Positions 1 to 64,000 of a stretch of DNA of 64,000 nt are shown piece after piece. A model generated the notes under the pieces. The model saw nothing but the letters and a program-made list of their open reading frames with translations. It did not search any database and was not told where the DNA came from. The DNA comes from Bifidobacterium gallicum DSM 20093 = LMG 11596 (GTDB lineage Bacteria; Actinomycetota; Actinomycetes; Actinomycetales; Bifidobacteriaceae): assembly GCF_000741205.1 (NCBI RefSeq), contig NZ_JGYW01000004.1, positions 62,001-126,000 of the forward strand. The letters run 5' to 3'. Positions within the stretch are counted from its first letter, which is position 1; each line of letters starts with the position of its first letter. A program made the translations under genes and the position numbers.

Positions 1-677
1 TGGAGCAAGTGATTGAACAATACGACGATCCGGAACCCGGTCCGCTGCTGCGCATCATTGTGTCGCGCGGACTGGATGAAGGCACGGGCGTGGGCAAAGC
101 CGCGCAACGCGTGCCGACCGTGTTCATGTTCCTCGACGCCAAGGGAACGTTGCATGAGACGGATCCGATTTCAATGGCGTCGATGACGCGCGGATACCCG
201 TCCGACATTACGTCGCGCGCCCCCTGGCTGCTCAATGGCGCGAAAACGCTGAGCTACGCATTCAACTGTGCCGTGCACCGCGAGTGCGACCGACGCGGCG
301 TCGGTGATGCCGTGCTCTATACGGAAGATGGCTACACGATGGAATGCCCGAACTCGTCGATCGTGGCGCGCTATGGTGACATGTTTGTCACACCTGACCC
401 GTCAATCGGCATCCTTCATGGCACGTCACAGCGCGAACTGTTCGCGTGGGCCCAGCAGGAAGGCAAGAAAATTACGTACCGCAAGCTGCCAATCGAGGAA
501 CTGCGTGACGCTGACCGGCTTTACATGGCGCATGGCGGGTGGGTGATTCCCGTCAACGAACTTGACGAGCGCTCCTACGACTACGATGCGGCTGAAATTG
601 AAGCGATGAACGACGCGATCCATACGGGCCGCACGCATGACGATGCGCTGAACATCGCGCCGTCGATGGCGGCGTGA
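1..677 (+). CDS. Aminotransferase class IV, 5'-truncated by window edge
   Basis: This is the C-terminal part of a fold-type IV PLP enzyme, the family of branched-chain aminotransferases and 4-amino-4-deoxychorismate lyase. The segment GAKTLSYAFN resembles the family's substrate and cofactor region, and it is followed by a conserved-looking stretch (GYTMECPNSSIV) matching the family pattern of a glycine, a glutamate and 'sN' that contacts PLP. The reading frame is open to the first base, so the true start and the PLP lysine region lie upstream of the window; a GTG at base 9 is only the first in-frame start visible. It ends 167 bases before a chorismate mutase, which would fit a chorismate or folate/aromatic context, but that link is inference. 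The exact substrate cannot be read from the fragment. Confidence 0.75.
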   Translation, partial: EQVIEQYDDPEPGPLLRIIVSRGLDEGTGVGKAAQRVPTVFMFLDAKGTLHETDPISMASMTRGYPSDITSRAPWLLNGAKTLSYAFNCAVHRECDRRGVGDAVLYTEDGYTMECPNSSIVARYGDMFVTPDPSIGILHGTSQRELFAWAQQEGKKITYRKLPIEELRDADRLYMAHGGWVIPVNELDERSYDYDAAEIEAMNDAIHTGRTHDDALNIAPSMAA

Positions 678-844
678 TTGGCCCAGCTGGGCTGATGAGT
701 CTTGAACGCTGGGACTTGGTCGGTGGTTCCTGGCCGCTGGTGCCGGAACCTGATGCCGAATATGCGGCGCGTCTGCTGTACAATGCAACGCGTACCCGCA
801 TGCTGTGCAGGAGCAGCCATGCCAGAGAGAAAAAGGTGACCATT

Positions 845-1219
845 ATGGCTGTGAAAGAGACGATCATTGATGGGGAGGACGACTGGCAAGACGACGAAAC
901 GCGTGATGCCGTACGCAAGATCACGTCGTTGCGTCAGTCCATCGACAACGTTGACATGGCCATAATTGCGTTGCTTGCCGAACGGTTCAAATACACAGCC
1001 CAAGTCGGTCTGCTCAAAGCGCGCGCCGGATTCGCACCGGCGGACTACAAGCGCGAGGATTTCCAGATGGAACGGTTGCGTCGTCTTGCCGCGGACGCGG
1101 GGCTGGACCCAGACATTGCCGAAATGTATCGCGAATTTGTGGTCACCGAAGCCAAAAAGCGCCACCAGCGTATCGCAGACGCCGGCGACGATCCGGGCGT
1201 GCTCGACATTTTTGCTTGA
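845..1219 (+). CDS. Chorismate mutase (AroQ class)
   Basis: A 124-residue all-helical protein of the AroQ chorismate mutase type, which converts chorismate to prephenate for phenylalanine and tyrosine synthesis in the cytoplasm. The hallmark start of helix 1 is visible (RKITSLRQSIDNVDMAIIAL, where the family has R..ID.iD..i..Ll..R), followed by ERFKYTAQVGLLKA with the conserved arginine and lysine region, and a C-terminal helix with YREFVVTEAKKRHQ. Its length is typical for a stand-alone mutase domain. I chose the ATG at 845 because AAGGTGA lies just upstream and the longer frame from 674 overlaps the previous gene and has no family similarity. It is probably co-transcribed with the aminotransferase before it, and a strong hairpin follows. 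Confidence 0.88.
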   Translation: MAVKETIIDGEDDWQDDETRDAVRKITSLRQSIDNVDMAIIALLAERFKYTAQVGLLKARAGFAPADYKREDFQMERLRRLAADAGLDPDIAEMYREFVVTEAKKRHQRIADAGDDPGVLDIFA

Positions 1220-1224
1220 TACCC

Positions 1225-1276
1225 GCTGAACAGTCGGGCTGAACAGCTGGACTGAACGCCCGGGCTGAACGGTCGG
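1225..1276 (+). repeat. Four tandem 13-bp repeats just after a stop codon
   Basis: Four consecutive 13-bp units of the pattern gctgaac(a/g)gtcgg begin five bases after the chorismate mutase stop codon. They differ from each other at a few positions. They add repeated TGA triplets downstream of the gene. Similar stop-proximal repeats occur after three other genes in this window. Confidence 0.75.
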
Positions 1277-1356
1277 CTCGCGCAGGAGTGTTGGGCCGGA
1301 GCGAGGCGGGGCGTGATGGCGGGCGCGATACCGAGCGTGATAGCGACTGTGATACC

Positions 1357-1406
1357 AAAAAGGTGGGGTGGTTTGAGCCGAACTGGCACAAACCACCCCA
1401 CCTTTT
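1357..1406. terminator. Bidirectional hairpin terminator
   Basis: An 18-bp perfect stem (1358-1375 with 1389-1406) with a 13-base loop. The left arm begins with A residues and the right arm ends in TTTT, so it can work as an intrinsic terminator in both directions. It closes the chorismate mutase unit. Confidence 0.7.
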
Positions 1407-1430
1407 GCCATTGATGCCGAATTCTTGCCC

Positions 1431-1844
1431 AAACTGTAGTTTTCCTGACCAGGCTGGTAAGCGGAGCTACGTTTTTGAGCCTGAAACTGCGTCTTTCCTG
1501 ACCAAGCTGGTCAGGGGAGAGACATTTCCTTCCCCCAGATCGCATTTTTCCTGACCGGGCTGGTCAGGTGGTTTACGTTTCTTCCCTAAACTGCGTCTTT
1601 CCTGACCAGGCTGGTAAGAAAAACTGCGCTTTCTAGTTCGAAACTGCATCTTTCCTGACCAGCTTGGTCAAGGGATTGACGTTTTCTCCCTCCAAACTGC
1701 ATCTTTCCGTACCAGGCTGGTCAAGGGATTGACGTTTCCTTCCTCCAAACTGCATCTTTCCGTACCAGGCTGGTCAAGGGATTGGCGTTTCCTTCCTCCA
1801 AACTGCGTCTTCCCGTACCGGGCTGGTCAGGAAAGATGCAGTTT
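1431..1844. repeat. Array A: eight 53-bp repeats with a palindromic core
   Basis: This gene-free stretch holds eight direct repeats. Each has a near-palindromic core TGACCAGGCTGGTCA (several copies GTACCAGGCTGGTCA) preceded by AAACTGC(A/G)TCTTTCC and followed by a C/T-rich tail. The core ACC-n5-GGT starts at 1448, 1501, 1554, 1605, 1658, 1711, 1764 and 1817, so spacing is 53 bp except one step of 51. The last copy is followed by the inverse of the unit start, giving an inverted repeat of about 45 bp that closes the array. The tails are conserved too, so this is not a CRISPR array with unique spacers. It lies between the ends of a plus-strand gene and a minus-strand gene. Confidence 0.88.
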
Positions 1845-1913
1845 GGGCGTTGGAATGGAGCGCGGTTGTGCCGCGGGGGTCAGCGCACAATACGGATTGA
1901 GCTTGTGCTGCTG

Positions 1914-2285
1914 TTACTGCTGGCCGGATGGTATGCCTGAGTCGCGCTTGCGTTTGCGCGTGATCATGCTGGCCACCATCATGATGATGCCTGCAACGGC
2001 AGCCAGAAGCATGATTGTCAAGACGGTCAGGATATTGGCTCCTGTGGCAGCTGCCGCGCGCGGGTAAGAATGCGTGTGGGAGCGAACCGTGGAACTTGCG
2101 GGATACCTGCCAGAGCTGCTATTCGTGTTGCCACTGGGGCTGGTGTTGCCGGTATGGCCGCTGTTGCCGGGGCTAGCTGGCTGGTCGGGATTGTCGCCAG
2201 GGTGTTCGGGATCGGGCTGCGGTTCCGGTTGCGGTTCTGGGTCCGGCTCCGGTTCGGGATCCGGCTCTGGGGCAGGTTCTGGGGT
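1914..2285 (-). pseudogene. C-terminal remnant of a cell-wall-anchored surface protein
   Basis: Reading the minus strand from an in-frame stop at 2288-2286 gives 123 residues with no usable start codon. The first part is proline/glutamate-rich (repeated PEP, PEPQPEP and PDPEP), then a Ser/Gly/Asn-rich linker, then AAAATGANIL followed by a hydrophobic span and the charged tail TRKRKRD. That is the layout of a sortase sorting signal (motif, membrane span, positive tail), although the motif reads AAATG rather than LPxTG. The proline/glutamate linker resembles that of the intact surface protein at 14263-15561. No signal peptide or N-terminal domain precedes it, so I call it a decayed remnant. It was recognised from composition and layout only. 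Confidence 0.6.
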
Positions 2286-2440
2286 CTACAAGCTTGCCGA
2301 ACCATTGGAGAGCAGATGGGTTTGCCATTGTGGACAGTGACGAAGGGGGGCATGGGTACGTGGGGTGCGGGCAACGGCGTGGGAAAACTTACGAGGGTTG
2401 GCGGAAATACAACAGAAGACAGAAGGCAAACAGAAAAACA

Positions 2441-2476
2441 GAAGAAAAAAGGTCCCGCGCGTGGTGCACGGGACCT
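2441..2476 (-). terminator. Intrinsic terminator of valS
   Basis: On the minus strand an 8-bp stem AGGTCCCG/CGGGACCT is followed by a run of T residues interrupted by few other bases. It lies 16 bases after the valS stop codon. Confidence 0.85.
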
Positions 2477-2492
2477 GAACCGGTTTACAGCG

Positions 2493-5393
2493 TCAGTTCT
2501 TGGGCTTCTTAGCCGGCGGTTCGCCGAGCTCGCTGGCCGTGACCGTGATGACAGTCTCAGCGGAACCCGTGGAATCGTTGCCGGCGGAAGCGGCGTTGTT
2601 GCCTGTCACAGCGGACGTGGCCACGCCGACGAGACCCGCAGCGGCGTTGGCGACGGTATCGAGCGCGGAGGACGCGGCGTTCGAAACCTGCTCCACAGCG
2701 TCGGAAACAGCGGGCAGCGGACCCTCCGACTGCAGACGGTCGATCACGGTGGAAGCGTTCTCGAGCGAGAAATCGCCGATCACGCGGCCTGCTTGGGCGA
2801 TATCTCCAAGAGCAGCCTTGATTGACTCGCGCACCTGCGGATCGACAGCAAGCGTCACCGACTTGATTGGCGTCTTCATCGAAACCTTGGACTTCGACTT
2901 GATGCCACGCAGTGCGGCGAGAGCCTGACCCGCGTTGGCCAGCAAATCAGGGGAGACCTGGAACGCGGCCGTAGCATAGGGCAGCGGCTTCGGCCAAGCG
3001 GCACGGTGCACGGAACCTTCACCCGCGTGCATCCAGCTCCACACTTCTTCAGTGGCGTAGGGCAGGAACGGCGCGAGCAGGCGTGCGAACGCGTCGAGAC
3101 CCATGCCCAAGGCCGTGCGTGCGGACTTGATGGCGGCTTCGGTCGGCTTGTTGCCGTGGGCGTCTTCAGTGCCGTAAGCGCGGTTCTTGACGAGCTCAAT
3201 GTAGTCGTCGCAGAACTGCCAGAAGTAGCTTTCGATCACCTCGAGTGCCTTGGAGTGCTCGTAGTTCTCGAGGAACAGCGTGGCTTCGCGGATGACGAGC
3301 GCCATCTTGGCCATGGCGGCGCGGTCGAGCGGCTCGGTCACGTCCTCGGGATTCCAGACGGTGCTTGCGGCGTCGGCGACGTGATGGTTCTCGTCTTCAC
3401 GGCCGATGGCCAGTGCGAATTTCGTGGCGTTGAGCAGCTTGATCGCCAGACGGCGCCCGATTTTCATCTGGCCTTCGTCGTACGTGGCGTCCAAGCCGAG
3501 GCGGGCGCAGGCGGCCCAGTAGCGCACGGCGTCGGCACCATACTTTTCGATGGGCTCGTTGGGCACCACAACGTTGCCCTTCGACTTGCTCATCTTCTTG
3601 TGGTCGGGGTCGAGAATCCAGCCCGACAGCGCAGCGTTGGCCCACGGCAGGCAGTTGTTCTCAAGCTGGGCGCGGTCGACGGAGCTGAACAGCCAGGTGC
3701 GGATGATGTCTTGGCCTTGCGGACGCAAGTCCATCGGGAACGTGGCGTGGAACAGCGCTTCGTTGGCCTCTCCCGGCTCGGCCCAGTGCGTGACGATTTG
3801 CGGCGTCAGCGAGGACGTGGCCCACGTGTCCATGATGTCTTTTTCAGCGGTGAAGCCGTTGGGCTGGTCACGCTGGTCTTCGGTGTAGCCTTCGGGCACA
3901 TCGCTGGTCGGGTCGATCGGCAGGATGTCTTCGGACGGCGTCAGCGGATGCTCATAGTCGGGCTGGCCGTTGGCGTCGAGCGGATACCACAACGGGAATG
4001 GCACGCCGAAGAAGCGCTGACGCGAGATCAGCCAGTCGCCGTTGAGGCCGTGCACCCAGTTTTCGTAACGCACGCGCATGAAGTCGGGATGGAAGTTCAG
4101 TTCCTTGCCGCGTTCAATCAGCTTGGCGTTGAGTTCGGGATTCGTGCCGCCGTTCTCGAGATACCACTGGCGCGAGGTCACGATTTCGAGCGGCTTGTCG
4201 CCCTTCTCGTAGAAGTTCGTCATACGCTGCGTGGGCTTGGGCTCGCCGTCAAGGTCACCCGATTCGCGCAGTGCGTCCACGATGATCTTGCGTGCCGAGA
4301 ACGTCGTCTTGCCTTCGATCTCGCCAAAGATGCGCTTGCCTTCTTCAGACGTGATCCAGTCGGGCATGTCCATGATGATGCGGCCGTTGCGCTGGATGAT
4401 TGAACGTGTTGGCAGATGCAGGTCGCGCCACCATTCCACGTCGGTCATGTCGCCGAATGTACAGCACATGGCGATGCCGGCGCCCTTGTCTTTTTCGGCT
4501 GCCGGGTGGGCGAGCACGGGCACCTTGACGCCGAACAGCGGCGAGTAGACGAACTGGCCGAAATACTGCTGGTAGCGCTCGTCGTCGGGGTGGGCGATCA
4601 GGGCCACGCAGGCGGGCAGCAATTCCGGACGCGTCGTCTCAATGTAGATTGGCGAGCCGTCTTCAAAATGGAATGCAACCTTGTGATAGAAGCCCGGATA
4701 TTCGCGCGATTCGAGCTCGGCCTGGGCCACGGCCGTCTGGAACGTCACGTCCCACAGGCCCGGCGCTTCCTTCTGATAGGCCTGACCGCGTGCCAGATTG
4801 CGCAGGAACGCCTTCTGGGCCACACGCTGCGGATGCTGGCCGATCGTGTGATACGTCTGCTTCCAGTCGACCGACAAGCCGAGCTTGCGCCACAAGGCCT
4901 CAAACAGTTTCTCGTCTTGGGCCGTGAGCTTCTCGCACAGTTCAATGAAGTTCTTGCGCGAAATCGGCACCTGGTCCTTGGCCTGGATCTTCTTGCCTTC
5001 GGTGCCTTCGAACGGCGGCACAAAGTCGGGATCGTACTTCAGGGACGTGTCCACGCGCACGCCGTAGTAGTTCTGCACGCGGCGTTCGGTTGGCAGGCCG
5101 TTGTCGTCCCAGCCCATCGGGTAGAACACGTCGAACCCGTTCATGCGCTTGAAGCGCGCAATGATGTCGGTATGTGTATACGAGAACACGTGGCCCACAT
5201 GCAGGCTGCCCGATACGGTAGGCGGCGGCGTATCGATGGAATACACGGCGTCACGGTCGCGGGAATCATGGAACGCATAGGTCTGGTCGGTTTCCCATTC
5301 CTCGCCCCACTTGGTCTCGAGACCGTCCACGCTCACACGATCTGGAAGTGCGGTCAGATTCGCACTAATGGAGATATTGCGGCTATCAGTCAT
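2493..5393 (-). CDS. valS: Valyl-tRNA synthetase
   Basis: A class Ia aminoacyl-tRNA synthetase of 966 residues that charges tRNA-Val. The HIGH motif is HVGH at residues 65-68 within PPPTVSGSLHVGH, and the KMSKS motif is intact at 600-604 (KMSKSKGN). The CP1 editing insert carries the expected TTRPE at about 253. An anticodon-binding domain follows. The C-terminus ends in an alanine-rich, low-complexity segment (about 880-966) instead of a clear coiled-coil tail arm; whether that tail is functional is unknown. The start at 5393 has no Shine-Dalgarno sequence; a TAGACT box eight bases upstream suggests a leaderless transcript. An intrinsic terminator follows the gene. Confidence 0.97.
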   Translation of the reverse strand: MTDSRNISISANLTALPDRVSVDGLETKWGEEWETDQTYAFHDSRDRDAVYSIDTPPPTVSGSLHVGHVFSYTHTDIIARFKRMNGFDVFYPMGWDDNGLPTERRVQNYYGVRVDTSLKYDPDFVPPFEGTEGKKIQAKDQVPISRKNFIELCEKLTAQDEKLFEALWRKLGLSVDWKQTYHTIGQHPQRVAQKAFLRNLARGQAYQKEAPGLWDVTFQTAVAQAELESREYPGFYHKVAFHFEDGSPIYIETTRPELLPACVALIAHPDDERYQQYFGQFVYSPLFGVKVPVLAHPAAEKDKGAGIAMCCTFGDMTDVEWWRDLHLPTRSIIQRNGRIIMDMPDWITSEEGKRIFGEIEGKTTFSARKIIVDALRESGDLDGEPKPTQRMTNFYEKGDKPLEIVTSRQWYLENGGTNPELNAKLIERGKELNFHPDFMRVRYENWVHGLNGDWLISRQRFFGVPFPLWYPLDANGQPDYEHPLTPSEDILPIDPTSDVPEGYTEDQRDQPNGFTAEKDIMDTWATSSLTPQIVTHWAEPGEANEALFHATFPMDLRPQGQDIIRTWLFSSVDRAQLENNCLPWANAALSGWILDPDHKKMSKSKGNVVVPNEPIEKYGADAVRYWAACARLGLDATYDEGQMKIGRRLAIKLLNATKFALAIGREDENHHVADAASTVWNPEDVTEPLDRAAMAKMALVIREATLFLENYEHSKALEVIESYFWQFCDDYIELVKNRAYGTEDAHGNKPTEAAIKSARTALGMGLDAFARLLAPFLPYATEEVWSWMHAGEGSVHRAAWPKPLPYATAAFQVSPDLLANAGQALAALRGIKSKSKVSMKTPIKSVTLAVDPQVRESIKAALGDIAQAGRVIGDFSLENASTVIDRLQSEGPLPAVSDAVEQVSNAASSALDTVANAAAGLVGVATSAVTGNNAASAGNDSTGSAETVITVTASELGEPPAKKPKN

Positions 5394-5401
5394 AGTTAGC
5401 T

Positions 5402-5407
5402 AGTCTA
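5402..5407 (-). promoter_or_regulatory. Putative -10 box of valS (leaderless start)
   Basis: On the minus strand TAGACT ends eight bases before the valS ATG. With normal spacing transcription would begin at or next to the start codon, and no ribosome binding site is present. Confidence 0.45.
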
Positions 5408-5429
5408 TGGTTCCCAGCTGACATTGCGA

Positions 5430-5687
5430 GCGCCGGCCGGGTGGCCGTTTGCGGCAGTATTCCAACGTTTTTAGGGCGGCTGATTCGGGACTTCGCGACG
5501 TGTGGATGGCCACCGTCCGCCAGCCGTCGGCCGCCAGCCATCGGCCGCCGCTCTCCGCTCGCTGGCGGCCACCCGCTCGTCATTCGCCGCCCGCCAGCGG
5601 ACCCCCACCGGCAGCCGCCTGCCAGCCGCCCGCCAACTGCCCCCGGCCATCCGCAAGCGCCCGGCCACCACCACTTGCGCCCATCAG
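5430..5687. repeat. C-rich low-complexity intergenic segment
   Basis: This stretch between the valS promoter and the end of the solute-binding protein gene is made of degenerate repeats of GCCAGCC, GGCCGCC and CCGCC motifs. The plus strand is strongly C-rich. All frames give only Pro/Arg/Ala low-complexity peptides and I see no gene. Confidence 0.6.
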
Positions 5688-7223
5688 TTACCGCCGCAAA
5701 TCCGCAAGCGGCAGATACGTGGCCGTCATATTCGTTGGGTATCCCGAAAGCCGCGCCTTGGAAATCACAAAATCCTTGCGCGTGTAGAGCCATGCGCTGG
5801 CCGCATCTTCGCTGACAGTGCGCGCGAACGCCGACAGATGCTCGTTGAGGGTTTTCATATCAACGCTATGCATCGCGGCGGCATATTCGTCTTGCGCCTG
5901 CTTGTTCGTGTAATGGAACACGGAGTCGGCGTTGGCGAACTGGCGGTACGTGTATTGGCCCGTCAGCTGCATGAGCGCCATGTCATAATCGCCTTCATCC
6001 ACACGCGACTGCAGCAAACCCACGTCGAGCACTTCCATGTTGACCGACCAGCCGCCTTCCTGCAGCTGCTGCGTGATCATCGTGCCGAGCTCCTGGTAGC
6101 GCGGCGGCACCAGAAAATCAACCGTGCCCACATATCCGGCGTTGAAGAATCCAAGCATTTGCCGCGATTTGGCCGGGTCATGCGGGAACAGTCCCGTCAA
6201 ATCCTGATATCCGGGTTCGAGCGGCCCGATCGGACCTCCCAGCGCGCTGTATGCGTCGGGCATCGTTTGCGCAATGGCCGCCGTGTCAATGGCATAGCGC
6301 GCGGCTTTGCGCACCTGTTCATCCGAGAGAATCGACTTGGACTGGTTATTGAAGCCCACAATGATTTGCTGCGCGCTGACACCGGTGGTCACATTGAATG
6401 TGGGATTGTTCGCCGCTTCTTCGATTGATGAGGCGCGCGTGGGCAGCGCCATGTTGACTTCATCATTGCTCACGGCATCCACGAGTGCGGTTTCGTTGTC
6501 AAAATATCGCAGCGTAATCTGCGAGGCCTGGGCTGGCCGGCTCCAATACCGGCTGTTGCGCATGAGCACAATCGTGTTGTTCGTGTAGCTTTCGACCACG
6601 AACGGCCCCGATCCGGAGGCACTGACTGCGTAATCAATGTCGGTTTGTGCCGAATTGTAGACAATGCCCGCCCGACCCGACAGCGAGCGCAACAACCCCG
6701 CATTCGGTTCGTTCAGCGTGACCACGACGGTCAGTTCGTCGGGATTGTCGACGGATTTGATGCAGCTGAGCGCATCCGCACCTTGCCAGTGGTTCGTGAT
6801 GATCTGCTGCAACGACCACACGACGTCGCTCGAGTTCAGGTCACGACCTGTGGCGAAACGCATGTTGTCATTGAGTTTGAACGTGTACTTCAGTCCGTCG
6901 CCCGACACTTCCCATTCCTTGGCCAATCCCGGCACGAGCGCGTTGTTGTTGTCGCGGCGCGTCAGTGTTTCATACACGTTCGCGAGCAACGCCTGTTCCA
7001 CGGAGGATTGCGTGTTCGTGCGGATGTCCAGTGAGGAAGGATGGTCAGTCAATCCGACGACGAATGTGGTGTCGGATTGCACGGAGGTGACTCCCGACCG
7101 CGGCGCGTTGTGCTTCATCATCGAAACGCCGATCGTGCATAACACCGCCAGCACCACGATGACCACGGCGAACACGACCCAACGTCCCCAGCCCTGCTGT
7201 TCCTTCTTGCTCATGCGCTTCAT
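5688..7223 (-). CDS. ABC transporter solute-binding protein, family 5 (peptide/nickel type)
   Basis: A 511-residue extracytoplasmic binding protein of the DppA/OppA type. A positively charged N-terminus is followed by one hydrophobic span (residues about 13-34) with no lipobox cysteine, so it is probably membrane-anchored or signal-peptide cleaved rather than a lipoprotein, which is less usual for this family in Gram-positives. Family features include SSLDIRTNTQSSVEQALLAN near 65, LVPGLAKEWEVSGDGLKYTF near 98, and TGRDLNSSDVVWSLQ. No permease or ATPase genes lie next to it, so it may work with a distant transporter. It sits 138 bases after nth on the same strand and could be the last gene of a glnR-nth unit. 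The ligand is not known. Confidence 0.88.
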   Translation of the reverse strand: MKRMSKKEQQGWGRWVVFAVVIVVLAVLCTIGVSMMKHNAPRSGVTSVQSDTTFVVGLTDHPSSLDIRTNTQSSVEQALLANVYETLTRRDNNNALVPGLAKEWEVSGDGLKYTFKLNDNMRFATGRDLNSSDVVWSLQQIITNHWQGADALSCIKSVDNPDELTVVVTLNEPNAGLLRSLSGRAGIVYNSAQTDIDYAVSASGSGPFVVESYTNNTIVLMRNSRYWSRPAQASQITLRYFDNETALVDAVSNDEVNMALPTRASSIEEAANNPTFNVTTGVSAQQIIVGFNNQSKSILSDEQVRKAARYAIDTAAIAQTMPDAYSALGGPIGPLEPGYQDLTGLFPHDPAKSRQMLGFFNAGYVGTVDFLVPPRYQELGTMITQQLQEGGWSVNMEVLDVGLLQSRVDEGDYDMALMQLTGQYTYRQFANADSVFHYTNKQAQDEYAAAMHSVDMKTLNEHLSAFARTVSEDAASAWLYTRKDFVISKARLSGYPTNMTATYLPLADLRR

Positions 7224-7283
7224 TCTACCGGTATGCAGGCCAGACCCCCCGAACAGCGTTTGCCGGTCCCTGCGCCGTTCTCT

Positions 7284-7350
7284 GCACCGCCTGTCGCACC
7301 GTTCCCAGCACCGCCTGTCGCACCGTTCCCAGCATCGCCCGTCGCGCTGC
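7284..7350. repeat. 24-bp tandem repeat, 2.8 copies
   Basis: Two exact 24-bp units (7284-7307 and 7308-7331) and a degenerate third copy lie in the gap between nth and the solute-binding protein gene. The unit is CG-rich and contains GCACCG twice. Confidence 0.8.
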
Positions 7351-7361
7351 TTGCTGCAACC

Positions 7362-8024
7362 TCACACCAGCGAACTTGGGCACGTCAAATTCAGCGGGCA
7401 CTGCTCACACAGCGGCCTCCTCGCCTTGCACACGTTACGGCCGTGCAAGATCAGCCGGTGAGACAAATCCGTCCATTCGCTGGGCGGGAAGCAAGCCGTG
7501 ATTTCCTGTTCAATCAGTTCGGGTTTGGCTTTGGGGTCGTTCCAGCTGGCACGCCAGTGCAGCCGGGCCGTCACGCGGATCACATGCGTGTCGACCGGGA
7601 ACCCCGGCACGTGGAACGCGTTGCCGAGCACCACGTTCGCTGTTTTGCGCCCGACTCCGGGCAATGTGACGAGCTGTTCCATCGTGCCGGGCACTTCGCC
7701 GTCGAACTCGTGCACAATGGCTTGCGACAGTGCGATGATGTGCTTGGTTTTGGCGCGGAAGAACCCGAGAGGATGGATGATGTCTTCCACATCTTGCGGG
7801 TTGGCCGCCGCCAGTTCGTGGGCTGTGGGATACGCCTCAAACAGCACGGGCGTGGTTTCGTTGACGCGTTTGTCGGTGCATTGGGCGCTGAGCACCGTGG
7901 CAATCAGCAGTTCGAACGGCGTTGAGAAGTTCAGCGCGCATTTGGGGTAGGGGATTTCGTCGCAGAGCAGTGCATACTCGCTGTGCATCCGTTCCAGCCG
8001 TGCCGACTTCGTTTCACGCGCCAT
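7362..8024 (-). CDS. nth: Endonuclease III
   Basis: A 220-residue DNA glycosylase/AP lyase of the helix-hairpin-helix family, acting on oxidised pyrimidines in base excision repair. The signature LSAQCTDKRVN is near residue 47. The hairpin VGRKTANVVLG holds the catalytic lysine, and the catalytic aspartate lies in PVDTHVIR. The four cysteines of the 4Fe-4S cluster are present at the C-terminus with C-x6-C-x2-C-x5-C spacing (CKARRPLCEQCPLNLTC). The ATG directly abuts the glnR stop codon (TGA then ATG), so translation is likely coupled to glnR. Confidence 0.96.
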   Translation of the reverse strand: MARETKSARLERMHSEYALLCDEIPYPKCALNFSTPFELLIATVLSAQCTDKRVNETTPVLFEAYPTAHELAAANPQDVEDIIHPLGFFRAKTKHIIALSQAIVHEFDGEVPGTMEQLVTLPGVGRKTANVVLGNAFHVPGFPVDTHVIRVTARLHWRASWNDPKAKPELIEQEITACFPPSEWTDLSHRLILHGRNVCKARRPLCEQCPLNLTCPSSLV

Positions 8025-8741
8025 TCAGGATTCGTCGCTTTCTCCCTCGGGTGGGTCGAATCGGTAGCCGACGTTGCGTACGGTGCCGATCAGATGTTCG
8101 TATTCGCCGCCAAGTTTGGCTCGCAAACGGCGGATATGCACGTCCACTGTACGCGTGCCACCGTAATAGTCGTAGCCCCACACTTCCTGCAACAGCTGTG
8201 CGCGCGTGAACACGCGGCCCGGGTGCTGGACCAGATATTTGAGCAGTTCAAACTCTTTGTACGCCAGGTCGAGTGGCTGGTTGCGCATCGACGCCGTGTA
8301 TCCGTTCGTGTCCACGACCAGTTCGCCGCAGCGAATCAACCCGTCTTCCGATCCGCCGTTCATGTCGGTGTTCGACGCGTAGTGCATGAACGTCGTTCCA
8401 CGTTCCGACACGAGTTTGAGACGCCCTTCCACTTCTGCAGGGGAGGCTGTGTGCACAATCACGTCGGCCACGCCCCATTCCGCCGTCACGACGGTGAACC
8501 CGCCTTCAGTGAGCACGAGCATGATCGGCGTGGACAGTCCCGAGGCCTGGATCAGCCGGCACAGCGTGCGTGCCGTGGCCAGATCGTCACGCGCGTCGAG
8601 AAAAAGAATCGTGTTTTCCGGCATTTTTACGAGACTTGCCGCGTCCATCGGCAGCACACGCACGCGGTGGGAGAGCAACGCCAAAGACGGCAAGACGGAC
8701 GCGGGATTGCTGGCGAACGTCATCAAGGTCAGGTCAGTCAC
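8025..8741 (-). CDS. glnR: GlnR-type orphan response regulator
   Basis: A 238-residue OmpR-family transcription factor. The N-terminal receiver-like domain has the pattern of actinobacterial GlnR (LPSLALLSHRVRVLP, then TILFLDARDDL with the conserved aspartate), and the C-terminal winged helix is nearly diagnostic of GlnR (KEFELLKYLVQHPGRVFTR, then WGYDYYGGTRTVDVHIRRLR and TVRNVGYRF). In Streptomyces and mycobacteria GlnR is the global nitrogen regulator, acts without a partner histidine kinase and without classical phosphorylation; the same role here is inferred. No sensor kinase gene is nearby. The gene leads a minus-strand unit with nth immediately after it. Confidence 0.93.
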   Translation of the reverse strand: MTDLTLMTFASNPASVLPSLALLSHRVRVLPMDAASLVKMPENTILFLDARDDLATARTLCRLIQASGLSTPIMLVLTEGGFTVVTAEWGVADVIVHTASPAEVEGRLKLVSERGTTFMHYASNTDMNGGSEDGLIRCGELVVDTNGYTASMRNQPLDLAYKEFELLKYLVQHPGRVFTRAQLLQEVWGYDYYGGTRTVDVHIRRLRAKLGGEYEHLIGTVRNVGYRFDPPEGESDES

Positions 8742-8852
8742 TCGTCGTCCCCTTTGCTGATATGAAACAATCAGTGGTCTGTGGGTTCATTGTGCACCCA
8801 GTGTAGTGGGGAGGCGGTATTTCGCCAATGCCCTGTATGGAATGTGGTCATT

Positions 8853-8876
8853 CTTGCAAAATCCACTGTTTGCAAG
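8853..8876. promoter_or_regulatory. 24-bp inverted repeat, possible operator
   Basis: CTTGCAAA and TTTGCAAG form perfect 8-bp half-sites around an 8-base spacer. Four bases further on lies a second palindrome, TAAAAGCTTTTA (8880-8891). Both are in the 362-base divergent gap between glnR and a membrane protein gene. The rest of this gap shows no gene. The binding protein is unknown. Confidence 0.4.
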
Positions 8877-9103
8877 TGGTAAAAGCTTTTATCGGGGGTC
8901 ACTGAGTGAGGTCGTGCAATCGTTTTCACTTCCCGTTGCGACCCGTAGTTTCATCATTGGTATTTCCGTGGCGTCCCCCTGGCGATTCCTGCGCGCCCAA
9001 TCACCGCCCCGCATACTGATGAGCATCGCGCCCAACCGGCTTATGCCGTGGTGTAGGCACAGGGCTAGATTGGAAACTATTGATTCAAGGAAGGAACACG
9101 CAC

Positions 9104-9892
9104 ATGGCATCCACCCCGCAGCAGCACGAGGAACTGACAACGGTCGAAGTGACTGGCCCTGCCGACCGCAAACCCTATGGTTGGCTGATCCTCGTGCAAG
9201 TCATCGCGTATGCGGTGCTGGTGTTGTTGTCGCTGATTCCATTCGGTTCAGGCGAGACCGCCAACTCGGTGGCCACCACGTTCATGACTACGGCCGTAGC
9301 TGCGCTGATTGTCATTGAAGCATTCACTTGCCCATACCGTGTCAATGCGTCGGGGCGTGCGATTGCCGTGGTGGCCGGATTCTTGGCATTGTTCTGTGCG
9401 ACGACCACGTTCATGGGCAATGTCATGAACATGCGCGACGCGAACTCGCATCAATCGGTCATACTGAGCCAGTTGCCATGCTCATGGGCCGCAGGCGTTG
9501 GCGTGCTGCTGATTGCGTTGATCGTGGTCGCGTTCATCCGCCAGATGGCGCGTGAACACCGCACGAATCTGATTGAGCATCTGTCCAAAGACATCGCGAT
9601 CAGTGTCACTTGCATCATGGCTTCAGGCTGGTGCTTCTTGCCGATGCTGCTGCAAAACATGGGCATGGCCAAGCAAGATGGCTCGACGACGCTGCGCATT
9701 GCCACGCTGATCATTGTGCTGATTGTGGTCGTGGCCGCTATCGCGTTGGCGGCGGCCGCTTATATTTGGCATCGCAGCGTGTCGGTGCCGAACCAAGTGC
9801 ATTTGCCTTGGCTTGGCATGGCCCTGCTGCCCGTCATGCTCACGGGCGCCATCGTGGGTTTGGGTGCGTTGGGTATGGTGCTGTTGGGCTGA
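9104..9892 (+). CDS. Polytopic membrane protein of unknown function
   Basis: I do not recognise the family. The 262-residue product has a short hydrophilic N-terminus (about 25 residues) and then about seven hydrophobic spans, at roughly 30-50, 58-78, 86-105, 130-148, 170-190, 204-228 and 236-262. There is no signal for a transporter motif, enzyme motif or metal site. The ATG at 9104 is preceded by AAGGAAGGA at good spacing, which fixes the start against an upstream in-frame ATG at 9080. It is transcribed divergently from glnR across a gap that holds an operator-like inverted repeat. Confidence 0.75.
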   Translation: MASTPQQHEELTTVEVTGPADRKPYGWLILVQVIAYAVLVLLSLIPFGSGETANSVATTFMTTAVAALIVIEAFTCPYRVNASGRAIAVVAGFLALFCATTTFMGNVMNMRDANSHQSVILSQLPCSWAAGVGVLLIALIVVAFIRQMAREHRTNLIEHLSKDIAISVTCIMASGWCFLPMLLQNMGMAKQDGSTTLRIATLIIVLIVVVAAIALAAAAYIWHRSVSVPNQVHLPWLGMALLPVMLTGAIVGLGALGMVLLG

Positions 9893-9915
9893 CGAAGCCG
9901 ATGGTCAATCGCCGA

Positions 9916-10617
9916 TTATTCCCTGGCAGCTTCGGATTCACTGATGCGGCTCTTGGGTTCATCGGGGATGATCGGAAATGAATTTTTTGGAGCCGGACAA
10001 ACCGGAAACCAATATTTCCAGTCCCCGAAACGCACGGCACCCTTGACGTCGGTGACATACATGAACGCGTCGCGCGGAATGACCGTATGGTAATCCATGT
10101 CACCGCGCGTGACGAGCTCGATGCCTCCCTCACGCAACGCGTCGTGCGCGGCTGTATAACAGTTGAACTCGAGCAGGTCGTAAGCCGGCGGATTTGCGCA
10201 CAACTGTTCCACGTAAGCGTGAATCGAGTCGTACGATTCGGGAGCGAACGCCATGGCCAAAGCCGCATCCATATGCTCGTTCCAATAATTGCCGGGAGCG
10301 CCGTGAATAATCCAGCCTTGGGCTTGCTGAATCTGGTTGAACGGCTCGGGATCCTTGATCACAGCGACCTTGCCGGGGGCGCGCACGGCAGAACCATGCC
10401 GGTAAAACGAATACGTGGTGATCGGGCCGTTGACGCGGCCGAGGCCTAGCACACAATGGCCTTCGAGCCAAGCGGCCTGCATGTTGAAAAACAGGAACGC
10501 GTTGTAATAGTCGTCGGGCACCTGAACCTGCTCGTCGGCCGGTATGGCATCATGCTGCTGGATGCGGTGCTCGCGATCGAGGTCGACGCGCATGCGAAGT
10601 TGTGACAATGGTTCCAT
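9916..10617 (-). CDS. Unknown protein, possible permuted NlpC/P60-like fold
   Basis: A 233-residue soluble protein that I do not recognise with certainty. The start at 10617 is chosen because AAGGAGG lies just upstream; the frame runs further up but those residues are low-complexity and arginine/cysteine-rich. Two features recall permuted papain-like (NlpC/P60, LRAT-like) proteins: an early histidine in GHCVLGLGRVNG, and later an Asn-Cys followed by a helix in FNCYTAAHDALREGG. In those families such His and Cys residues form the active site. This is a weak motif argument. Aromatic residues are frequent in the central region. It is convergent with the membrane protein gene, with 23 bases between stop codons. 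Confidence 0.55.
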   Translation of the reverse strand: MEPLSQLRMRVDLDREHRIQQHDAIPADEQVQVPDDYYNAFLFFNMQAAWLEGHCVLGLGRVNGPITTYSFYRHGSAVRAPGKVAVIKDPEPFNQIQQAQGWIIHGAPGNYWNEHMDAALAMAFAPESYDSIHAYVEQLCANPPAYDLLEFNCYTAAHDALREGGIELVTRGDMDYHTVIPRDAFMYVTDVKGAVRFGDWKYWFPVCPAPKNSFPIIPDEPKSRISESEAARE

Positions 10618-11013
10618 CCCGGCCTCCTTGCGGCTGCGTAACTTCCAAGCATAAGGCGTCAAGCTCGAAGCAGACGGTGAGGAGCGGCAATATCGCCGCA
10701 GAAGAACAAGAGCTGCGAGGATGCAAGGGGTGCAGGAAAACAAAGATTGGGTGAGAACAAGGGCGTGAAGGCAAGAACTGCAGAAGAAGTAGAGAAAGTA
10801 GAGACTGGAAAAACGAGGGCTCGGAAGAATGAGGTGCGCAGGGGAGCGGGAACCGCGGAAAACTAAGGAAACGCACGCGCATAAAAAAACCGCTGCACCA
10901 CGGATGAGCGTGATGCAGCGGCGAACGAGAGATGGCGAGCCGGTCAGGGGGTGGCGAACGCGGCGAGTGTTATCAACGCGGCGGACACATTCCTGTGACG
11001 GGCTCGAACGCAA
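10618..11013. other. 396-base gap: purine-rich segment and ppa terminator
   Basis: Between ppa and the unknown protein gene the plus strand is purine-rich from about 10685 to 10870 (many AAGAA, GAGAA and GGAAAA runs). The part from 10882 to 10921 is the ppa terminator. I see no gene; the open frames here are extensions of the downstream gene or low-complexity. Confidence 0.5.
10882..10921 (-). terminator. Intrinsic terminator of ppa
   Basis: On the minus strand CCGCTGCA and TGCAGCGG pair around a 16-base loop, followed by seven T residues. It lies about 90 bases after the ppa stop codon. Confidence 0.85.
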
Positions 11014-11535
11014 TCAGTCGTTGTCGTCGGCCTTTTCTTCGGCCTTCAGGGAAGCGGCGAGGCGCTCGCGAGCAGCCTTGATTTCCTTCTCGGCAGTGGC
11101 GGCGTCGGCCCAGTAATCGCCCGGCATGACGTCCTTGCCCGGCTCCAGAGCCTTGTACTGCTCGAAGAAGTGCTTGATCTCAGCCTTGTGGAAGTCGTCC
11201 ACGTCGTCGATGTCCTTGATCGAGTCGTAGCGCACGTCGGCGGGCACGCACAGGATCTTGTCGTCGCCACCCTCTTCGTCGACCATGTGATACAGGCCGA
11301 CGGCACGGCACTCGACGATGCAGCCCGGGAACACCGAGTTGCTCAGCATGACGAGGGCGTCCAGCGGATCGCCGTCCTCGCCGAGCGTGCCGTCAATGTA
11401 GCCGTAGTCATCGGGGTAGCCCATGGCTGTGAACAGCGTGCGGTCCAGGAAGACGCGGCCCGAGGCCTGGTCGACTTCATACTTGTTCTTGGAGCCGCGC
11501 GGAATTTCCACGACCACGTTGAACGTATCTGCCAT
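11014..11535 (-). CDS. ppa: Inorganic pyrophosphatase (family I)
   Basis: A soluble Mg-dependent enzyme of 173 residues that hydrolyses pyrophosphate to phosphate and pulls biosynthetic reactions forward. Family I landmarks are all present: VVEIPRGSKNKYEVD near the start, YPDDYGYIDGT, and the metal-binding signature DGDPLDALV at about 55-63. The later VPADVRYDSIKDI also matches the family. The C-terminus adds a charged Glu/Lys-rich helix. The start is supported by AAGGAG 9 bases upstream of the ATG. It lies downstream of the glgE-like gene but is separated from it by a hairpin terminator. Confidence 0.96.
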   Translation of the reverse strand: MADTFNVVVEIPRGSKNKYEVDQASGRVFLDRTLFTAMGYPDDYGYIDGTLGEDGDPLDALVMLSNSVFPGCIVECRAVGLYHMVDEEGGDDKILCVPADVRYDSIKDIDDVDDFHKAEIKHFFEQYKALEPGKDVMPGDYWADAATAEKEIKAARERLAASLKAEEKADDND

Positions 11536-11586
11536 GTTAGGTTCTCCTTACGCAAACAATGGACTTTATGTGAGCCCCACAATACG

Positions 11587-11618
11587 CGCCGCGCCCTACC
11601 GAGGGGTGGGGCGCGGCG
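11587..11618 (-). terminator. GC-rich hairpin between glgE-like gene and ppa
   Basis: CGCCGCGCCC (11587-11596) pairs with GGGCGCGGCG (11609-11618). On the minus strand a short AT stretch precedes it and no clear T-run follows, so termination may be partial. Confidence 0.55.
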
Positions 11619-11660
11619 AAATTAACTAGATGGATGCTGGTGAGTGTTGCAGCGGTTGGT

Positions 11661-13673
11661 TTAGTACTGCACGCTCAGGATGTGAGCCACGTCAGCCCAC
11701 GGAGCCAGCGACACGTAGTTGTCCCAGCTCCACTCGAACTCGTGTCCAGTCAACTCGTCCTTGACCTGGAACGGATGGTCGGTGGGCAGTCCCAGCTGGT
11801 CGAGGTCGAGATGGATGTTGGCGGGCTGGTCGTTGTTTGTATCCAGGTTGACGACCACGATCAGCGTGTCCGGCTTGCCCGTACCCGTGAACTCGGCCGG
11901 CGTGTGACGTACGAACGCCGTGATGAACGCATTGTTCGTCGGCAGCACGGTCAACGTGTGATAGCTGTGCAACGACGGGTGCTCGGCACGGATGCGGTTG
12001 AGCGAGGTGACGAGTTCGGCGATGCCCTTGTCTTCAGCCTTCGACCAGTCGCGTGCCACAGCCTGTTCGGTTTCGTCGATGACGGGAGCCTCAGTGCCTT
12101 CACGCTGCAGGTTTTCAACCAGCTCATAGCCGGCGGTGATGCCCCAGCTTGCCGATCCCATGGCGGCCAGTACGGCGCGAATTGCGAAGCCGGTCACGCC
12201 GTTGTCACGCAGGTAATCAGTCATGATCACATGCGACGCCGGCCAGAAGGAGCGGTGCTCATAGAATCCGGTTTCGCCGTTGGTTTGCGCCAAATAAGCG
12301 TCGAGCTCTTGCTTGGTGTTGCGCCACGGGAATTGGCAATCGGACTGCGTGAATCCGGCGTAGCCCAGCGCGCGCATGGCGGCGGGATGCGTATGGTCTT
12401 CCGCCAGGAACAGCACGCCCGCATGCTTTTTGGTCACGGCTGCAATCACGGACTGCCAGAAGCCCAGCGGCTTGCAAGCGGCGTTAGCGGCGCGGAACAC
12501 GGTCACGCCAGCATCAGCCCAAGCCAGGAGCTGACGGGTCGTGTCTTTGTCGGTGTCCTTGGCGCCAGGAGTGATGTCGAGGGCGACTTCGAGACCCAGG
12601 TCATGAGCCTTTGTGCAGAACGTCTGCAATGCCGCCGATTCCGACTCGTTGTCGGGATCGGCCAAATTGGAGGCTTCGCTCGTGGGGTTCGTGGGTATGA
12701 ATGCGGGCAGATGCACAATCGTGAAACCTTCGGCCTTCGCTCGTTGCAAACCGCTTGTGGACGAGCTCAATGTACCGGGGGTGATCGTGCCGTCGCCATT
12801 GGAAGTGGCGCCTTCCGACTTCGGGAAGAACGCGTACCACGAGGAGAAGCTCGACTCGGAGCGCTCCACGCGCAGCGGGCACGGGTGACTTGTAGCAACG
12901 TCATCACGCAGCGGATTCGACAGATGTAGCTGCTGAATCGCATCGGCTGTGGCGGCGGCCAGGCGCTCCTCAAACGAGAGAGTCGTGTCGGCGAGCTGCT
13001 TGGCGGCTGCCGTCAGTTCTTTCTTCTGTGCGGCATTGAGTTTGGTTTCCTTCGTCTTGGACCAACGCGTCAACAGTTCCACGCCGGCGTCAAGCACTGT
13101 GTTGGACACGATGTCAGCTGGTTTTTCAGTTTCGCGCAGCCATGTGGCATACGGGTCGCTCCAACCTTCAATCGTGAGGGTATGGGCGCCGAGTTGACGC
13201 TTGAGCGTGGCGAATTCATCGTCCCACGGCTTGCATGCGGACGGCTCTCCAGCCTGCAGCATGGCGGTGAATGTTGCCGTGTCGGCATCGGTGCAGGTCA
13301 TCGGCACCGACTGCAAGATTTTGCCTCGCGCTGTGCTGAGTACTGCTGTGGCGCCGATGATGGCATCGCCATCAGCGACGACCTGGGCGCTGACCGTAAA
13401 CGGTTCGCCGAGTGCCACGCGAGCGGGGAACATGCCGTTTTCAGCATAAGGAGCCACGTTGAGCACGGCGATGCGGCCGAACACGCCGGGTTCCGGCGCC
13501 GTGGTGGCGCTTGTGGACCTGGTGGTCTTGCGTGTGCGCGAAGTGGTTTTGGCGGACTTGGACTTGGTCGCTGCTTGAGCGGCGGAAACCTCGGCTACGC
13601 TCGAGGTGGCGGAAGCGGAATCGTGACGGCCAACCTCCGTCACTTCGTTAGTTGTTGGTGTTGTATCTACCAT
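11661..13673 (-). CDS. GlgE-family maltosyltransferase homologue lacking catalytic residues
   Basis: This 670-residue protein follows GlgE (alpha-1,4-glucan:maltose-1-phosphate maltosyltransferase, GH13_3) across its length: an N-terminal beta domain (RIAVLNVAPYAENGMFPARV), a WYAFFPKSEG region, the GFTQS...WRNTKQEL block, AIRAVLAA...WGITAGYEL and a C-terminal beta domain. In active GlgE the nucleophile lies in FRVDNPHTKP; here the same place reads FRAANAACKP (about residue 393), so the Asp is Ala. The NTPDILH segment with another catalytic Asp is replaced by WPASHVI. The conserved insert around KYQDIYPINFD is absent between VALDIT and the nucleophile strand. The general acid Glu is kept (AEDHTHP). 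Comparison is from memory of the mycobacterial and Streptomyces sequences. I infer a pseudoenzyme. The start at 13673 lacks a ribosome site but follows a TACAAT box; the frame extends upstream to 13799. Confidence 0.85.
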   Translation of the reverse strand: MVDTTPTTNEVTEVGRHDSASATSSVAEVSAAQAATKSKSAKTTSRTRKTTRSTSATTAPEPGVFGRIAVLNVAPYAENGMFPARVALGEPFTVSAQVVADGDAIIGATAVLSTARGKILQSVPMTCTDADTATFTAMLQAGEPSACKPWDDEFATLKRQLGAHTLTIEGWSDPYATWLRETEKPADIVSNTVLDAGVELLTRWSKTKETKLNAAQKKELTAAAKQLADTTLSFEERLAAATADAIQQLHLSNPLRDDVATSHPCPLRVERSESSFSSWYAFFPKSEGATSNGDGTITPGTLSSSTSGLQRAKAEGFTIVHLPAFIPTNPTSEASNLADPDNESESAALQTFCTKAHDLGLEVALDITPGAKDTDKDTTRQLLAWADAGVTVFRAANAACKPLGFWQSVIAAVTKKHAGVLFLAEDHTHPAAMRALGYAGFTQSDCQFPWRNTKQELDAYLAQTNGETGFYEHRSFWPASHVIMTDYLRDNGVTGFAIRAVLAAMGSASWGITAGYELVENLQREGTEAPVIDETEQAVARDWSKAEDKGIAELVTSLNRIRAEHPSLHSYHTLTVLPTNNAFITAFVRHTPAEFTGTGKPDTLIVVVNLDTNNDQPANIHLDLDQLGLPTDHPFQVKDELTGHEFEWSWDNYVSLAPWADVAHILSVQY

Positions 13674-13681
13674 AGGCACAT

Positions 13682-13687
13682 ATTGTA
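13682..13687 (-). promoter_or_regulatory. Putative -10 box of the glgE-like gene (leaderless start)
   Basis: On the minus strand TACAAT lies eight bases before the ATG at 13673 and no Shine-Dalgarno sequence is present. This supports the chosen start. Confidence 0.45.
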
Positions 13688-13846
13688 GGGGGCAAGTGTT
13701 GCAACTCCGCCACATTGGGAAATATTTGAACTTTTTGGGCAACGGGTTGCATGGTGTGGCAAGCGTGATGGTTCTGGTGGCCTCGCGCGCAGCAGGCACA
13801 CTCGGGGAGGGATGCGCTAATCGTTGGTATCACGGCAATCCACTGT

Positions 13847-14090
13847 TGTGCATAGGTGTGTGGATGAATCTCGGTTACGTTATCCACAATGCTATGCGTA
13901 GTAGGGATTGGCCATAGGGAAATGGCGGAAATAAAAGGAAACGAAAGTGACCACTATGTGGCGCAACATGGGGATAACCGCCAGCTGACGTGAGTTATGC
14001 ACGGAAAATGTGTATAACGGGGGTGGGTGAGGAAGGAAGGGCGGTGGCGAGTTATCCACACAGCCGTGCCCGGCGACTTGGTTTTCCACA
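13847..14090. other. Cluster of DnaA-box-like 9-mers
   Basis: Within 244 bases of the 589-base gap before the surface protein gene there are eight sites close to the DnaA box TTATCCACA. Plus-strand sites are 13880-13888 (exact), 13995-14003 (TTATGCACG), 14052-14060 (exact) and 14082-14090 (TTTTCCACA). Minus-strand sites are 13847-13855 (CTATGCACA), 13859-13867 (TCATCCACA), 13969-13977 (TTATCCCCA) and 14009-14017 (TTATACACA). There is no dnaA, dnaN or rpmH nearby. The region has no open frame that looks coding. The site list was made by eye. Confidence 0.6.
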
Positions 14091-14262
14091 ATGACAGCCT
14101 TGACTGGCACGGGGGTATGCATGCTTGCCAAGCTCGAGAGTGACAGTCTGCAGGCAGTAACGTGGCAGGCGTCCGCGAATCGAGAGGGCGGTTGGCCGGC
14201 TCTGGAGGCAGTTGCCAATCGAATGGCGCAATGGGGCGTCATTCATGCGGAAGGGAGTGGTC

Positions 14263-15561
14263 GTGAACGCAAAGGCAAACAACACAGGACGATCCTGGCG
14301 GCGTGTGTGCGCAATGAGGACGCAACACATATGGCGGGTGGCGAGGCGCGCAATCGCCTCGTTGGTGACGGCGTGCGCCGCGGTGGGCGTGTCGATGATT
14401 GGCGCGGCAAACGCGTGGGCCGTGCAACAGGTGTATCCGAACTATATGGAGAGCCGGCCGATTGTGATTGACGGAACCTCACATATGATCGGCAGACTCG
14501 CTGTGGACGATGACGGGGAAGCTTACTACTGCATATCGTTTGAAGACAAAGCGGATTTCAAATTGGTCTCGTCGACCACTGCGCCCGACACGGATGAAGC
14601 GCGCCAAGTGGGATGGTTGTTGGCGCAATACTCGAGAACGACGGGAGCGCAGATGCTGCACAGCGCGCTCGCGATCATTATTCATGACGTGTTTGATACG
14701 TCCACGAACCCCAACTCGTGGGTCGACTTGCGCAGTATGGTCGCAACGGCCATTCCCTCAAGCTTCACGAAAGTTGATGAAGTATTGCAGGAGGCGCAAG
14801 CCAATGTGCTCGACCATGCGTCAATCGACGTGCAGTTCAATCAGGAAACCCATCAGGGGCGGGTGATTGTTGATGTGTATACCAAAACGGGGCAGCGTCC
14901 TGCCAGCGGCAAGTTCACGGTGAAGCTGAGTGGACCTGCTCGATGGGTGGGGGAGTCGGAACAGAACGCTGTGGAGGCTGATGCGACGAAGCAGCTGACG
15001 CTCGAATGGGAAGCGACAGGCGATGGGGAAGTGAGTTTTGCGGTAGAGGGATTGCAGTATTCGGTACTGCTGTTTGAAAGCAAACAGAACTTTGCGCGCA
15101 GAGGCGAGCCGTATTACGTGCTGATGAAAGAGGCTACGGCGGCGGTGAACGGGCCGGTTGTGGCTGAACCGGAGCCGGGGGATAAACCAGAACCACAGCC
15201 GGAACCTGGGGATGAAGGGGAACCGGGAGGCGAGCCGGAACCTGAACCGCAGCCGGAGCCCGGGGATGAACCTGATATCGACAAGGAGCCTGATGTTGAA
15301 AACGGACCGGACGAAAGTGATCGAAGCGATGTGGATGAAGTTGGTAACACGGCACCCATTACAACGCAGACCAAGTCCAGTGAACAGGTGAGATCGGAAC
15401 AATCCGCACAACCTCAGGCTGACGCGGAACAAAGCGCTCAACCATTGGCACAGACGGGATCGGGCATTGTTGAAGTGCTATGGTTGCTGGCGATTCTTGT
15501 GGCGACTGGCGCGTCGCTGATGGCGCTCGCAGGTTTTCATGTGCGCGATCAGAAGGGGTAG
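14263..15561 (+). CDS. Cell-wall-anchored surface protein with LAQTG sorting motif
   Basis: A 432-residue secreted protein. The N-terminus has a long basic region followed by a hydrophobic signal span (about 30-52) ending near ANAWA. A folded domain follows to about residue 285, then a proline/glutamate linker (repeats of PEPGD and PEPQPEP), an acidic segment, and a sorting signal LAQTGSG with a hydrophobic span and short charged tail. In the folded domain, YYCISFED and AQMLHSALAIIIHD recall the Cys and Gln regions of thioester (TQXA-type) adhesion domains; this is only suggestive. The GTG at 14263 is preferred because GGAAGGGAG precedes it; ATG 14245 and TTG 14212 are alternatives. No sortase gene is in the window. 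Confidence 0.8.
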   Translation: MNAKANNTGRSWRRVCAMRTQHIWRVARRAIASLVTACAAVGVSMIGAANAWAVQQVYPNYMESRPIVIDGTSHMIGRLAVDDDGEAYYCISFEDKADFKLVSSTTAPDTDEARQVGWLLAQYSRTTGAQMLHSALAIIIHDVFDTSTNPNSWVDLRSMVATAIPSSFTKVDEVLQEAQANVLDHASIDVQFNQETHQGRVIVDVYTKTGQRPASGKFTVKLSGPARWVGESEQNAVEADATKQLTLEWEATGDGEVSFAVEGLQYSVLLFESKQNFARRGEPYYVLMKEATAAVNGPVVAEPEPGDKPEPQPEPGDEGEPGGEPEPEPQPEPGDEPDIDKEPDVENGPDESDRSDVDEVGNTAPITTQTKSSEQVRSEQSAQPQADAEQSAQPLAQTGSGIVEVLWLLAILVATGASLMALAGFHVRDQKG

Positions 15562-15837
15562 CGACGAGATGAAGGTTGCCGCGGCGCGTGTGTTTCCGTT
15601 GAGAGGCGGTGGTCAGTGAGCTCATGTCAGCGATTGAAGAGCTGGGGGAGATGCCCAAAACATAATAAGGAATCTCTTTTACGAGATTGACCATTTTATG
15701 AGATAGAAGCCTGTTTTGCGTGAAAGTAAGGCTAGGATAATCCGTGATGGTAGTTGCAAAGATTCCGTCACAACAATGATGTCTGTGTCGAAGTTGGTGT
15801 GGTTGCCGTCTCCTTTTAAAATGGTTGTGTGTTGCAT

Positions 15838-15884
15838 GAACCGGCAGGATTTCGATTCATAGAAGAATCGATGCCTGCCGGTTC
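15838..15884. terminator. Long hairpin, possible terminator of the surface protein gene
   Basis: GAACCGGCAGG (15838-15848) pairs with CCTGCCGGTTC (15874-15884), and the inner CGATTC/GAATCG pair as well, giving an almost continuous stem with a 6-base loop. It lies 277 bases after the gene and has no strong T-run, so its role as terminator is uncertain. Confidence 0.5.
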
Positions 15885-16018
15885 GTGTGTTTATGGCCTG
15901 GATGCGGTCTGCGAAGCGGATTGCTTGGCGTATTACGGAGCAGATTGCGCGGTGCAAGTTGGATCCGATAAGCCGTGGGAATCAGTCACGCCTGAACTGC
16001 GATTGTTGATGTGCCGCG

Positions 16019-16204
16019 TTTGTACCACGGTGGAACGTTCGCGATACGGATTCGGGTCGAAAATGCACGTGTTTGTACCACGGTGGTACAGACGCGGTCA
16101 AAATGGGCGGGAATCCGTACTGCGTTTGTACCGCGGTGGTACGGAGACGGTACGGATTGGGCTGAAAAGAGCGAAGATGTGCCGCGTTTGTACCACGGTG
16201 GAAC
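16019..16204 (-). repeat. Array B: four palindromic repeats, same unit as array C
   Basis: Four copies of the palindrome GTACCAC(C/G)GTGGTAC flanked by TTT/AAA start at 16022, 16075, 16128 and 16190 (spacing 53, 53 and 62). The first and last have one arm changed to GGAAC, and the third has GTACCGC. On the minus strand each palindrome is followed by AAACGCG or AAACACG, then a GCATTTT-like stretch, then AATCCGTA, the same order as in array C on the plus strand at 56 kb. It lies between the convergent surface protein gene and tRNA-fMet. Confidence 0.85.
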
Positions 16205-16304
16205 GTTCGCGGTACGAATGCGGTATGGATATGAGGTTGGGGATGGGGGGCTGGGTGCTGTGGCTGTAGCCTCTAGGTGCGTGCCCGGTGTGGATTGTGC
16301 AGGT

Positions 16305-16500
16305 GGATGTGAGGGAGAGGCTCCGAGAGATGTGAGAGAGGTGAGAACGGTGCGAGGGATCAGGGAGAGGAGGGGTTATGTGAGAGGGGAGAGGGGATGT
16401 GGGAGAAGTGCGAACGGTGCGAGAGGTGAGGAATGAGGAAGAGGTGCAAGAGATAAGAGAGGGGCGGGAGACAAGGGAGGTGAGAGAGATAGGGGCAGTG
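16305..16500. repeat. Purine-rich tract of about 200 bases
   Basis: The plus strand is almost entirely A and G (units such as GAGAGG, GTGAGAGAGG and GGGAGA) with few pyrimidines. Such strand asymmetry can favour triplex (H-DNA) structures. No frame looks coding. Confidence 0.6.
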
Positions 16501-16532
16501 GGTTTCCCTAATCGGCGGTGGAAATGGGGCCC

Positions 16533-16576
16533 GGGGCACGGAATAGGCCAGGGGCACGGAATAGGCCAGGGGCACG
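16533..16576. repeat. 18-bp tandem repeat, 2.4 copies
   Basis: The unit GGGGCACGGAATAGGCCA occurs at 16533 and 16551 and begins again at 16569, just before the tRNA-fMet terminator. Confidence 0.8.
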
Positions 16577-16580
16577 TAAC

Positions 16581-16614
16581 AAAAAAGATCGGAAACCTTG
16601 TGGTTTCCGATCTT
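16581..16614 (-). terminator. Intrinsic terminator of tRNA-fMet
   Basis: On the minus strand AAGATCGGAAACC pairs with its complement around a four-base loop, followed by six T residues. It begins three bases after the encoded CCA of the tRNA. Confidence 0.9.
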
Positions 16615-16616
16615 AG

Positions 16617-16693
16617 TGGTAGCGGGGCATGGATTTGAACCATGGACCTCTGGGTTATGAGCCCAGCGAGCTACCGAGCTGCTCCACCCCGCG
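16617..16693 (-). tRNA. Initiator tRNA-fMet (anticodon CAT)
   Basis: The minus-strand sequence folds as a full tRNA with anticodon loop CTCATAA. Initiator features are visible: position 1 is C facing U72, so the first acceptor pair is missing, and the anticodon stem carries the three consecutive G-C pairs (CTGGG with CCCAG). The T loop is TTCAAAT in a CATGG/CCATG stem. The acceptor ends in CCCCGCT, discriminator A and an encoded CCA. An intrinsic terminator follows directly, so it is a single-gene unit. Confidence 0.95.
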
Positions 16694-16894
16694 TCGGTCG
16701 CTGTAAGCAACATCTCAATAAGATACGCTGTTCTGAACCCATGTCAACTCGGCGTGTCGCGTGCGGGGGTGCAACCTGCCGTCATGCCCCGAGAGTCCCG
16801 GCCCCCTTCGATTCCCGCTTTATGCGCCCATACCACTGTTCTCGCCTTGATTTCCGCCATCTGGCCTTTGGCAAACAACACCACCCCTTCTTGC

Positions 16895-16900
16895 CATAAT
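16895..16900 (+). promoter_or_regulatory. Putative -10 box of metA (leaderless start)
   Basis: CATAAT ends six bases before the metA ATG at 16907, and there is no Shine-Dalgarno sequence. Confidence 0.45.
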
Positions 16901-16906
16901 GGCAGC

Positions 16907-17950
16907 ATGCCTATTACGATTCCCAGCGGTCTGCCTGCACGCGACATCCTCGATTCCGAGCGCATTTTCGCGCTCGAGCAGCGTGACGCCGAGCGGCAGG
17001 ACATGCGCCCGCTCAAGATGGTCATCCTCAATCTCATGCCCAAGAAAATCGAGACCGAGACCCAGCTGCTGCGCCTCATCTCGAAGAGCCCGCTGCAGAC
17101 CGAGATCGATTTCATGCGCACTTCGTCCCACGAGTCGACTCATGTCAGCGCTGACCATCTCGTGAAGTTCTACGAGCCGCTGGAATCGTTTGAGAACAAC
17201 TGTTACGACGGTCTTGTGGTCACGGGCGCGCCCGTGGAGCATCTGCCGTTTGAGAACGTGGACTACTGGCAGGAGTTCCTGCGCATCCTCGACTGGGCCA
17301 GTACGCATGTGTTCTCCACGATGTATCTGTGCTGGGGTGCGATGGCGGCCCTGCATGCCCGCTACGGCGTGCGCAAGGTGGATTTGGACACGAAAATGTT
17401 TGGCGTGTTCCCACAGTTCCTGCAAGACGAGTACTGCTTCCTGACCAACGGTTTCGATGAGATCTGCTTGCAGCCCCACTCGCGTATGGCCGGCGTCGAC
17501 GAGCAAGACATTGCCAACCGTCCTGAGTTGCAAGTCCTGACTTGGGGTCCGCAGGCCGGTCCGGGACTCATCGCCACGCGCGACTTCAGTGAGGTGTTCG
17601 CGCTCGGGCACTGGGAATATGGCCGCGACACGTTGGCCGAGGAGTATCGGCGCGATCTGGACCGTCATTTGACGAACGTGCCGTTCCCCGTCAACTACTA
17701 CCCGAACGACGATCCGTCAATAGAGCCGCTGTTTTCTTGGCGTGCACATGCCAATCTCTTGTGGCGAAACTGGATTAACTGGGTGTATCAGACCACCCCC
17801 TACGATTTGGCGCGCGTTCCTCAGCTTCGTGCCGCAGGCAAACTCGGCACCGACCGTTCCGTCCGTCACGCTCCCGAGTCCCCGCGCTTGGACAATTATG
17901 TTCCGTTTGGTGCGTGTGAATATGGGATTATTCCCCCCGAAGCGAACTGA
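16907..17950 (+). CDS. metA: Homoserine O-acyltransferase MetA, probably acetyl-CoA specific
   Basis: A 347-residue enzyme that acylates homoserine, the first committed step of methionine synthesis. Numbering from the ATG at 16907 matches the family closely: catalytic Cys142 in MYLCWGA, His235 and Glu237 in LGHWEYGRD. Residue 111 is Glu (GAPVEHLPFE); in published MetA work Glu at this place goes with acetyl-CoA and Gly with succinyl-CoA, so O-acetylhomoserine is the likely product. The protein is about 40 residues longer than typical MetA at the C-terminus (LDNYVPFGACEYGIIPPEAN), a region I cannot assign. The upstream frame to 16754 is rejected because the numbering fits exactly from 16907. 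hom, which makes homoserine, lies 20 kb away. Confidence 0.93.
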   Translation: MPITIPSGLPARDILDSERIFALEQRDAERQDMRPLKMVILNLMPKKIETETQLLRLISKSPLQTEIDFMRTSSHESTHVSADHLVKFYEPLESFENNCYDGLVVTGAPVEHLPFENVDYWQEFLRILDWASTHVFSTMYLCWGAMAALHARYGVRKVDLDTKMFGVFPQFLQDEYCFLTNGFDEICLQPHSRMAGVDEQDIANRPELQVLTWGPQAGPGLIATRDFSEVFALGHWEYGRDTLAEEYRRDLDRHLTNVPFPVNYYPNDDPSIEPLFSWRAHANLLWRNWINWVYQTTPYDLARVPQLRAAGKLGTDRSVRHAPESPRLDNYVPFGACEYGIIPPEAN

Positions 17951-18327
17951 TGAAACGTTTTTCCACAGTAATGGCGAGACCGAGGCGTAAACCCGTGGAC
18001 CGGCGCCGGCGTCCATAGCGTGCCGCTGTTGTGAACAATGCGACACGCCGATGGGATACGTCAAAGGTTGTCCACAAGCGGGCTGATAATCCAGTGAGCT
18101 GTTTGTGGAATCCCCTGTGATGCGCGTGCAATGCGTCGCTCATACGGGGGTTCATGCTTTTGCGATAGGCATCGCTTGAGGACATGCACTAGCCTGAAAC
18201 TGGGCTGGTCACAGTTCTAGAATGAGACCGAGTTCGTAAAGAGCAGATAACCGAACCGACACATGGAGCGCTTAGCGTAGGTCCGGCTGTAAAGCGGCTG
18301 ACTAGAGAGACTGTTTAGGAGGCATGC
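17951..18327. other. Leader region of the ATP synthase operon with DnaA-box-like sites
   Basis: This 377-base gap has no gene. It should contain the atp operon promoter, but I see no convincing -35/-10 pair. Two 9-mers one mismatch from the DnaA box occur at 17959-17967 (TTTTCCACA) and 18068-18076 (TTGTCCACA), and a palindrome TTGTGAACAA lies near 18029. The atpB ribosome site AGGAGG is at about 18317. Confidence 0.4.
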
Positions 18328-19137
18328 ATGATTGGTGGTTTCGGTGGTGGTGCCGTGACACTCGCGGAGGCGACGATGGAGATGCCGAGCGTGCAGGACT
18401 TCCTGCCTCCCGAGATTCTGTTCCAAGGCACGCCGTTTGCCATCAACCGCATCATTTTTGTGCGCATCCTCGCCACAATCATCATGCTGTTGGTATTGGG
18501 CATCACGGCTGCCCGGGCCAAGGTGGTGCCAGGACGCTGGCAAGGCGCGATTGAATGGGTCGTCGACTTTGTCAAGAACAGCATCGTCTACCAAGTCATG
18601 GGCGAGGTGCGCGGTAAGCGCTATGTGCCGATGATCACGACAGTGTTCCTCACATTGCTCGTCTTCAATTTGTGTGGTGAAATCCCAGGCTTCAACATTG
18701 CCGCTTCGGCCACAATCACGTTGCCGTTGGTTTTTGCAATGTGGTGCTTCTGCCAGTATTGGATCGCTGGCATTCGTGAGAAGGGCTTGGGCAAGTTCCT
18801 CAAGGACGAGATGTTCCCGGCTGGTGTGCCGTGGCCTGTCTACATTCTGTTGGCCCCAATCCAGTTCCTTGAACTGCTCGTGATCCGTCCGTTCTCGCTG
18901 ACAATCCGACTTTTCGCCAACATGGTGTCGGGCCATTTGATTTTGGCGCTGTGCCTGTCGGCTACGCAGTACTTCCTGATCGAGCTGCATAACTGGATGA
19001 TGGGATTTGGTGTCATCACGTTTGCGGCCAGCATGTTCATGTATCTGTTCGAGGTGTTGGTCGGCTGCCTTCAGGCATACATCTTCGCAATCCTGACCAC
19101 GGCATACATCAACATGAGCTATCCGGAACTCGACTGA
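18328..19137 (+). CDS. atpB: F1Fo ATP synthase subunit a
   Basis: The 269-residue membrane stator subunit that forms the proton half-channels next to the c-ring. Several hydrophobic spans are visible, and the conserved arginine region in the last third reads LTIRLFANMVSGHLIL (about residues 190-205), which carries the essential Arg of the family. The following C-terminal span FEVLVGCLQAYIFAILTTAYI matches the helix facing the ring. AGGAGG precedes the ATG. It is the first gene of the complete operon atpBEFHAGDC; no atpI was found before it. In a fermentative anaerobe the complex most likely hydrolyses ATP to export protons, which is inference from the organism type. Confidence 0.96.
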   Translation: MIGGFGGGAVTLAEATMEMPSVQDFLPPEILFQGTPFAINRIIFVRILATIIMLLVLGITAARAKVVPGRWQGAIEWVVDFVKNSIVYQVMGEVRGKRYVPMITTVFLTLLVFNLCGEIPGFNIAASATITLPLVFAMWCFCQYWIAGIREKGLGKFLKDEMFPAGVPWPVYILLAPIQFLELLVIRPFSLTIRLFANMVSGHLILALCLSATQYFLIELHNWMMGFGVITFAASMFMYLFEVLVGCLQAYIFAILTTAYINMSYPELD

Positions 19138-19164
19138 AGTTGCACCGTGCGTGACTGTGCATGA

Positions 19165-19494
<330 letters not shown>

Positions 19495-19559
19495 CGGTCG
19501 CTGCAATTTCCAGCAGACCGAACGCAGATGTTCCAAGAACATGAAAGGAGGAGGACGTT

Positions 19560-20090
19560 ATGGTGACTCTTGCAGAGAGTGGCGTGGACCTGTTTATTCC
19601 GAAGGTCTATGACATCGTCTGGTCGTTGATCATCCTGATCATCGTCGCCTTGTTCTTCTACAAGTTCTTCCTGCCGAAGTTCCAGGCCGTGTTCGATGAG
19701 CGTGCCGAAAAGATCAAAGGCGGCATGGCCAAGGCCGAGCAGGCCCAGCGCGATGCTGACGAGATGAAGAAAGAGTTTGAAGCCAAGCTGGCCGAAGCTC
19801 GCATCGACGCATCCAAGAAGCGTGACAACGCTGACGCTGAAGCCGCTCGCATCATTGCCGAAGCGCGTACTCGTGCAGCCACCGAGGCCGCACAGATTAC
19901 CGAGAACGCCAATCGTTCAATTGAAGCGATGAAGCAAAAGGCCCTTGTTGAGGTCAAGGCGCAAATCAACCAGGACGCTGTGCGTCTGGCCGCAGGCATT
20001 CTGCAGCGCGATTTGACCGATGCGGCAGTCCAGCAGGACATGATTGACAAGCAGATCGACGGCATTGCTACCGCTGGTCAAGGCAAATGA
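19560..20090 (+). CDS. atpF: F1Fo ATP synthase subunit b
   Basis: The 176-residue peripheral stalk subunit. One N-terminal membrane span (about residues 18-40, DIVWSLIILIIVALFFYKFF) is followed by LPKFQAVFDERAEKIKGG, the typical start of the long hydrophilic helix, which is rich in Ala, Glu and Lys and forms the stator dimer. AAAGGAGGAGG before the ATG is a strong ribosome site. It lies 65 bases after atpE and 71 bases before atpH in the same operon. Confidence 0.96.
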   Translation: MVTLAESGVDLFIPKVYDIVWSLIILIIVALFFYKFFLPKFQAVFDERAEKIKGGMAKAEQAQRDADEMKKEFEAKLAEARIDASKKRDNADAEAARIIAEARTRAATEAAQITENANRSIEAMKQKALVEVKAQINQDAVRLAAGILQRDLTDAAVQQDMIDKQIDGIATAGQGK

Positions 20091-20161
20091 GGCCGATGGC
20101 GACAATCCCGGCACTAACGGGAGCCAAGGCCCGAACAGCCCTACAAGAAGGGAGGTGAACG

Positions 20162-20998
20162 ATGCGAGGAGAAGCTTCACGCCTTGCAGACCGCAGTTCG
20201 CGTGACCTCATGGCGTCCAAACTGAAAGCCATGGGCGGCGATGCGGGCCAACTTGCCGATCAGATGTTTGTGGTCTGCGGCATCTTGGATGCCAATCCGC
20301 GTCTGCAGCGAGCCATGACCGATCCCGGTCGTCCCACCGAAGACAAGCAAAGTCTTGTTCGCAAGCTGTTGGGTGACAATGCGCTGCCGATTACCGTGGC
20401 CATCATGGATGACCTCGTGTCGCGCGCTTGGAGCCGTGCTTACGACATTGACAATGCCGTGGAGGACTTCGGTGTGGATGCCATCATGTATGAGGCCGAT
20501 TCCGAAGGCAAGACGCTGCAAGTCTCGATTGAGCTCGCACAACTGCAGTCCGCACTGCTCAACCTTCCTGTGGTGCGGTCGCGACTGTCTGAAACCAATG
20601 GTGTGGCACCGCAGGCCCGTGTGGAACTGTTGCATAAGCTCATTGGCGATGCGCAGTTTGATCCGATCACGATGAAGCTTGCCGACCACATTGCGCTCAA
20701 TCCGCGCAAACGCCGCTATGTGGAAACGCTGCAATGGCTGATTTCCAAGTTCTCTCGTCACATGGGTGAGTCGATGGTCACTGTGACCACGGCCACCGCG
20801 ATGAGCGATGCGCAGATCCAGCGTCTGATTGCCGTCTACAGCAAGCAGCTTGGACACCCGGTGCACATCCATTGTGTGGTGGACCCGTCCGTGCTTGGCG
20901 GCATGCGCGTGCAAGTCGGCGACTCGGTCACTGACCGCACCGTTGTGGCACAGCTCGAGAACTTGAAACGCATGGCGAACATGGCTCCTAGCTTCTGA
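20162..20998 (+). CDS. atpH: F1Fo ATP synthase subunit delta
   Basis: A 278-residue stator protein that joins subunit b to the top of the F1 head (OSCP homologue). The C-terminal signature is clear: VTTATAMSDAQIQRLIAVYSK followed by VDPSVLGGMRVQVGDSVTDRTV. The length of about 270-280 residues is common for actinobacterial delta subunits and longer than the 177 residues of E. coli. GGGAGGTGA precedes the ATG at 20162. It lies between atpF and atpA in the operon. Confidence 0.94.
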   Translation: MRGEASRLADRSSRDLMASKLKAMGGDAGQLADQMFVVCGILDANPRLQRAMTDPGRPTEDKQSLVRKLLGDNALPITVAIMDDLVSRAWSRAYDIDNAVEDFGVDAIMYEADSEGKTLQVSIELAQLQSALLNLPVVRSRLSETNGVAPQARVELLHKLIGDAQFDPITMKLADHIALNPRKRRYVETLQWLISKFSRHMGESMVTVTTATAMSDAQIQRLIAVYSKQLGHPVHIHCVVDPSVLGGMRVQVGDSVTDRTVVAQLENLKRMANMAPSF

Positions 20999-21125
20999 TG
21001 GCATACCCGCGTGAGCCGCAACCCCCAAAGCCCGCCCACGCCGGATGCACGCGATAAGCGATAACGCAATATCAGAAGCGCTCAAGGAACCGCACTGAAT
21101 TTTGAACCAACAATAAGGAGTGATC

Positions 21126-22784
21126 ATGGCAGATTTGACCATTGATCCCGCCACCATACGCGAGGCGCTCAATGAGTTTGTGGACTCATACAAGCCGTCC
21201 GACACGCCGACCGCTGAAGTCGGCCATGTCGCCACGGCCGGCGACGGCATCGCGCATGTGACGGGACTGCCTGGTTGCATGGCCAATGAGCTGCTGACCT
21301 TTGAGGACGGCACGCTTGGCCTGGCATTCAACCTGGATGCCCGTGAGATCGGCGTGGTGATCCTCGGCGATTTTGCCGGCATTGAGGAAGGCCAGGAGGT
21401 CCGTCGTACGGGCGAGGTGCTTTCCGTGCCGGTCGGCGACGGATTCCTCGGCCGCGTGGTGGACCCGCTGGGCAACCCCATTGACGGACTCGGCGAAATC
21501 AAGAGTGAAGGACGCCGTATCCTCGAAGCGCAGGCCCCCGACGTGATGCATCGTCATCCCGTTGATGAACCGTTGTCGACTGGCCTCAAAGCTATCGACG
21601 CCATGACGCCTATCGGCCGCGGCCAGCGTCAGCTCATCATCGGCGACCGCCAGACCGGCAAGACGGCCATCGCGATCGACACGATCATCAACCAGAAGAA
21701 GAACTGGGAATCGGGCGACCCGAAGAAGCAGGTGCGCTGCATCTATGTGGCCATCGGCCAGAAGGGTTCGACAATCGCTTCCGTGCGCCAGAGCCTTGAA
21801 GAGGCCGGTGCCATGGAATACACGACAATCGTGGCATCCCCGGCATCGGATTCCGCAGGCTTCAAGTACATCGCCCCATACACGGGTTCGGCAATCGGCC
21901 AGCATTGGATGTACAACGGCAAGGACGTGCTCATCGTGTTTGATGATTTGTCCAAGCAGGCCGAAGCCTACCGTTCAATCTCGCTGCTGCTGCGTCGTCC
22001 GCCGGGGCGTGAAGCGTACCCTGGCGACGTGTTCTATCTGCATTCGCGTCTGCTTGAACGCTGCGCCCGCGTATCCGACGACCTGGGTGGCGGTTCGATG
22101 ACGGGTCTGCCGATTGTGGAGACGAAGGCCAACGACGTGTCCGCCTACATCCCGACCAACGTGATCTCGATTACCGATGGCCAGATCTTCTTGCAGTCCG
22201 ATTTGTTCAACGCCGGCCAGCGTCCTGCAGTGGACGTGGGCATTTCGGTGTCGCGAGTCGGTGGCGCCGCCCAGACCAAGGCGTTGAAGAAGGTTTCGGG
22301 CACGCTCAAGATTTCGCTGGCACGCTACCGTTCGTTGGAATCGTTCGCCATGTTCGCCTCGGATTTGGATGCGGCATCGAAGAACCAGCTCAACCGCGGC
22401 TCGCATTTGACCGAGCTGCTGCGCCAGCCGCAGTTCTCGCCGTATTCGAACGAGCAGGAAGTCGTGTCCATCTGGGCCGGCACGCATGGCAAGTTCGACG
22501 ATCTGCCGCTTTCCGAAGTGCTGCCGTTTGAGCATGGTCTGCTCGACTATGTGGCCAACGAGACGAAGGTCATGGATACGATCCGTGACACCGGCGAGTT
22601 CTCCGCAGCCACTGAGGCTGAGCTGGAGAAGGCTGTTGAAGCGTTCCGTGACTCCTATGTGACGAAGGCCGGCCAGCCGCTGATCACGCGCAAGCCTGCG
22701 GCTCCGGCCGTCACGCCCGTGGACCAGGAACAAATCGTGGCCAAGAACGCCAAGGCCTCGAAGAAGACCCAAGAAAAGAAGTGA
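21126..22784 (+). CDS. atpA: F1 ATP synthase subunit alpha
   Basis: The 552-residue non-catalytic nucleotide-binding subunit of the F1 hexamer. Walker A is GDRQTGKTA at about residue 175, with [16 protein letters not shown] before it; the C-terminal part has the arginine finger context [16 protein letters not shown]. The C-terminus extends beyond the usual length with a lysine-rich tail ([13 protein letters not shown]). I use the ATG at 21126, with AAGGAG six bases upstream, instead of a GTG at 21120. The gene is separated from atpH by 127 bases and from atpG by three. Confidence 0.97.
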
Positions 22785-22787
22785 CCT

Positions 22788-23708
22788 ATGGGATCGCAAC
22801 TCGCATTGAAGAGCAGGATCGCCTCCACAGGTTCGTTGGAGAAGATCTTCAACGCCCAGGAGATGATCGCGGCTTCGCACATCGCTCAGGCACGTGAAGT
22901 GGCACTGAACGCGAAGCCCTACACTGATGCGATTTTCGATGCCGTCCAGACGCTCGTGGCGCACACGCATATCACGCATCCGATCGCCAAGTCCAACGAA
23001 GACAACCCGCAGGTTGCAGTGTTGTCCTTGACGGCGGATCGCGGTATGGCGGGTGCGTACACGTCGTCGATCCTGCGTGAGACCGAGGACCTACTCAACC
23101 GTCTCGAAGCGAAGGGCAAGAAGCCGCAGTTGTATGTGTACGGCCGCCGTGGTGTGACGTATTACAAATACCGCAACTACGACCTTGCCCAGACTTGGGA
23201 AGGCGATACCGAGAAGCCGGGCGTCGAGGTCGCGGATGCCATCTCGCGTGCGCTCATGGATGCCTACATGAAGCCCGAGGAGGAAGGCGGCGTCTCCGAG
23301 CTGTACATCGTGTACACCGAGTTCATCAACATGGTGGTGCAGAAGGTGCGCGTGCTGCGCATGCTGCCCGTGGAAATCGTGCAGATGGAACACGAGGAGG
23401 CCGGCCCCACGACGAGCGAGCAGGCGGAATCGGCCATGCCGCTCTACGCGTTCGAGCCGAGCCTCGAAGAGGTGCTCGATGTGGTCATGCCGAAGTATGT
23501 GCGTTCACGTATCCACGAATGCCTGCTGGAAGCGGCCGCGTCGGAAGTGGCTTGCCGTCAGAACGCCATGCACACTGCCACGGAGAACGCACGTAACCTG
23601 ATTGAGGACCTGACCCGTAAGCTCAACGCTTCGCGCCAGGCGTCCATCACCCAGGAACTTACCGAAATCATCGGCAGTGCCGATGCACTGAGCAACAAGG
23701 AAGAGTAG
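22788..23708 (+). CDS. atpG: F1 ATP synthase subunit gamma
   Basis: The 306-residue central rotor shaft. The N-terminal helix reads [23 protein letters not shown], matching the family pattern R-I-x-S-x-x-x-x-x-K-I-T-x-A-M-x-M-V-A with F and Q variants. The middle has [20 protein letters not shown], and the C-terminal helix has [25 protein letters not shown] cut into the conserved AT.NA motif ([12 protein letters not shown]). It follows atpA by three bases, so translation is probably coupled, and precedes atpD by six bases. Confidence 0.96.
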
Positions 23709-25207
<1,499 letters not shown>

Positions 25208-25208
<1 letters not shown>

Positions 25209-25507
25209 TGGCTGACGCGACGATGCATGTAAACATCGTCGCCTCGGACCACCCGGTCTGGAGCGGCGATGCCAAGTCCGTGACGATTCCTGCGTATTCA
25301 GGCGGCATGGGCATCCTGCCGGGCCACGAGCCCGTCCTGACCGTGATTCGTGAAGGTGATTTGGTGGTCGTGGACCCCTCGGGTGCCCGGCACTCGTTCG
25401 AGGTCACTGACGGCTTCATCTCGTTCGACTCGAACAAACTCACGGTTGTCATTGAGAGCGCCCGCAGCATCTCGAATCAGAAGCTTGATGAATCGGGCAT
25501 CGGATAA
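25208..25507 (+). CDS. atpC: F1 ATP synthase subunit epsilon
   Basis: A 99-residue protein corresponding to the N-terminal beta-sandwich of epsilon (TIPAYSGGMGILPGHEPVL, then SFEVTDGFISFDSNKLTVVIE). The usual C-terminal helical hairpin is largely missing: only a short tail of about 20 residues follows. In other bacteria that hairpin inhibits ATP hydrolysis, so its reduction would fit an ATPase used mainly for proton export; this is inference. It starts within the atpD stop codon. Confidence 0.94.
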
Positions 25508-25536
25508 TCAACGTCAGTGCGTTGACCGTTCACTTT

Positions 25537-25573
25537 CAGCAGGGGCATGCGTCAGGCATGTCCCTGCTGTTGT
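25537..25573 (+). terminator. Terminator of the atp operon
   Basis: CAGCAGGGGCATGC pairs with GCATGTCCCTGCTG around a short loop, followed by TTGT. It lies 30 bases after atpC. Confidence 0.7.
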
Positions 25574-25674
25574 ATGAGCGCTGTTCATGCAAAGCGTACC
25601 GGTTTTGGCTGCTCGTGCGTTTCTTGCGCTGTCAGGTGCGCCGGGTTGGTGTTCGCGTTTTTCATACTCTGCGC

Positions 25675-25680
25675 TAGGGT
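25675..25680 (+). promoter_or_regulatory. Putative -10 box of nucS (leaderless start)
   Basis: TAGGGT lies seven bases before the nucS ATG, with no recognisable ribosome site between them. Confidence 0.4.
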
Positions 25681-25687
25681 GGGGCGC

Positions 25688-26392
25688 ATGCGAATCATCG
25701 TTGCGGACTGCAGTGCCGAATACACGGGCCGTCTTCAGGCCTCCCTGCCGCTGGCTAAGCGTGTCATTCTCGTCAAGGCCGACAACTCCCTGCTTATTTT
25801 CTCCGAGTTGGGTTCCTACAAGCCGCTCAATTGGTTGGCGGCTCCCTGCACCGTGCGCGACATCACGCCCGATCGGGCCGACGACGACCCCGATACTCCC
25901 GCTCCCGAGAAGATCATTCGGGCTTCTTCTGATAAGACTTCTGACGTACTCGAGGTGACGTTCCAACACATCTATGCCGATGACACGTTCGAACTGGGCG
26001 AAGATCCGGGGCTCGTCAAGGATGGCGTGGAAGACCATTTGCAGCGGTATTTGGCCGAACAGATTGAACGCATTGGTGAAGGCGCGCGCTTGGTTCGCCG
26101 CGAATATCCGACGGCGATCGGTCCTGTGGACATCATGGCTGTGGACGCTGAAGGCACGCATGTGGCCATTGAAATCAAGCGTCATGGTGGCATTGATGGT
26201 GTGGAACAGTTGACGCGCTATTGCGAACTGTTGAACCGTGATCCGCTGTTGGCTCCTGTGCGTGGCATCTTTGCCGCACAGACCATCAGTCCTCAAGCGC
26301 GTGTGCTGGCGCAGGACCGCGGGTTTGAATGCTTGTTGCTTGATTATGACGAAATGCGCGGCGTCGAGGACGATTCGCTCAAGCTGTTCTGA
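25688..26392 (+). CDS. nucS: Endonuclease NucS (EndoMS), mismatch repair
   Basis: A 234-residue nuclease of the NucS/EndoMS family, which in actinobacteria and some archaea replaces MutS-MutL by cutting both strands at mismatches. The N-terminal DNA-binding domain is typical (MRIIVADCSAEYTGRL, then LPLAKRVILVKAD and YKPLNWLAAP). The catalytic core of the C-terminal domain is intact: Asp148 in GPVDIMAV and the E-x-K pair Glu162/Lys164 in HVAIEIKRHGG, followed by a glutamine-containing helix EQLTRYCE. The position right after the atp operon is common in actinobacteria as far as I recall. It appears leaderless. No mutS or mutL is in the window. Confidence 0.95.
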   Translation: MRIIVADCSAEYTGRLQASLPLAKRVILVKADNSLLIFSELGSYKPLNWLAAPCTVRDITPDRADDDPDTPAPEKIIRASSDKTSDVLEVTFQHIYADDTFELGEDPGLVKDGVEDHLQRYLAEQIERIGEGARLVRREYPTAIGPVDIMAVDAEGTHVAIEIKRHGGIDGVEQLTRYCELLNRDPLLAPVRGIFAAQTISPQARVLAQDRGFECLLLDYDEMRGVEDDSLKLF

Positions 26393-26453
26393 TTCGACTG
26401 TCGAGTCAAATCAGCGCTTGAGTCATCCTCAACGCCGCGCAACAGTGATGTAG

Positions 26454-26494
26454 CTGCTGCGGCCCTATGCGGTTGGCGCAATCAGGGCCGGCAG
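26454..26494. terminator. Hairpin between convergent nucS and FKBP genes
   Basis: CTGCTGCGGCCCT and AGGGCCGGCAG pair with one bulge around a 17-base loop in the 113-base convergent gap. There is no T-run on either side, so termination is only a suggestion. Confidence 0.35.
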
Positions 26495-26505
26495 ATGTTG
26501 TTCAC

Positions 26506-27492
26506 TCAGAACTTGGCCAGAATGTCGACGACGAACACGAGTGTGCTGTTTGCCGGGATTGATCCTGCCGCTTGATCGCCATAGCCCAGATCGGGCGGGA
26601 TGACGAGCAGCACTTCAGAGCCGACCGTGTGGCCTTGCAGGCCCTGCTGCCAACCCTTGATCACGCCGCCCGAGCTTGAACTGAACAACGGTGCCGTAAA
26701 CGTAGAGCCGCTGTCCCAGTTCGAATCGAATTGCGTGCCATCGAGCAGCCAGCCTGTGTACTTGACTACGGCGTAGTCGCCTTCTTCGCACTTGGGGCCA
26801 GTGCCTTCAATCAACGTCTGAGAGACGAGCTTGTCGGAACCCTTGTAGCCATGCATGTCGATGGATGGCTTGCCATCAGCCGCATTCGTCACGGTTGGCA
26901 AGTCGGCAGGAATGTCAGCGACCTTCTTGCCTTCGGCCTTCGTCAAATCCTTGGACTGCGAAATTACCGTCACCACCCACAGGTAAGAGGCACCCGTCGA
27001 GCCAGTGCTGGATGCACTCGACTGGTCGTTCGAGCCGAATGCCACAGTGCCATTGATCTTCATGCTCTTGAAGATGTTGTATTTTTCTTCCCCCATGAAA
27101 CTCTTGGTGACTACAGCTGAGCAATCAGGCTTGTTGGTGGCCCAAGTGTCCGATATCTCAGTGCCGTCTTTGGTATTGATGGTAATGCCCTGCATGCAGA
27201 TGCGGTCGCCATCCTTGATGGCTTCGCCATTGCCTTCTTGCAGGATGACATACGAGTTGTCTTCCACATTCAGTGGCGTCTTGAACGAGATCGTCGGCTT
27301 CTTGCCTGGCTCTCCCGTGGCCGTGACACCGGCGATTTGCTTGGCGGTGACGCCGGGAATGGCTGAATTGGGTTGGGAAGCGTTATCAGAAGAACCGCAG
27401 GCAGACATGGACACACAGGCGATAAGCGCTGTGGCGGCTGCTGCGATGCGCATGCCCAGAGTGTTGCGGCGACGTGTTGGTTGTGTATGCAT
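26506..27492 (-). CDS. FKBP-type peptidyl-prolyl isomerase lipoprotein
   Basis: A 328-residue lipoprotein that should act outside the membrane in protein folding. The signal has a twin/triple arginine stretch (TRRRN), a hydrophobic core and a lipobox ending VSMSAC. The C-terminal FKBP domain is well conserved (VKYTGWLLDGTQFDSNW, VIKGWQQGLQGHTVGSEVLL, IPPDLGYGDQA, then FVVDILAKF). A middle region (about 60-210) resembles a degenerate FKBP repeat with NGEAIKDGDRICMQGIT. I chose the ATG at 27492 (preceded by AAAGG, though close); the frame continues upstream to 27771 without similarity. It runs divergently from the membrane protein gene at 27574. Confidence 0.9.
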   Translation of the reverse strand: MHTQPTRRRNTLGMRIAAAATALIACVSMSACGSSDNASQPNSAIPGVTAKQIAGVTATGEPGKKPTISFKTPLNVEDNSYVILQEGNGEAIKDGDRICMQGITINTKDGTEISDTWATNKPDCSAVVTKSFMGEEKYNIFKSMKINGTVAFGSNDQSSASSTGSTGASYLWVVTVISQSKDLTKAEGKKVADIPADLPTVTNAADGKPSIDMHGYKGSDKLVSQTLIEGTGPKCEEGDYAVVKYTGWLLDGTQFDSNWDSGSTFTAPLFSSSSGGVIKGWQQGLQGHTVGSEVLLVIPPDLGYGDQAAGSIPANSTLVFVVDILAKF

Positions 27493-27573
27493 ACCTTTCA
27501 GATTAACCTGCCAGCTTGATTTATGGCGGAGAAAACGTGGAGGTTTGTGAGGGGACTGTAGAATATTGACAAT

Positions 27574-29229
27574 ATGAGTGAAACATCGGAAAAAACCAAG
27601 ACTGCACAGCGGCCACACGAGCCCACGCGCCATGCCAAAATCATGCGCGGCATCGTCACACCGATTTTCGGTCTGTTGGCCGTATGCTTCATAGTGTTCG
27701 GTGTGCTCAACGCCACGATCTGGAAACCATCGCGGCATATCGAAGCCTCCGCGCATGTTCAGAAAACGCAATACATCATGGTCGATTCAGGCGTATTGGG
27801 ATCTGTTGACAAAGATGTGACAGTATCCGTGCTGCCTTCAAACACGCAAGCGGACGTCTGCATGGCCGTCGGCACGCAAAAGGACGCGGCGGGATGGGTT
27901 GAAGGCCACCCGTATGTGCGTGTGACGGGTCTGGATTCTTGGACGCAACTGTCGACCGTTGACCAACAGGCCCATGGCACAGCAAGCCCGAGTGGCAATG
28001 ACGTGGAGTTCGGCGACTCCGACATGTGGCGTGAACATGTGTGTACAGTCGGCCAAGCCCGTCTGTCGCTCAAAGATATGGTCAATACGCCACTCGTGGC
28101 GCTGATCGATCTTGGTGCCACGGATCCTGCTTCCACTGTCACAATGGAATGGGACCGCCAGCAGGTGCCTGATTTTGCGATGCCGTTCTATTTCGCTGCA
28201 GGATTATGTGCGATTCTGGCTGTGCTGTGTGCGTCGGTGTTTGCCCTGGAGCCTGCACGCCGTCGCAAGGCAATGGGGCTGGACGGCATGGATGACGACG
28301 CTTCCACGTTCCAGAAAATTCGTCATGTGGTGCATGGCGATGACGATGAAGTCAGCGTTGGCGAAGCTGTGGCCGGTACCTTCAAGACGGTGGGACGCAG
28401 CTTGAAGCGCAAGCCGCGTGACCCTGCGAAGGGCCACCGTCGTCATGCCAAAGCTGAGAAGCCGTCGTCGCCGGCGATTGTCGATCCGAGCAATCGCAAC
28501 ATGGTCGCTGATGCGGCTGCCGCTGCCACGGTGGGCGCCACGTCCGTCGTGAATGCGATGGATGGCGCCGAAGTGCCTGAGGAAGAAACGGCTGTGATTT
28601 CTCCCGATGAGCTGCAAGCCTATTTTGCGCGTCTCGCACGCGAGGAGCATGTGGAGCTTCCTGAGGCGCCAACAGGCGAACTGGCACCCGTGAGTGTCAA
28701 TGAGCCTCACGATGAGCTCGATCAATACGATCAGCATGACGCTGCATCTGGAGTTCAGGATGCTGCGGATGATGCCAATACGGAAAGTGATGGCGTCGAA
28801 GACGGCAATGCTGAAGATAACAGCGTCGCTGAAGGCAACAGCACTGAAGCCGACAATGATGCTGATGACACTGCTGACAATGACAATGCTGACGGTGACA
28901 ACACTGCAGATGACAACACTGCAGATGACAGCACTGCAGCCGACAGCGTCGAAGATGATAGCGCAGCAGACGGTACCACGGCAGAGCTCAGCGCTGATGG
29001 CGACAATGGCGCTGCTGATGACAATGTTGGTGACGACAATGCTGACATTGCACAAGCCGATGAGCACGATCAGCAAGAGCCTGACGAGGATGCTTCCACT
29101 GAGGAAGGCACTCAGCAGGACGAGAGTGATGGGCCTACAGAGGCTGAGCAGGCTACGTCGCAAGACGAGAAATCAACATCAGAACATGACGAAGAGCAAG
29201 CCGAACGCGAGGAAGAGGACGAACGATGA
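27574..29229 (+). CDS. Two-span membrane protein with long acidic low-complexity tail
   Basis: A 551-residue protein of unknown function. One membrane span (about 28-46), an outside domain of about 160 residues with two cysteines (VCMAVG and HVCTVG) that could pair, and a second span (about 206-228) are followed by a cytoplasmic basic segment (KRKPRDPAKGHRRHAKAEK) and about 200 residues of Asp/Asn/Ala/Glu-rich repeats (ADDNTADDSTAADS and similar). The DNA repeats match, for example ACTGCAGATGACA. The stop codon overlaps the start of the next gene (ATGA), so the two are translationally coupled and likely act together. The acidic tail is probably disordered; repeat number may vary between strains. 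Confidence 0.8.
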   Translation: MSETSEKTKTAQRPHEPTRHAKIMRGIVTPIFGLLAVCFIVFGVLNATIWKPSRHIEASAHVQKTQYIMVDSGVLGSVDKDVTVSVLPSNTQADVCMAVGTQKDAAGWVEGHPYVRVTGLDSWTQLSTVDQQAHGTASPSGNDVEFGDSDMWREHVCTVGQARLSLKDMVNTPLVALIDLGATDPASTVTMEWDRQQVPDFAMPFYFAAGLCAILAVLCASVFALEPARRRKAMGLDGMDDDASTFQKIRHVVHGDDDEVSVGEAVAGTFKTVGRSLKRKPRDPAKGHRRHAKAEKPSSPAIVDPSNRNMVADAAAAATVGATSVVNAMDGAEVPEEETAVISPDELQAYFARLAREEHVELPEAPTGELAPVSVNEPHDELDQYDQHDAASGVQDAADDANTESDGVEDGNAEDNSVAEGNSTEADNDADDTADNDNADGDNTADDNTADDSTAADSVEDDSAADGTTAELSADGDNGAADDNVGDDNADIAQADEHDQQEPDEDASTEEGTQQDESDGPTEAEQATSQDEKSTSEHDEEQAEREEEDER

Positions 29230-30254
29230 ACGGCGCGATGAAACGCACGATGACACGTTTGGCGGCTGTCGGGGCCGTGCTGGCCATGGGAATCTCGCTC
29301 GCGGCCTGCGAGGGTGAGCTGCCCAAGACCACGCAGGCGAGTACCGACACGCAAGCCATCCCGGACTTGACAGTCGAGCAGGAAGATGCCATGCGCACGA
29401 AGTTGATGACGGTCATTGAACGCATCAACGACTCGAAAAACCTCGTGAACCTTGCCCAGGCCATGACGGGACCCGAACTGCAAATTCGCACGAGCGAAAT
29501 CGAGATTGCGGAAAAAACGAACAATCTCGATCCCAAAACGAAGATTCCTACCGACATCACACAAACTGTGATCCCTACGGACAATGGTTGGCCGCGGTCG
29601 GTGTTCACGATCACGAAGACGACGGACGACCAGCAATCGAAGCGTCTTCTCGTGTTCACGCAAGACAGTGCGCGTACGAACTATAAGCTCTGGGGTGTGG
29701 CGCGCCTGTTCCAAGGCGTCAAACTGCCGAAGTTCGCGATTCCGACCATTGGCGCGCAGAATGGCACGCAAGATGACAGCGGCCTGCTGATGACGCCGAA
29801 AGAAGCTGTGCAACGCTATGCTGACGTGCTGCAAAACGGCGACAAGAGCGCATATGCCGGCGAGTTCGCCGACGATTATTTCCGCCAGGAACTCGGCCAG
29901 CTGCAGCAGACTGTGCAGCAGGGCATGGAACGTAACAAAGGTACGCAAAACCAAACGTTCACACCCGTGGACGGCGAGCTGCGCGTCATGCGGTCGGCGG
30001 ATGGCGGCGACCTCGTCGTTGCGCAAATCAACTCGGAGTGGACGCGACAGGCGGGCGAGGGACGTGAGTCCCAGCCTGCATCCGAATCGGAGAAGGCGCT
30101 GTTCGGCGACGGCAAGCCGACGAGCACGATGAAAGTCACGTACGTCAATGTGGTGGCGCTCTACATTCCGCCAAAGTCAAGCGCTGAGGGCGCCGAGCGT
30201 GTCGTGACGGCGATGGGTGCCGAACGTCAGCCAATCAAGGTGGAAGCGCTGTAA
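29226..30254 (+). CDS. Predicted lipoprotein, coupled to the preceding membrane protein
   Basis: A 342-residue exported lipoprotein that I cannot assign to a function. The signal peptide ends with a lipobox ISLAAC at about residue 27. The rest is soluble, with an all-alpha/beta composition, no catalytic motif seen, and several Gln-rich helices (QELGQLQQTVQQGMERN). The start overlaps the end of the preceding gene by four bases. The operon of a two-span membrane protein and a lipoprotein, followed 145 bases later by a YbbN-like protein, suggests a cell-envelope role, which is inference. Confidence 0.8.
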   Translation: MNGAMKRTMTRLAAVGAVLAMGISLAACEGELPKTTQASTDTQAIPDLTVEQEDAMRTKLMTVIERINDSKNLVNLAQAMTGPELQIRTSEIEIAEKTNNLDPKTKIPTDITQTVIPTDNGWPRSVFTITKTTDDQQSKRLLVFTQDSARTNYKLWGVARLFQGVKLPKFAIPTIGAQNGTQDDSGLLMTPKEAVQRYADVLQNGDKSAYAGEFADDYFRQELGQLQQTVQQGMERNKGTQNQTFTPVDGELRVMRSADGGDLVVAQINSEWTRQAGEGRESQPASESEKALFGDGKPTSTMKVTYVNVVALYIPPKSSAEGAERVVTAMGAERQPIKVEAL

Positions 30255-30399
30255 CAGTTCGCTAGGAGAGCCCGTGAATTGGGTGCTCCGGAAATTGAGC
30301 GCGGCGAGAATTGATTATGGCGGGAATTGTGCGCGTTTGAACGTAGTTGAATACGTTGGAAACCAGGCTGTGGAAAGCCAGTGTGAAAGAAGGTAAGTC

Positions 30400-31359
30400 A
30401 TGGCAGCGAATGAACCCATTCGTCCAGGTATCAATTTGGCCGGAGCGGTGGATCTGGAAGCGATCAAGCATCGCGTGGCGGCTGAGCCGGGGGAGGCTGG
30501 CGGCGCGCCGTCGGCAGGCGGTTACGTGATTGACGTGGACACGAACACGATGCAGTCGATGGTCACGAACAGCGCATCGTGGCCGATTGTCGTGTTCTTC
30601 TGGATTCCCACTGACGACCGTCTGTTCCCGATGGCCAAGGCGCTGTCTGACGCTGTGGACGCGTTGCACGGCCAAGTGCAGCTTGCGCGCATCGATATTG
30701 CCACAAGTCCGGAGATTGGACAGGCGTTCCAAATTCAGGGAGCACCCGCGCTGTTCGCGCTGATTGGCGGCCGTCCGATGCCGATCATTGAAGGCCTGCC
30801 GAGCCCTAAGGAGCTGCAGCAGATCACAGGACAGGTCATCCCACAGCTGATCGATGTGGCGCGCCAAGCCGGCGTCAATGGCACAGCACCGTACATGGAG
30901 TCCGGCGCTACTGGGATAGCGCAAGATGCTGCAGCTGGCGAACCTGCCGTGCCAGCCGCCCATGCTGAAGCCCACCGTTTGGCCCAGGAAGGCGATTATG
31001 CAGGCGCTGTGGCCGCCTATGAGAAGGTGCTTGAGGCTGATCCAGCCGATGCGCTGGCCAAGCGTGAGCTGGCCAAAGCGCGCTTGTTGCAGCGTTCAGC
31101 ACAGGCCGATGTGCGCGAGGTACGCAAGGCCGCAGCCGACAACCCGGATGATGTGGCCGCACAACTTGCCGTCGCCGACGTGGACATGATTGGCGGACAA
31201 ATCCAGGACGCATTTGACCGTCTGCTGGACTTCGTCGCCACACACAAGGCCGATATCGAACCCGTGCGTGAGCGTCTGGTCGAGTATTTCTCGATTCCCG
31301 AGCCCACCGATGAACGCCTGGGTCGTGCGCGTCGCCGCCTCGCGGTGCTGATGTACTGA
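30400..31359 (+). CDS. Thioredoxin-fold/TPR protein, YbbN (CnoX) type
   Basis: A 319-residue cytoplasmic protein. The thioredoxin-like domain spans about 45-160 and keeps the family shape (IVVFFWIPTDDRLFPMAKAL, then the cis-proline region IQGAPALFALIGGRP), but the redox CxxC is replaced by PTDD, so it cannot act as a thiol oxidoreductase. The C-terminal part has TPR-like helices (AEAHRLAQEGDYAGAVAAYEKVLEADP cut as HRLAQEGDYAGAVAAYEKVL). E. coli YbbN/CnoX is a co-chaperone that hands substrates to GroEL and DnaK; a similar role is inferred. AAGAAGGTAAG precedes the ATG. Short tandem repeats start at the stop codon. Confidence 0.88.
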   Translation: MAANEPIRPGINLAGAVDLEAIKHRVAAEPGEAGGAPSAGGYVIDVDTNTMQSMVTNSASWPIVVFFWIPTDDRLFPMAKALSDAVDALHGQVQLARIDIATSPEIGQAFQIQGAPALFALIGGRPMPIIEGLPSPKELQQITGQVIPQLIDVARQAGVNGTAPYMESGATGIAQDAAAGEPAVPAAHAEAHRLAQEGDYAGAVAAYEKVLEADPADALAKRELAKARLLQRSAQADVREVRKAAADNPDDVAAQLAVADVDMIGGQIQDAFDRLLDFVATHKADIEPVRERLVEYFSIPEPTDERLGRARRRLAVLMY

Positions 31360-31423
31360 TCGGACTGATCGGACTGAACGGGTCTGAGTGGGCTGAATGA
31401 GTCTGAGTGAGCTGAGCTGGCAG
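31355..31423 (+). repeat. 9-10-bp tandem repeats across a stop codon
   Basis: Units ACTGATCGG, ACTGATCGG and ACTGAACGG, then degenerate 10-bp units with CTGA, begin at the last codons of the YbbN-like gene and continue 64 bases beyond its stop codon. Confidence 0.7.
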
Positions 31424-31435
31424 TGTGCCCGCATA

Positions 31436-31747
31436 TCAGGTGCTGCGCAATAATTCCGCCGGATTGATGCGTGTCGCCTGTATAGCGGGCACACAGCCGC
31501 CCACGGCGCCAACCATTGCGCCTACCACGGGCACAAGCATCACAGTCCACGGCAACATGAATGGCCAGCCCAAGAGCATCGCGAGCACTGCTGCAATCAG
31601 TGCGCCCACAGCCATGCCAGCTAGACCGCCAACAATGCCCAACAGCATCGCTTCCAGCGGGAATTGCATCGCAATATGCCAAGCGGGCATGCCCAAGCCA
31701 AGGCTGATACCGATCTCGCGCCTGCACATCTTCGTCTTCATTCCCAT
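31436..31747 (-). pseudogene. C-terminal fragment of an FtsX/MacB-type ABC permease
   Basis: The 103-residue frame matches only the last part of lipoprotein-exporter or antimicrobial-peptide permeases: RREIGISLGLG (family EIGi.kalGa), two or three hydrophobic spans, and the typical end AIQATRINPAELLR. A complete permease would need 300 or more residues before this point, and an in-frame stop lies 15-20 bases upstream of the first ATG. No ATPase gene is adjacent. I regard it as a remnant of a lost transporter, although a start with CAGGGGGT upstream means a short product could still be made. Confidence 0.75.
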
Positions 31748-31922
31748 ACCCCCTGAAATTTGTTTAGATTACACAAAGAAATCCATGCTTCGCATTCTTA
31801 ATGGAAAGAATATGGATAATTGAAGTTATTGGTGAAGGGTTATGGGATTTAATGTTTCCAATAGGGAACGCGGGAATGCAAATGTCGCGACAATGTCTGT
31901 TTCGGAGTTTTTCTACTTGCTT

Positions 31923-32588
31923 CTACTCATCTTCGAAGCGGTTGCGGCCGAACATTTGTTGAAATTGGGGGCCTTCGGTGGCCAGTTCGTGTTCGAACTC
32001 AGCGGACCAAGTGGCAAATGGTTGCCAGGAGAGGTCGTCGTTGCTGAATCGGCGTTGGTCGGTGATTTCAGTGATGCAGAATCGTGGAATGACGAGATTG
32101 GTTACTGGTGTGCTGCGCTCAGCTTCGGCAATGATCAGCGGGGCATTGGTGCCTCCGAACACATCAAGATGCCAGCCGTCTTCGCCAACCCATACGGTGA
32201 TGCGGTTTTTGATGAGCACATCGCCGCCGCGCAAAATCAATTCCACGCCATAGCGTGCGTCAATCTGCTGTTCGGCTTCATAACGTGTGCCGCCCACGGA
32301 CGGTCCCTTTACTGTCACGGTGGCACTGCGGAACGCGTCACGGTATTCGCGTAGCACTGCACGCGCATCCAAATCAGGCGTCATGGCCAGGTTGAGCGAG
32401 TTGGATTTGACGCGCACACGCAATGCATAGTTATCGGAATGCACATAATAGCTTTGCACAATCAATGTGGGCTGCCCATCGCTGCATATGGCATCGGGCA
32501 GTTCACGACAGAAGAAACGCCGCTCATATTCAAATCCCCCACCTGGAATGGTGGTGGCGCTCAATTCCGTGCTCAAATCATCAACCAT
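31923..32588 (-). CDS. CYTH-domain (triphosphate tunnel) protein
   Basis: A 221-residue protein of the CYTH/triphosphate tunnel metalloenzyme superfamily, which includes inorganic triphosphatases, class IV adenylate cyclases and thiamine triphosphatases. The N-terminal signature ExExK is present as EYERR in GGFEYERRFFCRELP at about residue 19. Later strands alternate charged residues as expected for the tunnel (RVRVKSN, VTVKGP, RYEAEQQID, LILRG, HLDVFGG). The substrate cannot be told from the sequence; inorganic triphosphate is the commonest in bacteria. The gene is alone on its strand, divergent from tRNA-Arg. Confidence 0.82.
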   Translation of the reverse strand: MVDDLSTELSATTIPGGGFEYERRFFCRELPDAICSDGQPTLIVQSYYVHSDNYALRVRVKSNSLNLAMTPDLDARAVLREYRDAFRSATVTVKGPSVGGTRYEAEQQIDARYGVELILRGGDVLIKNRITVWVGEDGWHLDVFGGTNAPLIIAEAERSTPVTNLVIPRFCITEITDQRRFSNDDLSWQPFATWSAEFEHELATEGPQFQQMFGRNRFEDE

Positions 32589-32678
32589 ATGGCCAGTCTA
32601 GTGCGTGGACGCTCATTGAGGGATTTCAACGATATATTTCGGATTAAGTCATCCTTGCGTGTACAGTAGTGCCACGAT

Positions 32679-32751
32679 GGGCCCGTAGCTCAGTGGATAG
32701 AGCGTTCGCCTCCGGAGCGAAAGGTCAAGGGTTCGAATCCCTCCGGGCCCA
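32679..32751 (+). tRNA. tRNA-Arg (anticodon CCG)
   Basis: A complete cloverleaf: acceptor GGGCCCG with CGGGCCC, D arm with CTCAGTGGATAGAG, anticodon stem TTCGC/GCGAA with loop CTCCGGA, and T arm AGGGTTCGAATCCCT. The anticodon CCG reads CGG. CCA is not encoded. T-rich sequence follows (ACTTTTG, GACTTTTTGG). Confidence 0.97.
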
Positions 32752-33002
32752 CTTTTGTTCTTGACTTTTTGGCCTTATTGGCTCCACTTTCTTGATTCCA
32801 CCACTGCTTTCCTGTGCTTTCTTGAACTTTGCAATTTGCTTCATTGGCCTGCGCCTTGACCATCTATGGAATAGTCGGTTGAACGGCAATATTCGGTGGC
32901 TACAATGCCAATCGCAATGCCTATTGGACAGTAATGACGGAGCAACCCCTTTACATGAGGTTGGCTGCCAGCCGTTGCGGATCAATTGTTCTAGGAGGAA
33001 CC
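32752..33002. other. Gap between tRNA-Arg and ridA
   Basis: The 251 bases contain T-rich stretches directly after the tRNA and the ridA ribosome site TAGGAGGA at its end. No gene is seen. Confidence 0.4.
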
Positions 33003-33401
33003 ATGAACGGTAATCTTCGTGCCATCGCCACCACCCAGGCTCCGGCTGCGCTTGGCGCCTATAGCCAAGCTGTGGAAGCCAACGGCTTCATTTTTGTGTC
33101 GGGCCAGCTCGGCATCGACCCAACCACAGGCGAGCTGGACGGCCGTACGGCGGGGGAGCAGGCTGCACGTGCGCTGAACAACATCGCGAGCATCCTTGGC
33201 GCCGCCGGTTGTGATTTGGAAAACGTGTGCCGCGCCACGATTTATCTGAACAATGTTGAAGACTTCAAAGAGGTGGATGCCGTGTATGCCAAGGCGTTCA
33301 CGGGCACGGTCAAGCCGGCCCGCGTGGCCTTCGGCAACAACATGATCCCCAAGGGTGCGCTCGTGGAAATCGACGTGATCGCCGTCACACCACAGAAGTA
33401 A
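33003..33401 (+). CDS. ridA: RidA-family enamine/imine deaminase
   Basis: A 132-residue member of the YjgF/YER057c/UK114 family, which hydrolyses reactive 2-aminoacrylate and related enamines released by PLP enzymes. The family landmarks are ALGAYSQAVEANGFIFVSGQ near the start, the Asp-Pro region LGIDPTTGEL, and the active-site arginine in KPARVAFG at about residue 105, followed by PKGALVEIDVIAV. TAGGAGGA at good spacing fixes the ATG at 33003. An inverted repeat follows the gene. Confidence 0.95.
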   Translation: MNGNLRAIATTQAPAALGAYSQAVEANGFIFVSGQLGIDPTTGELDGRTAGEQAARALNNIASILGAAGCDLENVCRATIYLNNVEDFKEVDAVYAKAFTGTVKPARVAFGNNMIPKGALVEIDVIAVTPQK

Positions 33402-33419
33402 TCGATTATTGATGCAACA

Positions 33420-33461
33420 CAAGAGCTCCCGCATCACGGTATTGAGGTGCAGGAGCTCTTG
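33420..33461 (+). terminator. Hairpin after ridA
   Basis: CAAGAGCTCCCGCAT pairs with GTGCAGGAGCTCTTG (33447-33461) with a few mismatches around a 12-base loop. It has no T-run, so it may be a weak terminator. Confidence 0.55.
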
Positions 33462-33654
33462 CGTAGCTATGCATAGCCATGAACTGGCTGAACTGTACAT
33501 ATCCATAACAACATTTCAGAACGGTTGTTGTCTCGGCGTTTTTTGCCATGTTCGCGGATCATTTCGCCATCGCGTTGCCGCGCATCGAGGCAAGGTCAAA
33601 GCACAATCAGGGCAAGGCGGAGACGGTACTCGGCTGTTCTGTCTGCTTGGGCGG

Positions 33655-33660
33655 TAGACT
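33655..33660 (+). promoter_or_regulatory. Putative -10 box of argS (leaderless start)
   Basis: TAGACT, the same hexamer as before valS, lies seven bases before the argS ATG. No ribosome site is seen. Confidence 0.45.
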
Positions 33661-33667
33661 TGATGGA

Positions 33668-35443
33668 ATGAGTCCTGAAGAGCTGTCGCAATTGATGTAT
33701 GACACGGCTAAGGCCCTTGTTCCTGCCGATGTTGAACTACCCCCTGTTGAAAAATTCTCCGTTATGCGCCCCAAGGATCGTGCCCATGGTGATTGGGCGT
33801 CGAACGCCGCCATGCAACTGGCCAAAAAGGCCGGCATGAAGCCGCGTGACCTGGCCGAACAATTCGTGGAGAAACTACAGGATGTGCCCGGTATCGCCTC
33901 GGTGGAAGTCGCCGGCCCTGGCTTCATCAACATCACACTAGATTCAGCTTCGGCTGCAGCCGTGGTTGACCAAGTGCTGGCACAAGGCTCCGCATTCGGC
34001 AAGAACACGCATCTGGGCGGCAAAACACTGAACCTCGAATTCGTGTCCGCAAACCCCACCGGCCCCATCCACATTGGTGGCACACGTTGGGCAGCTGTCG
34101 GCGATTCCATGGCCCGCGTGCTCGAAGCCAACGGCGCCAAAGTCATCCGCGAATACTATTTCAACGACCACGGTGAGCAAATCAACCGCTTCGCCAAGTC
34201 GCTCGTAGCCGCCGCACACGAAGAAACCACACCCGTGGACGGCTACAAAGGTGCCTACATCGACGAAATTGCACGTCGCGTAATCGCCGAAGCCAACGCC
34301 GACGGCGTCGATATCCTGAACCTGCCGCGTGTAGACGGCGGCACCGATGAGCACGGCGAGCCGCTGGGCGAAGGTGATTCCGAGCAGCGTGAAGAGTTCC
34401 GCAAGCGTGCCGTGCCGATGATGTTCGATGAAATCCAACAGTCCATGAAGAACTTCCGCGTGAACTTCGACGTATGGTTCCACGAGAACAGCCTCTACGA
34501 AGACGGCGAAGTCGACAAAGCCATCGCCGATTTGCGCGCTCGCGGCGACATCTTTGAAAAAGACGGCGCCACCTGGTTCGCATCGACCAAGCATGGTGAC
34601 GACAAGGACCGCGTGATCATCAAGTCGGACGGCAACTACGCCTACTTCGCAGCCGACGTGGCTTACTACCGCAACAAGCGCCACCGTGAGGAAGGCTCGG
34701 CCGACGTGGCCATCTACATGCTAGGCGCCGACCACCACGGTTACATCGGCCGCATGATGGCCATGTGCGCAGCCTACGGTGACGAACCGGGCCAACACAT
34801 GCAAATCCTGATTGGCCAGCTCGTCAACGTGATGAAAGACGGCAAGCCCGTGCGCATGTCGAAGCGCGCCGGCAACATCGTCACGATCGACGACCTCGTG
34901 GACGCGATCGGCGTGGACGCCTCGCGCTATTCACTGGCCCGCACCGACTACAACTCGCCAGTCGACATTGACCTTGACCTGTTGGCCAGCCATTCCAACG
35001 AAAACCCCGTGTACTACGTGCAGTACGCGCATGCGCGCTCGTGCAACGTGGACCGCAATGCGGCTGAGGCCGGCATCACGACCGACGGCGCCGACCTCGC
35101 GTTGCTTGACACCGAAGCCGACGGTGAAGTGATCGCCGCGCTCGCCCAATGGCCGGGTGTACTCGCTGAAGCCGGTGACAAGCGTGCCCCGCATCGCGTG
35201 GCCCATTATCTTGAAGACCTCGCGGCCGCATACCACAAGTGGTACAACGTGGAACGCGTGGTGCCGATGGGATTAACCGATCCCGAACAGCACCTGGACA
35301 CTCAGGCCGCTGAAGCTCTGCGCATCGCCAAGAATCCCGAGCCGGCCCGCGCCGCAGCGCGACTCAAGCTCAACGACGCCGTGCAGCAAGTGATCGTCAA
35401 CGGTCTTGATCTGCTTGGCGTGTCCGCTCCGGACAAGATGTGA
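33668..35443 (+). CDS. argS: Arginyl-tRNA synthetase
   Basis: A 591-residue class Ia synthetase that charges tRNA-Arg. The N-terminal Add-1 domain is present (MSPEELSQLMYDTAKAL onwards), the HIGH motif appears as HIGG in NPTGPIHIGGTRWAAVGD (about residue 135), and the KMSKS-like loop is RMSKRAGNIVTIDD, without a canonical second lysine as in many ArgRS. The C-terminal DALR anticodon-binding domain ends in LNDAVQQVIVNGLDLLGVSAP. The longer frame from 33548 is rejected because similarity begins at 33668 and a -10 box lies just before it. lysA follows after 157 bases; argS-lysA-hom-thrB gene order is familiar from other actinobacteria. Confidence 0.96.
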   Translation: MSPEELSQLMYDTAKALVPADVELPPVEKFSVMRPKDRAHGDWASNAAMQLAKKAGMKPRDLAEQFVEKLQDVPGIASVEVAGPGFINITLDSASAAAVVDQVLAQGSAFGKNTHLGGKTLNLEFVSANPTGPIHIGGTRWAAVGDSMARVLEANGAKVIREYYFNDHGEQINRFAKSLVAAAHEETTPVDGYKGAYIDEIARRVIAEANADGVDILNLPRVDGGTDEHGEPLGEGDSEQREEFRKRAVPMMFDEIQQSMKNFRVNFDVWFHENSLYEDGEVDKAIADLRARGDIFEKDGATWFASTKHGDDKDRVIIKSDGNYAYFAADVAYYRNKRHREEGSADVAIYMLGADHHGYIGRMMAMCAAYGDEPGQHMQILIGQLVNVMKDGKPVRMSKRAGNIVTIDDLVDAIGVDASRYSLARTDYNSPVDIDLDLLASHSNENPVYYVQYAHARSCNVDRNAAEAGITTDGADLALLDTEADGEVIAALAQWPGVLAEAGDKRAPHRVAHYLEDLAAAYHKWYNVERVVPMGLTDPEQHLDTQAAEALRIAKNPEPARAAARLKLNDAVQQVIVNGLDLLGVSAPDKM

Positions 35444-35600
35444 GCATTTCGCGCAACATACGAACTATTCGGGCCGCCCACGAGGCGGCCCGTGTACGCT
35501 CAGGGACATTGGCCGCAATTGGCGCACCGTCCCGCACGCAAGGGACGATTCGCACGCCGCGCGCCGCTTGCAGCACTGTTCACCAGCACAAGGAGCATCC

Positions 35601-37040
35601 ATGGCATTGACCCCTATCTGGCCTTCGGCCACCGAACGCACCGCTGACGGCCAAGTGGCCTTCCATGGCATTACGGCGACCCAGCTGCTTGACGAGTTTG
35701 GTTCCCCGCTGTATGTGATCGACACCGATGAGGTACGCGATCGCGCCCGCGCGTTCGTTGAGGCCGCCGCCAACGCCTTCCACAACACGACGACGCATGT
35801 GAGCTTTGCTGGCAAAGCGTTCCTGTGCAAGGAAATTGTGCGCATCGTGGTGCAGCAGGGCATGTTTGTGGACACCTGCTCGCTTGGGGAAATGACGATT
35901 GCGTTGGCTGCGGGCGTGCCAGGCCGCCGTCTCGTGCTGCACGGCAACAACAAGTCCGATGCTGAGATTGAGCTGGCCATCCGCGAAGGGTTTAACAAAA
36001 TCGTCATCGACGAGCCCAATGAGGCGGCCCGCATCGCCGCCATCGCCCAGCGGCTCGGCAAGCGCGCCCGCGTGATGCTGCGCGTCACCTCGGGCATCCA
36101 CGCGGGCGGCCACGAGTTCGTCAGCACGGCGCATGAAGACCAGAAGTTCGGCGTGGCATTGCTGCCCGTCAACGCCGACCTGCAGGTGGTGGATTCGGTA
36201 GTGGAGCGCATCGGCGGCCACATGGGCGATTCTCCCGAGTTGCTTGAGGCGCTCAACATCATCGCCCAAGGTCCTGCGATTGCCGCGCTGCAGGGCATCG
36301 CTGAGCATGCCGACTGGCTGGAGCTCGTGGGTGTACATTCACATATTGGATCGAACATCCACGATGCGGAAGCGTTCATCCAGGCCGCTCGTCGCATGAT
36401 GCTGCTGCGTAAGACGTTCCATGCTGTGGCTGGTTATTTGATGCCCGAAGTTGATTTGGGCGGCGGTTATTCGGTCGCTTATACGGACGGTGAGGACCTG
36501 ATGGACGTGGACCGCGAGTTGTCGCGTCTCGCCGCGTCCGTGTCGGCCGTCAATCGCGCGCTTGGCATGCCGGCTCCCACGATTTCGTTCGAGCCGGGCC
36601 GCTGGATTGTGGCTCCTGCGGGCGTCACGCTCTACCGCGTGGGCACGGTCAAGACCGTCGAGCTTTCGGTCGACCCTGCCGAACGCACGTATGTGTCGGT
36701 GGACGGCGGCATGAGCGACAACATCCGTCCGGCCCTGTATGGCGCCGACTATACGGCCGTGCTCGCCAACCGCGAGTCGACCGCCGCGCCGCGCTTGAGC
36801 CGCGTGGTCGGCATCCATTGCGAGTCGGGCGACATTGTGGTTAACAACGTGTTCCTGCCCGACGACATCACGCGCGGTGACGTGCTCGCCGTGCCCGTCA
36901 CAGGTGCGTACGGCCGCACGATGGCCAGCAACTACAACCAGCAGCTGATTCCCGCCGTGGTGGGGGTGTCGAGTGAAGGTGCGCATGTGATGATGCGTCG
37001 CCAGACACTCGAGGACTTGCTGGACCTTGATGTTTCTTGA
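35601..37040 (+). CDS. lysA: Diaminopimelate decarboxylase
   Basis: A 479-residue PLP enzyme of the alanine-racemase fold that makes lysine from meso-diaminopimelate. The PLP lysine is in SFAGKAFLCKE (residue about 72). Further landmarks are HGNNKS, VGVHSHIGSNI, the phosphate loop DLGGGYSVAY, the EPGRW motif and the active-site CESGD that completes the partner subunit's site. AAGGAG precedes the ATG at 35601. It is followed by a strong hairpin before hom, so lysA and hom are probably separate units. Confidence 0.96.
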   Translation: MALTPIWPSATERTADGQVAFHGITATQLLDEFGSPLYVIDTDEVRDRARAFVEAAANAFHNTTTHVSFAGKAFLCKEIVRIVVQQGMFVDTCSLGEMTIALAAGVPGRRLVLHGNNKSDAEIELAIREGFNKIVIDEPNEAARIAAIAQRLGKRARVMLRVTSGIHAGGHEFVSTAHEDQKFGVALLPVNADLQVVDSVVERIGGHMGDSPELLEALNIIAQGPAIAALQGIAEHADWLELVGVHSHIGSNIHDAEAFIQAARRMMLLRKTFHAVAGYLMPEVDLGGGYSVAYTDGEDLMDVDRELSRLAASVSAVNRALGMPAPTISFEPGRWIVAPAGVTLYRVGTVKTVELSVDPAERTYVSVDGGMSDNIRPALYGADYTAVLANRESTAAPRLSRVVGIHCESGDIVVNNVFLPDDITRGDVLAVPVTGAYGRTMASNYNQQLIPAVVGVSSEGAHVMMRRQTLEDLLDLDVS

Positions 37041-37063
37041 GGTTCGTGGTAATTCGCTTGATT

Positions 37064-37105
37064 ACGCGCCGCGTCCCGCCACTGTGGTGGGGTGCGGCGC
37101 GTTTG
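37064..37105 (+). terminator. Terminator of lysA
   Basis: ACGCGCCGC with GCGGCGCGT, and inner CCCGCCAC with GTGGTGGGG, form a long GC-rich stem ending in GTTT. Confidence 0.75.
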
Positions 37106-37247
37106 GTTGGCGGGAATACATATTTTTTATTTCTGCACCCGCTTCCTATGGCGAGCAAACCCACAATTCTTGACAGGCGGGAAACCCACCCCCTCATTTA
37201 CCGATAACCCCGTAGAATGGGCGCGAGTCAAAGCCTTGAGGAAAGGA

Positions 37248-38594
37248 ATGAACCCAGTGTCCAGCACGAACGCAACCCAGACTGCAGCGAACGAGACGAC
37301 GCCGATCCGCGTTGGTCTGCTCGGAGCCGGAACCGTTGGCTCCCAGACGGCGCGTCTGCTTGTTGAGCAGAAAGACGATCTGGCCCAGCGCATCGGACGA
37401 CCGATTGAACTGAGCGGCGTGGCCTGTCTTGATCCCGAAGAAGTGGATTTTCCTTGGATTGACAAGGCGCTGCTGACGAGCGACACGGCCAGCGTGGTTG
37501 ACGGAGCCGACATTGTGGTCGAGCTGATCGGCGGCACGGGCGTGGCACGCACTTTCGTGCGTCAAGCCTTGGAAAACGGTTCGTCGGTCGTCACGGCGAA
37601 CAAGGCGCTGCTGGCCAAGTACGGCCCGGAACTCTACGCGTTGGCCGAAGAGAACGATGCCGATATCTATTTTGAAGCGGCTGTGGGCGGCGCGATTCCG
37701 ATTGTGCGCCCGCTGCGTGAGTCGCTCGTTGGCGACCAGGTCAAGAGCATGCTCGGCATCGTCAACGGCACGACGAACTACATTCTGGACGAAATGACCA
37801 CGAAGGGTCTCGAGTTCGACGACGTGCTCAAAAAAGCGCAGGAACTTGGATACGCCGAAGCCGACCCGACAGGCGATGTTGAAGGCTACGATGCGGCCAA
37901 CAAGGCGGCCATCATGGCCACACTTGGATTCCATACGAACATCACGATTGATGACGTGAGTGTGGAAGGCATCACGAAGATCACGGCCGACGACATTGCG
38001 GCTGCGACCGCTGAAGGACACGTCGTCAAGCTGTTGGCCGTCGTCGAGAATTCTCAAGCCGGCGTGTCGGCGCGCGTGTATCCGGCGCTGATCAAGCAGG
38101 ATCACCCGCTGGCGAGCGTGCACGGCTCGTTCAACGCCGTGTTCCTCAAGGCCGAGTACGCCGACGACCTGATGTTCTACGGCCGCGGTGCGGGCGGCGC
38201 TCCTACGGCTTCGGCAGTGGTTGGCGACATCGTGACGGTGGCTCGCCATATCGCAGCCGGCACGACGGGACCGTCGATTCCGATGTACAATGATCTGCCC
38301 AAGGCGCCGCTGTCGGCGTCGAAGGCCGCGTTCGCCGTGAACTTCCGTATTCACGATACGCCGGGCACGTTGGCCCAGGTGGCGCAGAAGTTCGCCGATC
38401 ATGGCGTGTCAATCAACGGTGTGAACCAGGATCTCAAGCCTACCGACAAGCAGCCGGGATATGACGGCGAAATCCAGCAGTTCCGCATCGTGACGCATCC
38501 GACTGACGAGCTCACGCTGCGCGAGACAATCGCTGACGTGTGCACACTGGATTGCGTGGACGGCGAGCCGAGCGTGCTGCGCGTGCTGGACTGA
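37248..38594 (+). CDS. hom: Homoserine dehydrogenase
   Basis: A 448-residue NAD(P)-dependent enzyme that reduces aspartate semialdehyde to homoserine, the branch point to threonine and methionine. The Rossmann motif is VGLLGAGTVGSQTARLL at about residue 20. The signature with catalytic lysine context appears as VTANKALLAKYG, and YFEAAVGGAIPIVRPLRES and GIVNGTTNYILDEM follow. A C-terminal ACT domain (FAVNFRIHDTPGTLAQVAQK) suggests feedback control by threonine. GAGGAAAGGA gives the ATG at 37248. Its last three codons plus stop are repeated after the gene, and thrB follows in the same direction. Confidence 0.97.
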   Translation: MNPVSSTNATQTAANETTPIRVGLLGAGTVGSQTARLLVEQKDDLAQRIGRPIELSGVACLDPEEVDFPWIDKALLTSDTASVVDGADIVVELIGGTGVARTFVRQALENGSSVVTANKALLAKYGPELYALAEENDADIYFEAAVGGAIPIVRPLRESLVGDQVKSMLGIVNGTTNYILDEMTTKGLEFDDVLKKAQELGYAEADPTGDVEGYDAANKAAIMATLGFHTNITIDDVSVEGITKITADDIAAATAEGHVVKLLAVVENSQAGVSARVYPALIKQDHPLASVHGSFNAVFLKAEYADDLMFYGRGAGGAPTASAVVGDIVTVARHIAAGTTGPSIPMYNDLPKAPLSASKAAFAVNFRIHDTPGTLAQVAQKFADHGVSINGVNQDLKPTDKQPGYDGEIQQFRIVTHPTDELTLRETIADVCTLDCVDGEPSVLRVLD

Positions 38595-38627
38595 GTGCTG
38601 GAATGAGTACTGGACTGAGTACCGGAC
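38583..38627 (+). repeat. 12-bp tandem repeat of the last codons of hom
   Basis: GTGCTGGACTGA, the last three codons and stop of hom, is followed by GTGCTGGAATGA, GTACTGGACTGA and GTACCGGAC. The repeat keeps frame and so gives three in-frame TGA stops. Confidence 0.85.
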
Positions 38628-38634
38628 GGGTTGG

Positions 38635-39675
38635 ATGATGGTGCAGAGTGAGACAACGCAGGAGAGTGCGGCGGCTGTGACGGACGTGGCGGCTGTGAAG
38701 GACGTGGCCGGCGCGGTGAGCGCGACGAAAGAACCGGTGTGCGAGCATGTGCATGTGCGCGTGCCGGCGACGAGCGCGAATCTCGGATCGGGATTCGATA
38801 CGTTGGGATTGGGCCTCGAGTACTTCGATGATCTCGATTTCACGTTGACCGGCGCGGATGTGCAGGTGGACATCGAGGGTGAAGGCGCGCAGACGTTGCC
38901 GCGAGATGCCTCGCATCTGGTCGTGAAGTCGTTTCTGACGGCTTGCGAACGATTGGGACTCGGCCGGCCTGGCGTGCGCTTGCAGTGCGTCAACCGCATT
39001 CCGCAGGCACGTGGCATGGGATCGTCGGCTGAAGCCATTGCGGCTGGTGTGAGCGCGGCCGCTGCGTTTGCCGGCAAGCGCACGGAGCAGGGTGATCTCG
39101 ATCGCGATTGGGTGTTCGCTGTGGCGGCTGAGCTCGAAGGTCACCCCGATAATGTGGCACCGGCCGTGTATGGCTCGATGACAGCGTCCTGGAGTGTGGA
39201 TGCCGCTGGTTTCCGCACAATCAGCTATCCTGTGGCGCCCACGATGCTCGCGTGCGTGTTCATTCCGAACTTCGAACTGTCGACGAGTGCGGCGCGGCAG
39301 GTGTTGCCCACTGAAGTGCCGTTCAGCGACGCGATTGCGAATGTTTCGCATGTGGCGTTGATGCCTGCGGCCATGGCCGGTGGGGCACAGGCGAACAAAC
39401 TGCTGTTCGATGCCACGCAAGACGCGCTGCATCAGCCGTATCGTTTGACGCTGATGGAACCGTCGGCGGCATTGATTGCCACGATGCGTCAAGTCGGCTA
39501 CGCGGCCTGCGTGTCGGGCGCTGGCCCGTGCGTGCTGGTGCTGCATGATTGCGCGGGTTCCAGCATGGACGACGTGTCCCAAGCCATTGATGCCGCTGCC
39601 CGCGAGCATCTGGACTCGGGTATATGGCGAGTCCTACATTTGCCTATCAACACCACCGGCGTGCACGTGGACTGA
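38635..39675 (+). CDS. thrB: Homoserine kinase
   Basis: A 346-residue GHMP kinase that phosphorylates homoserine on the way to threonine. The N-terminal 40 residues are an Ala/Val/Lys-rich extension before the family start (VRVPATSANLGSGFDTLGLG). The ATP-binding glycine/serine loop is PQARGMGSSAEAIAAG at about residue 125, and the third GHMP motif is VSGAGPCVLVL. The gene starts 40 bases after hom, so the two are probably co-transcribed. The start is uncertain (ATG 38635 or 38638); no strong ribosome site is visible. A long hairpin terminates the unit. thrC is not in the window. Confidence 0.95.
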   Translation: MMVQSETTQESAAAVTDVAAVKDVAGAVSATKEPVCEHVHVRVPATSANLGSGFDTLGLGLEYFDDLDFTLTGADVQVDIEGEGAQTLPRDASHLVVKSFLTACERLGLGRPGVRLQCVNRIPQARGMGSSAEAIAAGVSAAAAFAGKRTEQGDLDRDWVFAVAAELEGHPDNVAPAVYGSMTASWSVDAAGFRTISYPVAPTMLACVFIPNFELSTSAARQVLPTEVPFSDAIANVSHVALMPAAMAGGAQANKLLFDATQDALHQPYRLTLMEPSAALIATMRQVGYAACVSGAGPCVLVLHDCAGSSMDDVSQAIDAAAREHLDSGIWRVLHLPINTTGVHVD

Positions 39676-39687
39676 GTGGCTGGCGCG

Positions 39688-39748
39688 ATGCCCCTTCTCA
39701 CGGCTGCTGCTACCGTGTTCGAGTAGCAGGGGCTATGAGAAGGGGTAT
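39688..39748 (+). terminator. Terminator of hom-thrB
   Basis: ATGCCCCTTCTCA pairs with TGAGAAGGGGTAT, and inner GCTGCTAC with GTAGCAGG, in a 61-base hairpin followed by TGTTCT. Confidence 0.7.
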
Positions 39749-39754
39749 TGTTCT

Positions 39755-40214
39755 ATGAGGCATGCGAAAATAGCCGGTTCATCCCAGAGGAATAATGAAG
39801 GCCGGGCAGATGCTGCTACAGCGGGCAGTATTACGGCACAAAAGATGGCTCGCGTGAACACTGTTTAGGAAACGCAGCGCAAGCATGCCATATTGTGCGC
39901 TGTAATGTTTGTGATGTGGGGAGTAGTGCATGGGTTGTTGCCTAACGGCAATTGGTTCGAATTCCCTGCGGATCAATATGGGGAACTGATATTCCTGTTT
40001 ATCCTAATTTCCTTTTATTGCATGTGTGGTAATCGACCATGTTCGCAGCTGGGTATTCAAATACACGATCAACCGGTATCCCGCGAAGTGGTTTAACACG
40101 TTGTATGACCGTGTTGTCGCTTGGGTGCTGCAGTCGTGCGTGTATGCGGCGTTTACCAAAAGGATGGAGTCGTTGCAGGAGCACGAGGCTCGGCAGGACT
40201 TGCCGAAGGCCTGA
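39755..40214 (+). pseudogene. Broken gene for a small membrane protein
   Basis: The frame from ATG 39755 runs for 37 codons to an in-frame TAG at 39866, continues in the same frame as ETQRKHAILCAVMFVMWGVV with a hydrophobic span and LIFLFILISFYCMC, and then sense resumes in the +1 frame (VIDHVRSWVFKYTINRYPAK, then ending EHEARQDLPKA at 40214). Joined over one stop and one single-base shift near 40008-40030 it would give about 150 residues with two membrane spans and an amphipathic C-terminus. I do not know the family. Two short independent genes are an alternative reading. Confidence 0.45.
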
Positions 40215-40306
40215 TGGTACTGGCGTCCAGTCATCCATTAGCCATCGCCAACTTGGCCATGGTGTGTTGCAGCTCAGCGCGATAGTGGTGCGTAGGGTTG
40301 CGCAGG

Positions 40307-40312
40307 TAGAGT
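40307..40312 (+). promoter_or_regulatory. Putative -10 box of the Maf-NUDIX gene
   Basis: TAGAGT lies eight bases before the ATG. GGGGGAG between them could also serve as a close ribosome site, so leaderless initiation is less certain here. Confidence 0.35.
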
Positions 40313-40320
40313 GGGGGAGT

Positions 40321-41817
40321 ATGACGATTCCTGTGATTTTGGCTTCGCAGTCTCCTGCTCGCCGCAATGTGTTGTTTGACGCGGGTATTTGCCCGACAAT
40401 CCGTGTATCCCATGTGGATGAGGACGCAGTAGTGGAGCGGGCCGCCGCCAAAGATAACATTACGGTTGACGAGATGGGCATTGACCGCCGCGTGATGCTG
40501 CTGGCTCAAGCCAAAGCGCAGGTCGTGTATGAATCGTATGTGCAGACCGCCAAAACGGCACAGCAGGCACGTGGGCAGGCCGTAGTGGGCCGCCCGCTGG
40601 ACGCCGTACATAGCAATGCGCAGCCGGAAACGTTGGATAATCGCGACACCAAGGCGCATGCTCAAGAGCAGCAGGCCTTCCCGAGTTTGGAAGTCGAACC
40701 AGTGTCTGCCGAGGCCGGCCAACACCGTGATGCTGTTTCCGCGGCCATGACGCGTGATTTTTCGGGCATCCAGATTCCAGTCACCAGTTCGGATCTGGCT
40801 CAGCAGGAGCATGACCGCCAAGGATTGGGCAAAGTCCAGCATGGACCATTGATTCTGGGCTGTGATTCGATGTTCCTGCTCGATGGCAAGGCATATGGCA
40901 AGCCGCATGATGCCAAGACAGCCAAAGAGCGCATCATGGCCATGAGTGGTAAAACGGGTGAACTCTGGACTGGCCACTGCCTGATTGACTTTGCCACGGG
41001 CCGCGTCGCCAAGGGCGCCAGTAAAGCGCTCGTGCATTTCGCGAAGTTCAGTGAGCATGACGCGGACGCCTACATTGCCACAGGTGAACCATTGGAGGTT
41101 GCTGGTTCCTTTACGCTCGACGGTTTTGGCGGCGCATTCATTGAATCGATTGAAGGCGCCCCTTCAGGCATTATCGGCGTCAGCTTGCCATTGGTGCGCA
41201 CCTTGACGCAGGAACTCGGCATTGACTGGACCGATTTGTGGAATGTGGGGCAGATGGATCGCACACGCATGGAGCAAGGTGAAATCAAAGCTGAGCCCGA
41301 GCATGCCAAGTCACCTGTTGAATACGTGCATCAACCAGGGGACGGCTGGATTGACTGCGCATGCGGCCGTCGCCATTGGGGACTCAACGGCGCCGCAGGC
41401 GTGCTGTTGGCACGCCGCAACGAGCAAGGCGAAGCCACAGACATTGTGATGCAGCACCGTTCGGCATGGAGTGCCGAAGGCGGCACTTGGGGTATTCCGG
41501 GCGGCGCGATAGCCGACGGTGAAGATCCGATTGAAGGCGCATTGCGCGAAGCTTACGAAGAAGCCGCCATCAATCCACAAGACATTGAAGTGCTCGGTAC
41601 CTATGCGGAAGACCATGGCAGCTGGGCATACACCACGGTATTCGCGTTTGAAAAGCCCGGCCACCATGTTGAGCCCCATGCTAATGACAATGAGAGCACC
41701 GAGATGCAGTGGGTGCCGATTGACCAGGTGGCCGACCGCAAGCTGTTGACGGCGTTCAAGACTGATTGGCCGGCATTCAAGCAGCGTTTGCAACAGTTGG
41801 CTGCCGAGGTGGCATAA
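40321..41817 (+). CDS. Maf nucleotide pyrophosphatase fused to a NUDIX hydrolase
   Basis: A 498-residue two-domain protein. Residues 1-310 are a Maf-type nucleoside triphosphate pyrophosphatase (start LASQSPARRNVLFDAG; metal-site region GCDSMFLLDGKAYGKP; the C-terminal VAGSFTLDGFGGAF and GLP-like VSLPLVRTL). A hydrophilic insert of roughly 100 residues (about 80-175) interrupts the Maf domain. Residues about 355-498 form a NUDIX domain with the box GGAIADGEDPIEGALREAYE plus EAA (about 393-415), matching G-x5-E-x7-REUxEE. Both parts remove modified or non-canonical nucleotides in other organisms. The lacI-type gene starts at the base after the stop codon. Confidence 0.92.
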   Translation: MTIPVILASQSPARRNVLFDAGICPTIRVSHVDEDAVVERAAAKDNITVDEMGIDRRVMLLAQAKAQVVYESYVQTAKTAQQARGQAVVGRPLDAVHSNAQPETLDNRDTKAHAQEQQAFPSLEVEPVSAEAGQHRDAVSAAMTRDFSGIQIPVTSSDLAQQEHDRQGLGKVQHGPLILGCDSMFLLDGKAYGKPHDAKTAKERIMAMSGKTGELWTGHCLIDFATGRVAKGASKALVHFAKFSEHDADAYIATGEPLEVAGSFTLDGFGGAFIESIEGAPSGIIGVSLPLVRTLTQELGIDWTDLWNVGQMDRTRMEQGEIKAEPEHAKSPVEYVHQPGDGWIDCACGRRHWGLNGAAGVLLARRNEQGEATDIVMQHRSAWSAEGGTWGIPGGAIADGEDPIEGALREAYEEAAINPQDIEVLGTYAEDHGSWAYTTVFAFEKPGHHVEPHANDNESTEMQWVPIDQVADRKLLTAFKTDWPAFKQRLQQLAAEVA

Positions 41818-42927
41818 ATGGCGCGTCAAACACGCAGGCCTTCGATGTTTGACGTGGCCAAACTTGCCGGCGTCAGCCATCAGACGGTTTCGCGTGTGAT
41901 CAACCATTCCTCCGACGTGTCGCCTGATACGCGCCGTCGCGTGCAGCAGGCCATTGATACGCTTGGATACCGGCCCAGCAATTCCGCACGCGCGTTGGCC
42001 TCGCACCGCTCACGCACGATTGGATTGATCGCCGGAGGCCACCGGTTTTATGGTCCGGTGACAGCGATCGCCGCGATCGAGGCGATTGCACGCACGCACG
42101 GCTTGTATATGGACGTGATGCTGATGCATGACGTGCGCTGTTCGCAACAGGAATTCAACGCATTATGCGCTAAATTCCAGGAACAGAACGCTGATGCCGT
42201 CATCTTGCTGACGCCAACAGATGCGATGTTTGAGGCCGCGTTTCGCGCGCCAATCACCCAACCACGTGTGGTCATCACATCTTCACATGGCGCCATGAGC
42301 ATCCCTGAAGCCATGCGCTTGCTCTCACGTGACGTGCGCTCGCGCACCTCTTGCGTGGGTATTGACCAATATGGCGCAATGACTGAACTGCATCAGCAGG
42401 TTTTGGATTATGGCCACCGCAATGTGCTCTATTTTGCAGGTCCGCGTGAATGGCGCGACGCCTACACGCGCTTGCTTGCCTGGAACAAGGCATGCGCAAG
42501 CTCGCCGATGAGTTCGGTTACGGTGCAATGTGCAACATGGGATGCGGGTGAAGCTTACCAGCGCATGAACCATGTGCTCGAAAACATTGGCCGCATTGGA
42601 GCCAAGCCTCCCACCTGTGTGGTATGCGCGAATGACGCGATGGCCGTTGGCGTGCTGCGCGCGCTGCATGAGCATGGCGTGCGCGTGCCGCAAGAGGTCA
42701 GCGTGGTGGGCTTCGACGACATGCCGGCCATGGATAATCTGACGCCGCCTCTGACCACGGTACGGCCGAACTTTGATGAACTGGGCGCCCAAGCCATGCG
42801 TGAGGTGCTGTTTTTGCTGGGAGAAGGCCCGGAGGCTGCGTTCTCGATTTCCACGCATGGCATTGGCCTTGTGCCAGCCCGCGTCATGCGTCGCCAAAGC
42901 CTTGCGCGCGCCGCCTCGCGCTTGTGA
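41818..42927 (+). CDS. LacI-family transcriptional regulator, probable arabinose repressor
   Basis: A 369-residue LacI/GalR regulator. The helix-turn-helix and hinge are classic (MFDVAKLAGVSHQTVSRVIN at residues 10-29, then TLGYRPSNSARALAS), followed by a periplasmic-binding-protein-like sensor domain with the end GFDDMPAMDNLTPPLTTVRP. The ATG directly follows the TAA of the Maf-NUDIX gene. It is upstream of araBDA, separated by 251 bases that hold a LacI-type palindrome, so it most likely represses the arabinose genes and responds to arabinose or a product of it; the effector is inferred from context only. Confidence 0.92.
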   Translation: MARQTRRPSMFDVAKLAGVSHQTVSRVINHSSDVSPDTRRRVQQAIDTLGYRPSNSARALASHRSRTIGLIAGGHRFYGPVTAIAAIEAIARTHGLYMDVMLMHDVRCSQQEFNALCAKFQEQNADAVILLTPTDAMFEAAFRAPITQPRVVITSSHGAMSIPEAMRLLSRDVRSRTSCVGIDQYGAMTELHQQVLDYGHRNVLYFAGPREWRDAYTRLLAWNKACASSPMSSVTVQCATWDAGEAYQRMNHVLENIGRIGAKPPTCVVCANDAMAVGVLRALHEHGVRVPQEVSVVGFDDMPAMDNLTPPLTTVRPNFDELGAQAMREVLFLLGEGPEAAFSISTHGIGLVPARVMRRQSLARAASRL

Positions 42928-43092
42928 ACAGTAATCATCTATTCCGTTCACTCGTCTGACTGGATCATCAGACGCCCTCGCTCTTTCGCTCGCTCGGTAC
43001 GCGTACCCCCTTCACGCATACGACACGCGGGTCCAAGTGTTGCCAGATGTGGTATCCAGTTTCGCTCGGACATCCCTTCCGCACATTCCATG

Positions 43093-43124
43093 TATGATGG
43101 AACCAACAAATGTTAGCGCTAACA
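43093..43124 (+). promoter_or_regulatory. araBDA promoter -10 and LacI-type operator
   Basis: TATGAT at 43093-43098 is a likely -10 box. Twelve bases downstream is the perfect 14-bp palindrome TGTTAGCGCTAACA (43111-43124), with the central CG typical of LacI-family operators. It overlaps or directly follows the expected transcription start, a position suited to repression. No second copy was found in the window. No clear -35 box was seen. Confidence 0.7.
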
Positions 43125-43178
43125 TACCGCATAACAACAGCAAAGCACCATCTGCGAACGCAAGGGAGCGTGAACGCC

Positions 43179-44894
43179 ATGGAGCAGCACATCACTGATC
43201 GCATTGTCGGCACGGCATCCGCGGGTCGAGCCGATACGGCCCGCACTGATACGCCCCGACCTGATACGTCCCGAACTGACGAGGCCGCGGAGTCCATTCT
43301 TGCCGGACGCACGAGTTTGGGTGTGGAATTCGGTTCCACCACAATCAAGGCCGTGCTGATCGACGAGCATCAGACAACGTTGGCAACCGGCGATTTCGCT
43401 TGGGTCAGCCACCTGGATTCCACGTCAGGCCAGCCATTATGGTCCTATGATGAACAAGAAATTTGGCAAGGTTTGCAGCACGCGTATGCGCAACTAGCCG
43501 CCAACGTCACTGAACACTATGGCGTAACGCTGACGCGCATTGGCGCCATCGGCATTTCGGCCATGATGCACGGGTATCTCGCCTTCAACGGCGCAGGCGA
43601 GATGCTCACCCCGTTCAGAACCTGGCAAAACACGAATACGCATGAGGCCCACGAACGGCTGTCGGCATTGTTCAGCTTCAACATTCCCGAACGCTGGTCA
43701 GTGGCACATCTGTATCAGGCGTTGCTTGACGATGAGGCCCATCTGGCCGATATTGCGTATCTGACCACGTTGGCTGGTTACGTGCACTGGAAACTCACGG
43801 GCCGGCGCGTGCTCGGCATCGGCGATGCTTCCGGCATGTTCCCGATCGACCCCGTTACGCATGGCTATGACGAGCGCTACGTTGACCTGTTCAACGCGCT
43901 ACCCGAGATGAAACGCCGCGATTGGACGCTCACGGACATCCTTCCCGAACCGCTTGTTGCAGGCCAGTTCGCGGGTCAGCTGACCAAGCAGGGCGCCGCA
44001 CTGCTCGATCCGTCCGGCCATCTTGAGTCCGGCATCGCAATGGCCCCTCCCGAAGGCGACGCAGGCACGGGCATGGTGGCCACAAATTCCGTGCGCAAGC
44101 GTACGGGCAATGTTTCGGCTGGCACGTCGATTTTCGCGACCGTCGTGCTCGAGCATCCGTTGCGTGAGCTGCGGCCCGAAATTGACATCGTTGCCACACC
44201 CTCGGGTGACTTGGCCGGCATGAGCCACGCCAACAACTTCACGAGCGATTTGAACGCTTGGGTTACGTTGTTTGGCGAGTTTGCGCAAGCCGCCGGAATG
44301 TCGATGCCGAAGGCCGATTTGTTCGCACTGTTGTTCCAAGCAGCGGTGGCTGACGATGTGGATTTGGACTGTGGGGGACTGCTGAATTTCCCGTTCCGTT
44401 CAGGCGAATTCCTCGTCGGACTTGAGCAGGGCCGTCCATTGTTTGTGCGCTCGCCTGAGGCGCGCATGACGCTCGGCAATATGATGCGCGCGCAATTGTG
44501 CAGCGCATTCTCACCCGTCAAGATCGGCATGGACATCATGACCAAGGACGAAGGCGTGCGTGTGGACTCGCTTGTGGCCCACGGCGGCATTTTCGCCACG
44601 CCCAAGGTTGCGCAAAGCATTCTGGCCGCCGCGTTCAACACTGCAATCACTGTCATGGACACGGCCGCCCGCGGTGGCGCGTGGGGTATGGCTGTGCTCG
44701 CCGACTACCTTTCGCACGACGACGAGTCGCTGGCCGACTTCCTGGACGCACGCGTGTTCTGCTCGACCAGCGGCACCACACTTGAGCCCGATTCTTACGC
44801 GGTGGCCGGTTTTGAACGGTTCTTCAGCCGGTTCCTCGCGGCACTGCCCGTGGAACGCGCGGCCGTCGAGACCGTCCCTTTGGACGCCGTGTGA
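43179..44894 (+). CDS. araB: FGGY-family sugar kinase, probable ribulokinase
   Basis: A 571-residue carbohydrate kinase. An N-terminal low-complexity segment with repeated (A/P/R)DT(A/S)RTD (about residues 18-34) precedes the kinase start SLGVEFGSTTIKAVLID near 46. The substrate side has ISAMMHGYLAF and TWQNTN, then GDASGMFPID; the second domain has NVSAGTSIFA and HGGIFATPKVAQ followed by a C-terminal ATP-site region. The context before araD and araA makes L-ribulose the likely substrate; the sequence alone also fits a xylulokinase. AAGGGAG lies 10 bases before the ATG at 43179. Expression is probably controlled by the LacI-type operator upstream. Confidence 0.88.
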   Translation: MEQHITDRIVGTASAGRADTARTDTPRPDTSRTDEAAESILAGRTSLGVEFGSTTIKAVLIDEHQTTLATGDFAWVSHLDSTSGQPLWSYDEQEIWQGLQHAYAQLAANVTEHYGVTLTRIGAIGISAMMHGYLAFNGAGEMLTPFRTWQNTNTHEAHERLSALFSFNIPERWSVAHLYQALLDDEAHLADIAYLTTLAGYVHWKLTGRRVLGIGDASGMFPIDPVTHGYDERYVDLFNALPEMKRRDWTLTDILPEPLVAGQFAGQLTKQGAALLDPSGHLESGIAMAPPEGDAGTGMVATNSVRKRTGNVSAGTSIFATVVLEHPLRELRPEIDIVATPSGDLAGMSHANNFTSDLNAWVTLFGEFAQAAGMSMPKADLFALLFQAAVADDVDLDCGGLLNFPFRSGEFLVGLEQGRPLFVRSPEARMTLGNMMRAQLCSAFSPVKIGMDIMTKDEGVRVDSLVAHGGIFATPKVAQSILAAAFNTAITVMDTAARGGAWGMAVLADYLSHDDESLADFLDARVFCSTSGTTLEPDSYAVAGFERFFSRFLAALPVERAAVETVPLDAV

Positions 44895-44983
44895 GGCATT
44901 TGGAATGTTGATTGCTGATGGTTGCGGCCACAGTAATACAACTGCACATATCCCAACGAAACTGTTGGACGAAAGGAGGAAGC

Positions 44984-45676
44984 ATGACAACGTTGGCCGA
45001 CTACGGCCCGCAAGTCAGGGCTGAAGTCAAGCAAGTCAGGCAGATCGTGGCAGCGTTGCACGACCAGCTGATCAAGTGGAACCTCGTGGTGTGGACGGCA
45101 GGTAACGTGTCGCAGCGACTGCGCACGGCCGATCTCATGGTCATCAAACCAAGTGGACTGCGCTACGAATATCTGACGCCGTCGAGTATGGTCGTGTGCG
45201 ACCTCGATGGCAATGTGGTGGACGGCAGCGAGGCCCCGAGTTCAGACACGGCTTCACATGCCTATATTTACCGCCACATGCCCGACGTGTATGGCGTGGT
45301 GCACACGCATTCCACCTACGCCACAGCATGGGCGGCCACAGGCCAGAACATTCCCTGCGGACTGACGATGATGGGTGACGAATTCGGCGGACCTGTGCCC
45401 GTGGGACCGTTCCGCCTGATCGGATCGGAAGCCATTGGCGAGGGCGTCGTGGAAACGCTCAAACAATATCCGAAGTCTCCGGCGGTGCTCATGCAAAACC
45501 ACGGGCCATTCACGATCGGCAAGGATGCCGAGTCGGCCGTCAAAGCCGCGGCCATGACTGAGGAAGTGGCGCGCACGATGTGGGCGGCCAAACAGCTCGG
45601 CGAAATCATTGAGATTGGCCAGGACGATATTGACAAGCTCAATGACCGCTACCAGAACGTTTACGGGCAGCACTGA
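44984..45676 (+). CDS. araD: L-ribulose-5-phosphate 4-epimerase
   Basis: A 230-residue zinc-dependent class II aldolase/epimerase that turns L-ribulose-5-phosphate into D-xylulose-5-phosphate, the entry to the bifid shunt. Phosphate-binding GNVSQRL and KPSGLRYEYL are followed by the metal histidines in VVHTHSTYATAWAA (about residue 100) and the third in MQNHGPFTIG. AAAGGAGG precedes the ATG at 44984. The stop codon is the end of the first of three 19-21-bp tandem repeats. It lies between araB and araA in the same direction. Confidence 0.95.
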   Translation: MTTLADYGPQVRAEVKQVRQIVAALHDQLIKWNLVVWTAGNVSQRLRTADLMVIKPSGLRYEYLTPSSMVVCDLDGNVVDGSEAPSSDTASHAYIYRHMPDVYGVVHTHSTYATAWAATGQNIPCGLTMMGDEFGGPVPVGPFRLIGSEAIGEGVVETLKQYPKSPAVLMQNHGPFTIGKDAESAVKAAAMTEEVARTMWAAKQLGEIIEIGQDDIDKLNDRYQNVYGQH

Positions 45677-45719
45677 ACCGTACGGACAGTGCTGAAACGT
45701 ATGGACGGTACTGAAACGG
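45656..45719 (+). repeat. 19-bp tandem repeat across the araD stop codon
   Basis: The last bases of araD through its TGA (45656-45676) are repeated imperfectly as 45677-45695 and 45696-45714; each copy contains GTA(C/T)GGAC-type sequence and ends in CTGA. A partial copy follows. Confidence 0.75.
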
Positions 45720-45857
45720 CGTGGCTGCAAGCAACCACGAGTGACGGTGGCGACGGGTCTGACGCCCTCGGTTACGCAAAGTAGCGTAACGGGCGCCACA
45801 ACCGCAACGACTGCAACATCCATAACCACCCCACAACTATTGAACAATCGCAACTGT

Positions 45858-45885
45858 TGCCGACGGTCAGTGAGGACCGTCGGCA
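45858..45885 (+). promoter_or_regulatory. Perfect 11-bp hairpin directly before the araA ribosome site
   Basis: TGCCGACGGTC pairs with GACCGTCGGCA around a six-base loop. The stem ends four bases before AAGGAC, the likely ribosome site of araA. It could be a processing or stabilising hairpin, an attenuator or a translation control element. Confidence 0.6.
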
Positions 45886-45902
45886 TTGCAAAGGACATCA
45901 TC

Positions 45903-47426
45903 ATGGCAATGGACAATCCGTTTGAAGGCAAGGAAATCTGGTTCGGCGTCGGCTCGCAGGACCTCTATGGCGAGGAAGCGCTGCGACAGGTGGCCGAACA
46001 GTCCACGCAGATTGTGGACGCGCTCAACGCGTCGGGTCTGATTCCTGTGACGCTCGTGTTGAAACCCACGCTCAAATCGTCGGACGGCGTACGCCAATTC
46101 ATGATCGACGCGAGCGCGAACGAGCGTTGTATCGGCGTGATTACCTGGATGCATACGTTCTCGCCGGCCAAAATGTGGATCCGCGGGCTTGAACTGCTGA
46201 AGAAACCGTTGTTGCAGCTCAATACGCAGCATCATCTTGAGATTCCATGGGAGACAATTGACATGGATTTCATGAATCTCAACCAGGCCGCGCATGGTGA
46301 CCGTGAATACGGGTATATCGTCTCGCGCCTTGGTATTGCGCGCAAAATTGTGGTCGGGCATTACACGGATCCTCAAGTGGCACGCAAGATTGGCGTATGG
46401 GCGCGCGCTTGCGCCGGCTGGGATGCAAGCACGCATATGAAGGTCATGCGCTGGGGTGACAACATGCGCAACGTGGCTGTGACCGAGGGTGACAAGACTG
46501 AAGCTGAGCGCGTGTTTGGCGCCTCAATCAACACATGGTCGGTCAACGAACTCGTGGCCGCTTATGAGGCTGTGCCGGAAACGCAGGTTGACGAGCTGAT
46601 TGCCGATTACCAAGCCAAGTATGATGTGGCGCCGAATTTGCTTGATCCGTCCAAGGACTATGAGTCGTTGCGCATCGCCGCTCGTGAGGAAGCGGCTATG
46701 GTCAATATGATGCGTGCCAACGGTTGCACGGCCGGCGTCGACAACTTTGAGGACTTGGGCTCGTTGCCGCAGCTGCCGGGTGTGGGCCCGCAGCGTTTCC
46801 CGAGTGAATACGGTTTCGGGTTCTCCGCCGAAGGCGACTGGAAGACGGCTGTGCTCGTGCGCATCGGCGCTGTCATGGGCTATGGCTTGGAGGGTGGCGC
46901 CTCGCTGATGGAGGACTATTCCTACAACTTGACGCCGGGCAACGAGATGATTATGGGCGCGCACATGCTTGAAGTGTCGCCATCGTTGGGCACGATTGAC
47001 AAGCCGAAGCTTGAGATCCATCCGCTTGGCATCGGTGGCAAGGCTGATCCCGTGCGGTTGGTGTTCACGGTCAAGCCGAAGAAGAACGCGGTGGTCGTGT
47101 CAATGGCCGATATGCGCGAACGGTTCCGGCTGCTGCTCAACGTGGTCGATGTGGTGGAGCCGTTGGGCTCGCTCGAGCAATTGCCATGCGCCCGCGCGTT
47201 GTGGAAGCCTGAACCGTCGTTGGATGTGTCGGCTGAATGCTGGCTAATGGCCGGTGGTTCGCACCATACGTGCATGACGACGTCGGTGGGGCGTGAAGCA
47301 TGGGAAGATTTCGCACGCATCGCCGGCGTGGAATTGGCGCAGATTGACGCCGACACAACGCCGCGCGCCTTCGAACGCGAACTGCAATTGCAAGACATTG
47401 TGCACCGTTTGGATAACCGGCACTGA
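45903..47426 (+). CDS. araA: L-arabinose isomerase
   Basis: A 507-residue Mn-dependent isomerase that converts L-arabinose to L-ribulose, the first step of the pathway. The family start is EIWFGVGSQDLYGEEALRQV; WMHTFSPAKMWIRGL and the region with metal-binding residues (ASLMEDYSYNLTPGNEMIMG, and GGSHHTCMTTSV near the end) are conserved. Length is normal. The start is ATG 45903 with AAGGAC before it; 45909 is an alternative. A hairpin lies just before the ribosome site, and the gap to araD is 226 bases, so araA may be translated at a different level from araB and araD. Confidence 0.97.
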   Translation: MAMDNPFEGKEIWFGVGSQDLYGEEALRQVAEQSTQIVDALNASGLIPVTLVLKPTLKSSDGVRQFMIDASANERCIGVITWMHTFSPAKMWIRGLELLKKPLLQLNTQHHLEIPWETIDMDFMNLNQAAHGDREYGYIVSRLGIARKIVVGHYTDPQVARKIGVWARACAGWDASTHMKVMRWGDNMRNVAVTEGDKTEAERVFGASINTWSVNELVAAYEAVPETQVDELIADYQAKYDVAPNLLDPSKDYESLRIAAREEAAMVNMMRANGCTAGVDNFEDLGSLPQLPGVGPQRFPSEYGFGFSAEGDWKTAVLVRIGAVMGYGLEGGASLMEDYSYNLTPGNEMIMGAHMLEVSPSLGTIDKPKLEIHPLGIGGKADPVRLVFTVKPKKNAVVVSMADMRERFRLLLNVVDVVEPLGSLEQLPCARALWKPEPSLDVSAECWLMAGGSHHTCMTTSVGREAWEDFARIAGVELAQIDADTTPRAFERELQLQDIVHRLDNRH

Positions 47427-47501
47427 TATGGTCAGCTGAAGCGCGTGGCTGACTGGTGATTATGCATGAACGCCATTCAGCCATCCAGCCGTACATAACG
47501 C

Positions 47502-47550
47502 ATTCGGGGCGGTTCCCCGGCCTTTCCAGGCACAGGGAACTACCCCGAAT
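47502..47550. terminator. Shared terminator of araA and the acyl-CoA synthetase gene
   Basis: ATTCGGGG pairs with CCCCGAAT and inner GGTTCCC with GGGAAC in an imperfect 49-base hairpin in the convergent gap. Confidence 0.65.
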
Positions 47551-47613
47551 TATTACGTGTTCGGCGCTATGTGTTGGCAATCATGATTGCCTGCAACCTT
47601 TGAACGCCCACAA

Positions 47614-49449
47614 TCAGCGCGTATAAATACGTCGATTGATCTCATCAGCGAACACGCGGTTCACGGCGGGACGGACCATTTTCATGCTCGGCGTCAGGCA
47701 ACCGTTGTCTTGCGAGAAGTTCTGTGTGATCACAATGAACTTGCGCACGGATTCGGCGCGGCTGACTTCGGCATTCGCCTTGTCCACATAGTGCTGGATC
47801 TCTTGCGCCACCTCAGGCAGCGCAGCGGCTTGCTCGATGCTCAAATCGGCAGGCTGGCCAATCGTGGGCAGCCACTGTTCCAAACCTTCCTTGTCCAGCG
47901 TCATCAATGCGCCAATGAACGGCTTGTTGTCACCAACCACCACGGCATGCTCCACAATCGGGCATTTGGCAATCGTCTGCTCCATTGGCAACGGGGAGAC
48001 GTTCTTACCACCGGCCGTGATGATGATGTCTTTGGCGCGGCCCGTGATCGACAGGTTGCCTTCATCGTCGAGCGAAGCCAAATCGCCCGTGCGCAGCCAA
48101 CCGTCGTCGGTGAATGTTTCCTCGGTCTTGTCGGGCAGATTGTGGTAGGCGCGGGACACGGTTTCACCCTTGATTTCAAGTTCACCCGTGTCGCTGATAC
48201 GCACGCTCAACCCCGGACCGGGACGCCCGACCGAACCGATGCGGTTATCGTTGGGGCGCGTGAACGCGAACGGCGCGGCCGTTTCCGACATGCCGTAGCC
48301 TTGGATCATCGTGATGCCAATGCCGTTGAAGAAATGGCACAACGCCGGATCCATCGGCGCGCCACCGGCGGCCAGATACTTGATGTTCGGGCCAAACGCT
48401 GAACGGATTGTGCGATAGACAAGATGCTCATACAGCGCATGCTTGCGGCGCTGCTGCTTCGTTGGGTCATGAGCCGGTTCCGGCACGTCAGTACCACCGT
48501 TGACCGTATGCGACCATTCACCCGCGAATTCGGTGGCGGCTTGGAAAATGCGCCCCTTGAAACCGGTACCAGCCTTGCGTGAAGCCGCATTGTACACTTT
48601 CTCGAACACGCGTGGCACACCTAGGATGAACGTTGGTTTAAACGTTTGCATATCAGCCGGAAGCGTCTTGATATTGGGCAAATAACCCACCACGCCATCC
48701 TCGGAACTGATCACAAAATACTGGACGAATTGCGCAAAGCAATGGGCCAACGGCAGGAACAGCAGCAGACGCGCATGGTTTTCAATCGTTTCCGGTACGC
48801 TCATCGCCGCCGAACGCGTGCTCGCCATTACATTGCGATGCGTCAGCTCCACACCCTTGGGCGCGCCCGTGGAACCCGACGTGTACACGATCGTCGCCAA
48901 ATCATCAGCCGTAACCGAACTGATACGCTCGTCCAGCTCTTCATCGGACACCATGAGACCTAAGCCTTCAAGCGTTTCCAACGCATGAGCGTCAATCATC
49001 AGGATGCGCTCAAGATTCGCGCATGCGTCAAACACCGAATCCAAACGGTCGAAGCGCTCGCGATTGTCGGCAATGGCCAGGCGAGACGCCGAATCGTTCA
49101 AAATATGTTTGGCCTGCGCCGCAGAATCAGTGTCGTAAATCGGTACGAGCACAGCGCCCACAGCGGCCAATGCGAAATCAAGCAAACCCCATTCGATGCG
49201 TGTTGACGAGAAAATCGTGACAGCATCACCCTTCTTGATGCCGAACGCGATCAGGCCTTTGGCGATCGCGCGCACACGGTCGTTGAACTCGCCCGTCGTA
49301 ATTGTGCTCCACGTGCCATCTGCCTCTTTGTTTTCGGCGATGACCTCGTCCGGGCCCGACTTGGCCAAGCGGTCGGTCAGGAACGTGTATTTGTTTTCGT
49401 GGTCGTCAACCAGTTTGCTCGGACCAGGTGCGGTGTATTCGGTCAGCAT
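47614..49449 (-). CDS. Long-chain acyl-CoA synthetase (AMP-forming)
   Basis: A 611-residue ANL-superfamily enzyme that activates fatty acids as acyl-AMP and then acyl-CoA at the membrane face. The P-loop is TIVYTSGSTGAPKGVELTH (about residue 190), then QGYGMSETAA, the adenylate aspartate region DDGWLRTGDLASLDDEGN, and the C-terminal catalytic lysine region NFSQDNGCLTPSMKMVRP. The order and the YLPNIKTLPADMQTFKPT segment match FadD15-like synthetases of actinobacteria. I start at the ATG at 49449; the frame extends upstream without similarity. The ribosome site is weak (AGAGAGA). Confidence 0.93.
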   Translation of the reverse strand: MLTEYTAPGPSKLVDDHENKYTFLTDRLAKSGPDEVIAENKEADGTWSTITTGEFNDRVRAIAKGLIAFGIKKGDAVTIFSSTRIEWGLLDFALAAVGAVLVPIYDTDSAAQAKHILNDSASRLAIADNRERFDRLDSVFDACANLERILMIDAHALETLEGLGLMVSDEELDERISSVTADDLATIVYTSGSTGAPKGVELTHRNVMASTRSAAMSVPETIENHARLLLFLPLAHCFAQFVQYFVISSEDGVVGYLPNIKTLPADMQTFKPTFILGVPRVFEKVYNAASRKAGTGFKGRIFQAATEFAGEWSHTVNGGTDVPEPAHDPTKQQRRKHALYEHLVYRTIRSAFGPNIKYLAAGGAPMDPALCHFFNGIGITMIQGYGMSETAAPFAFTRPNDNRIGSVGRPGPGLSVRISDTGELEIKGETVSRAYHNLPDKTEETFTDDGWLRTGDLASLDDEGNLSITGRAKDIIITAGGKNVSPLPMEQTIAKCPIVEHAVVVGDNKPFIGALMTLDKEGLEQWLPTIGQPADLSIEQAAALPEVAQEIQHYVDKANAEVSRAESVRKFIVITQNFSQDNGCLTPSMKMVRPAVNRVFADEINRRIYTR

Positions 49450-49806
49450 GCCGTATCTCTCTTCTCGCTCGATCGGTGTCACATGTGGCGATGGAATTAC
49501 CCCTTGTGCAGCGTAGAAGGAATACGCGTGCATGTGCATTGTGCGAACACCCAACATATGGCGTTTGACCCTTGTGTGATTGCACAAAACCGTTCGCGCG
49601 CCAACGTTTGCATTGCCTCGTCGCCCCCTCTTCGTAAGCCCTTCGCAATGGCCGCGTTGCAGCCTTCCCCGGGTTGCTAGTGTGAACAGCAGAGAACGGA
49701 ACATCCCACGTCATCACAATCTGCGGCGCCTATGCAGGCATAGCCATGTATGGCAAGCTTGACGTATCGCCCCGCTTGTGGTCGGCATGGCAGGTGAGGA
49801 GGAATC
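49450..49806. other. Divergent gap between acyl-CoA synthetase and CydDC-type genes
   Basis: The 357 bases hold both promoters presumably, but no convincing -35/-10 pairs are visible. TTGACG near 49758 is a possible -35 for the transporter. GAGGAGG before 49807 is the transporter's ribosome site. No gene is seen. Confidence 0.35.
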
Positions 49807-52800
49807 ATGGTAGACAAACGCCTGTTCGGCATCGCGCCCGGCACGGGCAAGCTCGTGGCCGCCAAAGTGCTGGCCCTGTGGGCGAATTTGCTCGCCAGCA
49901 TCGCGCTCGTATACACGTTCGTCAGTCTGCTCGGCGTGCTGCTGTTGCAAGCCGACCGCCACGCGCCACATCCCGCATGCCTGCACATGGGCGGTCTGCA
50001 TGCCCAACCCGATCTAGAATCGACACTCGGCTGCACCACACGCCTGCATTTGGCCGACGCGTTCTGGCCTTTGGGCACCGATCCCGACAGTGTCGCGCAC
50101 ATCTGGCAAACCTACTGGCCGCTGCCCACGATTCTGTGGTACGTGCTGATATTCGTTTGCTTGGCGCTTGTCAAGTTCCTCGCCACGCGTGCCGCCAGCA
50201 CATTCGGCGTGTCGGCCGGCGAGCGCGTCAAAATCGCGTTGCGCCAGCGCCTTTATCAAAAACTCGTTGACTTGGGACCCTCCTATGCGCAGCGCGTGCG
50301 CACGTCCGACGTCATACAGTCGATGGGCGAAGGCATAGACCAGATTCAAAGTTTTTTCAACCTGTTCCTGCCGCAACTGTGCTATGCGATTCTCGCTCCG
50401 ATCACACTGTTCATTTTTGTGGCCCCAATCAATCTGCCGGCCGCGCTCGTACTGCTGTGCTGCGTACCGCTGATTGTGCTGATCGTGGGCCTCGTGGCCA
50501 TGCGCGCCTCGCGCGTGTTCAAACAATACTGGGGCAAATACACCGACATGGGAGCCGCGTTCCTCGACAACCTGCAAGGCTTGGAAACGCTCAAGGATTT
50601 CGATACGGACGAGCATGCCGCCAAACAGCTTGACCAGCAGGCGCAAGACTTCCGTGAGATGACAATGAAAGTGCTGCAAATCCAGTTGCGCTCGCTGACG
50701 GCCATGGATATTGTGGCGTTTGGTGGTGCTGCCGCCGGCATCATTACGGCCGTATGTCAGTATGTGGCCAACGGGTCCACGACTTTCCATCTCGATTTTG
50801 GTTCGTTCGCGTTCCTCGACGGCCCGTATGTGACGGTTGCCGGCGTCGTGATCATTGTGCTGCTCAGCGCCGAATTCTTCATTCCCGTGCGCCAGCTTGG
50901 CTCGTTCTTCCACGTGGCCATGAACGGCATGACGTCCACAAAACGCATCTTCACGCTGCTCGACGCCCCCGAACCCGAACGCGGCACACAGTCGCTGCCC
51001 GCAGACACCGCCTCAATCGGCTTGGTATTGCGCGGCGTGGGCTATTCGTACGATGACGTTGCGTCCGAAACCGGCGATTCCGGACCTGCAGTGCGCCCGG
51101 CCAACCTGCCAACCGCCCACACGTCACCCACGTCGCCCACGGCCACACGCGACGCGATCCAGTCGGTCTCGTTCACGGCGCGCCCTGGCACGCTCACGGC
51201 CGTAGTCGGCCAGTCCGGTTCCGGCAAGTCCACGCTCGCCGCCGTGCTCGCCGGCCAGTTGACCGGATACGCGGGTCTCGTCACGTTGCGTGCGCATACG
51301 GCCACGCAGTCTTCTCTTGATTCCTCTGGCACCAACTATGAGCTCTCCAACTTCACATTGGCTTCCCTCTCGCAAGCCGTGACGCTCGTGGACGCACGCA
51401 GCTACCTGTTCACCGGCACTGTACGCGACAATTTGCTCATGGCCAATCCGCAAGCCAGCGATGACCAACTCATGCAAGCCTGCGCTGCCGCACATATCGA
51501 CGCGTTCATCCAATCCAAGGCCGAAGGCCTTGATTTCCAAATCGAACCCGACGCGGCCAACCTCTCAGGCGGCCAACGCCAACGCCTGGCCCTCGCGCGC
51601 GCATTGCTACACGATTCACCCGTGCTGATCCTTGACGAAATCACAAGCAGCGTGGACGTGGACAGTGAACAGCTGATCATGCAAACCGTGCACGACCTGG
51701 CCAAGACGCATACCGTGATTATGGTCACGCATCGCCTAGCCAACGCCGTAGACGCCGACAACGTGATCGTCATGGACCAAGGCCATGTGGCCGAAGAAGG
51801 CACGCATCAGCAACTGATGGATGCCGAAGGTCTCTACGCACGCATGTTCACTACGCAACAGCAAGTGGAACACGTAGGCAAGCGCACAGGCGCAGCGCTC
51901 ACACAACCGTTGCAATACGGCGCACCCGCCATGCTGCAACCTGCCTACGAAGAACCATCCAACGTGACACACGCTGCTACGGACGGTTCTGCACAGCCGC
52001 GTCATGCCGAAGAAACAGCCAACGCCTCCAAGCGCCAAGCCGACAAGGCACTCGTGCAACGGTTGCTGCGTGAAGCCGCACCGCTGAAGAAAGAAATGAT
52101 CCTCGCCTGCATTTTCGGCACCGTTGGTCATTTGGCCGCCACATTCGTGCCTGTATTCGGCGTCATCGCAATCTTCTGCGCCACAGGCAACCCCGTATGG
52201 GGCATGGGACTGTCGATGGCCTTGACCTGCTGCGGCATATGCGCGGCAATCCGCGGCATCCTGCGCTACTACGAGCAATACCGCAACCACGACATGGCAT
52301 TCCGTCTGCTCGCGCTATTGCGCCACAACGCATTCGCCGCGTTGCGACGCCTCGCACCAGCCAAACTCGAAGGCCACGGCAAAGGCGAACTCATTACGCT
52401 GATCACCACAGATGTGGAACTGCTCGAAATCTTCTTCGCACACACGATTTCACCAGTCGTGATCGCATGCGCCACCTCACTGCTGTACATCATCACCGCA
52501 TTCGCGCTCTTCAACCCATGGATCGCCGTGCTCATGATCGTGGCCTACCTCATCGTGGGCTGGCTCTGCCCCAAGATGTTCGGTACATCGTTGCAACGTT
52601 ATGGCACAGCAATCCGCGACGACTCGGCATTACTCAGCAACGAAATGCTCGACGACATGCGCGGACTCGCGCAAATCGTGCACCTCGAACAAGCCGATAA
52701 GCGTTTGGCACGCCTCATGCGGCTGTCGGGAGCGTTGCGCTCACAGTACGTGCGCATGGCTGAACGCAACGGTTCGTTTGGCGGCGTGACGAATGCGATT

Positions 52801-53799
52801 GTGCTGCTGTTTGGTGCGATTGCCGCATTCATCACAATCGGCATGGGTGTGTCGAATCCGATGAACATTGGATTCGATGTCACGTCATTCACGTTATTTG
52901 TCAGCTCGTTCGGTCCTGTGCTGGCGTTGAGTGCGTTGCCTGGCGACTTGACGCAAACGTTCGCTTCGGCGCGACGCCTGTTTGCGTTGCAAGACGAAGT
53001 GCCATCTGTGGTTGAGCAAGGTCGCGAACGGCCGCAATACGATGGCATGGCGATGCGCAACGTGACCTTCGCCTACCCGACGGCGCTGCAGAAATCAACA
53101 GAACAGAACGCAGCACCCACGAACCGCAACGTGCTTGAAAGTTTCAATCTTGACGTGCCTGTGACGGGCATCCTCGGACTGCAGGGACCGTCAGGGCGCG
53201 GCAAATCAACGATTCTGAAGCTGCTTATGCGTTACCGTGACCCGCAAACGGGCAGCGTGACAATGTCGAACTGCAAGTTGCCTGACGTGGATGCGGGATA
53301 CCGGCGGCATGTGCAGGCGATGATGGGGCAGGAAACCTACCTGTTTGACGCCACCGTGCGCGACAACTTGCGCATCGCCAACCACGGAGCCTCCGATGCA
53401 CAGCTCTGGCATGCGCTCGAGCAAGCGTCGGCGCTCGAACTTGTGCAGTCGATGCCGGACGGGCTCGACACGCAAGTCGGGGAACTTGGCAACCGCATGT
53501 CGCAAGGTGAGCGCCAACGCATCGGCCTGGCGCGCGTGTTCCTGCGCGATGCCGACCTGATTTTGCTGGACGAGCCCACGAGCCGTTTGGACGCGTTGAA
53601 TGAAGCCTATATTTTGCAGTCAATCAACGAGCTGGCGCAAAGCCGCAATAAACTCAGCGAACCGGAACCGGACATGAAGGGGGCAGCCCCCGACGTTCAG
53701 GAAGGGGGAGTGCAGGGCGGCTCGCGCAGCCTGGCCGTCGTGCTCGTCTCGCACCGGGATTCCACCATGCGCATCTGCGACAGCGTGCTGCAAATCTAA
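49807..53799 (+). CDS. Fused two-half ABC exporter of the CydDC type
   Basis: At 1330 residues this is two ABC half-transporters in one chain. Half 1 has an unusual His/Cys-containing N-terminal loop, membrane spans to about 390, Walker A GQSGSGKST (about 469), signature LSGGQRQRLALARAL, Walker B LILDEITSSVD and HRLAN switch. Half 2 has membrane spans from about 760 to 1040, Walker A GPSGRGKST (about 1127), signature MSQGERQRIGLARVF and Walker B LILLDEPTSRLD. Both sites look competent. The membrane part (LRQRLYQKLVDLGPSY) resembles CydD, which with CydC exports glutathione or cysteine, or handles haem, for cytochrome bd assembly. No cydAB is nearby, so the substrate here is open. GAGGAGG fixes the start. 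Confidence 0.88.
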   Translation: MVDKRLFGIAPGTGKLVAAKVLALWANLLASIALVYTFVSLLGVLLLQADRHAPHPACLHMGGLHAQPDLESTLGCTTRLHLADAFWPLGTDPDSVAHIWQTYWPLPTILWYVLIFVCLALVKFLATRAASTFGVSAGERVKIALRQRLYQKLVDLGPSYAQRVRTSDVIQSMGEGIDQIQSFFNLFLPQLCYAILAPITLFIFVAPINLPAALVLLCCVPLIVLIVGLVAMRASRVFKQYWGKYTDMGAAFLDNLQGLETLKDFDTDEHAAKQLDQQAQDFREMTMKVLQIQLRSLTAMDIVAFGGAAAGIITAVCQYVANGSTTFHLDFGSFAFLDGPYVTVAGVVIIVLLSAEFFIPVRQLGSFFHVAMNGMTSTKRIFTLLDAPEPERGTQSLPADTASIGLVLRGVGYSYDDVASETGDSGPAVRPANLPTAHTSPTSPTATRDAIQSVSFTARPGTLTAVVGQSGSGKSTLAAVLAGQLTGYAGLVTLRAHTATQSSLDSSGTNYELSNFTLASLSQAVTLVDARSYLFTGTVRDNLLMANPQASDDQLMQACAAAHIDAFIQSKAEGLDFQIEPDAANLSGGQRQRLALARALLHDSPVLILDEITSSVDVDSEQLIMQTVHDLAKTHTVIMVTHRLANAVDADNVIVMDQGHVAEEGTHQQLMDAEGLYARMFTTQQQVEHVGKRTGAALTQPLQYGAPAMLQPAYEEPSNVTHAATDGSAQPRHAEETANASKRQADKALVQRLLREAAPLKKEMILACIFGTVGHLAATFVPVFGVIAIFCATGNPVWGMGLSMALTCCGICAAIRGILRYYEQYRNHDMAFRLLALLRHNAFAALRRLAPAKLEGHGKGELITLITTDVELLEIFFAHTISPVVIACATSLLYIITAFALFNPWIAVLMIVAYLIVGWLCPKMFGTSLQRYGTAIRDDSALLSNEMLDDMRGLAQIVHLEQADKRLARLMRLSGALRSQYVRMAERNGSFGGVTNAIVLLFGAIAAFITIGMGVSNPMNIGFDVTSFTLFVSSFGPVLALSALPGDLTQTFASARRLFALQDEVPSVVEQGRERPQYDGMAMRNVTFAYPTALQKSTEQNAAPTNRNVLESFNLDVPVTGILGLQGPSGRGKSTILKLLMRYRDPQTGSVTMSNCKLPDVDAGYRRHVQAMMGQETYLFDATVRDNLRIANHGASDAQLWHALEQASALELVQSMPDGLDTQVGELGNRMSQGERQRIGLARVFLRDADLILLDEPTSRLDALNEAYILQSINELAQSRNKLSEPEPDMKGAAPDVQEGGVQGGSRSLAVVLVSHRDSTMRICDSVLQI

Positions 53800-53817
53800 G
53801 GAATCGCAATGGTTTTC

Positions 53818-53856
53818 ACAGGCCCGTACCCACGAAAGTGGAGTGCGGGCCTGTTG
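53818..53856 (+). terminator. Terminator of the CydDC-type gene
   Basis: CAGGCCCGTAC pairs with GTGCGGGCCTG around a 13-base loop, 20 bases after the stop codon. TTGCG follows, so the T-run is weak. Confidence 0.65.
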
Positions 53857-53934
53857 CGTGTTGCGGGTGTGTGAGGCGACATGGCCACTATGAGGAATGT
53901 TACGCAGCGCGACGGGGGTGGTGTGCTAAAACGT

Positions 53935-53962
53935 CCCGTTGACGGATATCGCCGTCGACGGG
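53935..53962 (+). promoter_or_regulatory. Imperfect palindrome in the pdxS leader
   Basis: CCCGTTGACGG and CCGTCGACGGG pair with one mismatch around ATATCG, 27 bases before the pdxS start. It can act as a protein-binding palindrome or an RNA hairpin in the leader. No PdxR-type regulator gene is in the window. Confidence 0.5.
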
Positions 53963-53988
53963 AGATAGAAGCGACCCAAGGAGCCCCC

Positions 53989-54867
53989 ATGGCCTTTGCA
54001 GAACGCAATGAATTGAACAAGAACCTCGCACAGATGCTCAAAGGTGGCGTCATCATGGACGTGACGACGCCTGAGCAGGCACGTATCGCGCAGGATGCGG
54101 GTGCGTGCGCGGTGATGGCGCTGGAACGCATTCCGGCCGACATCCGTGCGGCGGGAGGTGTGAGCCGCATGTCTGATCCGGCCATGATCCGAGGCATCCA
54201 GGAAGCCGTGTCGATTCCCGTCATGGCCAAGGTGCGCATTGGGCACATGGCTGAAGCGCGTATTCTGCAGGCGATTGAAATTGATTACATTGACGAGTCG
54301 GAAGTGCTCTCGCCGGCCGATGACGTGTACCACATCGACAAGCGCCAGTTCGACGTGCCGTTCGTGTGCGGCGCGAAGAACCTGGGTGAGGCGCTGCGCC
54401 GCATTGAAGAGGGCGCTTCAATGATCCGCACGAAGGGTGAGCCGGGCACGGGCGACGTAATCCAGGCCGTGCGCCACATGCGCACGATGAACCGTCAGAT
54501 CCGCGAACTCGCCTCGCTGCGCGACGATGAAGTCTATGAGGCGGCCAAGCAGCTCGCCGTGCCGTATGAACTCGCGATGTATGTGCACGAGAACCGCCGT
54601 CTGCCAGTTGTCAACTTCGCTGCCGGTGGCGTGGCCACTCCGGCCGACGCGGCGTTGATGATGGAGCTTGGTGCGGAAGGCGTGTTCGTGGGCTCGGGCA
54701 TCTTCAAGTCGGGCGACCCGGCCAAGCGTGCGGCCGCAATCGTGCAGGCCACGGCCAACTGGCAGGATTCCGATCTGCTCGCGCGCTTGTCGGAAAACCT
54801 CGGTGAAGCCATGGTCGGCATCAACGAGGACGAAATCGAAACGATTATGGCCGCGCGCGGCGAGTGA
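53989..54867 (+). CDS. pdxS: Pyridoxal 5'-phosphate synthase, lyase subunit
   Basis: A 292-residue TIM-barrel enzyme that builds PLP from ribose-5-phosphate, glyceraldehyde-3-phosphate and ammonia supplied by PdxT. The family is highly conserved and easily seen: [20 protein letters not shown], then [18 protein letters not shown] with one catalytic lysine, [21 protein letters not shown] with the second, and [17 protein letters not shown] with the C-terminal FVGSGIF. AAGGAG and the family start favour ATG 53989 over the upstream frame. pdxT follows after 154 bases. Confidence 0.98.
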
Positions 54868-55021
54868 GCCGGCGCACGGTGAGTGAATGGCCGCGCAGCA
54901 GTTGGGTCGCCGGATCGTGAGCGGCGCTGCTGGGCGGCTGAAATGGCAACGCTGGGCAGTGAACGGCGCTAATCGGCTGATTGGCTGAAATAAGCGGCTG
55001 AAGTGAGTTGAAGGGACGGCA

Positions 55022-55741
55022 ATGGTTGTTGATGTGAGCTACATAAGCAAGGAAACCTCGGACCATCTTGAGGATGTGATGCTTGGAGCGCCATCGGTCA
55101 CAGGCATTGTGGCCGTGCAAGGCGCGTTTGCGGAACATGCGGCCATGCTGGACCGGCTCGGCGTCCCCTGGAAACTGCTGCGCAACGGTGAGGATTTTGA
55201 CGATTCGATTGCGCGCGTAATCCTGCCGGGCGGCGAAAGCACGACGCAAGGCAAGCTCCTGCACCAAACGGGACTGTATGAGCCGATTGCGGCCCACATT
55301 GCAGCAGGGCGCCCCGTGTTCGGCACCTGCGCTGGCATGATTCTGCTCGCCCGCGAACTTGAGGACGACCCGACTGTGCATTTTGGTGCGATGGATGTGA
55401 CCGTGCGCCGCAATGCGTATGGTCGCCAGTTGGGGTCATTCAGCGCCGATGCCGATATCGACTTTTCTGTGGATGTGGCGGATGGTGATTTGGGTGAGGA
55501 AGTGACCGGAGACGCAGCGGAGGCGGATTATGTGGCTTGTGAGGTCAATCCGCGCATTGACGACTATCCCGTCGTGTTCATCCGCGGCCCGCTGGTGTCA
55601 AACGTTGGGGAAGAGGCCAACGTGGCGGCAATGGTCAACGGCCAGGTGGTGGCCGTGCGCCAAGGCAATCTGATCGCCACGGCCTTCCACCCCGAACTGA
55701 CCGATGACACACGAATCCACGAATTCTTCCTGAGCCTGTGA
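55022..55741 (+). CDS. pdxT: Pyridoxal 5'-phosphate synthase, glutaminase subunit
   Basis: A 239-residue class I glutamine amidotransferase that releases ammonia for PdxS. The start of the domain is TGIVAVQGAFAEHAAMLDRLG after an N-terminal extension of about 25 residues. PGGESTTQGKLL is the family's substrate loop. The catalytic triad is Cys in FGTCAGMILLA (about residue 102) with His and Glu in AFHPELT near the end. An insert of acidic residues (DGDLGEEVTGDAAEADY, about 155-175) is not in the shortest family members. AAGGGA lies upstream of ATG 55022. Together with pdxS it gives the DXP-independent PLP route. Confidence 0.95.
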   Translation: MVVDVSYISKETSDHLEDVMLGAPSVTGIVAVQGAFAEHAAMLDRLGVPWKLLRNGEDFDDSIARVILPGGESTTQGKLLHQTGLYEPIAAHIAAGRPVFGTCAGMILLARELEDDPTVHFGAMDVTVRRNAYGRQLGSFSADADIDFSVDVADGDLGEEVTGDAAEADYVACEVNPRIDDYPVVFIRGPLVSNVGEEANVAAMVNGQVVAVRQGNLIATAFHPELTDDTRIHEFFLSL

Positions 55742-55769
55742 GGATGTGGGGTGGGTGTGCTCCCGGTAG

Positions 55770-55866
55770 CTGCCTACTGCACGCCCGGCAGGTGCCCATT
55801 GTGCGGTAGGCAGCCGCTCATCGCAAGCCCGGCAGCCGCCAACACCTATTGTGCACGCTGCCGGGC
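55770..55866 (+). terminator. Two consecutive hairpins after pdxT
   Basis: Hairpin 1 pairs CTGCCTACTGCAC with GTGCGGTAGGCAG (55770-55813). Hairpin 2 pairs GCCCGGCAG with CTGCCGGGC (55827-55866) and is followed by GTACCTTTTG. Together they probably end the pdxST transcript. Confidence 0.65.
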
Positions 55867-56018
55867 GTACCTTTTGTGCTCCTATGAGAGGCTTTGTGCG
55901 ACTTTGAGTGACTTTGCGGGGCCAACGCGTGCCGCTGCGTTCCGCCTCACCTAGCTAGGGATGTTTTTGCGTACCCAGTGGTCACAACGGAGATCCATCT
56001 TGTGCCCGGATGTGTCGT

Positions 56019-56302
56019 TTTTGTACCACGGCGGTACAAACGCATGCATTTTCGTATCAACTCGTATCGCTTTTGTACCACGGTGGTACGTTTGCGCTAC
56101 AACTTTTGCCCGGATGTATCGCGAATGTACCACACCGGTACATTCACGCTACGGATTTCGCCTCGTTTTGCACGCGTTCGTACCACCGTGGTACAAACGC
56201 GTGCATTTTTGGCCTAAATCCGTATCGTCTTTGTACCACCGTGGTACAACTGCGATACAGATTGACCTAACCCGTACCTTTTTGTACCACCGTGGTACAA
56301 AA
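56019..56302 (+). repeat. Array C: six palindromic repeats at 51-53 bp spacing
   Basis: The palindrome GTACCAC(C/G)GTGGTAC, usually flanked by TTT and AAA, occurs with cores starting at 56023, 56075, 56127, 56180, 56233 and 56284 (steps 52, 52, 53, 53 and 51). Copy 1 has GGCGGTAC and copy 3 ACCGGTAC. Between copies the sequence is partly conserved: AAACGCGTGCATTTT, then a CCTAAATCCGTATCG-like part. The same unit in reverse orientation makes array B at 16 kb. The spacing equals about five turns of B-DNA, so all palindromes face the same side of the helix. The stretches between copies are variable but related, so it is not a CRISPR array. Confidence 0.88.
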
Positions 56303-56614
56303 ACGGTACAGATTAACGCCAACCCACATTGTTCTCAGCGTTGTGGGTGCGGTTTGTGATGAGGAGTGGCCTCATAGCGGATGATATGGTGCCGGCTGCA
56401 CACTGATGTTTGGGCGCGGAGGCGAAGAGAGGGATGAGATTGAGGTGCAGTGCAGTTGGATGGCAGGGTGGGATTGGCGGAAGTGGGAGTAACGGGGTGG
56501 GATTGACGGGGATGGATTGGTGGGAATCGGCTAGGGGTGGTTGGCTCAGGGAGGCTAGTAGGATGGCTGGTGGATTAGTCGCTGTTATTTCTGTTAGTTG
56601 TGGAGCTTGTATCA

Positions 56615-57652
56615 ATGGATGTTGTATCTACCAGTGCCGTGTCTGCCGGCAATGATGCTGCAGGCAATGATGCCGCAAGCAATGTCGCTTCCGAATATGT
56701 CGCTGCCGGACTCACTGATGAGGGGACTGTAAAGGCGCTGCCTGTTATACCTACCATCACGCTCAACGACGGCAATACCATTCCTCAGATTGGGCTTGGG
56801 GTGTTGCGTATTGATGATGAAGGCGTGGTGCCTGTGGTCGAATCGGCGCTGGACCTTGGTTACCGCCATATCGACGGTGCGGCCGGATACAACAACGAAG
56901 CCGGAGTGGGCCGTGCGCTTGCGCAAGCAGGTTGGAACGGCGACGCCCAATCCCCGGCAATCCAGCAGCTGGCGCAAGAAACTGGTGCCGACGCCCAGAC
57001 CTTGGCGCAGCAACGCCGCCAGAATCTGTGGGTGACCACCAAGCTCAAGGATTCCGAGCAAGGTTACGATTCCACATTGGCCGCTTTCGACCGCCAACTG
57101 GCGCTACTGCAGCTTGAGTATGTGGACATGTATATGATTCACTGGCCGACCCCATTCAACTGGCGTTCGGGTGAAACTTGGCGCGCTATGCAAGAGTTGC
57201 GTGACCAGGGCCGCGTGCGCACCTTGGGTGTGTGCAACTTCATGCCGTCCGACCTCGAGCGTTTGCATGACGAAACCGGTGAGTGGCCGGCCGTCAACCA
57301 GATTGAACTGCATCCCACCTGGCAGCAGCGCGAGGTAGTGCGCTTCTGCAAAGACCACAACATCGCCGTAGAAGCCTACTCACCAATGGCCCGCGGCGCC
57401 GATCTTCAAGCAGGTGACGGTGTGATCGAGCGCATCGCTGCCGCTCACAACGTCAGTCCGGCTCAAGTAATCCTGCGCTGGCATATTGAAAACGGCACAA
57501 TCATCATCCCCAAATCCGTGCATGCCTCGCGCCAGGCTGAAAACCTCGACCTATTCAATTTCAGCCTGACCCCCGAGGAATACAGCGCGATTGACGAGCT
57601 CGACGGTCCCACGCGTGCCGGCCACGATCCCGCCACGTTCAGCTACGCGTAG
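56615..57652 (+). CDS. Aldo/keto reductase
   Basis: A 345-residue NADPH-dependent TIM-barrel oxidoreductase. The barrel starts at about residue 45 (IPTITLNDGNTIPQIGLGV), after a Ser/Ala/Asn/Gly-rich extension not found in standard family members. The catalytic tetrad is seen as Asp and Tyr in GYRHIDGAAGYNNEAGVG, Lys in VTTKLKDSEQGYDS and His in YMIHWPTPF. The end FNFSLTPEEYSAIDELD is family-typical. It resembles 2,5-diketo-gluconate reductase-like AKRs; the natural substrate is unknown. Start could be GTG 56600; I prefer ATG 56615 but no ribosome site is strong. Confidence 0.9.
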   Translation: MDVVSTSAVSAGNDAAGNDAASNVASEYVAAGLTDEGTVKALPVIPTITLNDGNTIPQIGLGVLRIDDEGVVPVVESALDLGYRHIDGAAGYNNEAGVGRALAQAGWNGDAQSPAIQQLAQETGADAQTLAQQRRQNLWVTTKLKDSEQGYDSTLAAFDRQLALLQLEYVDMYMIHWPTPFNWRSGETWRAMQELRDQGRVRTLGVCNFMPSDLERLHDETGEWPAVNQIELHPTWQQREVVRFCKDHNIAVEAYSPMARGADLQAGDGVIERIAAAHNVSPAQVILRWHIENGTIIIPKSVHASRQAENLDLFNFSLTPEEYSAIDELDGPTRAGHDPATFSYA

Positions 57653-57686
57653 CCAGAAAGTTTGCGTAGCCCCGCAGGTTTGCGTA

Positions 57687-57711
57687 GTGAGGCTGCCTTG
57701 CCTAGCCTCAC
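57687..57711 (+). terminator. Small hairpin after the aldo/keto reductase gene
   Basis: GTGAGGCT pairs with AGCCTCAC around a nine-base loop, 35 bases after the stop codon. There is no T-run. Confidence 0.4.
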
Positions 57712-57852
57712 AGCTATGCCAAGTCCGGTAGTTATTCAGTAAACCGTAGTTATGCACGCACCATCAATTGCGCAGCCCTCAACTTCCTACAGTTGAGTGA
57801 TACGGCAATCATCCCCGCGTTTTTGTAGAAATTGGTAGAAAGGCACGATCCA

Positions 57853-58710
57853 GTGGCAACTCAGCGCCCACATTCCAACCGCTCCAACCATTCCGGCCGC
57901 GCATCTACGTCGCGTTCGTCGAGTTCGCGTTCGCGCAGCCGTTCCTCCGCTTCGAGCGATTCGTTCTCGCAGGCCGTGCGCAAACTCGCCACTGGCAAGT
58001 TGCGTGCGCAAGGGCCTCTGGAGCGCGTGCTCGTGCTGCTGGTGCTCGCGATCATTGTGGGCATTGTGGTGGGGCTCGTGCTGCCGAACATCAACGATGG
58101 CGCCGCCCGTCTGACCGGCCGTTACACGGCGACGGGCACGGCTGCCGAAACGCTGCAGAAGCTGACGGTGGACGACTCAGGTGGCGCGTCGGGATATGAC
58201 CGCGACGCGTTCGGCTATCGCACGACTGATGACGACGGCAATGGTTGTGACGTGCGCGACGACGTGCTTGCTCGTGACATGACCGACGTGACGTACACAA
58301 AGTCCGGCGGTTGCAAAGTCAAGACGGGCGTGTTGGCCGATCCGTATACTGGGCAGACAATCCATTTTCAGCGTGGCCAGCAGACGAGTTCAGCCGTACA
58401 GATCGACCATGTGGTGGCGCTTGAGAACGCTTGGCGTTCCGGGGCAAGTTCGTGGGATGAGGCCAAGCGGTTGCAGTTTGGCAACGACATGTACAATCTA
58501 CTGGCTGTGGACGGTCCCGCCAATCAAGACAAGGGTTCCAAGTCCGCCGCGTATTGGCTGCCAACGAACGGTGACTATCGTTGCGATTATGTGGCCCGTC
58601 AGATCGGTGTCAAAGACAAGTACGATCTGACCGTCACCTCAGCTGAGAAGCAGGCCATGCTTTCCGTTCTGCACGGCTGCCCCGGCCAGTCCATCCCCGA
58701 AGACCGTTAA
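57853..58710 (+). CDS. Membrane-tethered HNH-family nuclease (DUF1524-like)
   Basis: A 285-residue protein with a Ser/Arg-rich N-terminus (SSSRSRSRSSASS), one membrane span at about 56-78 and an outside nuclease domain. The domain has the order known from actinobacterial secreted HNH proteins: YDRDAFGY, DGNGCDVRDDVLARD, GVLADPYTGQTI, the catalytic IDHVVALENAW (about 183) and NDMYNLLAVDGPANQDKG. This is also the C-terminal domain type of GmrS/GmrD enzymes. Cysteines at CDVRDD, GGCKVK, RCDY and GCPGQ may form disulphides outside the cell. I start at GTG 57853 with AAAGG nearby. A role in external DNA breakdown is inferred. Confidence 0.87.
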   Translation: MATQRPHSNRSNHSGRASTSRSSSSRSRSRSSASSDSFSQAVRKLATGKLRAQGPLERVLVLLVLAIIVGIVVGLVLPNINDGAARLTGRYTATGTAAETLQKLTVDDSGGASGYDRDAFGYRTTDDDGNGCDVRDDVLARDMTDVTYTKSGGCKVKTGVLADPYTGQTIHFQRGQQTSSAVQIDHVVALENAWRSGASSWDEAKRLQFGNDMYNLLAVDGPANQDKGSKSAAYWLPTNGDYRCDYVARQIGVKDKYDLTVTSAEKQAMLSVLHGCPGQSIPEDR

Positions 58711-58711
58711 T

Positions 58712-58746
58712 AAAGGCGGCTCCCTTAAGAGAGCCGCCTTTTTAAT
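58712..58746. terminator. Strong bidirectional terminator
   Basis: AAAGGCGGCTC pairs with GAGCCGCCTTT around an eight-base loop, followed by TTTAATTT on the plus strand and preceded by A residues that serve the minus strand. It serves the nuclease gene and the convergent MFS gene. Confidence 0.9.
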
Positions 58747-58763
58747 TTATTTCTTTATTTCTG

Positions 58764-60548
58764 TCAAGCCGTATGCGTGGCCGCTGGTTGCGACGTGTGG
58801 CGCACGTGTGCAATGGCGCGACGCGCCACATCATGTGCCGAGCCTGCGCCCTTGCCGCGCACGAGGAACAGCACCATCAGCACCATGATCAGGTTCAGGC
58901 ATGCGGAAACGCGCAACGCCCACTGCACGCCAAACACATTAGCCTCAATCAGCACGTTCGCACCGCCACCAAGCTGCGTTTGACGCCATACGGTCAGTGT
59001 GCTCATGATCAGGATCAACACGGGAGCACCAATCGCGCCGGCGATTTGGCGTGCCGTATTGGTTACGGCCGAACCGGCTGCGACTTGTGCTGGGGGCAGG
59101 CAGTTCAATGACCATGTGGTCAATGGCATCAACACGAAGCCCATGCCAATCTGCCTCGTGAACTGGCTGATCGAGACCCACCAGATCCACGAGGTCATCG
59201 ACACGAAACTCATCATGATCGTGCCTGTCAACAGCACAATTGTGCCGGTCAACGCCACGGGTCGCGCTCCGAACTTGTCGAGCGCACGGCCGCCAAAATA
59301 CTGGGAAATGGCTTGGCCCAATGCGCCTGGCAACATCACGAGACCTGAGATTGTGGCTGAATAGCCGCGACAGGTTTGGATGTACATCGGCATGATGACC
59401 ACGATGGACGAGAATGCGAAGAAGCTCAATGCGGCGATAATCGTACCCGTGCGGAAATTGCGGTTTTTCAATACCGACAGATCAAGCAAGGCGGGTTGTT
59501 TGGATTGACCGGCCTTGAAGCGGCGCGTGTTGCGTGTTTGGCGCACCACAAACCAGACAATACCAATGACGCCAATCAGCATTGGAGCCCACACAATTGG
59601 ATGCCACATTGGATACGACTGGATGTTCGTGAAACCGAACATCAGGCCGCCGAAGCCGAATACTGACAGAGCCACTGAAAAGAAATCAGCATGAGAATTC
59701 TTCTCAACTTCACCGAAATTACGTAAGAAGAAGAACGCAAGCAGCATTGCGGCCACGCCACAGAACGTGAGTGTGACGAAAATTGATCGCCAGCCGTTCG
59801 CGTCCGTCTGAATGCCACCCAGCGTGGGGCCAATGGCGGGGGCGACGCTCATGGCCATGCCCACGAGGCCCATCGCGGCGCCGCGGCGGTCGAGCGGGAA
59901 AATCGAGAACACGGTGATCTGCAGCACGGGCCACATTACGCCAGTGCCCACAGCCTCAAACATGCGGCCGACCAACACAAGCAAGAATGAAGGACTGAGC
60001 CACGCCAGAGCGGAGCCGAGCGTGAAAATCAGCATGGAAGCCAACACAATCTGGCGTGTCGAAAAACGGCGTGTCAGATACGCGGTCAACGGCACCATGA
60101 TGCCCATGATCAGCTGGAATACGGACGTCAGCCACTGACCTGTGGTCACGGTGATTCCAAATTCCTCAACGATGGTGGGCAGCGCGGCGCTCAATTGCAG
60201 CTGCGTGAAGTTGCCCATGAACGTGATGAACGTGAGGATTGCGAGCGACACGAACGCGGCGTGCGTCAAGTGACCGTCACGGTACGACTGGTTGCGCGAG
60301 AGCGTCTGCGAAAAACGGGCGAGCCCCTGATGCTTGTGCGCGGGCGAATCGTCGACGGTCTCATGGTGAACGTCGCGAGTGTAGGGCTTGAGCGCGGTCG
60401 AGGACGGCTGCTGGGGCGGCTGGTTGCGCTGATCCTGAGGCTGCTGATTGTGCTGGGCCTGCTGGTCCTGCGAATCTTGCTGGTTCTGAGCGGAGCCTTG
60501 GGGTTGTTCGGGATCGGTGTTGTGGTCGTTACTGTTCGTCAGTATCAC
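58764..60548 (-). CDS. MFS drug/proton antiporter, DHA2 (EmrB/QacA) family
   Basis: A 594-residue membrane transporter. After a hydrophilic, glutamine-rich N-terminus of about 90 residues (DQQAQHNQQPQDQ and similar) there are about 14 hydrophobic spans. Motif A is LTRRFSTRQIVL between spans 2 and 3, and the antiporter region GVMWPVLQITVFSIFPLDRR is followed by a motif C-like AMSVAPAIGPTLGG. The C-terminus is hydrophilic. The start overlaps the end of the upstream gene by 20 bases. Export of toxic compounds is the usual role; the substrate is not known. Confidence 0.9.
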   Translation of the reverse strand: MILTNSNDHNTDPEQPQGSAQNQQDSQDQQAQHNQQPQDQRNQPPQQPSSTALKPYTRDVHHETVDDSPAHKHQGLARFSQTLSRNQSYRDGHLTHAAFVSLAILTFITFMGNFTQLQLSAALPTIVEEFGITVTTGQWLTSVFQLIMGIMVPLTAYLTRRFSTRQIVLASMLIFTLGSALAWLSPSFLLVLVGRMFEAVGTGVMWPVLQITVFSIFPLDRRGAAMGLVGMAMSVAPAIGPTLGGIQTDANGWRSIFVTLTFCGVAAMLLAFFFLRNFGEVEKNSHADFFSVALSVFGFGGLMFGFTNIQSYPMWHPIVWAPMLIGVIGIVWFVVRQTRNTRRFKAGQSKQPALLDLSVLKNRNFRTGTIIAALSFFAFSSIVVIMPMYIQTCRGYSATISGLVMLPGALGQAISQYFGGRALDKFGARPVALTGTIVLLTGTIMMSFVSMTSWIWWVSISQFTRQIGMGFVLMPLTTWSLNCLPPAQVAAGSAVTNTARQIAGAIGAPVLILIMSTLTVWRQTQLGGGANVLIEANVFGVQWALRVSACLNLIMVLMVLFLVRGKGAGSAHDVARRAIAHVRHTSQPAATHTA

Positions 60549-61215
60549 CTGCTTGATCGCTGTTGGCAGTATCGGAGGCAGTGTCGGTGAACGCAGTGAC
60601 GGTTGCGCTGAACGTTTCGCCAGTATTGTCTGTGTCGGCGTTGTTGTCGACGGTGGTTTCAGCAGTTTCCTTGATGTGCTCTTCCAACTCAGCCGAGTTC
60701 CAAGGCTGGTCTTCAGGGCTGTATTCCATGACGCTCAGCACGGCGATGCCGCGCGACGTGCGCACAAACACGTTGCCTTTGCCGCCAATTTCTTCCAGAC
60801 CGTCGAGCAGATGTGCGATTGGTTCGCTGTCGAGCACGGGCAGCACCTGGGCCACGCCCTCGGCATCAATGACACGCAGCGTCTCATCCAAAGCGCCTGT
60901 GGCGAGAATCGTGTTGATTTCCTGTTCAAAAGACAGCAGGTCCTGCTCGCTGGAAGCGGGGTCTGTTGCGGATGTAGAGGCGGTGATGGTTGTGGAAGCA
61001 AATTCTTCGGTATTTAATGCGTCATCTGGAGTGGAGAAGTCCGCTGAGGATTGGATGACGGGAGTGTCTTGGGTGATGGCGGAATCGGCGGGGGGGGTTT
61101 GTGCTGTTGCTGAAGCTCGTGAAGCTGAGTTGGCAGCCTGTACGGGCTCGGCGTGGGGTGAAGCGTTCGAGTCGTTTGTCAAATCGTCGTTCAACGTGGT
61201 CATGATTGCACTCAT
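60529..61215 (-). CDS. Acidic protein of unknown function, coupled to an MFS gene
   Basis: About 228 residues, not recognised. The N-terminal half is Ala/Ser/Thr/Asp-rich and probably disordered. A folded-looking core (about 85-190) contains EQEINTILATGALDETLRV, VLPVLDSEPIAHLLDGL and NVFVRTSRGIAVLSVMEYSP. The C-terminus is again acidic (TDTASDTANSDQAG). There is no signal peptide or membrane span. The start may be ATG 61215 or 61203; AAAGGAG sits immediately before 61215, so the second ATG is equally possible. The end overlaps the MFS gene start by 20 bases, which suggests coupled translation. Confidence 0.7.
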   Translation of the reverse strand: MSAIMTTLNDDLTNDSNASPHAEPVQAANSASRASATAQTPPADSAITQDTPVIQSSADFSTPDDALNTEEFASTTITASTSATDPASSEQDLLSFEQEINTILATGALDETLRVIDAEGVAQVLPVLDSEPIAHLLDGLEEIGGKGNVFVRTSRGIAVLSVMEYSPEDQPWNSAELEEHIKETAETTVDNNADTDNTGETFSATVTAFTDTASDTANSDQAGDTDEQ

Positions 61216-61539
61216 CTCCTTTGCATGCCTTGGGTGAGGCCATTGCCTTCCTCTGATGCCTTCCGCTGCGTTACGTTGTTGTGAGCGGGGCGTTGAAACG
61301 GGCGGATAGTAGCCATTGTATGAGTCTCTATACAACAACTTAGATGCCGGTGGAGATGGTGAGCTCAGGGAGAAGCGTGGAGACGTTCAAATTTCTTGAA
61401 ACGCGATAGCAATATTAGGCATATGGAATTGTATAGTTATGTCGTTCGCGTAATAAAGCCCAGAGTAAAGCCTAGGTTTTGTGTGTGAACAGGAGAACGC
61501 ACGGTAGCATGAATGTGTGCGGCGAGACGGGGAGGATCT
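61216..61539. other. Divergent promoter gap
   Basis: The 324 bases between the acidic protein gene and the sugar transferase contain an AT-rich part (61385-61445) that probably holds the plus-strand promoter (for example TATAGT at about 61431). GGGGAGGA at 61529 is the ribosome site of the transferase. No gene is seen. Confidence 0.35.
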
Positions 61540-63069
61540 ATGTCACAGGCCAAGACGGCTAAACTCGCTGACCTTACGCAACAGAGGTCAGCGCATACAT
61601 TGCGGTGGCGATTCTCGTTGATTCTGCTGCTGATGGTGCTTGATTTTCTTGTGTATGCCGTGGTGTCATTCATTCTTATCGAGGACTTTGACGAGCTCAG
61701 GCAGCCGGTGATTTTCCGTTTTGATGTGCCGATGAACGCGTTCTGGTACATCGTTATTTGCTCGCTGATTTATGTGTGCTGCCTCAAGATGTCTGGCGTG
61801 TATCATCGCCATGTGCTTGGTGACGGTTATGAGCTCAACGTGCGTTTGCTCAAAGCGGCCGTAATGGATTTCTGCCTCGTGTGCTCGCTCAATTATGTGC
61901 TCGAATCTAAAATCGGCATCCGCATGGTCGTGCTGACGTCGCTGTTCGCGTGGATCGCCACGATGATTATGCGTATGATTGTGCGCTTTATTGTGACGCG
62001 CCGCCGGCGTAAAGGTGCCTATACCTACCCGACAGTAATTGTCGGGTCTCCGGAGGGTATTGGGCAGGCGCTCAAATTCATTAATAATCGCAAGCAACTC
62101 AATTACAAGGCCATTGCCGTGTGCCCGATCCGCGTGAACCGCAAGACGGGTTTGATTGAGGCTGATGACGATTACGAGGCGCTCAAGACACAGATGAAAG
62201 GCCATGGTGGCCACGGCATTATGCCGGTGCGCTATGGCGAGAACATGGGGGAGCGGTTCGCCCAGCTTGGCGCGCAGACGATCATGGTTACCGATGTGCT
62301 CGACCGGTTCTCCGACAACCTCAACATGTTCTCGCTGCAAATGGAAGCCATGAACCTTGAGGTCGCGCTCGTCACGTCCGCAGTGGACATCGCGGGCCAT
62401 GCCACGCGCATCCAAAACCGTAACGGCCTGACGATCATGACGATTTACTTGCCGCAGTATTCGCCATATGAGCAAATCAAGAAGCGCATCTTCGACATTG
62501 TGGTTTCGAGTGTGGCCCTTGTGGTGTCGTCGCCAATCATGGCCATCGTGGCTTTGGCCATCAAGATGGAAGATGGCGGCCCAGTGTTCTATAAGCAGGA
62601 GCGCATCGGATTGCGCGGCAAGCCGTTTTATATCCACAAGTTCAGGTCGATGTATGTCAATGCGGACGCGCGCCTTGAGGAAGTGCTCAAAGAACAAGGT
62701 CAGGAACTTGGCGCCCGATACAAGCTCAAGCATGATCCGCGTATCACCAAGGTCGGCGCATTCATCCGCAAGACGAGCCTGGACGAGTTGCCGCAGTTCT
62801 TTGACTCGTTCCGGGGCGCCATGAGTGTGGTGGGTCCACGACCACAGCGCGATTTTGAAGTGCGTGAATATGACCGTGTCTATGCTTCGCGTTTGCTCGT
62901 CAAGCCCGGTATTACCGGTCCTTGGCAGGTCTCCGGCCGCAATGATCTGGATGAGGCAGAAAGCCGCCAGCTTGATGTGTCGTATGTGCAGGACTGGAGC
63001 GTGATGGGAGACATCGTATACATTCTTCGTACGGTGGGCACGGTGCTGCGGCCAAGCGGCGCGTATTAA
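61540..63069 (+). CDS. Exopolysaccharide-priming polyprenyl-phosphate sugar phosphotransferase
   Basis: A 509-residue membrane enzyme of the WbaP/CpsD type that puts the first sugar phosphate onto undecaprenyl phosphate. Residues 1-150 contain four or so spans, then a cytoplasmic Rossmann-like domain (YPTVIVGSPEGIGQAL), a fifth hydrophobic re-entrant segment (IFDIVVSSVALVVSSPIMAI), and the catalytic domain with KQERIGLRGKPFYIHKFRSM, KTSLDELPQFFDSFRG, VVGPRPQRDFEV and VKPGITGPWQVSGRND. GGAGGA fixes the ATG at 61540. It probably opens an EPS cluster that continues beyond the window; the following gene is a membrane protein. Galactose or glucose is the likely sugar, not determinable here. Confidence 0.94.
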   Translation: MSQAKTAKLADLTQQRSAHTLRWRFSLILLLMVLDFLVYAVVSFILIEDFDELRQPVIFRFDVPMNAFWYIVICSLIYVCCLKMSGVYHRHVLGDGYELNVRLLKAAVMDFCLVCSLNYVLESKIGIRMVVLTSLFAWIATMIMRMIVRFIVTRRRRKGAYTYPTVIVGSPEGIGQALKFINNRKQLNYKAIAVCPIRVNRKTGLIEADDDYEALKTQMKGHGGHGIMPVRYGENMGERFAQLGAQTIMVTDVLDRFSDNLNMFSLQMEAMNLEVALVTSAVDIAGHATRIQNRNGLTIMTIYLPQYSPYEQIKKRIFDIVVSSVALVVSSPIMAIVALAIKMEDGGPVFYKQERIGLRGKPFYIHKFRSMYVNADARLEEVLKEQGQELGARYKLKHDPRITKVGAFIRKTSLDELPQFFDSFRGAMSVVGPRPQRDFEVREYDRVYASRLLVKPGITGPWQVSGRNDLDEAESRQLDVSYVQDWSVMGDIVYILRTVGTVLRPSGAY

Positions 63070-63400
63070 TGGTGTTGCTGAATAGGGCGGTGAAGTAGCA
63101 GGTAGTCGGATGGGCTGGAACGGTACTGGACGGTTTCGAACGGGCTGGGGCGGTTTCGAACGGTCTTGGACGGTACTGACGGTTCTGGGTTGCGGTTGGG
63201 CGCTGGTGAGTGATTGTTGATTGCTAAATGCGCCATGCGCTGCTGGGAAAAGCGAGACTGAACAACGTTGGAAGATGTTGGAAGCTTGAGCTTATCCCAG
63301 CAGCGCATTGTGCATGCGGCTTGAGTAGAACCGTGCACAATGGAACTGTTGTTTGTTGTGTTGATTATGAGTTGATCATTATTGGAAGTGGGGCGGTTCC
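63070..63400. other. 331-base gap with tandem and inverted repeats
   Basis: Degenerate repeats of CGGTTTCGAACGG and GGTACTGGACGG occupy about 63110-63190. A perfect 14-bp inverted repeat ATGCGCTGCTGGGA (63235-63248) and its complement (63295-63308) enclose 46 bases that include a TTGGAAGATGTTGGAAG direct repeat. No gene is seen. Confidence 0.55.
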
Positions 63401-64000
63401 ATGGCATCCAAAAACCGGCAGCGAGGTGTATCCAACCGACAGCGAGGTGGATCCAAAGGGTTCGTGGTTTGCGTCGTGTTGTTTGTGGCATCGCTTGTGG
63501 GATTAGTGGTATCGCTGTGCGATGATTTCGTGGTATCGAGCGATGTGCTTGTTGAAATCTCGGTGCTTGTGCTCTTTATTGCCGGATTCTTTATGACCAC
63601 GCGCCGCATGCAGTTCATCTACTTGGTGTTCGCCAATCTCTACTGCATTGTGTTTCTTGCGATTTTTGGATATATGACCTATGTGACGACTGACCATGGC
63701 ATCAGCATTCTGTTTTTGATCCAGATCATTTTCCTTTGCATCAATCTGGTGCCGATTATTTGGCATCATTTGGCGGGTCGCGTGTTCTACTTCACCTATC
63801 AACGTCAGCTGATTTACCCTACGATGTTCTTTTTGTTCTTGTTGCTGAGCCGCTTGCCAGGAGGTGCCAACCTTATTGAACAAATCACGCATGAAGTCTT
63901 CTCGCTAATCATCTTCTCGCAAGCGTTCAGCATGTTCAACGCGTTCCATACGATTGGCAAGGCCTACCATTTGGCCACCTATGCGCAAGAGTCCGCGGAA
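63401..64000 (+). CDS. Polytopic membrane protein, 3'-truncated by window edge
   Basis: From ATG 63401 the frame is open for 200 codons to the last base. The N-terminus is basic (MASKNRQRGVSNRQRGGSKG) and is followed by about five or six hydrophobic spans (for example VVCVVLFVASLVGLVVSL, VLVEISVLVLFIAGFF, FIYLVFANLYCIVFLAIF and ILFLIQIIFLCINLVPII) separated by short loops. I do not recognise the family. Its place after the priming sugar transferase suggests a role in polysaccharide export or assembly; this is inference. GGAAGTGGGGCGG precedes the start. Confidence 0.75.
   Translation, partial: MASKNRQRGVSNRQRGGSKGFVVCVVLFVASLVGLVVSLCDDFVVSSDVLVEISVLVLFIAGFFMTTRRMQFIYLVFANLYCIVFLAIFGYMTYVTTDHGISILFLIQIIFLCINLVPIIWHHLAGRVFYFTYQRQLIYPTMFFLFLLLSRLPGGANLIEQITHEVFSLIIFSQAFSMFNAFHTIGKAYHLATYAQESAE

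Follow-up and report, generated by a model that had tools for sequence, protein, structure and literature searches.

A dispersed, mirror-symmetric palindrome array in Bifidobacterium gallicum and its possible role as a protein-docking platform

Dispersed palindromic repeats in bacteria are commonly taken as hairpins or as selfish DNA. Rows of protein sites set about whole helical turns apart are familiar from phased operators, iterons and centromeres of the parS type, which occupy one or a few loci and often lie beside the cognate gene. BOX elements of the pneumococcus and MIRUs of mycobacteria are modular and dispersed, with tandem units of about 45-100 bp, and we know of no mirror-symmetric layout or near-invariant 15-bp dyad in either. 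Here we describe array C, a row of palindromes in Bifidobacterium gallicum which, from its whole-turn spacing, its mirror symmetry and the absence of compensatory changes, looks like a set of protein sites on double-stranded DNA. The literature on Bifidobacterium repeats, searched also with literal sequences and with most subscription papers outside its coverage, returned no description of the array.

Layout of array C and its copies in the genome

In the window, the whole stretch of 64,000 nucleotides that was analysed, array C consists of six units spanning 56023-56298 (Table 1), and the steps of 52, 52, 53, 53 and 51 bp given in the preliminary description were recovered exactly. That account had counted six copies of GTACCAC(C/G)GTGGTAC in one orientation. 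Six units are indeed present, but the exact core GTACCACSGTGGTAC occurs in only four, with one mismatch in the unit at 56023 and three in that at 56127, and orientation carries little meaning in a core that is a near-perfect palindrome. The gap after pdxT is free of genes by our reading of the open frames as well: pdxT (SNO family) ends at 55741, and the gene to the right, an aldo/keto reductase, starts near 56600-56639. At up to three mismatches the window holds 11 palindrome matches, against a shuffle mean of 1.01 (maximum 3 in 100 shuffles), and these comprise the six of array C, four at 16022-16204 and one stray at 48491. The single terminator-like site (55855-55868) lies outside array C, and such sites are no more numerous than in shuffles. 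An Rfam search over the window and four other loci returned four tRNAs and no other match. A rough survey of 29 pdxT loci from other species showed no such array after pdxT, a weak negative given that the reading frame was treated approximately and several loci contained a partial gene.

Table 1. Positions of array features in the window, with the distribution of units over the palindrome loci of the genome
Feature	Position	Description
Array with another palindrome	1427-1860	eight units, at 1441, 1494, 1547, 1598, 1651, 1704, 1757 and 1810
Second array copy	16022-16204	four units, at 16022, 16075, 16128 and 16190; steps 53, 53, 62
Extra sixth unit	56023-56037	core GTACCACGGCGGTAC, 1 mismatch; 157 bp left of centre, outside the five-site layout
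Five-site element, approximate extent	56064-56311	reaches the outer boxes of the last units; in most pairs similarity to other copies fades 114-150 bp from the centre
Unit 1 of five-site element	56075-56089	at -105; core exact
Unit 2	56127-56141	at -53; core GTACCACACCGGTAC, 3 mismatches
Inward-facing box CTACGGATTT	56149-56158	left of centre unit; mirror partner at 56216-56224
Unit 3, centre of mirror symmetry	56180-56194	core exact; outer boxes type B (TGCACG / CGTGCA)
Inward-facing box AAATCCGTA	56216-56224	mirror partner of 56149-56158
Unit 4	56233-56247	at +53; core exact
Unit 5	56284-56298	at +104; core exact
Arrays of four units		L018, L031, one of two in L029
Arrays of five units		L017, L019, L022, L023, L024, L028, L030, the other in L029
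Array of six units		L032
Pairs		L025, L026, L027
Single units		L016, L021

Across the genome (2,004,594 bases in 12 contigs), the palindrome occurs 47 times exactly and 63 times with at most one mismatch, whereas the reversed pattern used as a control gave no exact match and one with a single mismatch. All 63 sites fall in 17 stretches around palindromes, counting a one-mismatch site in L020. We set aside that site, which lies in a called gene, together with five stray three-mismatch sites and matches less than 30 bp from an earlier match. This left 66 units (47 exact, 15 with one mismatch, three with two and one with three), grouped into 12 arrays of four to six, three pairs and two singles. 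Every array lies between genes as called by a simple codon-score script, and the flanking pairs are convergent at three, divergent at two and tandem at seven by our reading of the gene list. Thus, the 12 arrays are dispersed intergenic palindromes in groups, as is characteristic of REP and BIME elements.

The 49 adjacent spacings are confined to two narrow classes, 51 (once), 52 (13 times) and 53 bp (24 times) or 62 (eight times) and 63 bp (three times), with none from 54 to 61. All correspond to about five or six helical turns, placing the sites on one helical face, although the arrays share ancestry and their spacings are not independent. The suggestion that the spacing is near whole turns therefore holds throughout the genome, and palindromes away from array C are regularly rather than randomly spaced. 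The neighbours of the centre unit stand at exactly -53 and +53 in all 12 arrays. Further out, the left-hand site stands at -105 in six arrays, -115 in two and -116 in one and is missing in three, and the right-hand site at +105 in six, +104 in one, +115 in four and +116 in one. The two sides of the layout thus mirror each other about the centre unit.

Each unit is itself a dyad, with two inner half-sites (GTACCAC, S, GTGGTAC) and, 11 bp beyond them, a weaker outer box on each side (GTAnCG, mirrored on the other arm); these boxes take a TGC form on one or both sides of the centre unit in nine of the 12 arrays. The inward-facing boxes TACGGATTT and AAATCCGTA that flank the centre are nearly invariant, and mirror pairs 30-33 and 35-37 bp from the array centre are complementary and identical in every array. 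A duplicated unit of about 52 bp, as first proposed, is too narrow a description, since the dyad measures about 37-45 bp and includes a further box beyond the core; likewise, the usual element has five units over roughly 250-270 bp, the sixth of array C being an addition to it. Similarity between array copies fades 114-150 bp from the centre, near the outer boxes of the last units, as judged from the 19 of 66 array pairs above the chosen score. It is shorter on the left (74-77 bp) where the left end is missing, and in the pair L017/L023 a weak similarity reaches about +198.

Two arrays, inverted and nearly identical, enclose a 375-aa reading frame (L029:5492-6619, minus strand) that has a weak AbiEi match in PADLOC (E 1.6e-4) and no Pfam family at 0.001. 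In a related species (G052), the end of an AbiEii-like gene (L139:629-1363, plus strand), which scores 22.5 bits and so just reaches the Pfam cut-off, lies about 50 bp ahead of an array. We regard the AbiEi/AbiEii-like neighbours at these two loci as a weak lead.

Conservation of cores, linkers and arms

When the three central units were compared across the 12 arrays, minority letters made up 12 of 504 core positions (2.4%, centre letter excluded), 77 of 432 in the outer boxes and 187 of 744 (25.1%) in the rest. The palindrome is accordingly better kept than the sequence between copies, as the preliminary description had it for array C, and the linkers resemble one another both within and between arrays. 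The contrast recurs between L017 and L023, whose 42 core positions are all identical whereas 13 of the 62 others differ (Fisher p 0.0014). It is missing among the youngest copies (L029a, L029b and L030), with 1-2 differences in 42 core and 0-1 in 62 other positions. Cores therefore do not decay at the rate of the linkers between copies, except in these three, in which the linkers too are almost unchanged. In a comparison by eye of the close relatives G063 and G064, half-sites are kept in one matching unit (L067/L074) where other positions differ, and some half-site changes are seen in the neighbour of that unit and at L065/L096 and L068/L073. Taken at the level of sequence, the conservation of core against linker supports the initial preference for probable protein binding over plain repeat decay.

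Selection for pairing within a strand should leave a change on one arm matched by a change on the other, and no overall excess of such compensation was found. Complementary pairs number 607 of 1254 in the unit flanks, where 615.5 are expected (p 0.67), and 334 of 588 among whole-array mirror pairs, where 350.8 are expected (p 0.97); type A units alone (n = 46) have fewer than expected (441 against 484.3), and core positions show compensation no better than when re-dealt. The flank pairs that do exceed re-dealing are ±16 (p 0.03), ±17 and ±18 (both below 0.001) and ±32 (0.02), the co-variation at ±16 to ±18 arising because there are two unit types, with GTA and with TGC boxes. When 53 units from five other species were pooled, pairs 11, 12 and 13 co-varied (p 0.004, below 0.0005 and 0.047). 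Within G063 and G064, in contrast, pair 11 is marginal (p 0.045) and pairs 12 and 13 do not co-vary, and within G071 none of the three does. The pooled signal thus lies mostly between species and reflects symmetric flank differences, as expected of dimer sites. Both strands of array C fold far better than shuffles (z -14.1 and -13.9), which follows from the palindromes themselves, since any palindrome row folds well. The lack of overall arm compensation speaks against selection for a hairpin and in favour of a dimeric protein bound to duplex DNA, and on this ground, despite the strong folding, we rejected a hairpin or RNA element as the selected feature.

Related arrays in Bifidobacterium

The exact palindrome is nearly private to this genome, occurring in two of 112 genus genomes (47 copies here and one in G063). 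Allowing a middle of N0-8, it is found in 40 of 189 family genomes, with 47 matches here, 14 in G063, five in G064, four in G072, two in G089 and one in each of the others. Arrays of GTACC...GGTAC dyads with 51-52 bp steps are nonetheless present in seven other species (G063, G064, G071, G072, G042, G052 and G054), those of G052, G054 and G072 having been recognised by eye, and their dyad is mostly 20 bp wide (GTACCAC-N6-GTGGTAC) as compared with 15 bp here. Exact double units at a 51-52 bp step were found in four of 112 genomes (G042 one, G063 eight, G064 two, G071 four). Relative to its reversed control, the 20-mer is in clear excess in G063 (26/6), G071 (19/8), G072 (10/2) and G042 (7/2), in slight excess in G064 (10/6) and in none in G052 (7/8) and G054 (5/9), and all such GTACC patterns are blind to arrays with other half-sites. 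In several relatives the array has one wide central unit, with GTACC and GGTAC about 74-125 bp apart and internal dyads; in four G063 arrays of this kind the flanking units are 165-166 bp apart. Array centres with long inner dyads lie at L078:1880-1940 and L066:2060-2120, e.g. TTGACGCGCTGTCAAATCGTTG / CAACGTTTTGACAGCACGTCAA and TTGGAATTCCAA.

The loci occupied mostly differ between species. Genes flanking 28 loci of other species match those beside the arrays of B. gallicum in one distant family only (33-38% identity). Among themselves the 28 share flanks at two G063/G064 loci, in one G063/G071 pair (45%) and in one G063/G072 pair (35%). When five of nine G063 loci were compared with the close relative G064, array units were present at three (L065, L067 and L068) and lacking at two (L071 and L070), with no exact excision point at the presence/absence loci. 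A stretch of about 95 bp in G063 (L071:2547-2641) matches many G064 places and is another dispersed repeat.

Several apparent relatives were set aside. Single 16-mers GTACCACAAGTGGTAC occur in many species, and the one example examined (L077) looks coding. Viral contigs gave no match to the double 15-mer and seven to the looser 20-mer pattern, of which the one examined (L086) is A+T-rich and looks unrelated; a plasmid search with the array gave no match. A contig scan of the whole collection, from which the genome itself was excluded, produced two matches, in Patulibacter (L033) and a Bacteroidales MAG (L034), which are tandem palindromes of other sequence and were taken by eye as unrelated. 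At about 5300-5460 in L034 there is a run of GTACC...GGTAC palindromes with steps of about 26 bp, half the Bifidobacterium period.

The period itself extends to other palindromes, such that the single array type of the preliminary description proved too narrow: similar arrays with different palindromes occur across the genus. In 864 kb, made up of the window and 40 stretches, with the window and three G071 stretches picked for their arrays, equal palindromes with 6-base arms formed six pairs 51 bp apart and three at 53, and all other spacings from 28 to 103 had none or one. In an unselected scan (77 stretches of 20 kb from 16 species, 1.54 Mb), 6-base arms gave 37 pairs at 28-140 bp, with nine at 51, one at 53, one at 50 and a next highest bin of three, and 5-base arms gave 474, with 17 at 51, 14 at 102, 11 at 112 and 10 at 89. 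All nine 6-base-arm pairs at 51 belong to one family, TGTCCGATTCT..AGAATCGGACA, and when this family was searched for, all 23 of the spacings between neighbours no more than 140 bp apart were 50-52. The unselected sample thus holds two families, this one at 51 and CTCCAGTSACTGGAG at 53, to which the selected sample adds GTACC, CCTGACC-N5-GGTCAGG (in the window from 1441) and CCGGCA...TGCCGG. The window array at 1427-1860 (steps 53, 53, 51, 53, 53, 53, 53) has the core CCTGACC-N5-GGTCAGG or CCGTACC and outer boxes AAACTGC, a layout like that of array C with a different palindrome. A common cause may underlie these 51-53 bp families.

The TGTCCGATTCT..AGAATCGGACA family occurs at 51 bp in L209, L215, L160 and L191 (G028, G060, G019 and G040), and its units lie both within open frames (peptide SDSGESD) and outside them. 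An orthologous gene carries two units of the TGTCCGATTC family in G019, G020 and G060 but a single unit in G001, and the two forms differ by exactly 51 bp. Three further observations concern other repeats: about seven 53-bp units round CTCCAGT-S-ACTGGAG, a 15-bp palindrome with a C/G centre, in G040 (L194:2100-2480); CCGGCA...TGCCGG dyads at 51 bp in G071 (L183:8773-8880), which are near a tRNA gene and within a few hundred bp of an array of the GTACC type; and a short tandem repeat with unit ACAACCGTCACGGTAAACCAGGTC around 15330 of L177 (G006).

A putative docking platform weighed against other explanations

On balance, we regard it as probable, though far from assured, that the array serves as a docking platform, dispersed in the genome and mirror-symmetric, on which a putative sequence-specific DNA-binding protein assembles. 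Each unit would bind one or two dimers of the candidate protein, all of them in a row on one face of the DNA, and the dimer row with its two mirror-related arms could build one cooperative complex round the centre unit that may bridge, wrap or bend the DNA. The arrays are intergenic, have no fixed gene orientation and mostly occupy different loci in each species, positions more in keeping with a role in chromosome structure or in self-spreading than with control of a single adjacent gene. As the recognition palindrome varies by species, site and protein presumably changed together. Several points count against such a platform. The dyads of relatives, mostly 20 bp, differ from the 15-bp dyad by 5 bp, or half a turn, an awkward fit to a single dimer geometry. 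In addition, either strand folds strongly, as hairpin models would want, the young copies L029a, L029b and L030 have no core contrast, and some flank co-variation is present.

A selfish repeat of the REP/BIME or REPIN kind, in which an enzyme acts on hairpins and the period is simply the size of the copied unit, is possible but on the unlikely side. It would account for arrays that are dispersed, intergenic, lineage-specific and gained or lost between close relatives, for their strong single-strand folding and for the exact one-unit difference in the TGTCCGATTC family; a single Y1 transposase match was obtained in each of two TGTCCGATTC species, G019 and G060, and evenly spaced REP tandem arrays are known in Pseudomonas from excerpts of PMC3116915. 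Compensatory changes are, however, not in excess here, unlike in the REPINs of those excerpts, and Y1 transposase (PF01797) is matched in none of the seven other GTACC-array genomes, the three matches of the B. gallicum genome being of unassigned class (RAYT or IS200). Inspection of 12 pairs of element ends by eye also showed no target-site duplication. This counts, too, against another reading, in which a site-specific recombinase or transposase would move the array as a miniature element, the units serving as its arm-type sites and the centre as a core-type site. Such an element, which we consider improbable, is suggested by the mirror symmetry with its distinct centre, the wide central units of several relatives, with internal dyads such as TTGGAATTCCAA, the fading of copy similarity near the outermost boxes and the two copies inverted around one gene. 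The presence/absence pattern between close relatives (no array units in G064 at two of five G063 loci) is likewise that of a MITE. Yet none of 34 proteins with a Pfam look-up, most of them array neighbours, is a recombinase. The integrase cassettes and trio recombinases of Bifidobacterium (MIC/RIT), for which excerpts of PMC2430713 and PMC3414803 were the comparison source, were a lead that found no confirmation, and the cassette inverted repeat as given in the excerpted PMC2430713 differs by eye.

Near-perfect dyads at phased spacing also resemble operators, and the arrays might be clusters that regulate a neighbouring gene. We find this hard to credit, as gene orientation around the arrays is mixed, the neighbours looked up are of unrelated kinds, the genes flanking the 28 loci of other species are not found again next to the arrays here, save for the one distant family, and 55700-56700 holds no promoter-like site. 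A functionless tandem repeat in ordinary decay, of minisatellite or MIRU type, might be read from the period of 51 that Tandem Repeats Finder reports at 56180-56314; it is very unlikely given that decay is not uniform, minority letters being about ten-fold fewer in the core than in the rest, and that 12 dispersed loci keep one centre-symmetric spacing. An orphan CRISPR comes closest to being untenable. A palindromic 24-mer of equal period in B. dentium, TGTCCGATTCTCCAGAATCGGACA, is tabulated as an 'Undetermined' CRISPR with 8 repeats and cas1 N in an excerpt of PMC4521832, whereas the linkers here resemble one another and have boxes in common, the repeat measures 15 bp and the copies are dispersed. 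No cas gene was present among those nearest array neighbours that were looked up. Judging from that excerpt, recognition of TGTCCGATTCTCCAGAATCGGACA as a 24-mer of the TGTCCGATTCT..AGAATCGGACA family would likely correct the published CRISPR call.

Beyond the docking platform at these loci, we offer as a speculation, possible and still doubtful, that nucleoprotein platforms with helical phasing, and often with mirror symmetry, form a class found throughout the bifidobacteria and new to science. In it the 51-53 bp period would be fixed and the palindrome swapped between lineages and between families in one genome, much as in a fast-evolving centromere- or nucleoid-like system. The palindrome changes by species and the period hardly at all, which makes the genus a ready-made comparative series in which to study the purpose of the period.

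Among described systems, array C shares with phased operator, iteron and parS-type arrays the setting of its sites, but it recurs at 12 unrelated intergenic loci, and no cognate gene was found among the array neighbours looked up. The B. dentium TGTCCGATTCTCCAGAATCGGACA repeat, as tabulated in the excerpt of PMC4521832, is similar in genus, in being palindromic and in its period of about 51 bp (50-52 in the family), and differs in the palindrome itself. REP, BIME and REPIN sequences of Gammaproteobacteria and others, as portrayed in excerpts of PMC3116915 and PMC3733652, are likewise short, intergenic, dispersed and lineage-specific palindromes, sometimes evenly spaced. The arrays described here are set apart from them by the lack of a compensatory excess, by the failure to match a Y1 transposase in any of the seven other genomes with GTACC arrays, by five- and six-turn spacing and by mirror symmetry about a centre unit.
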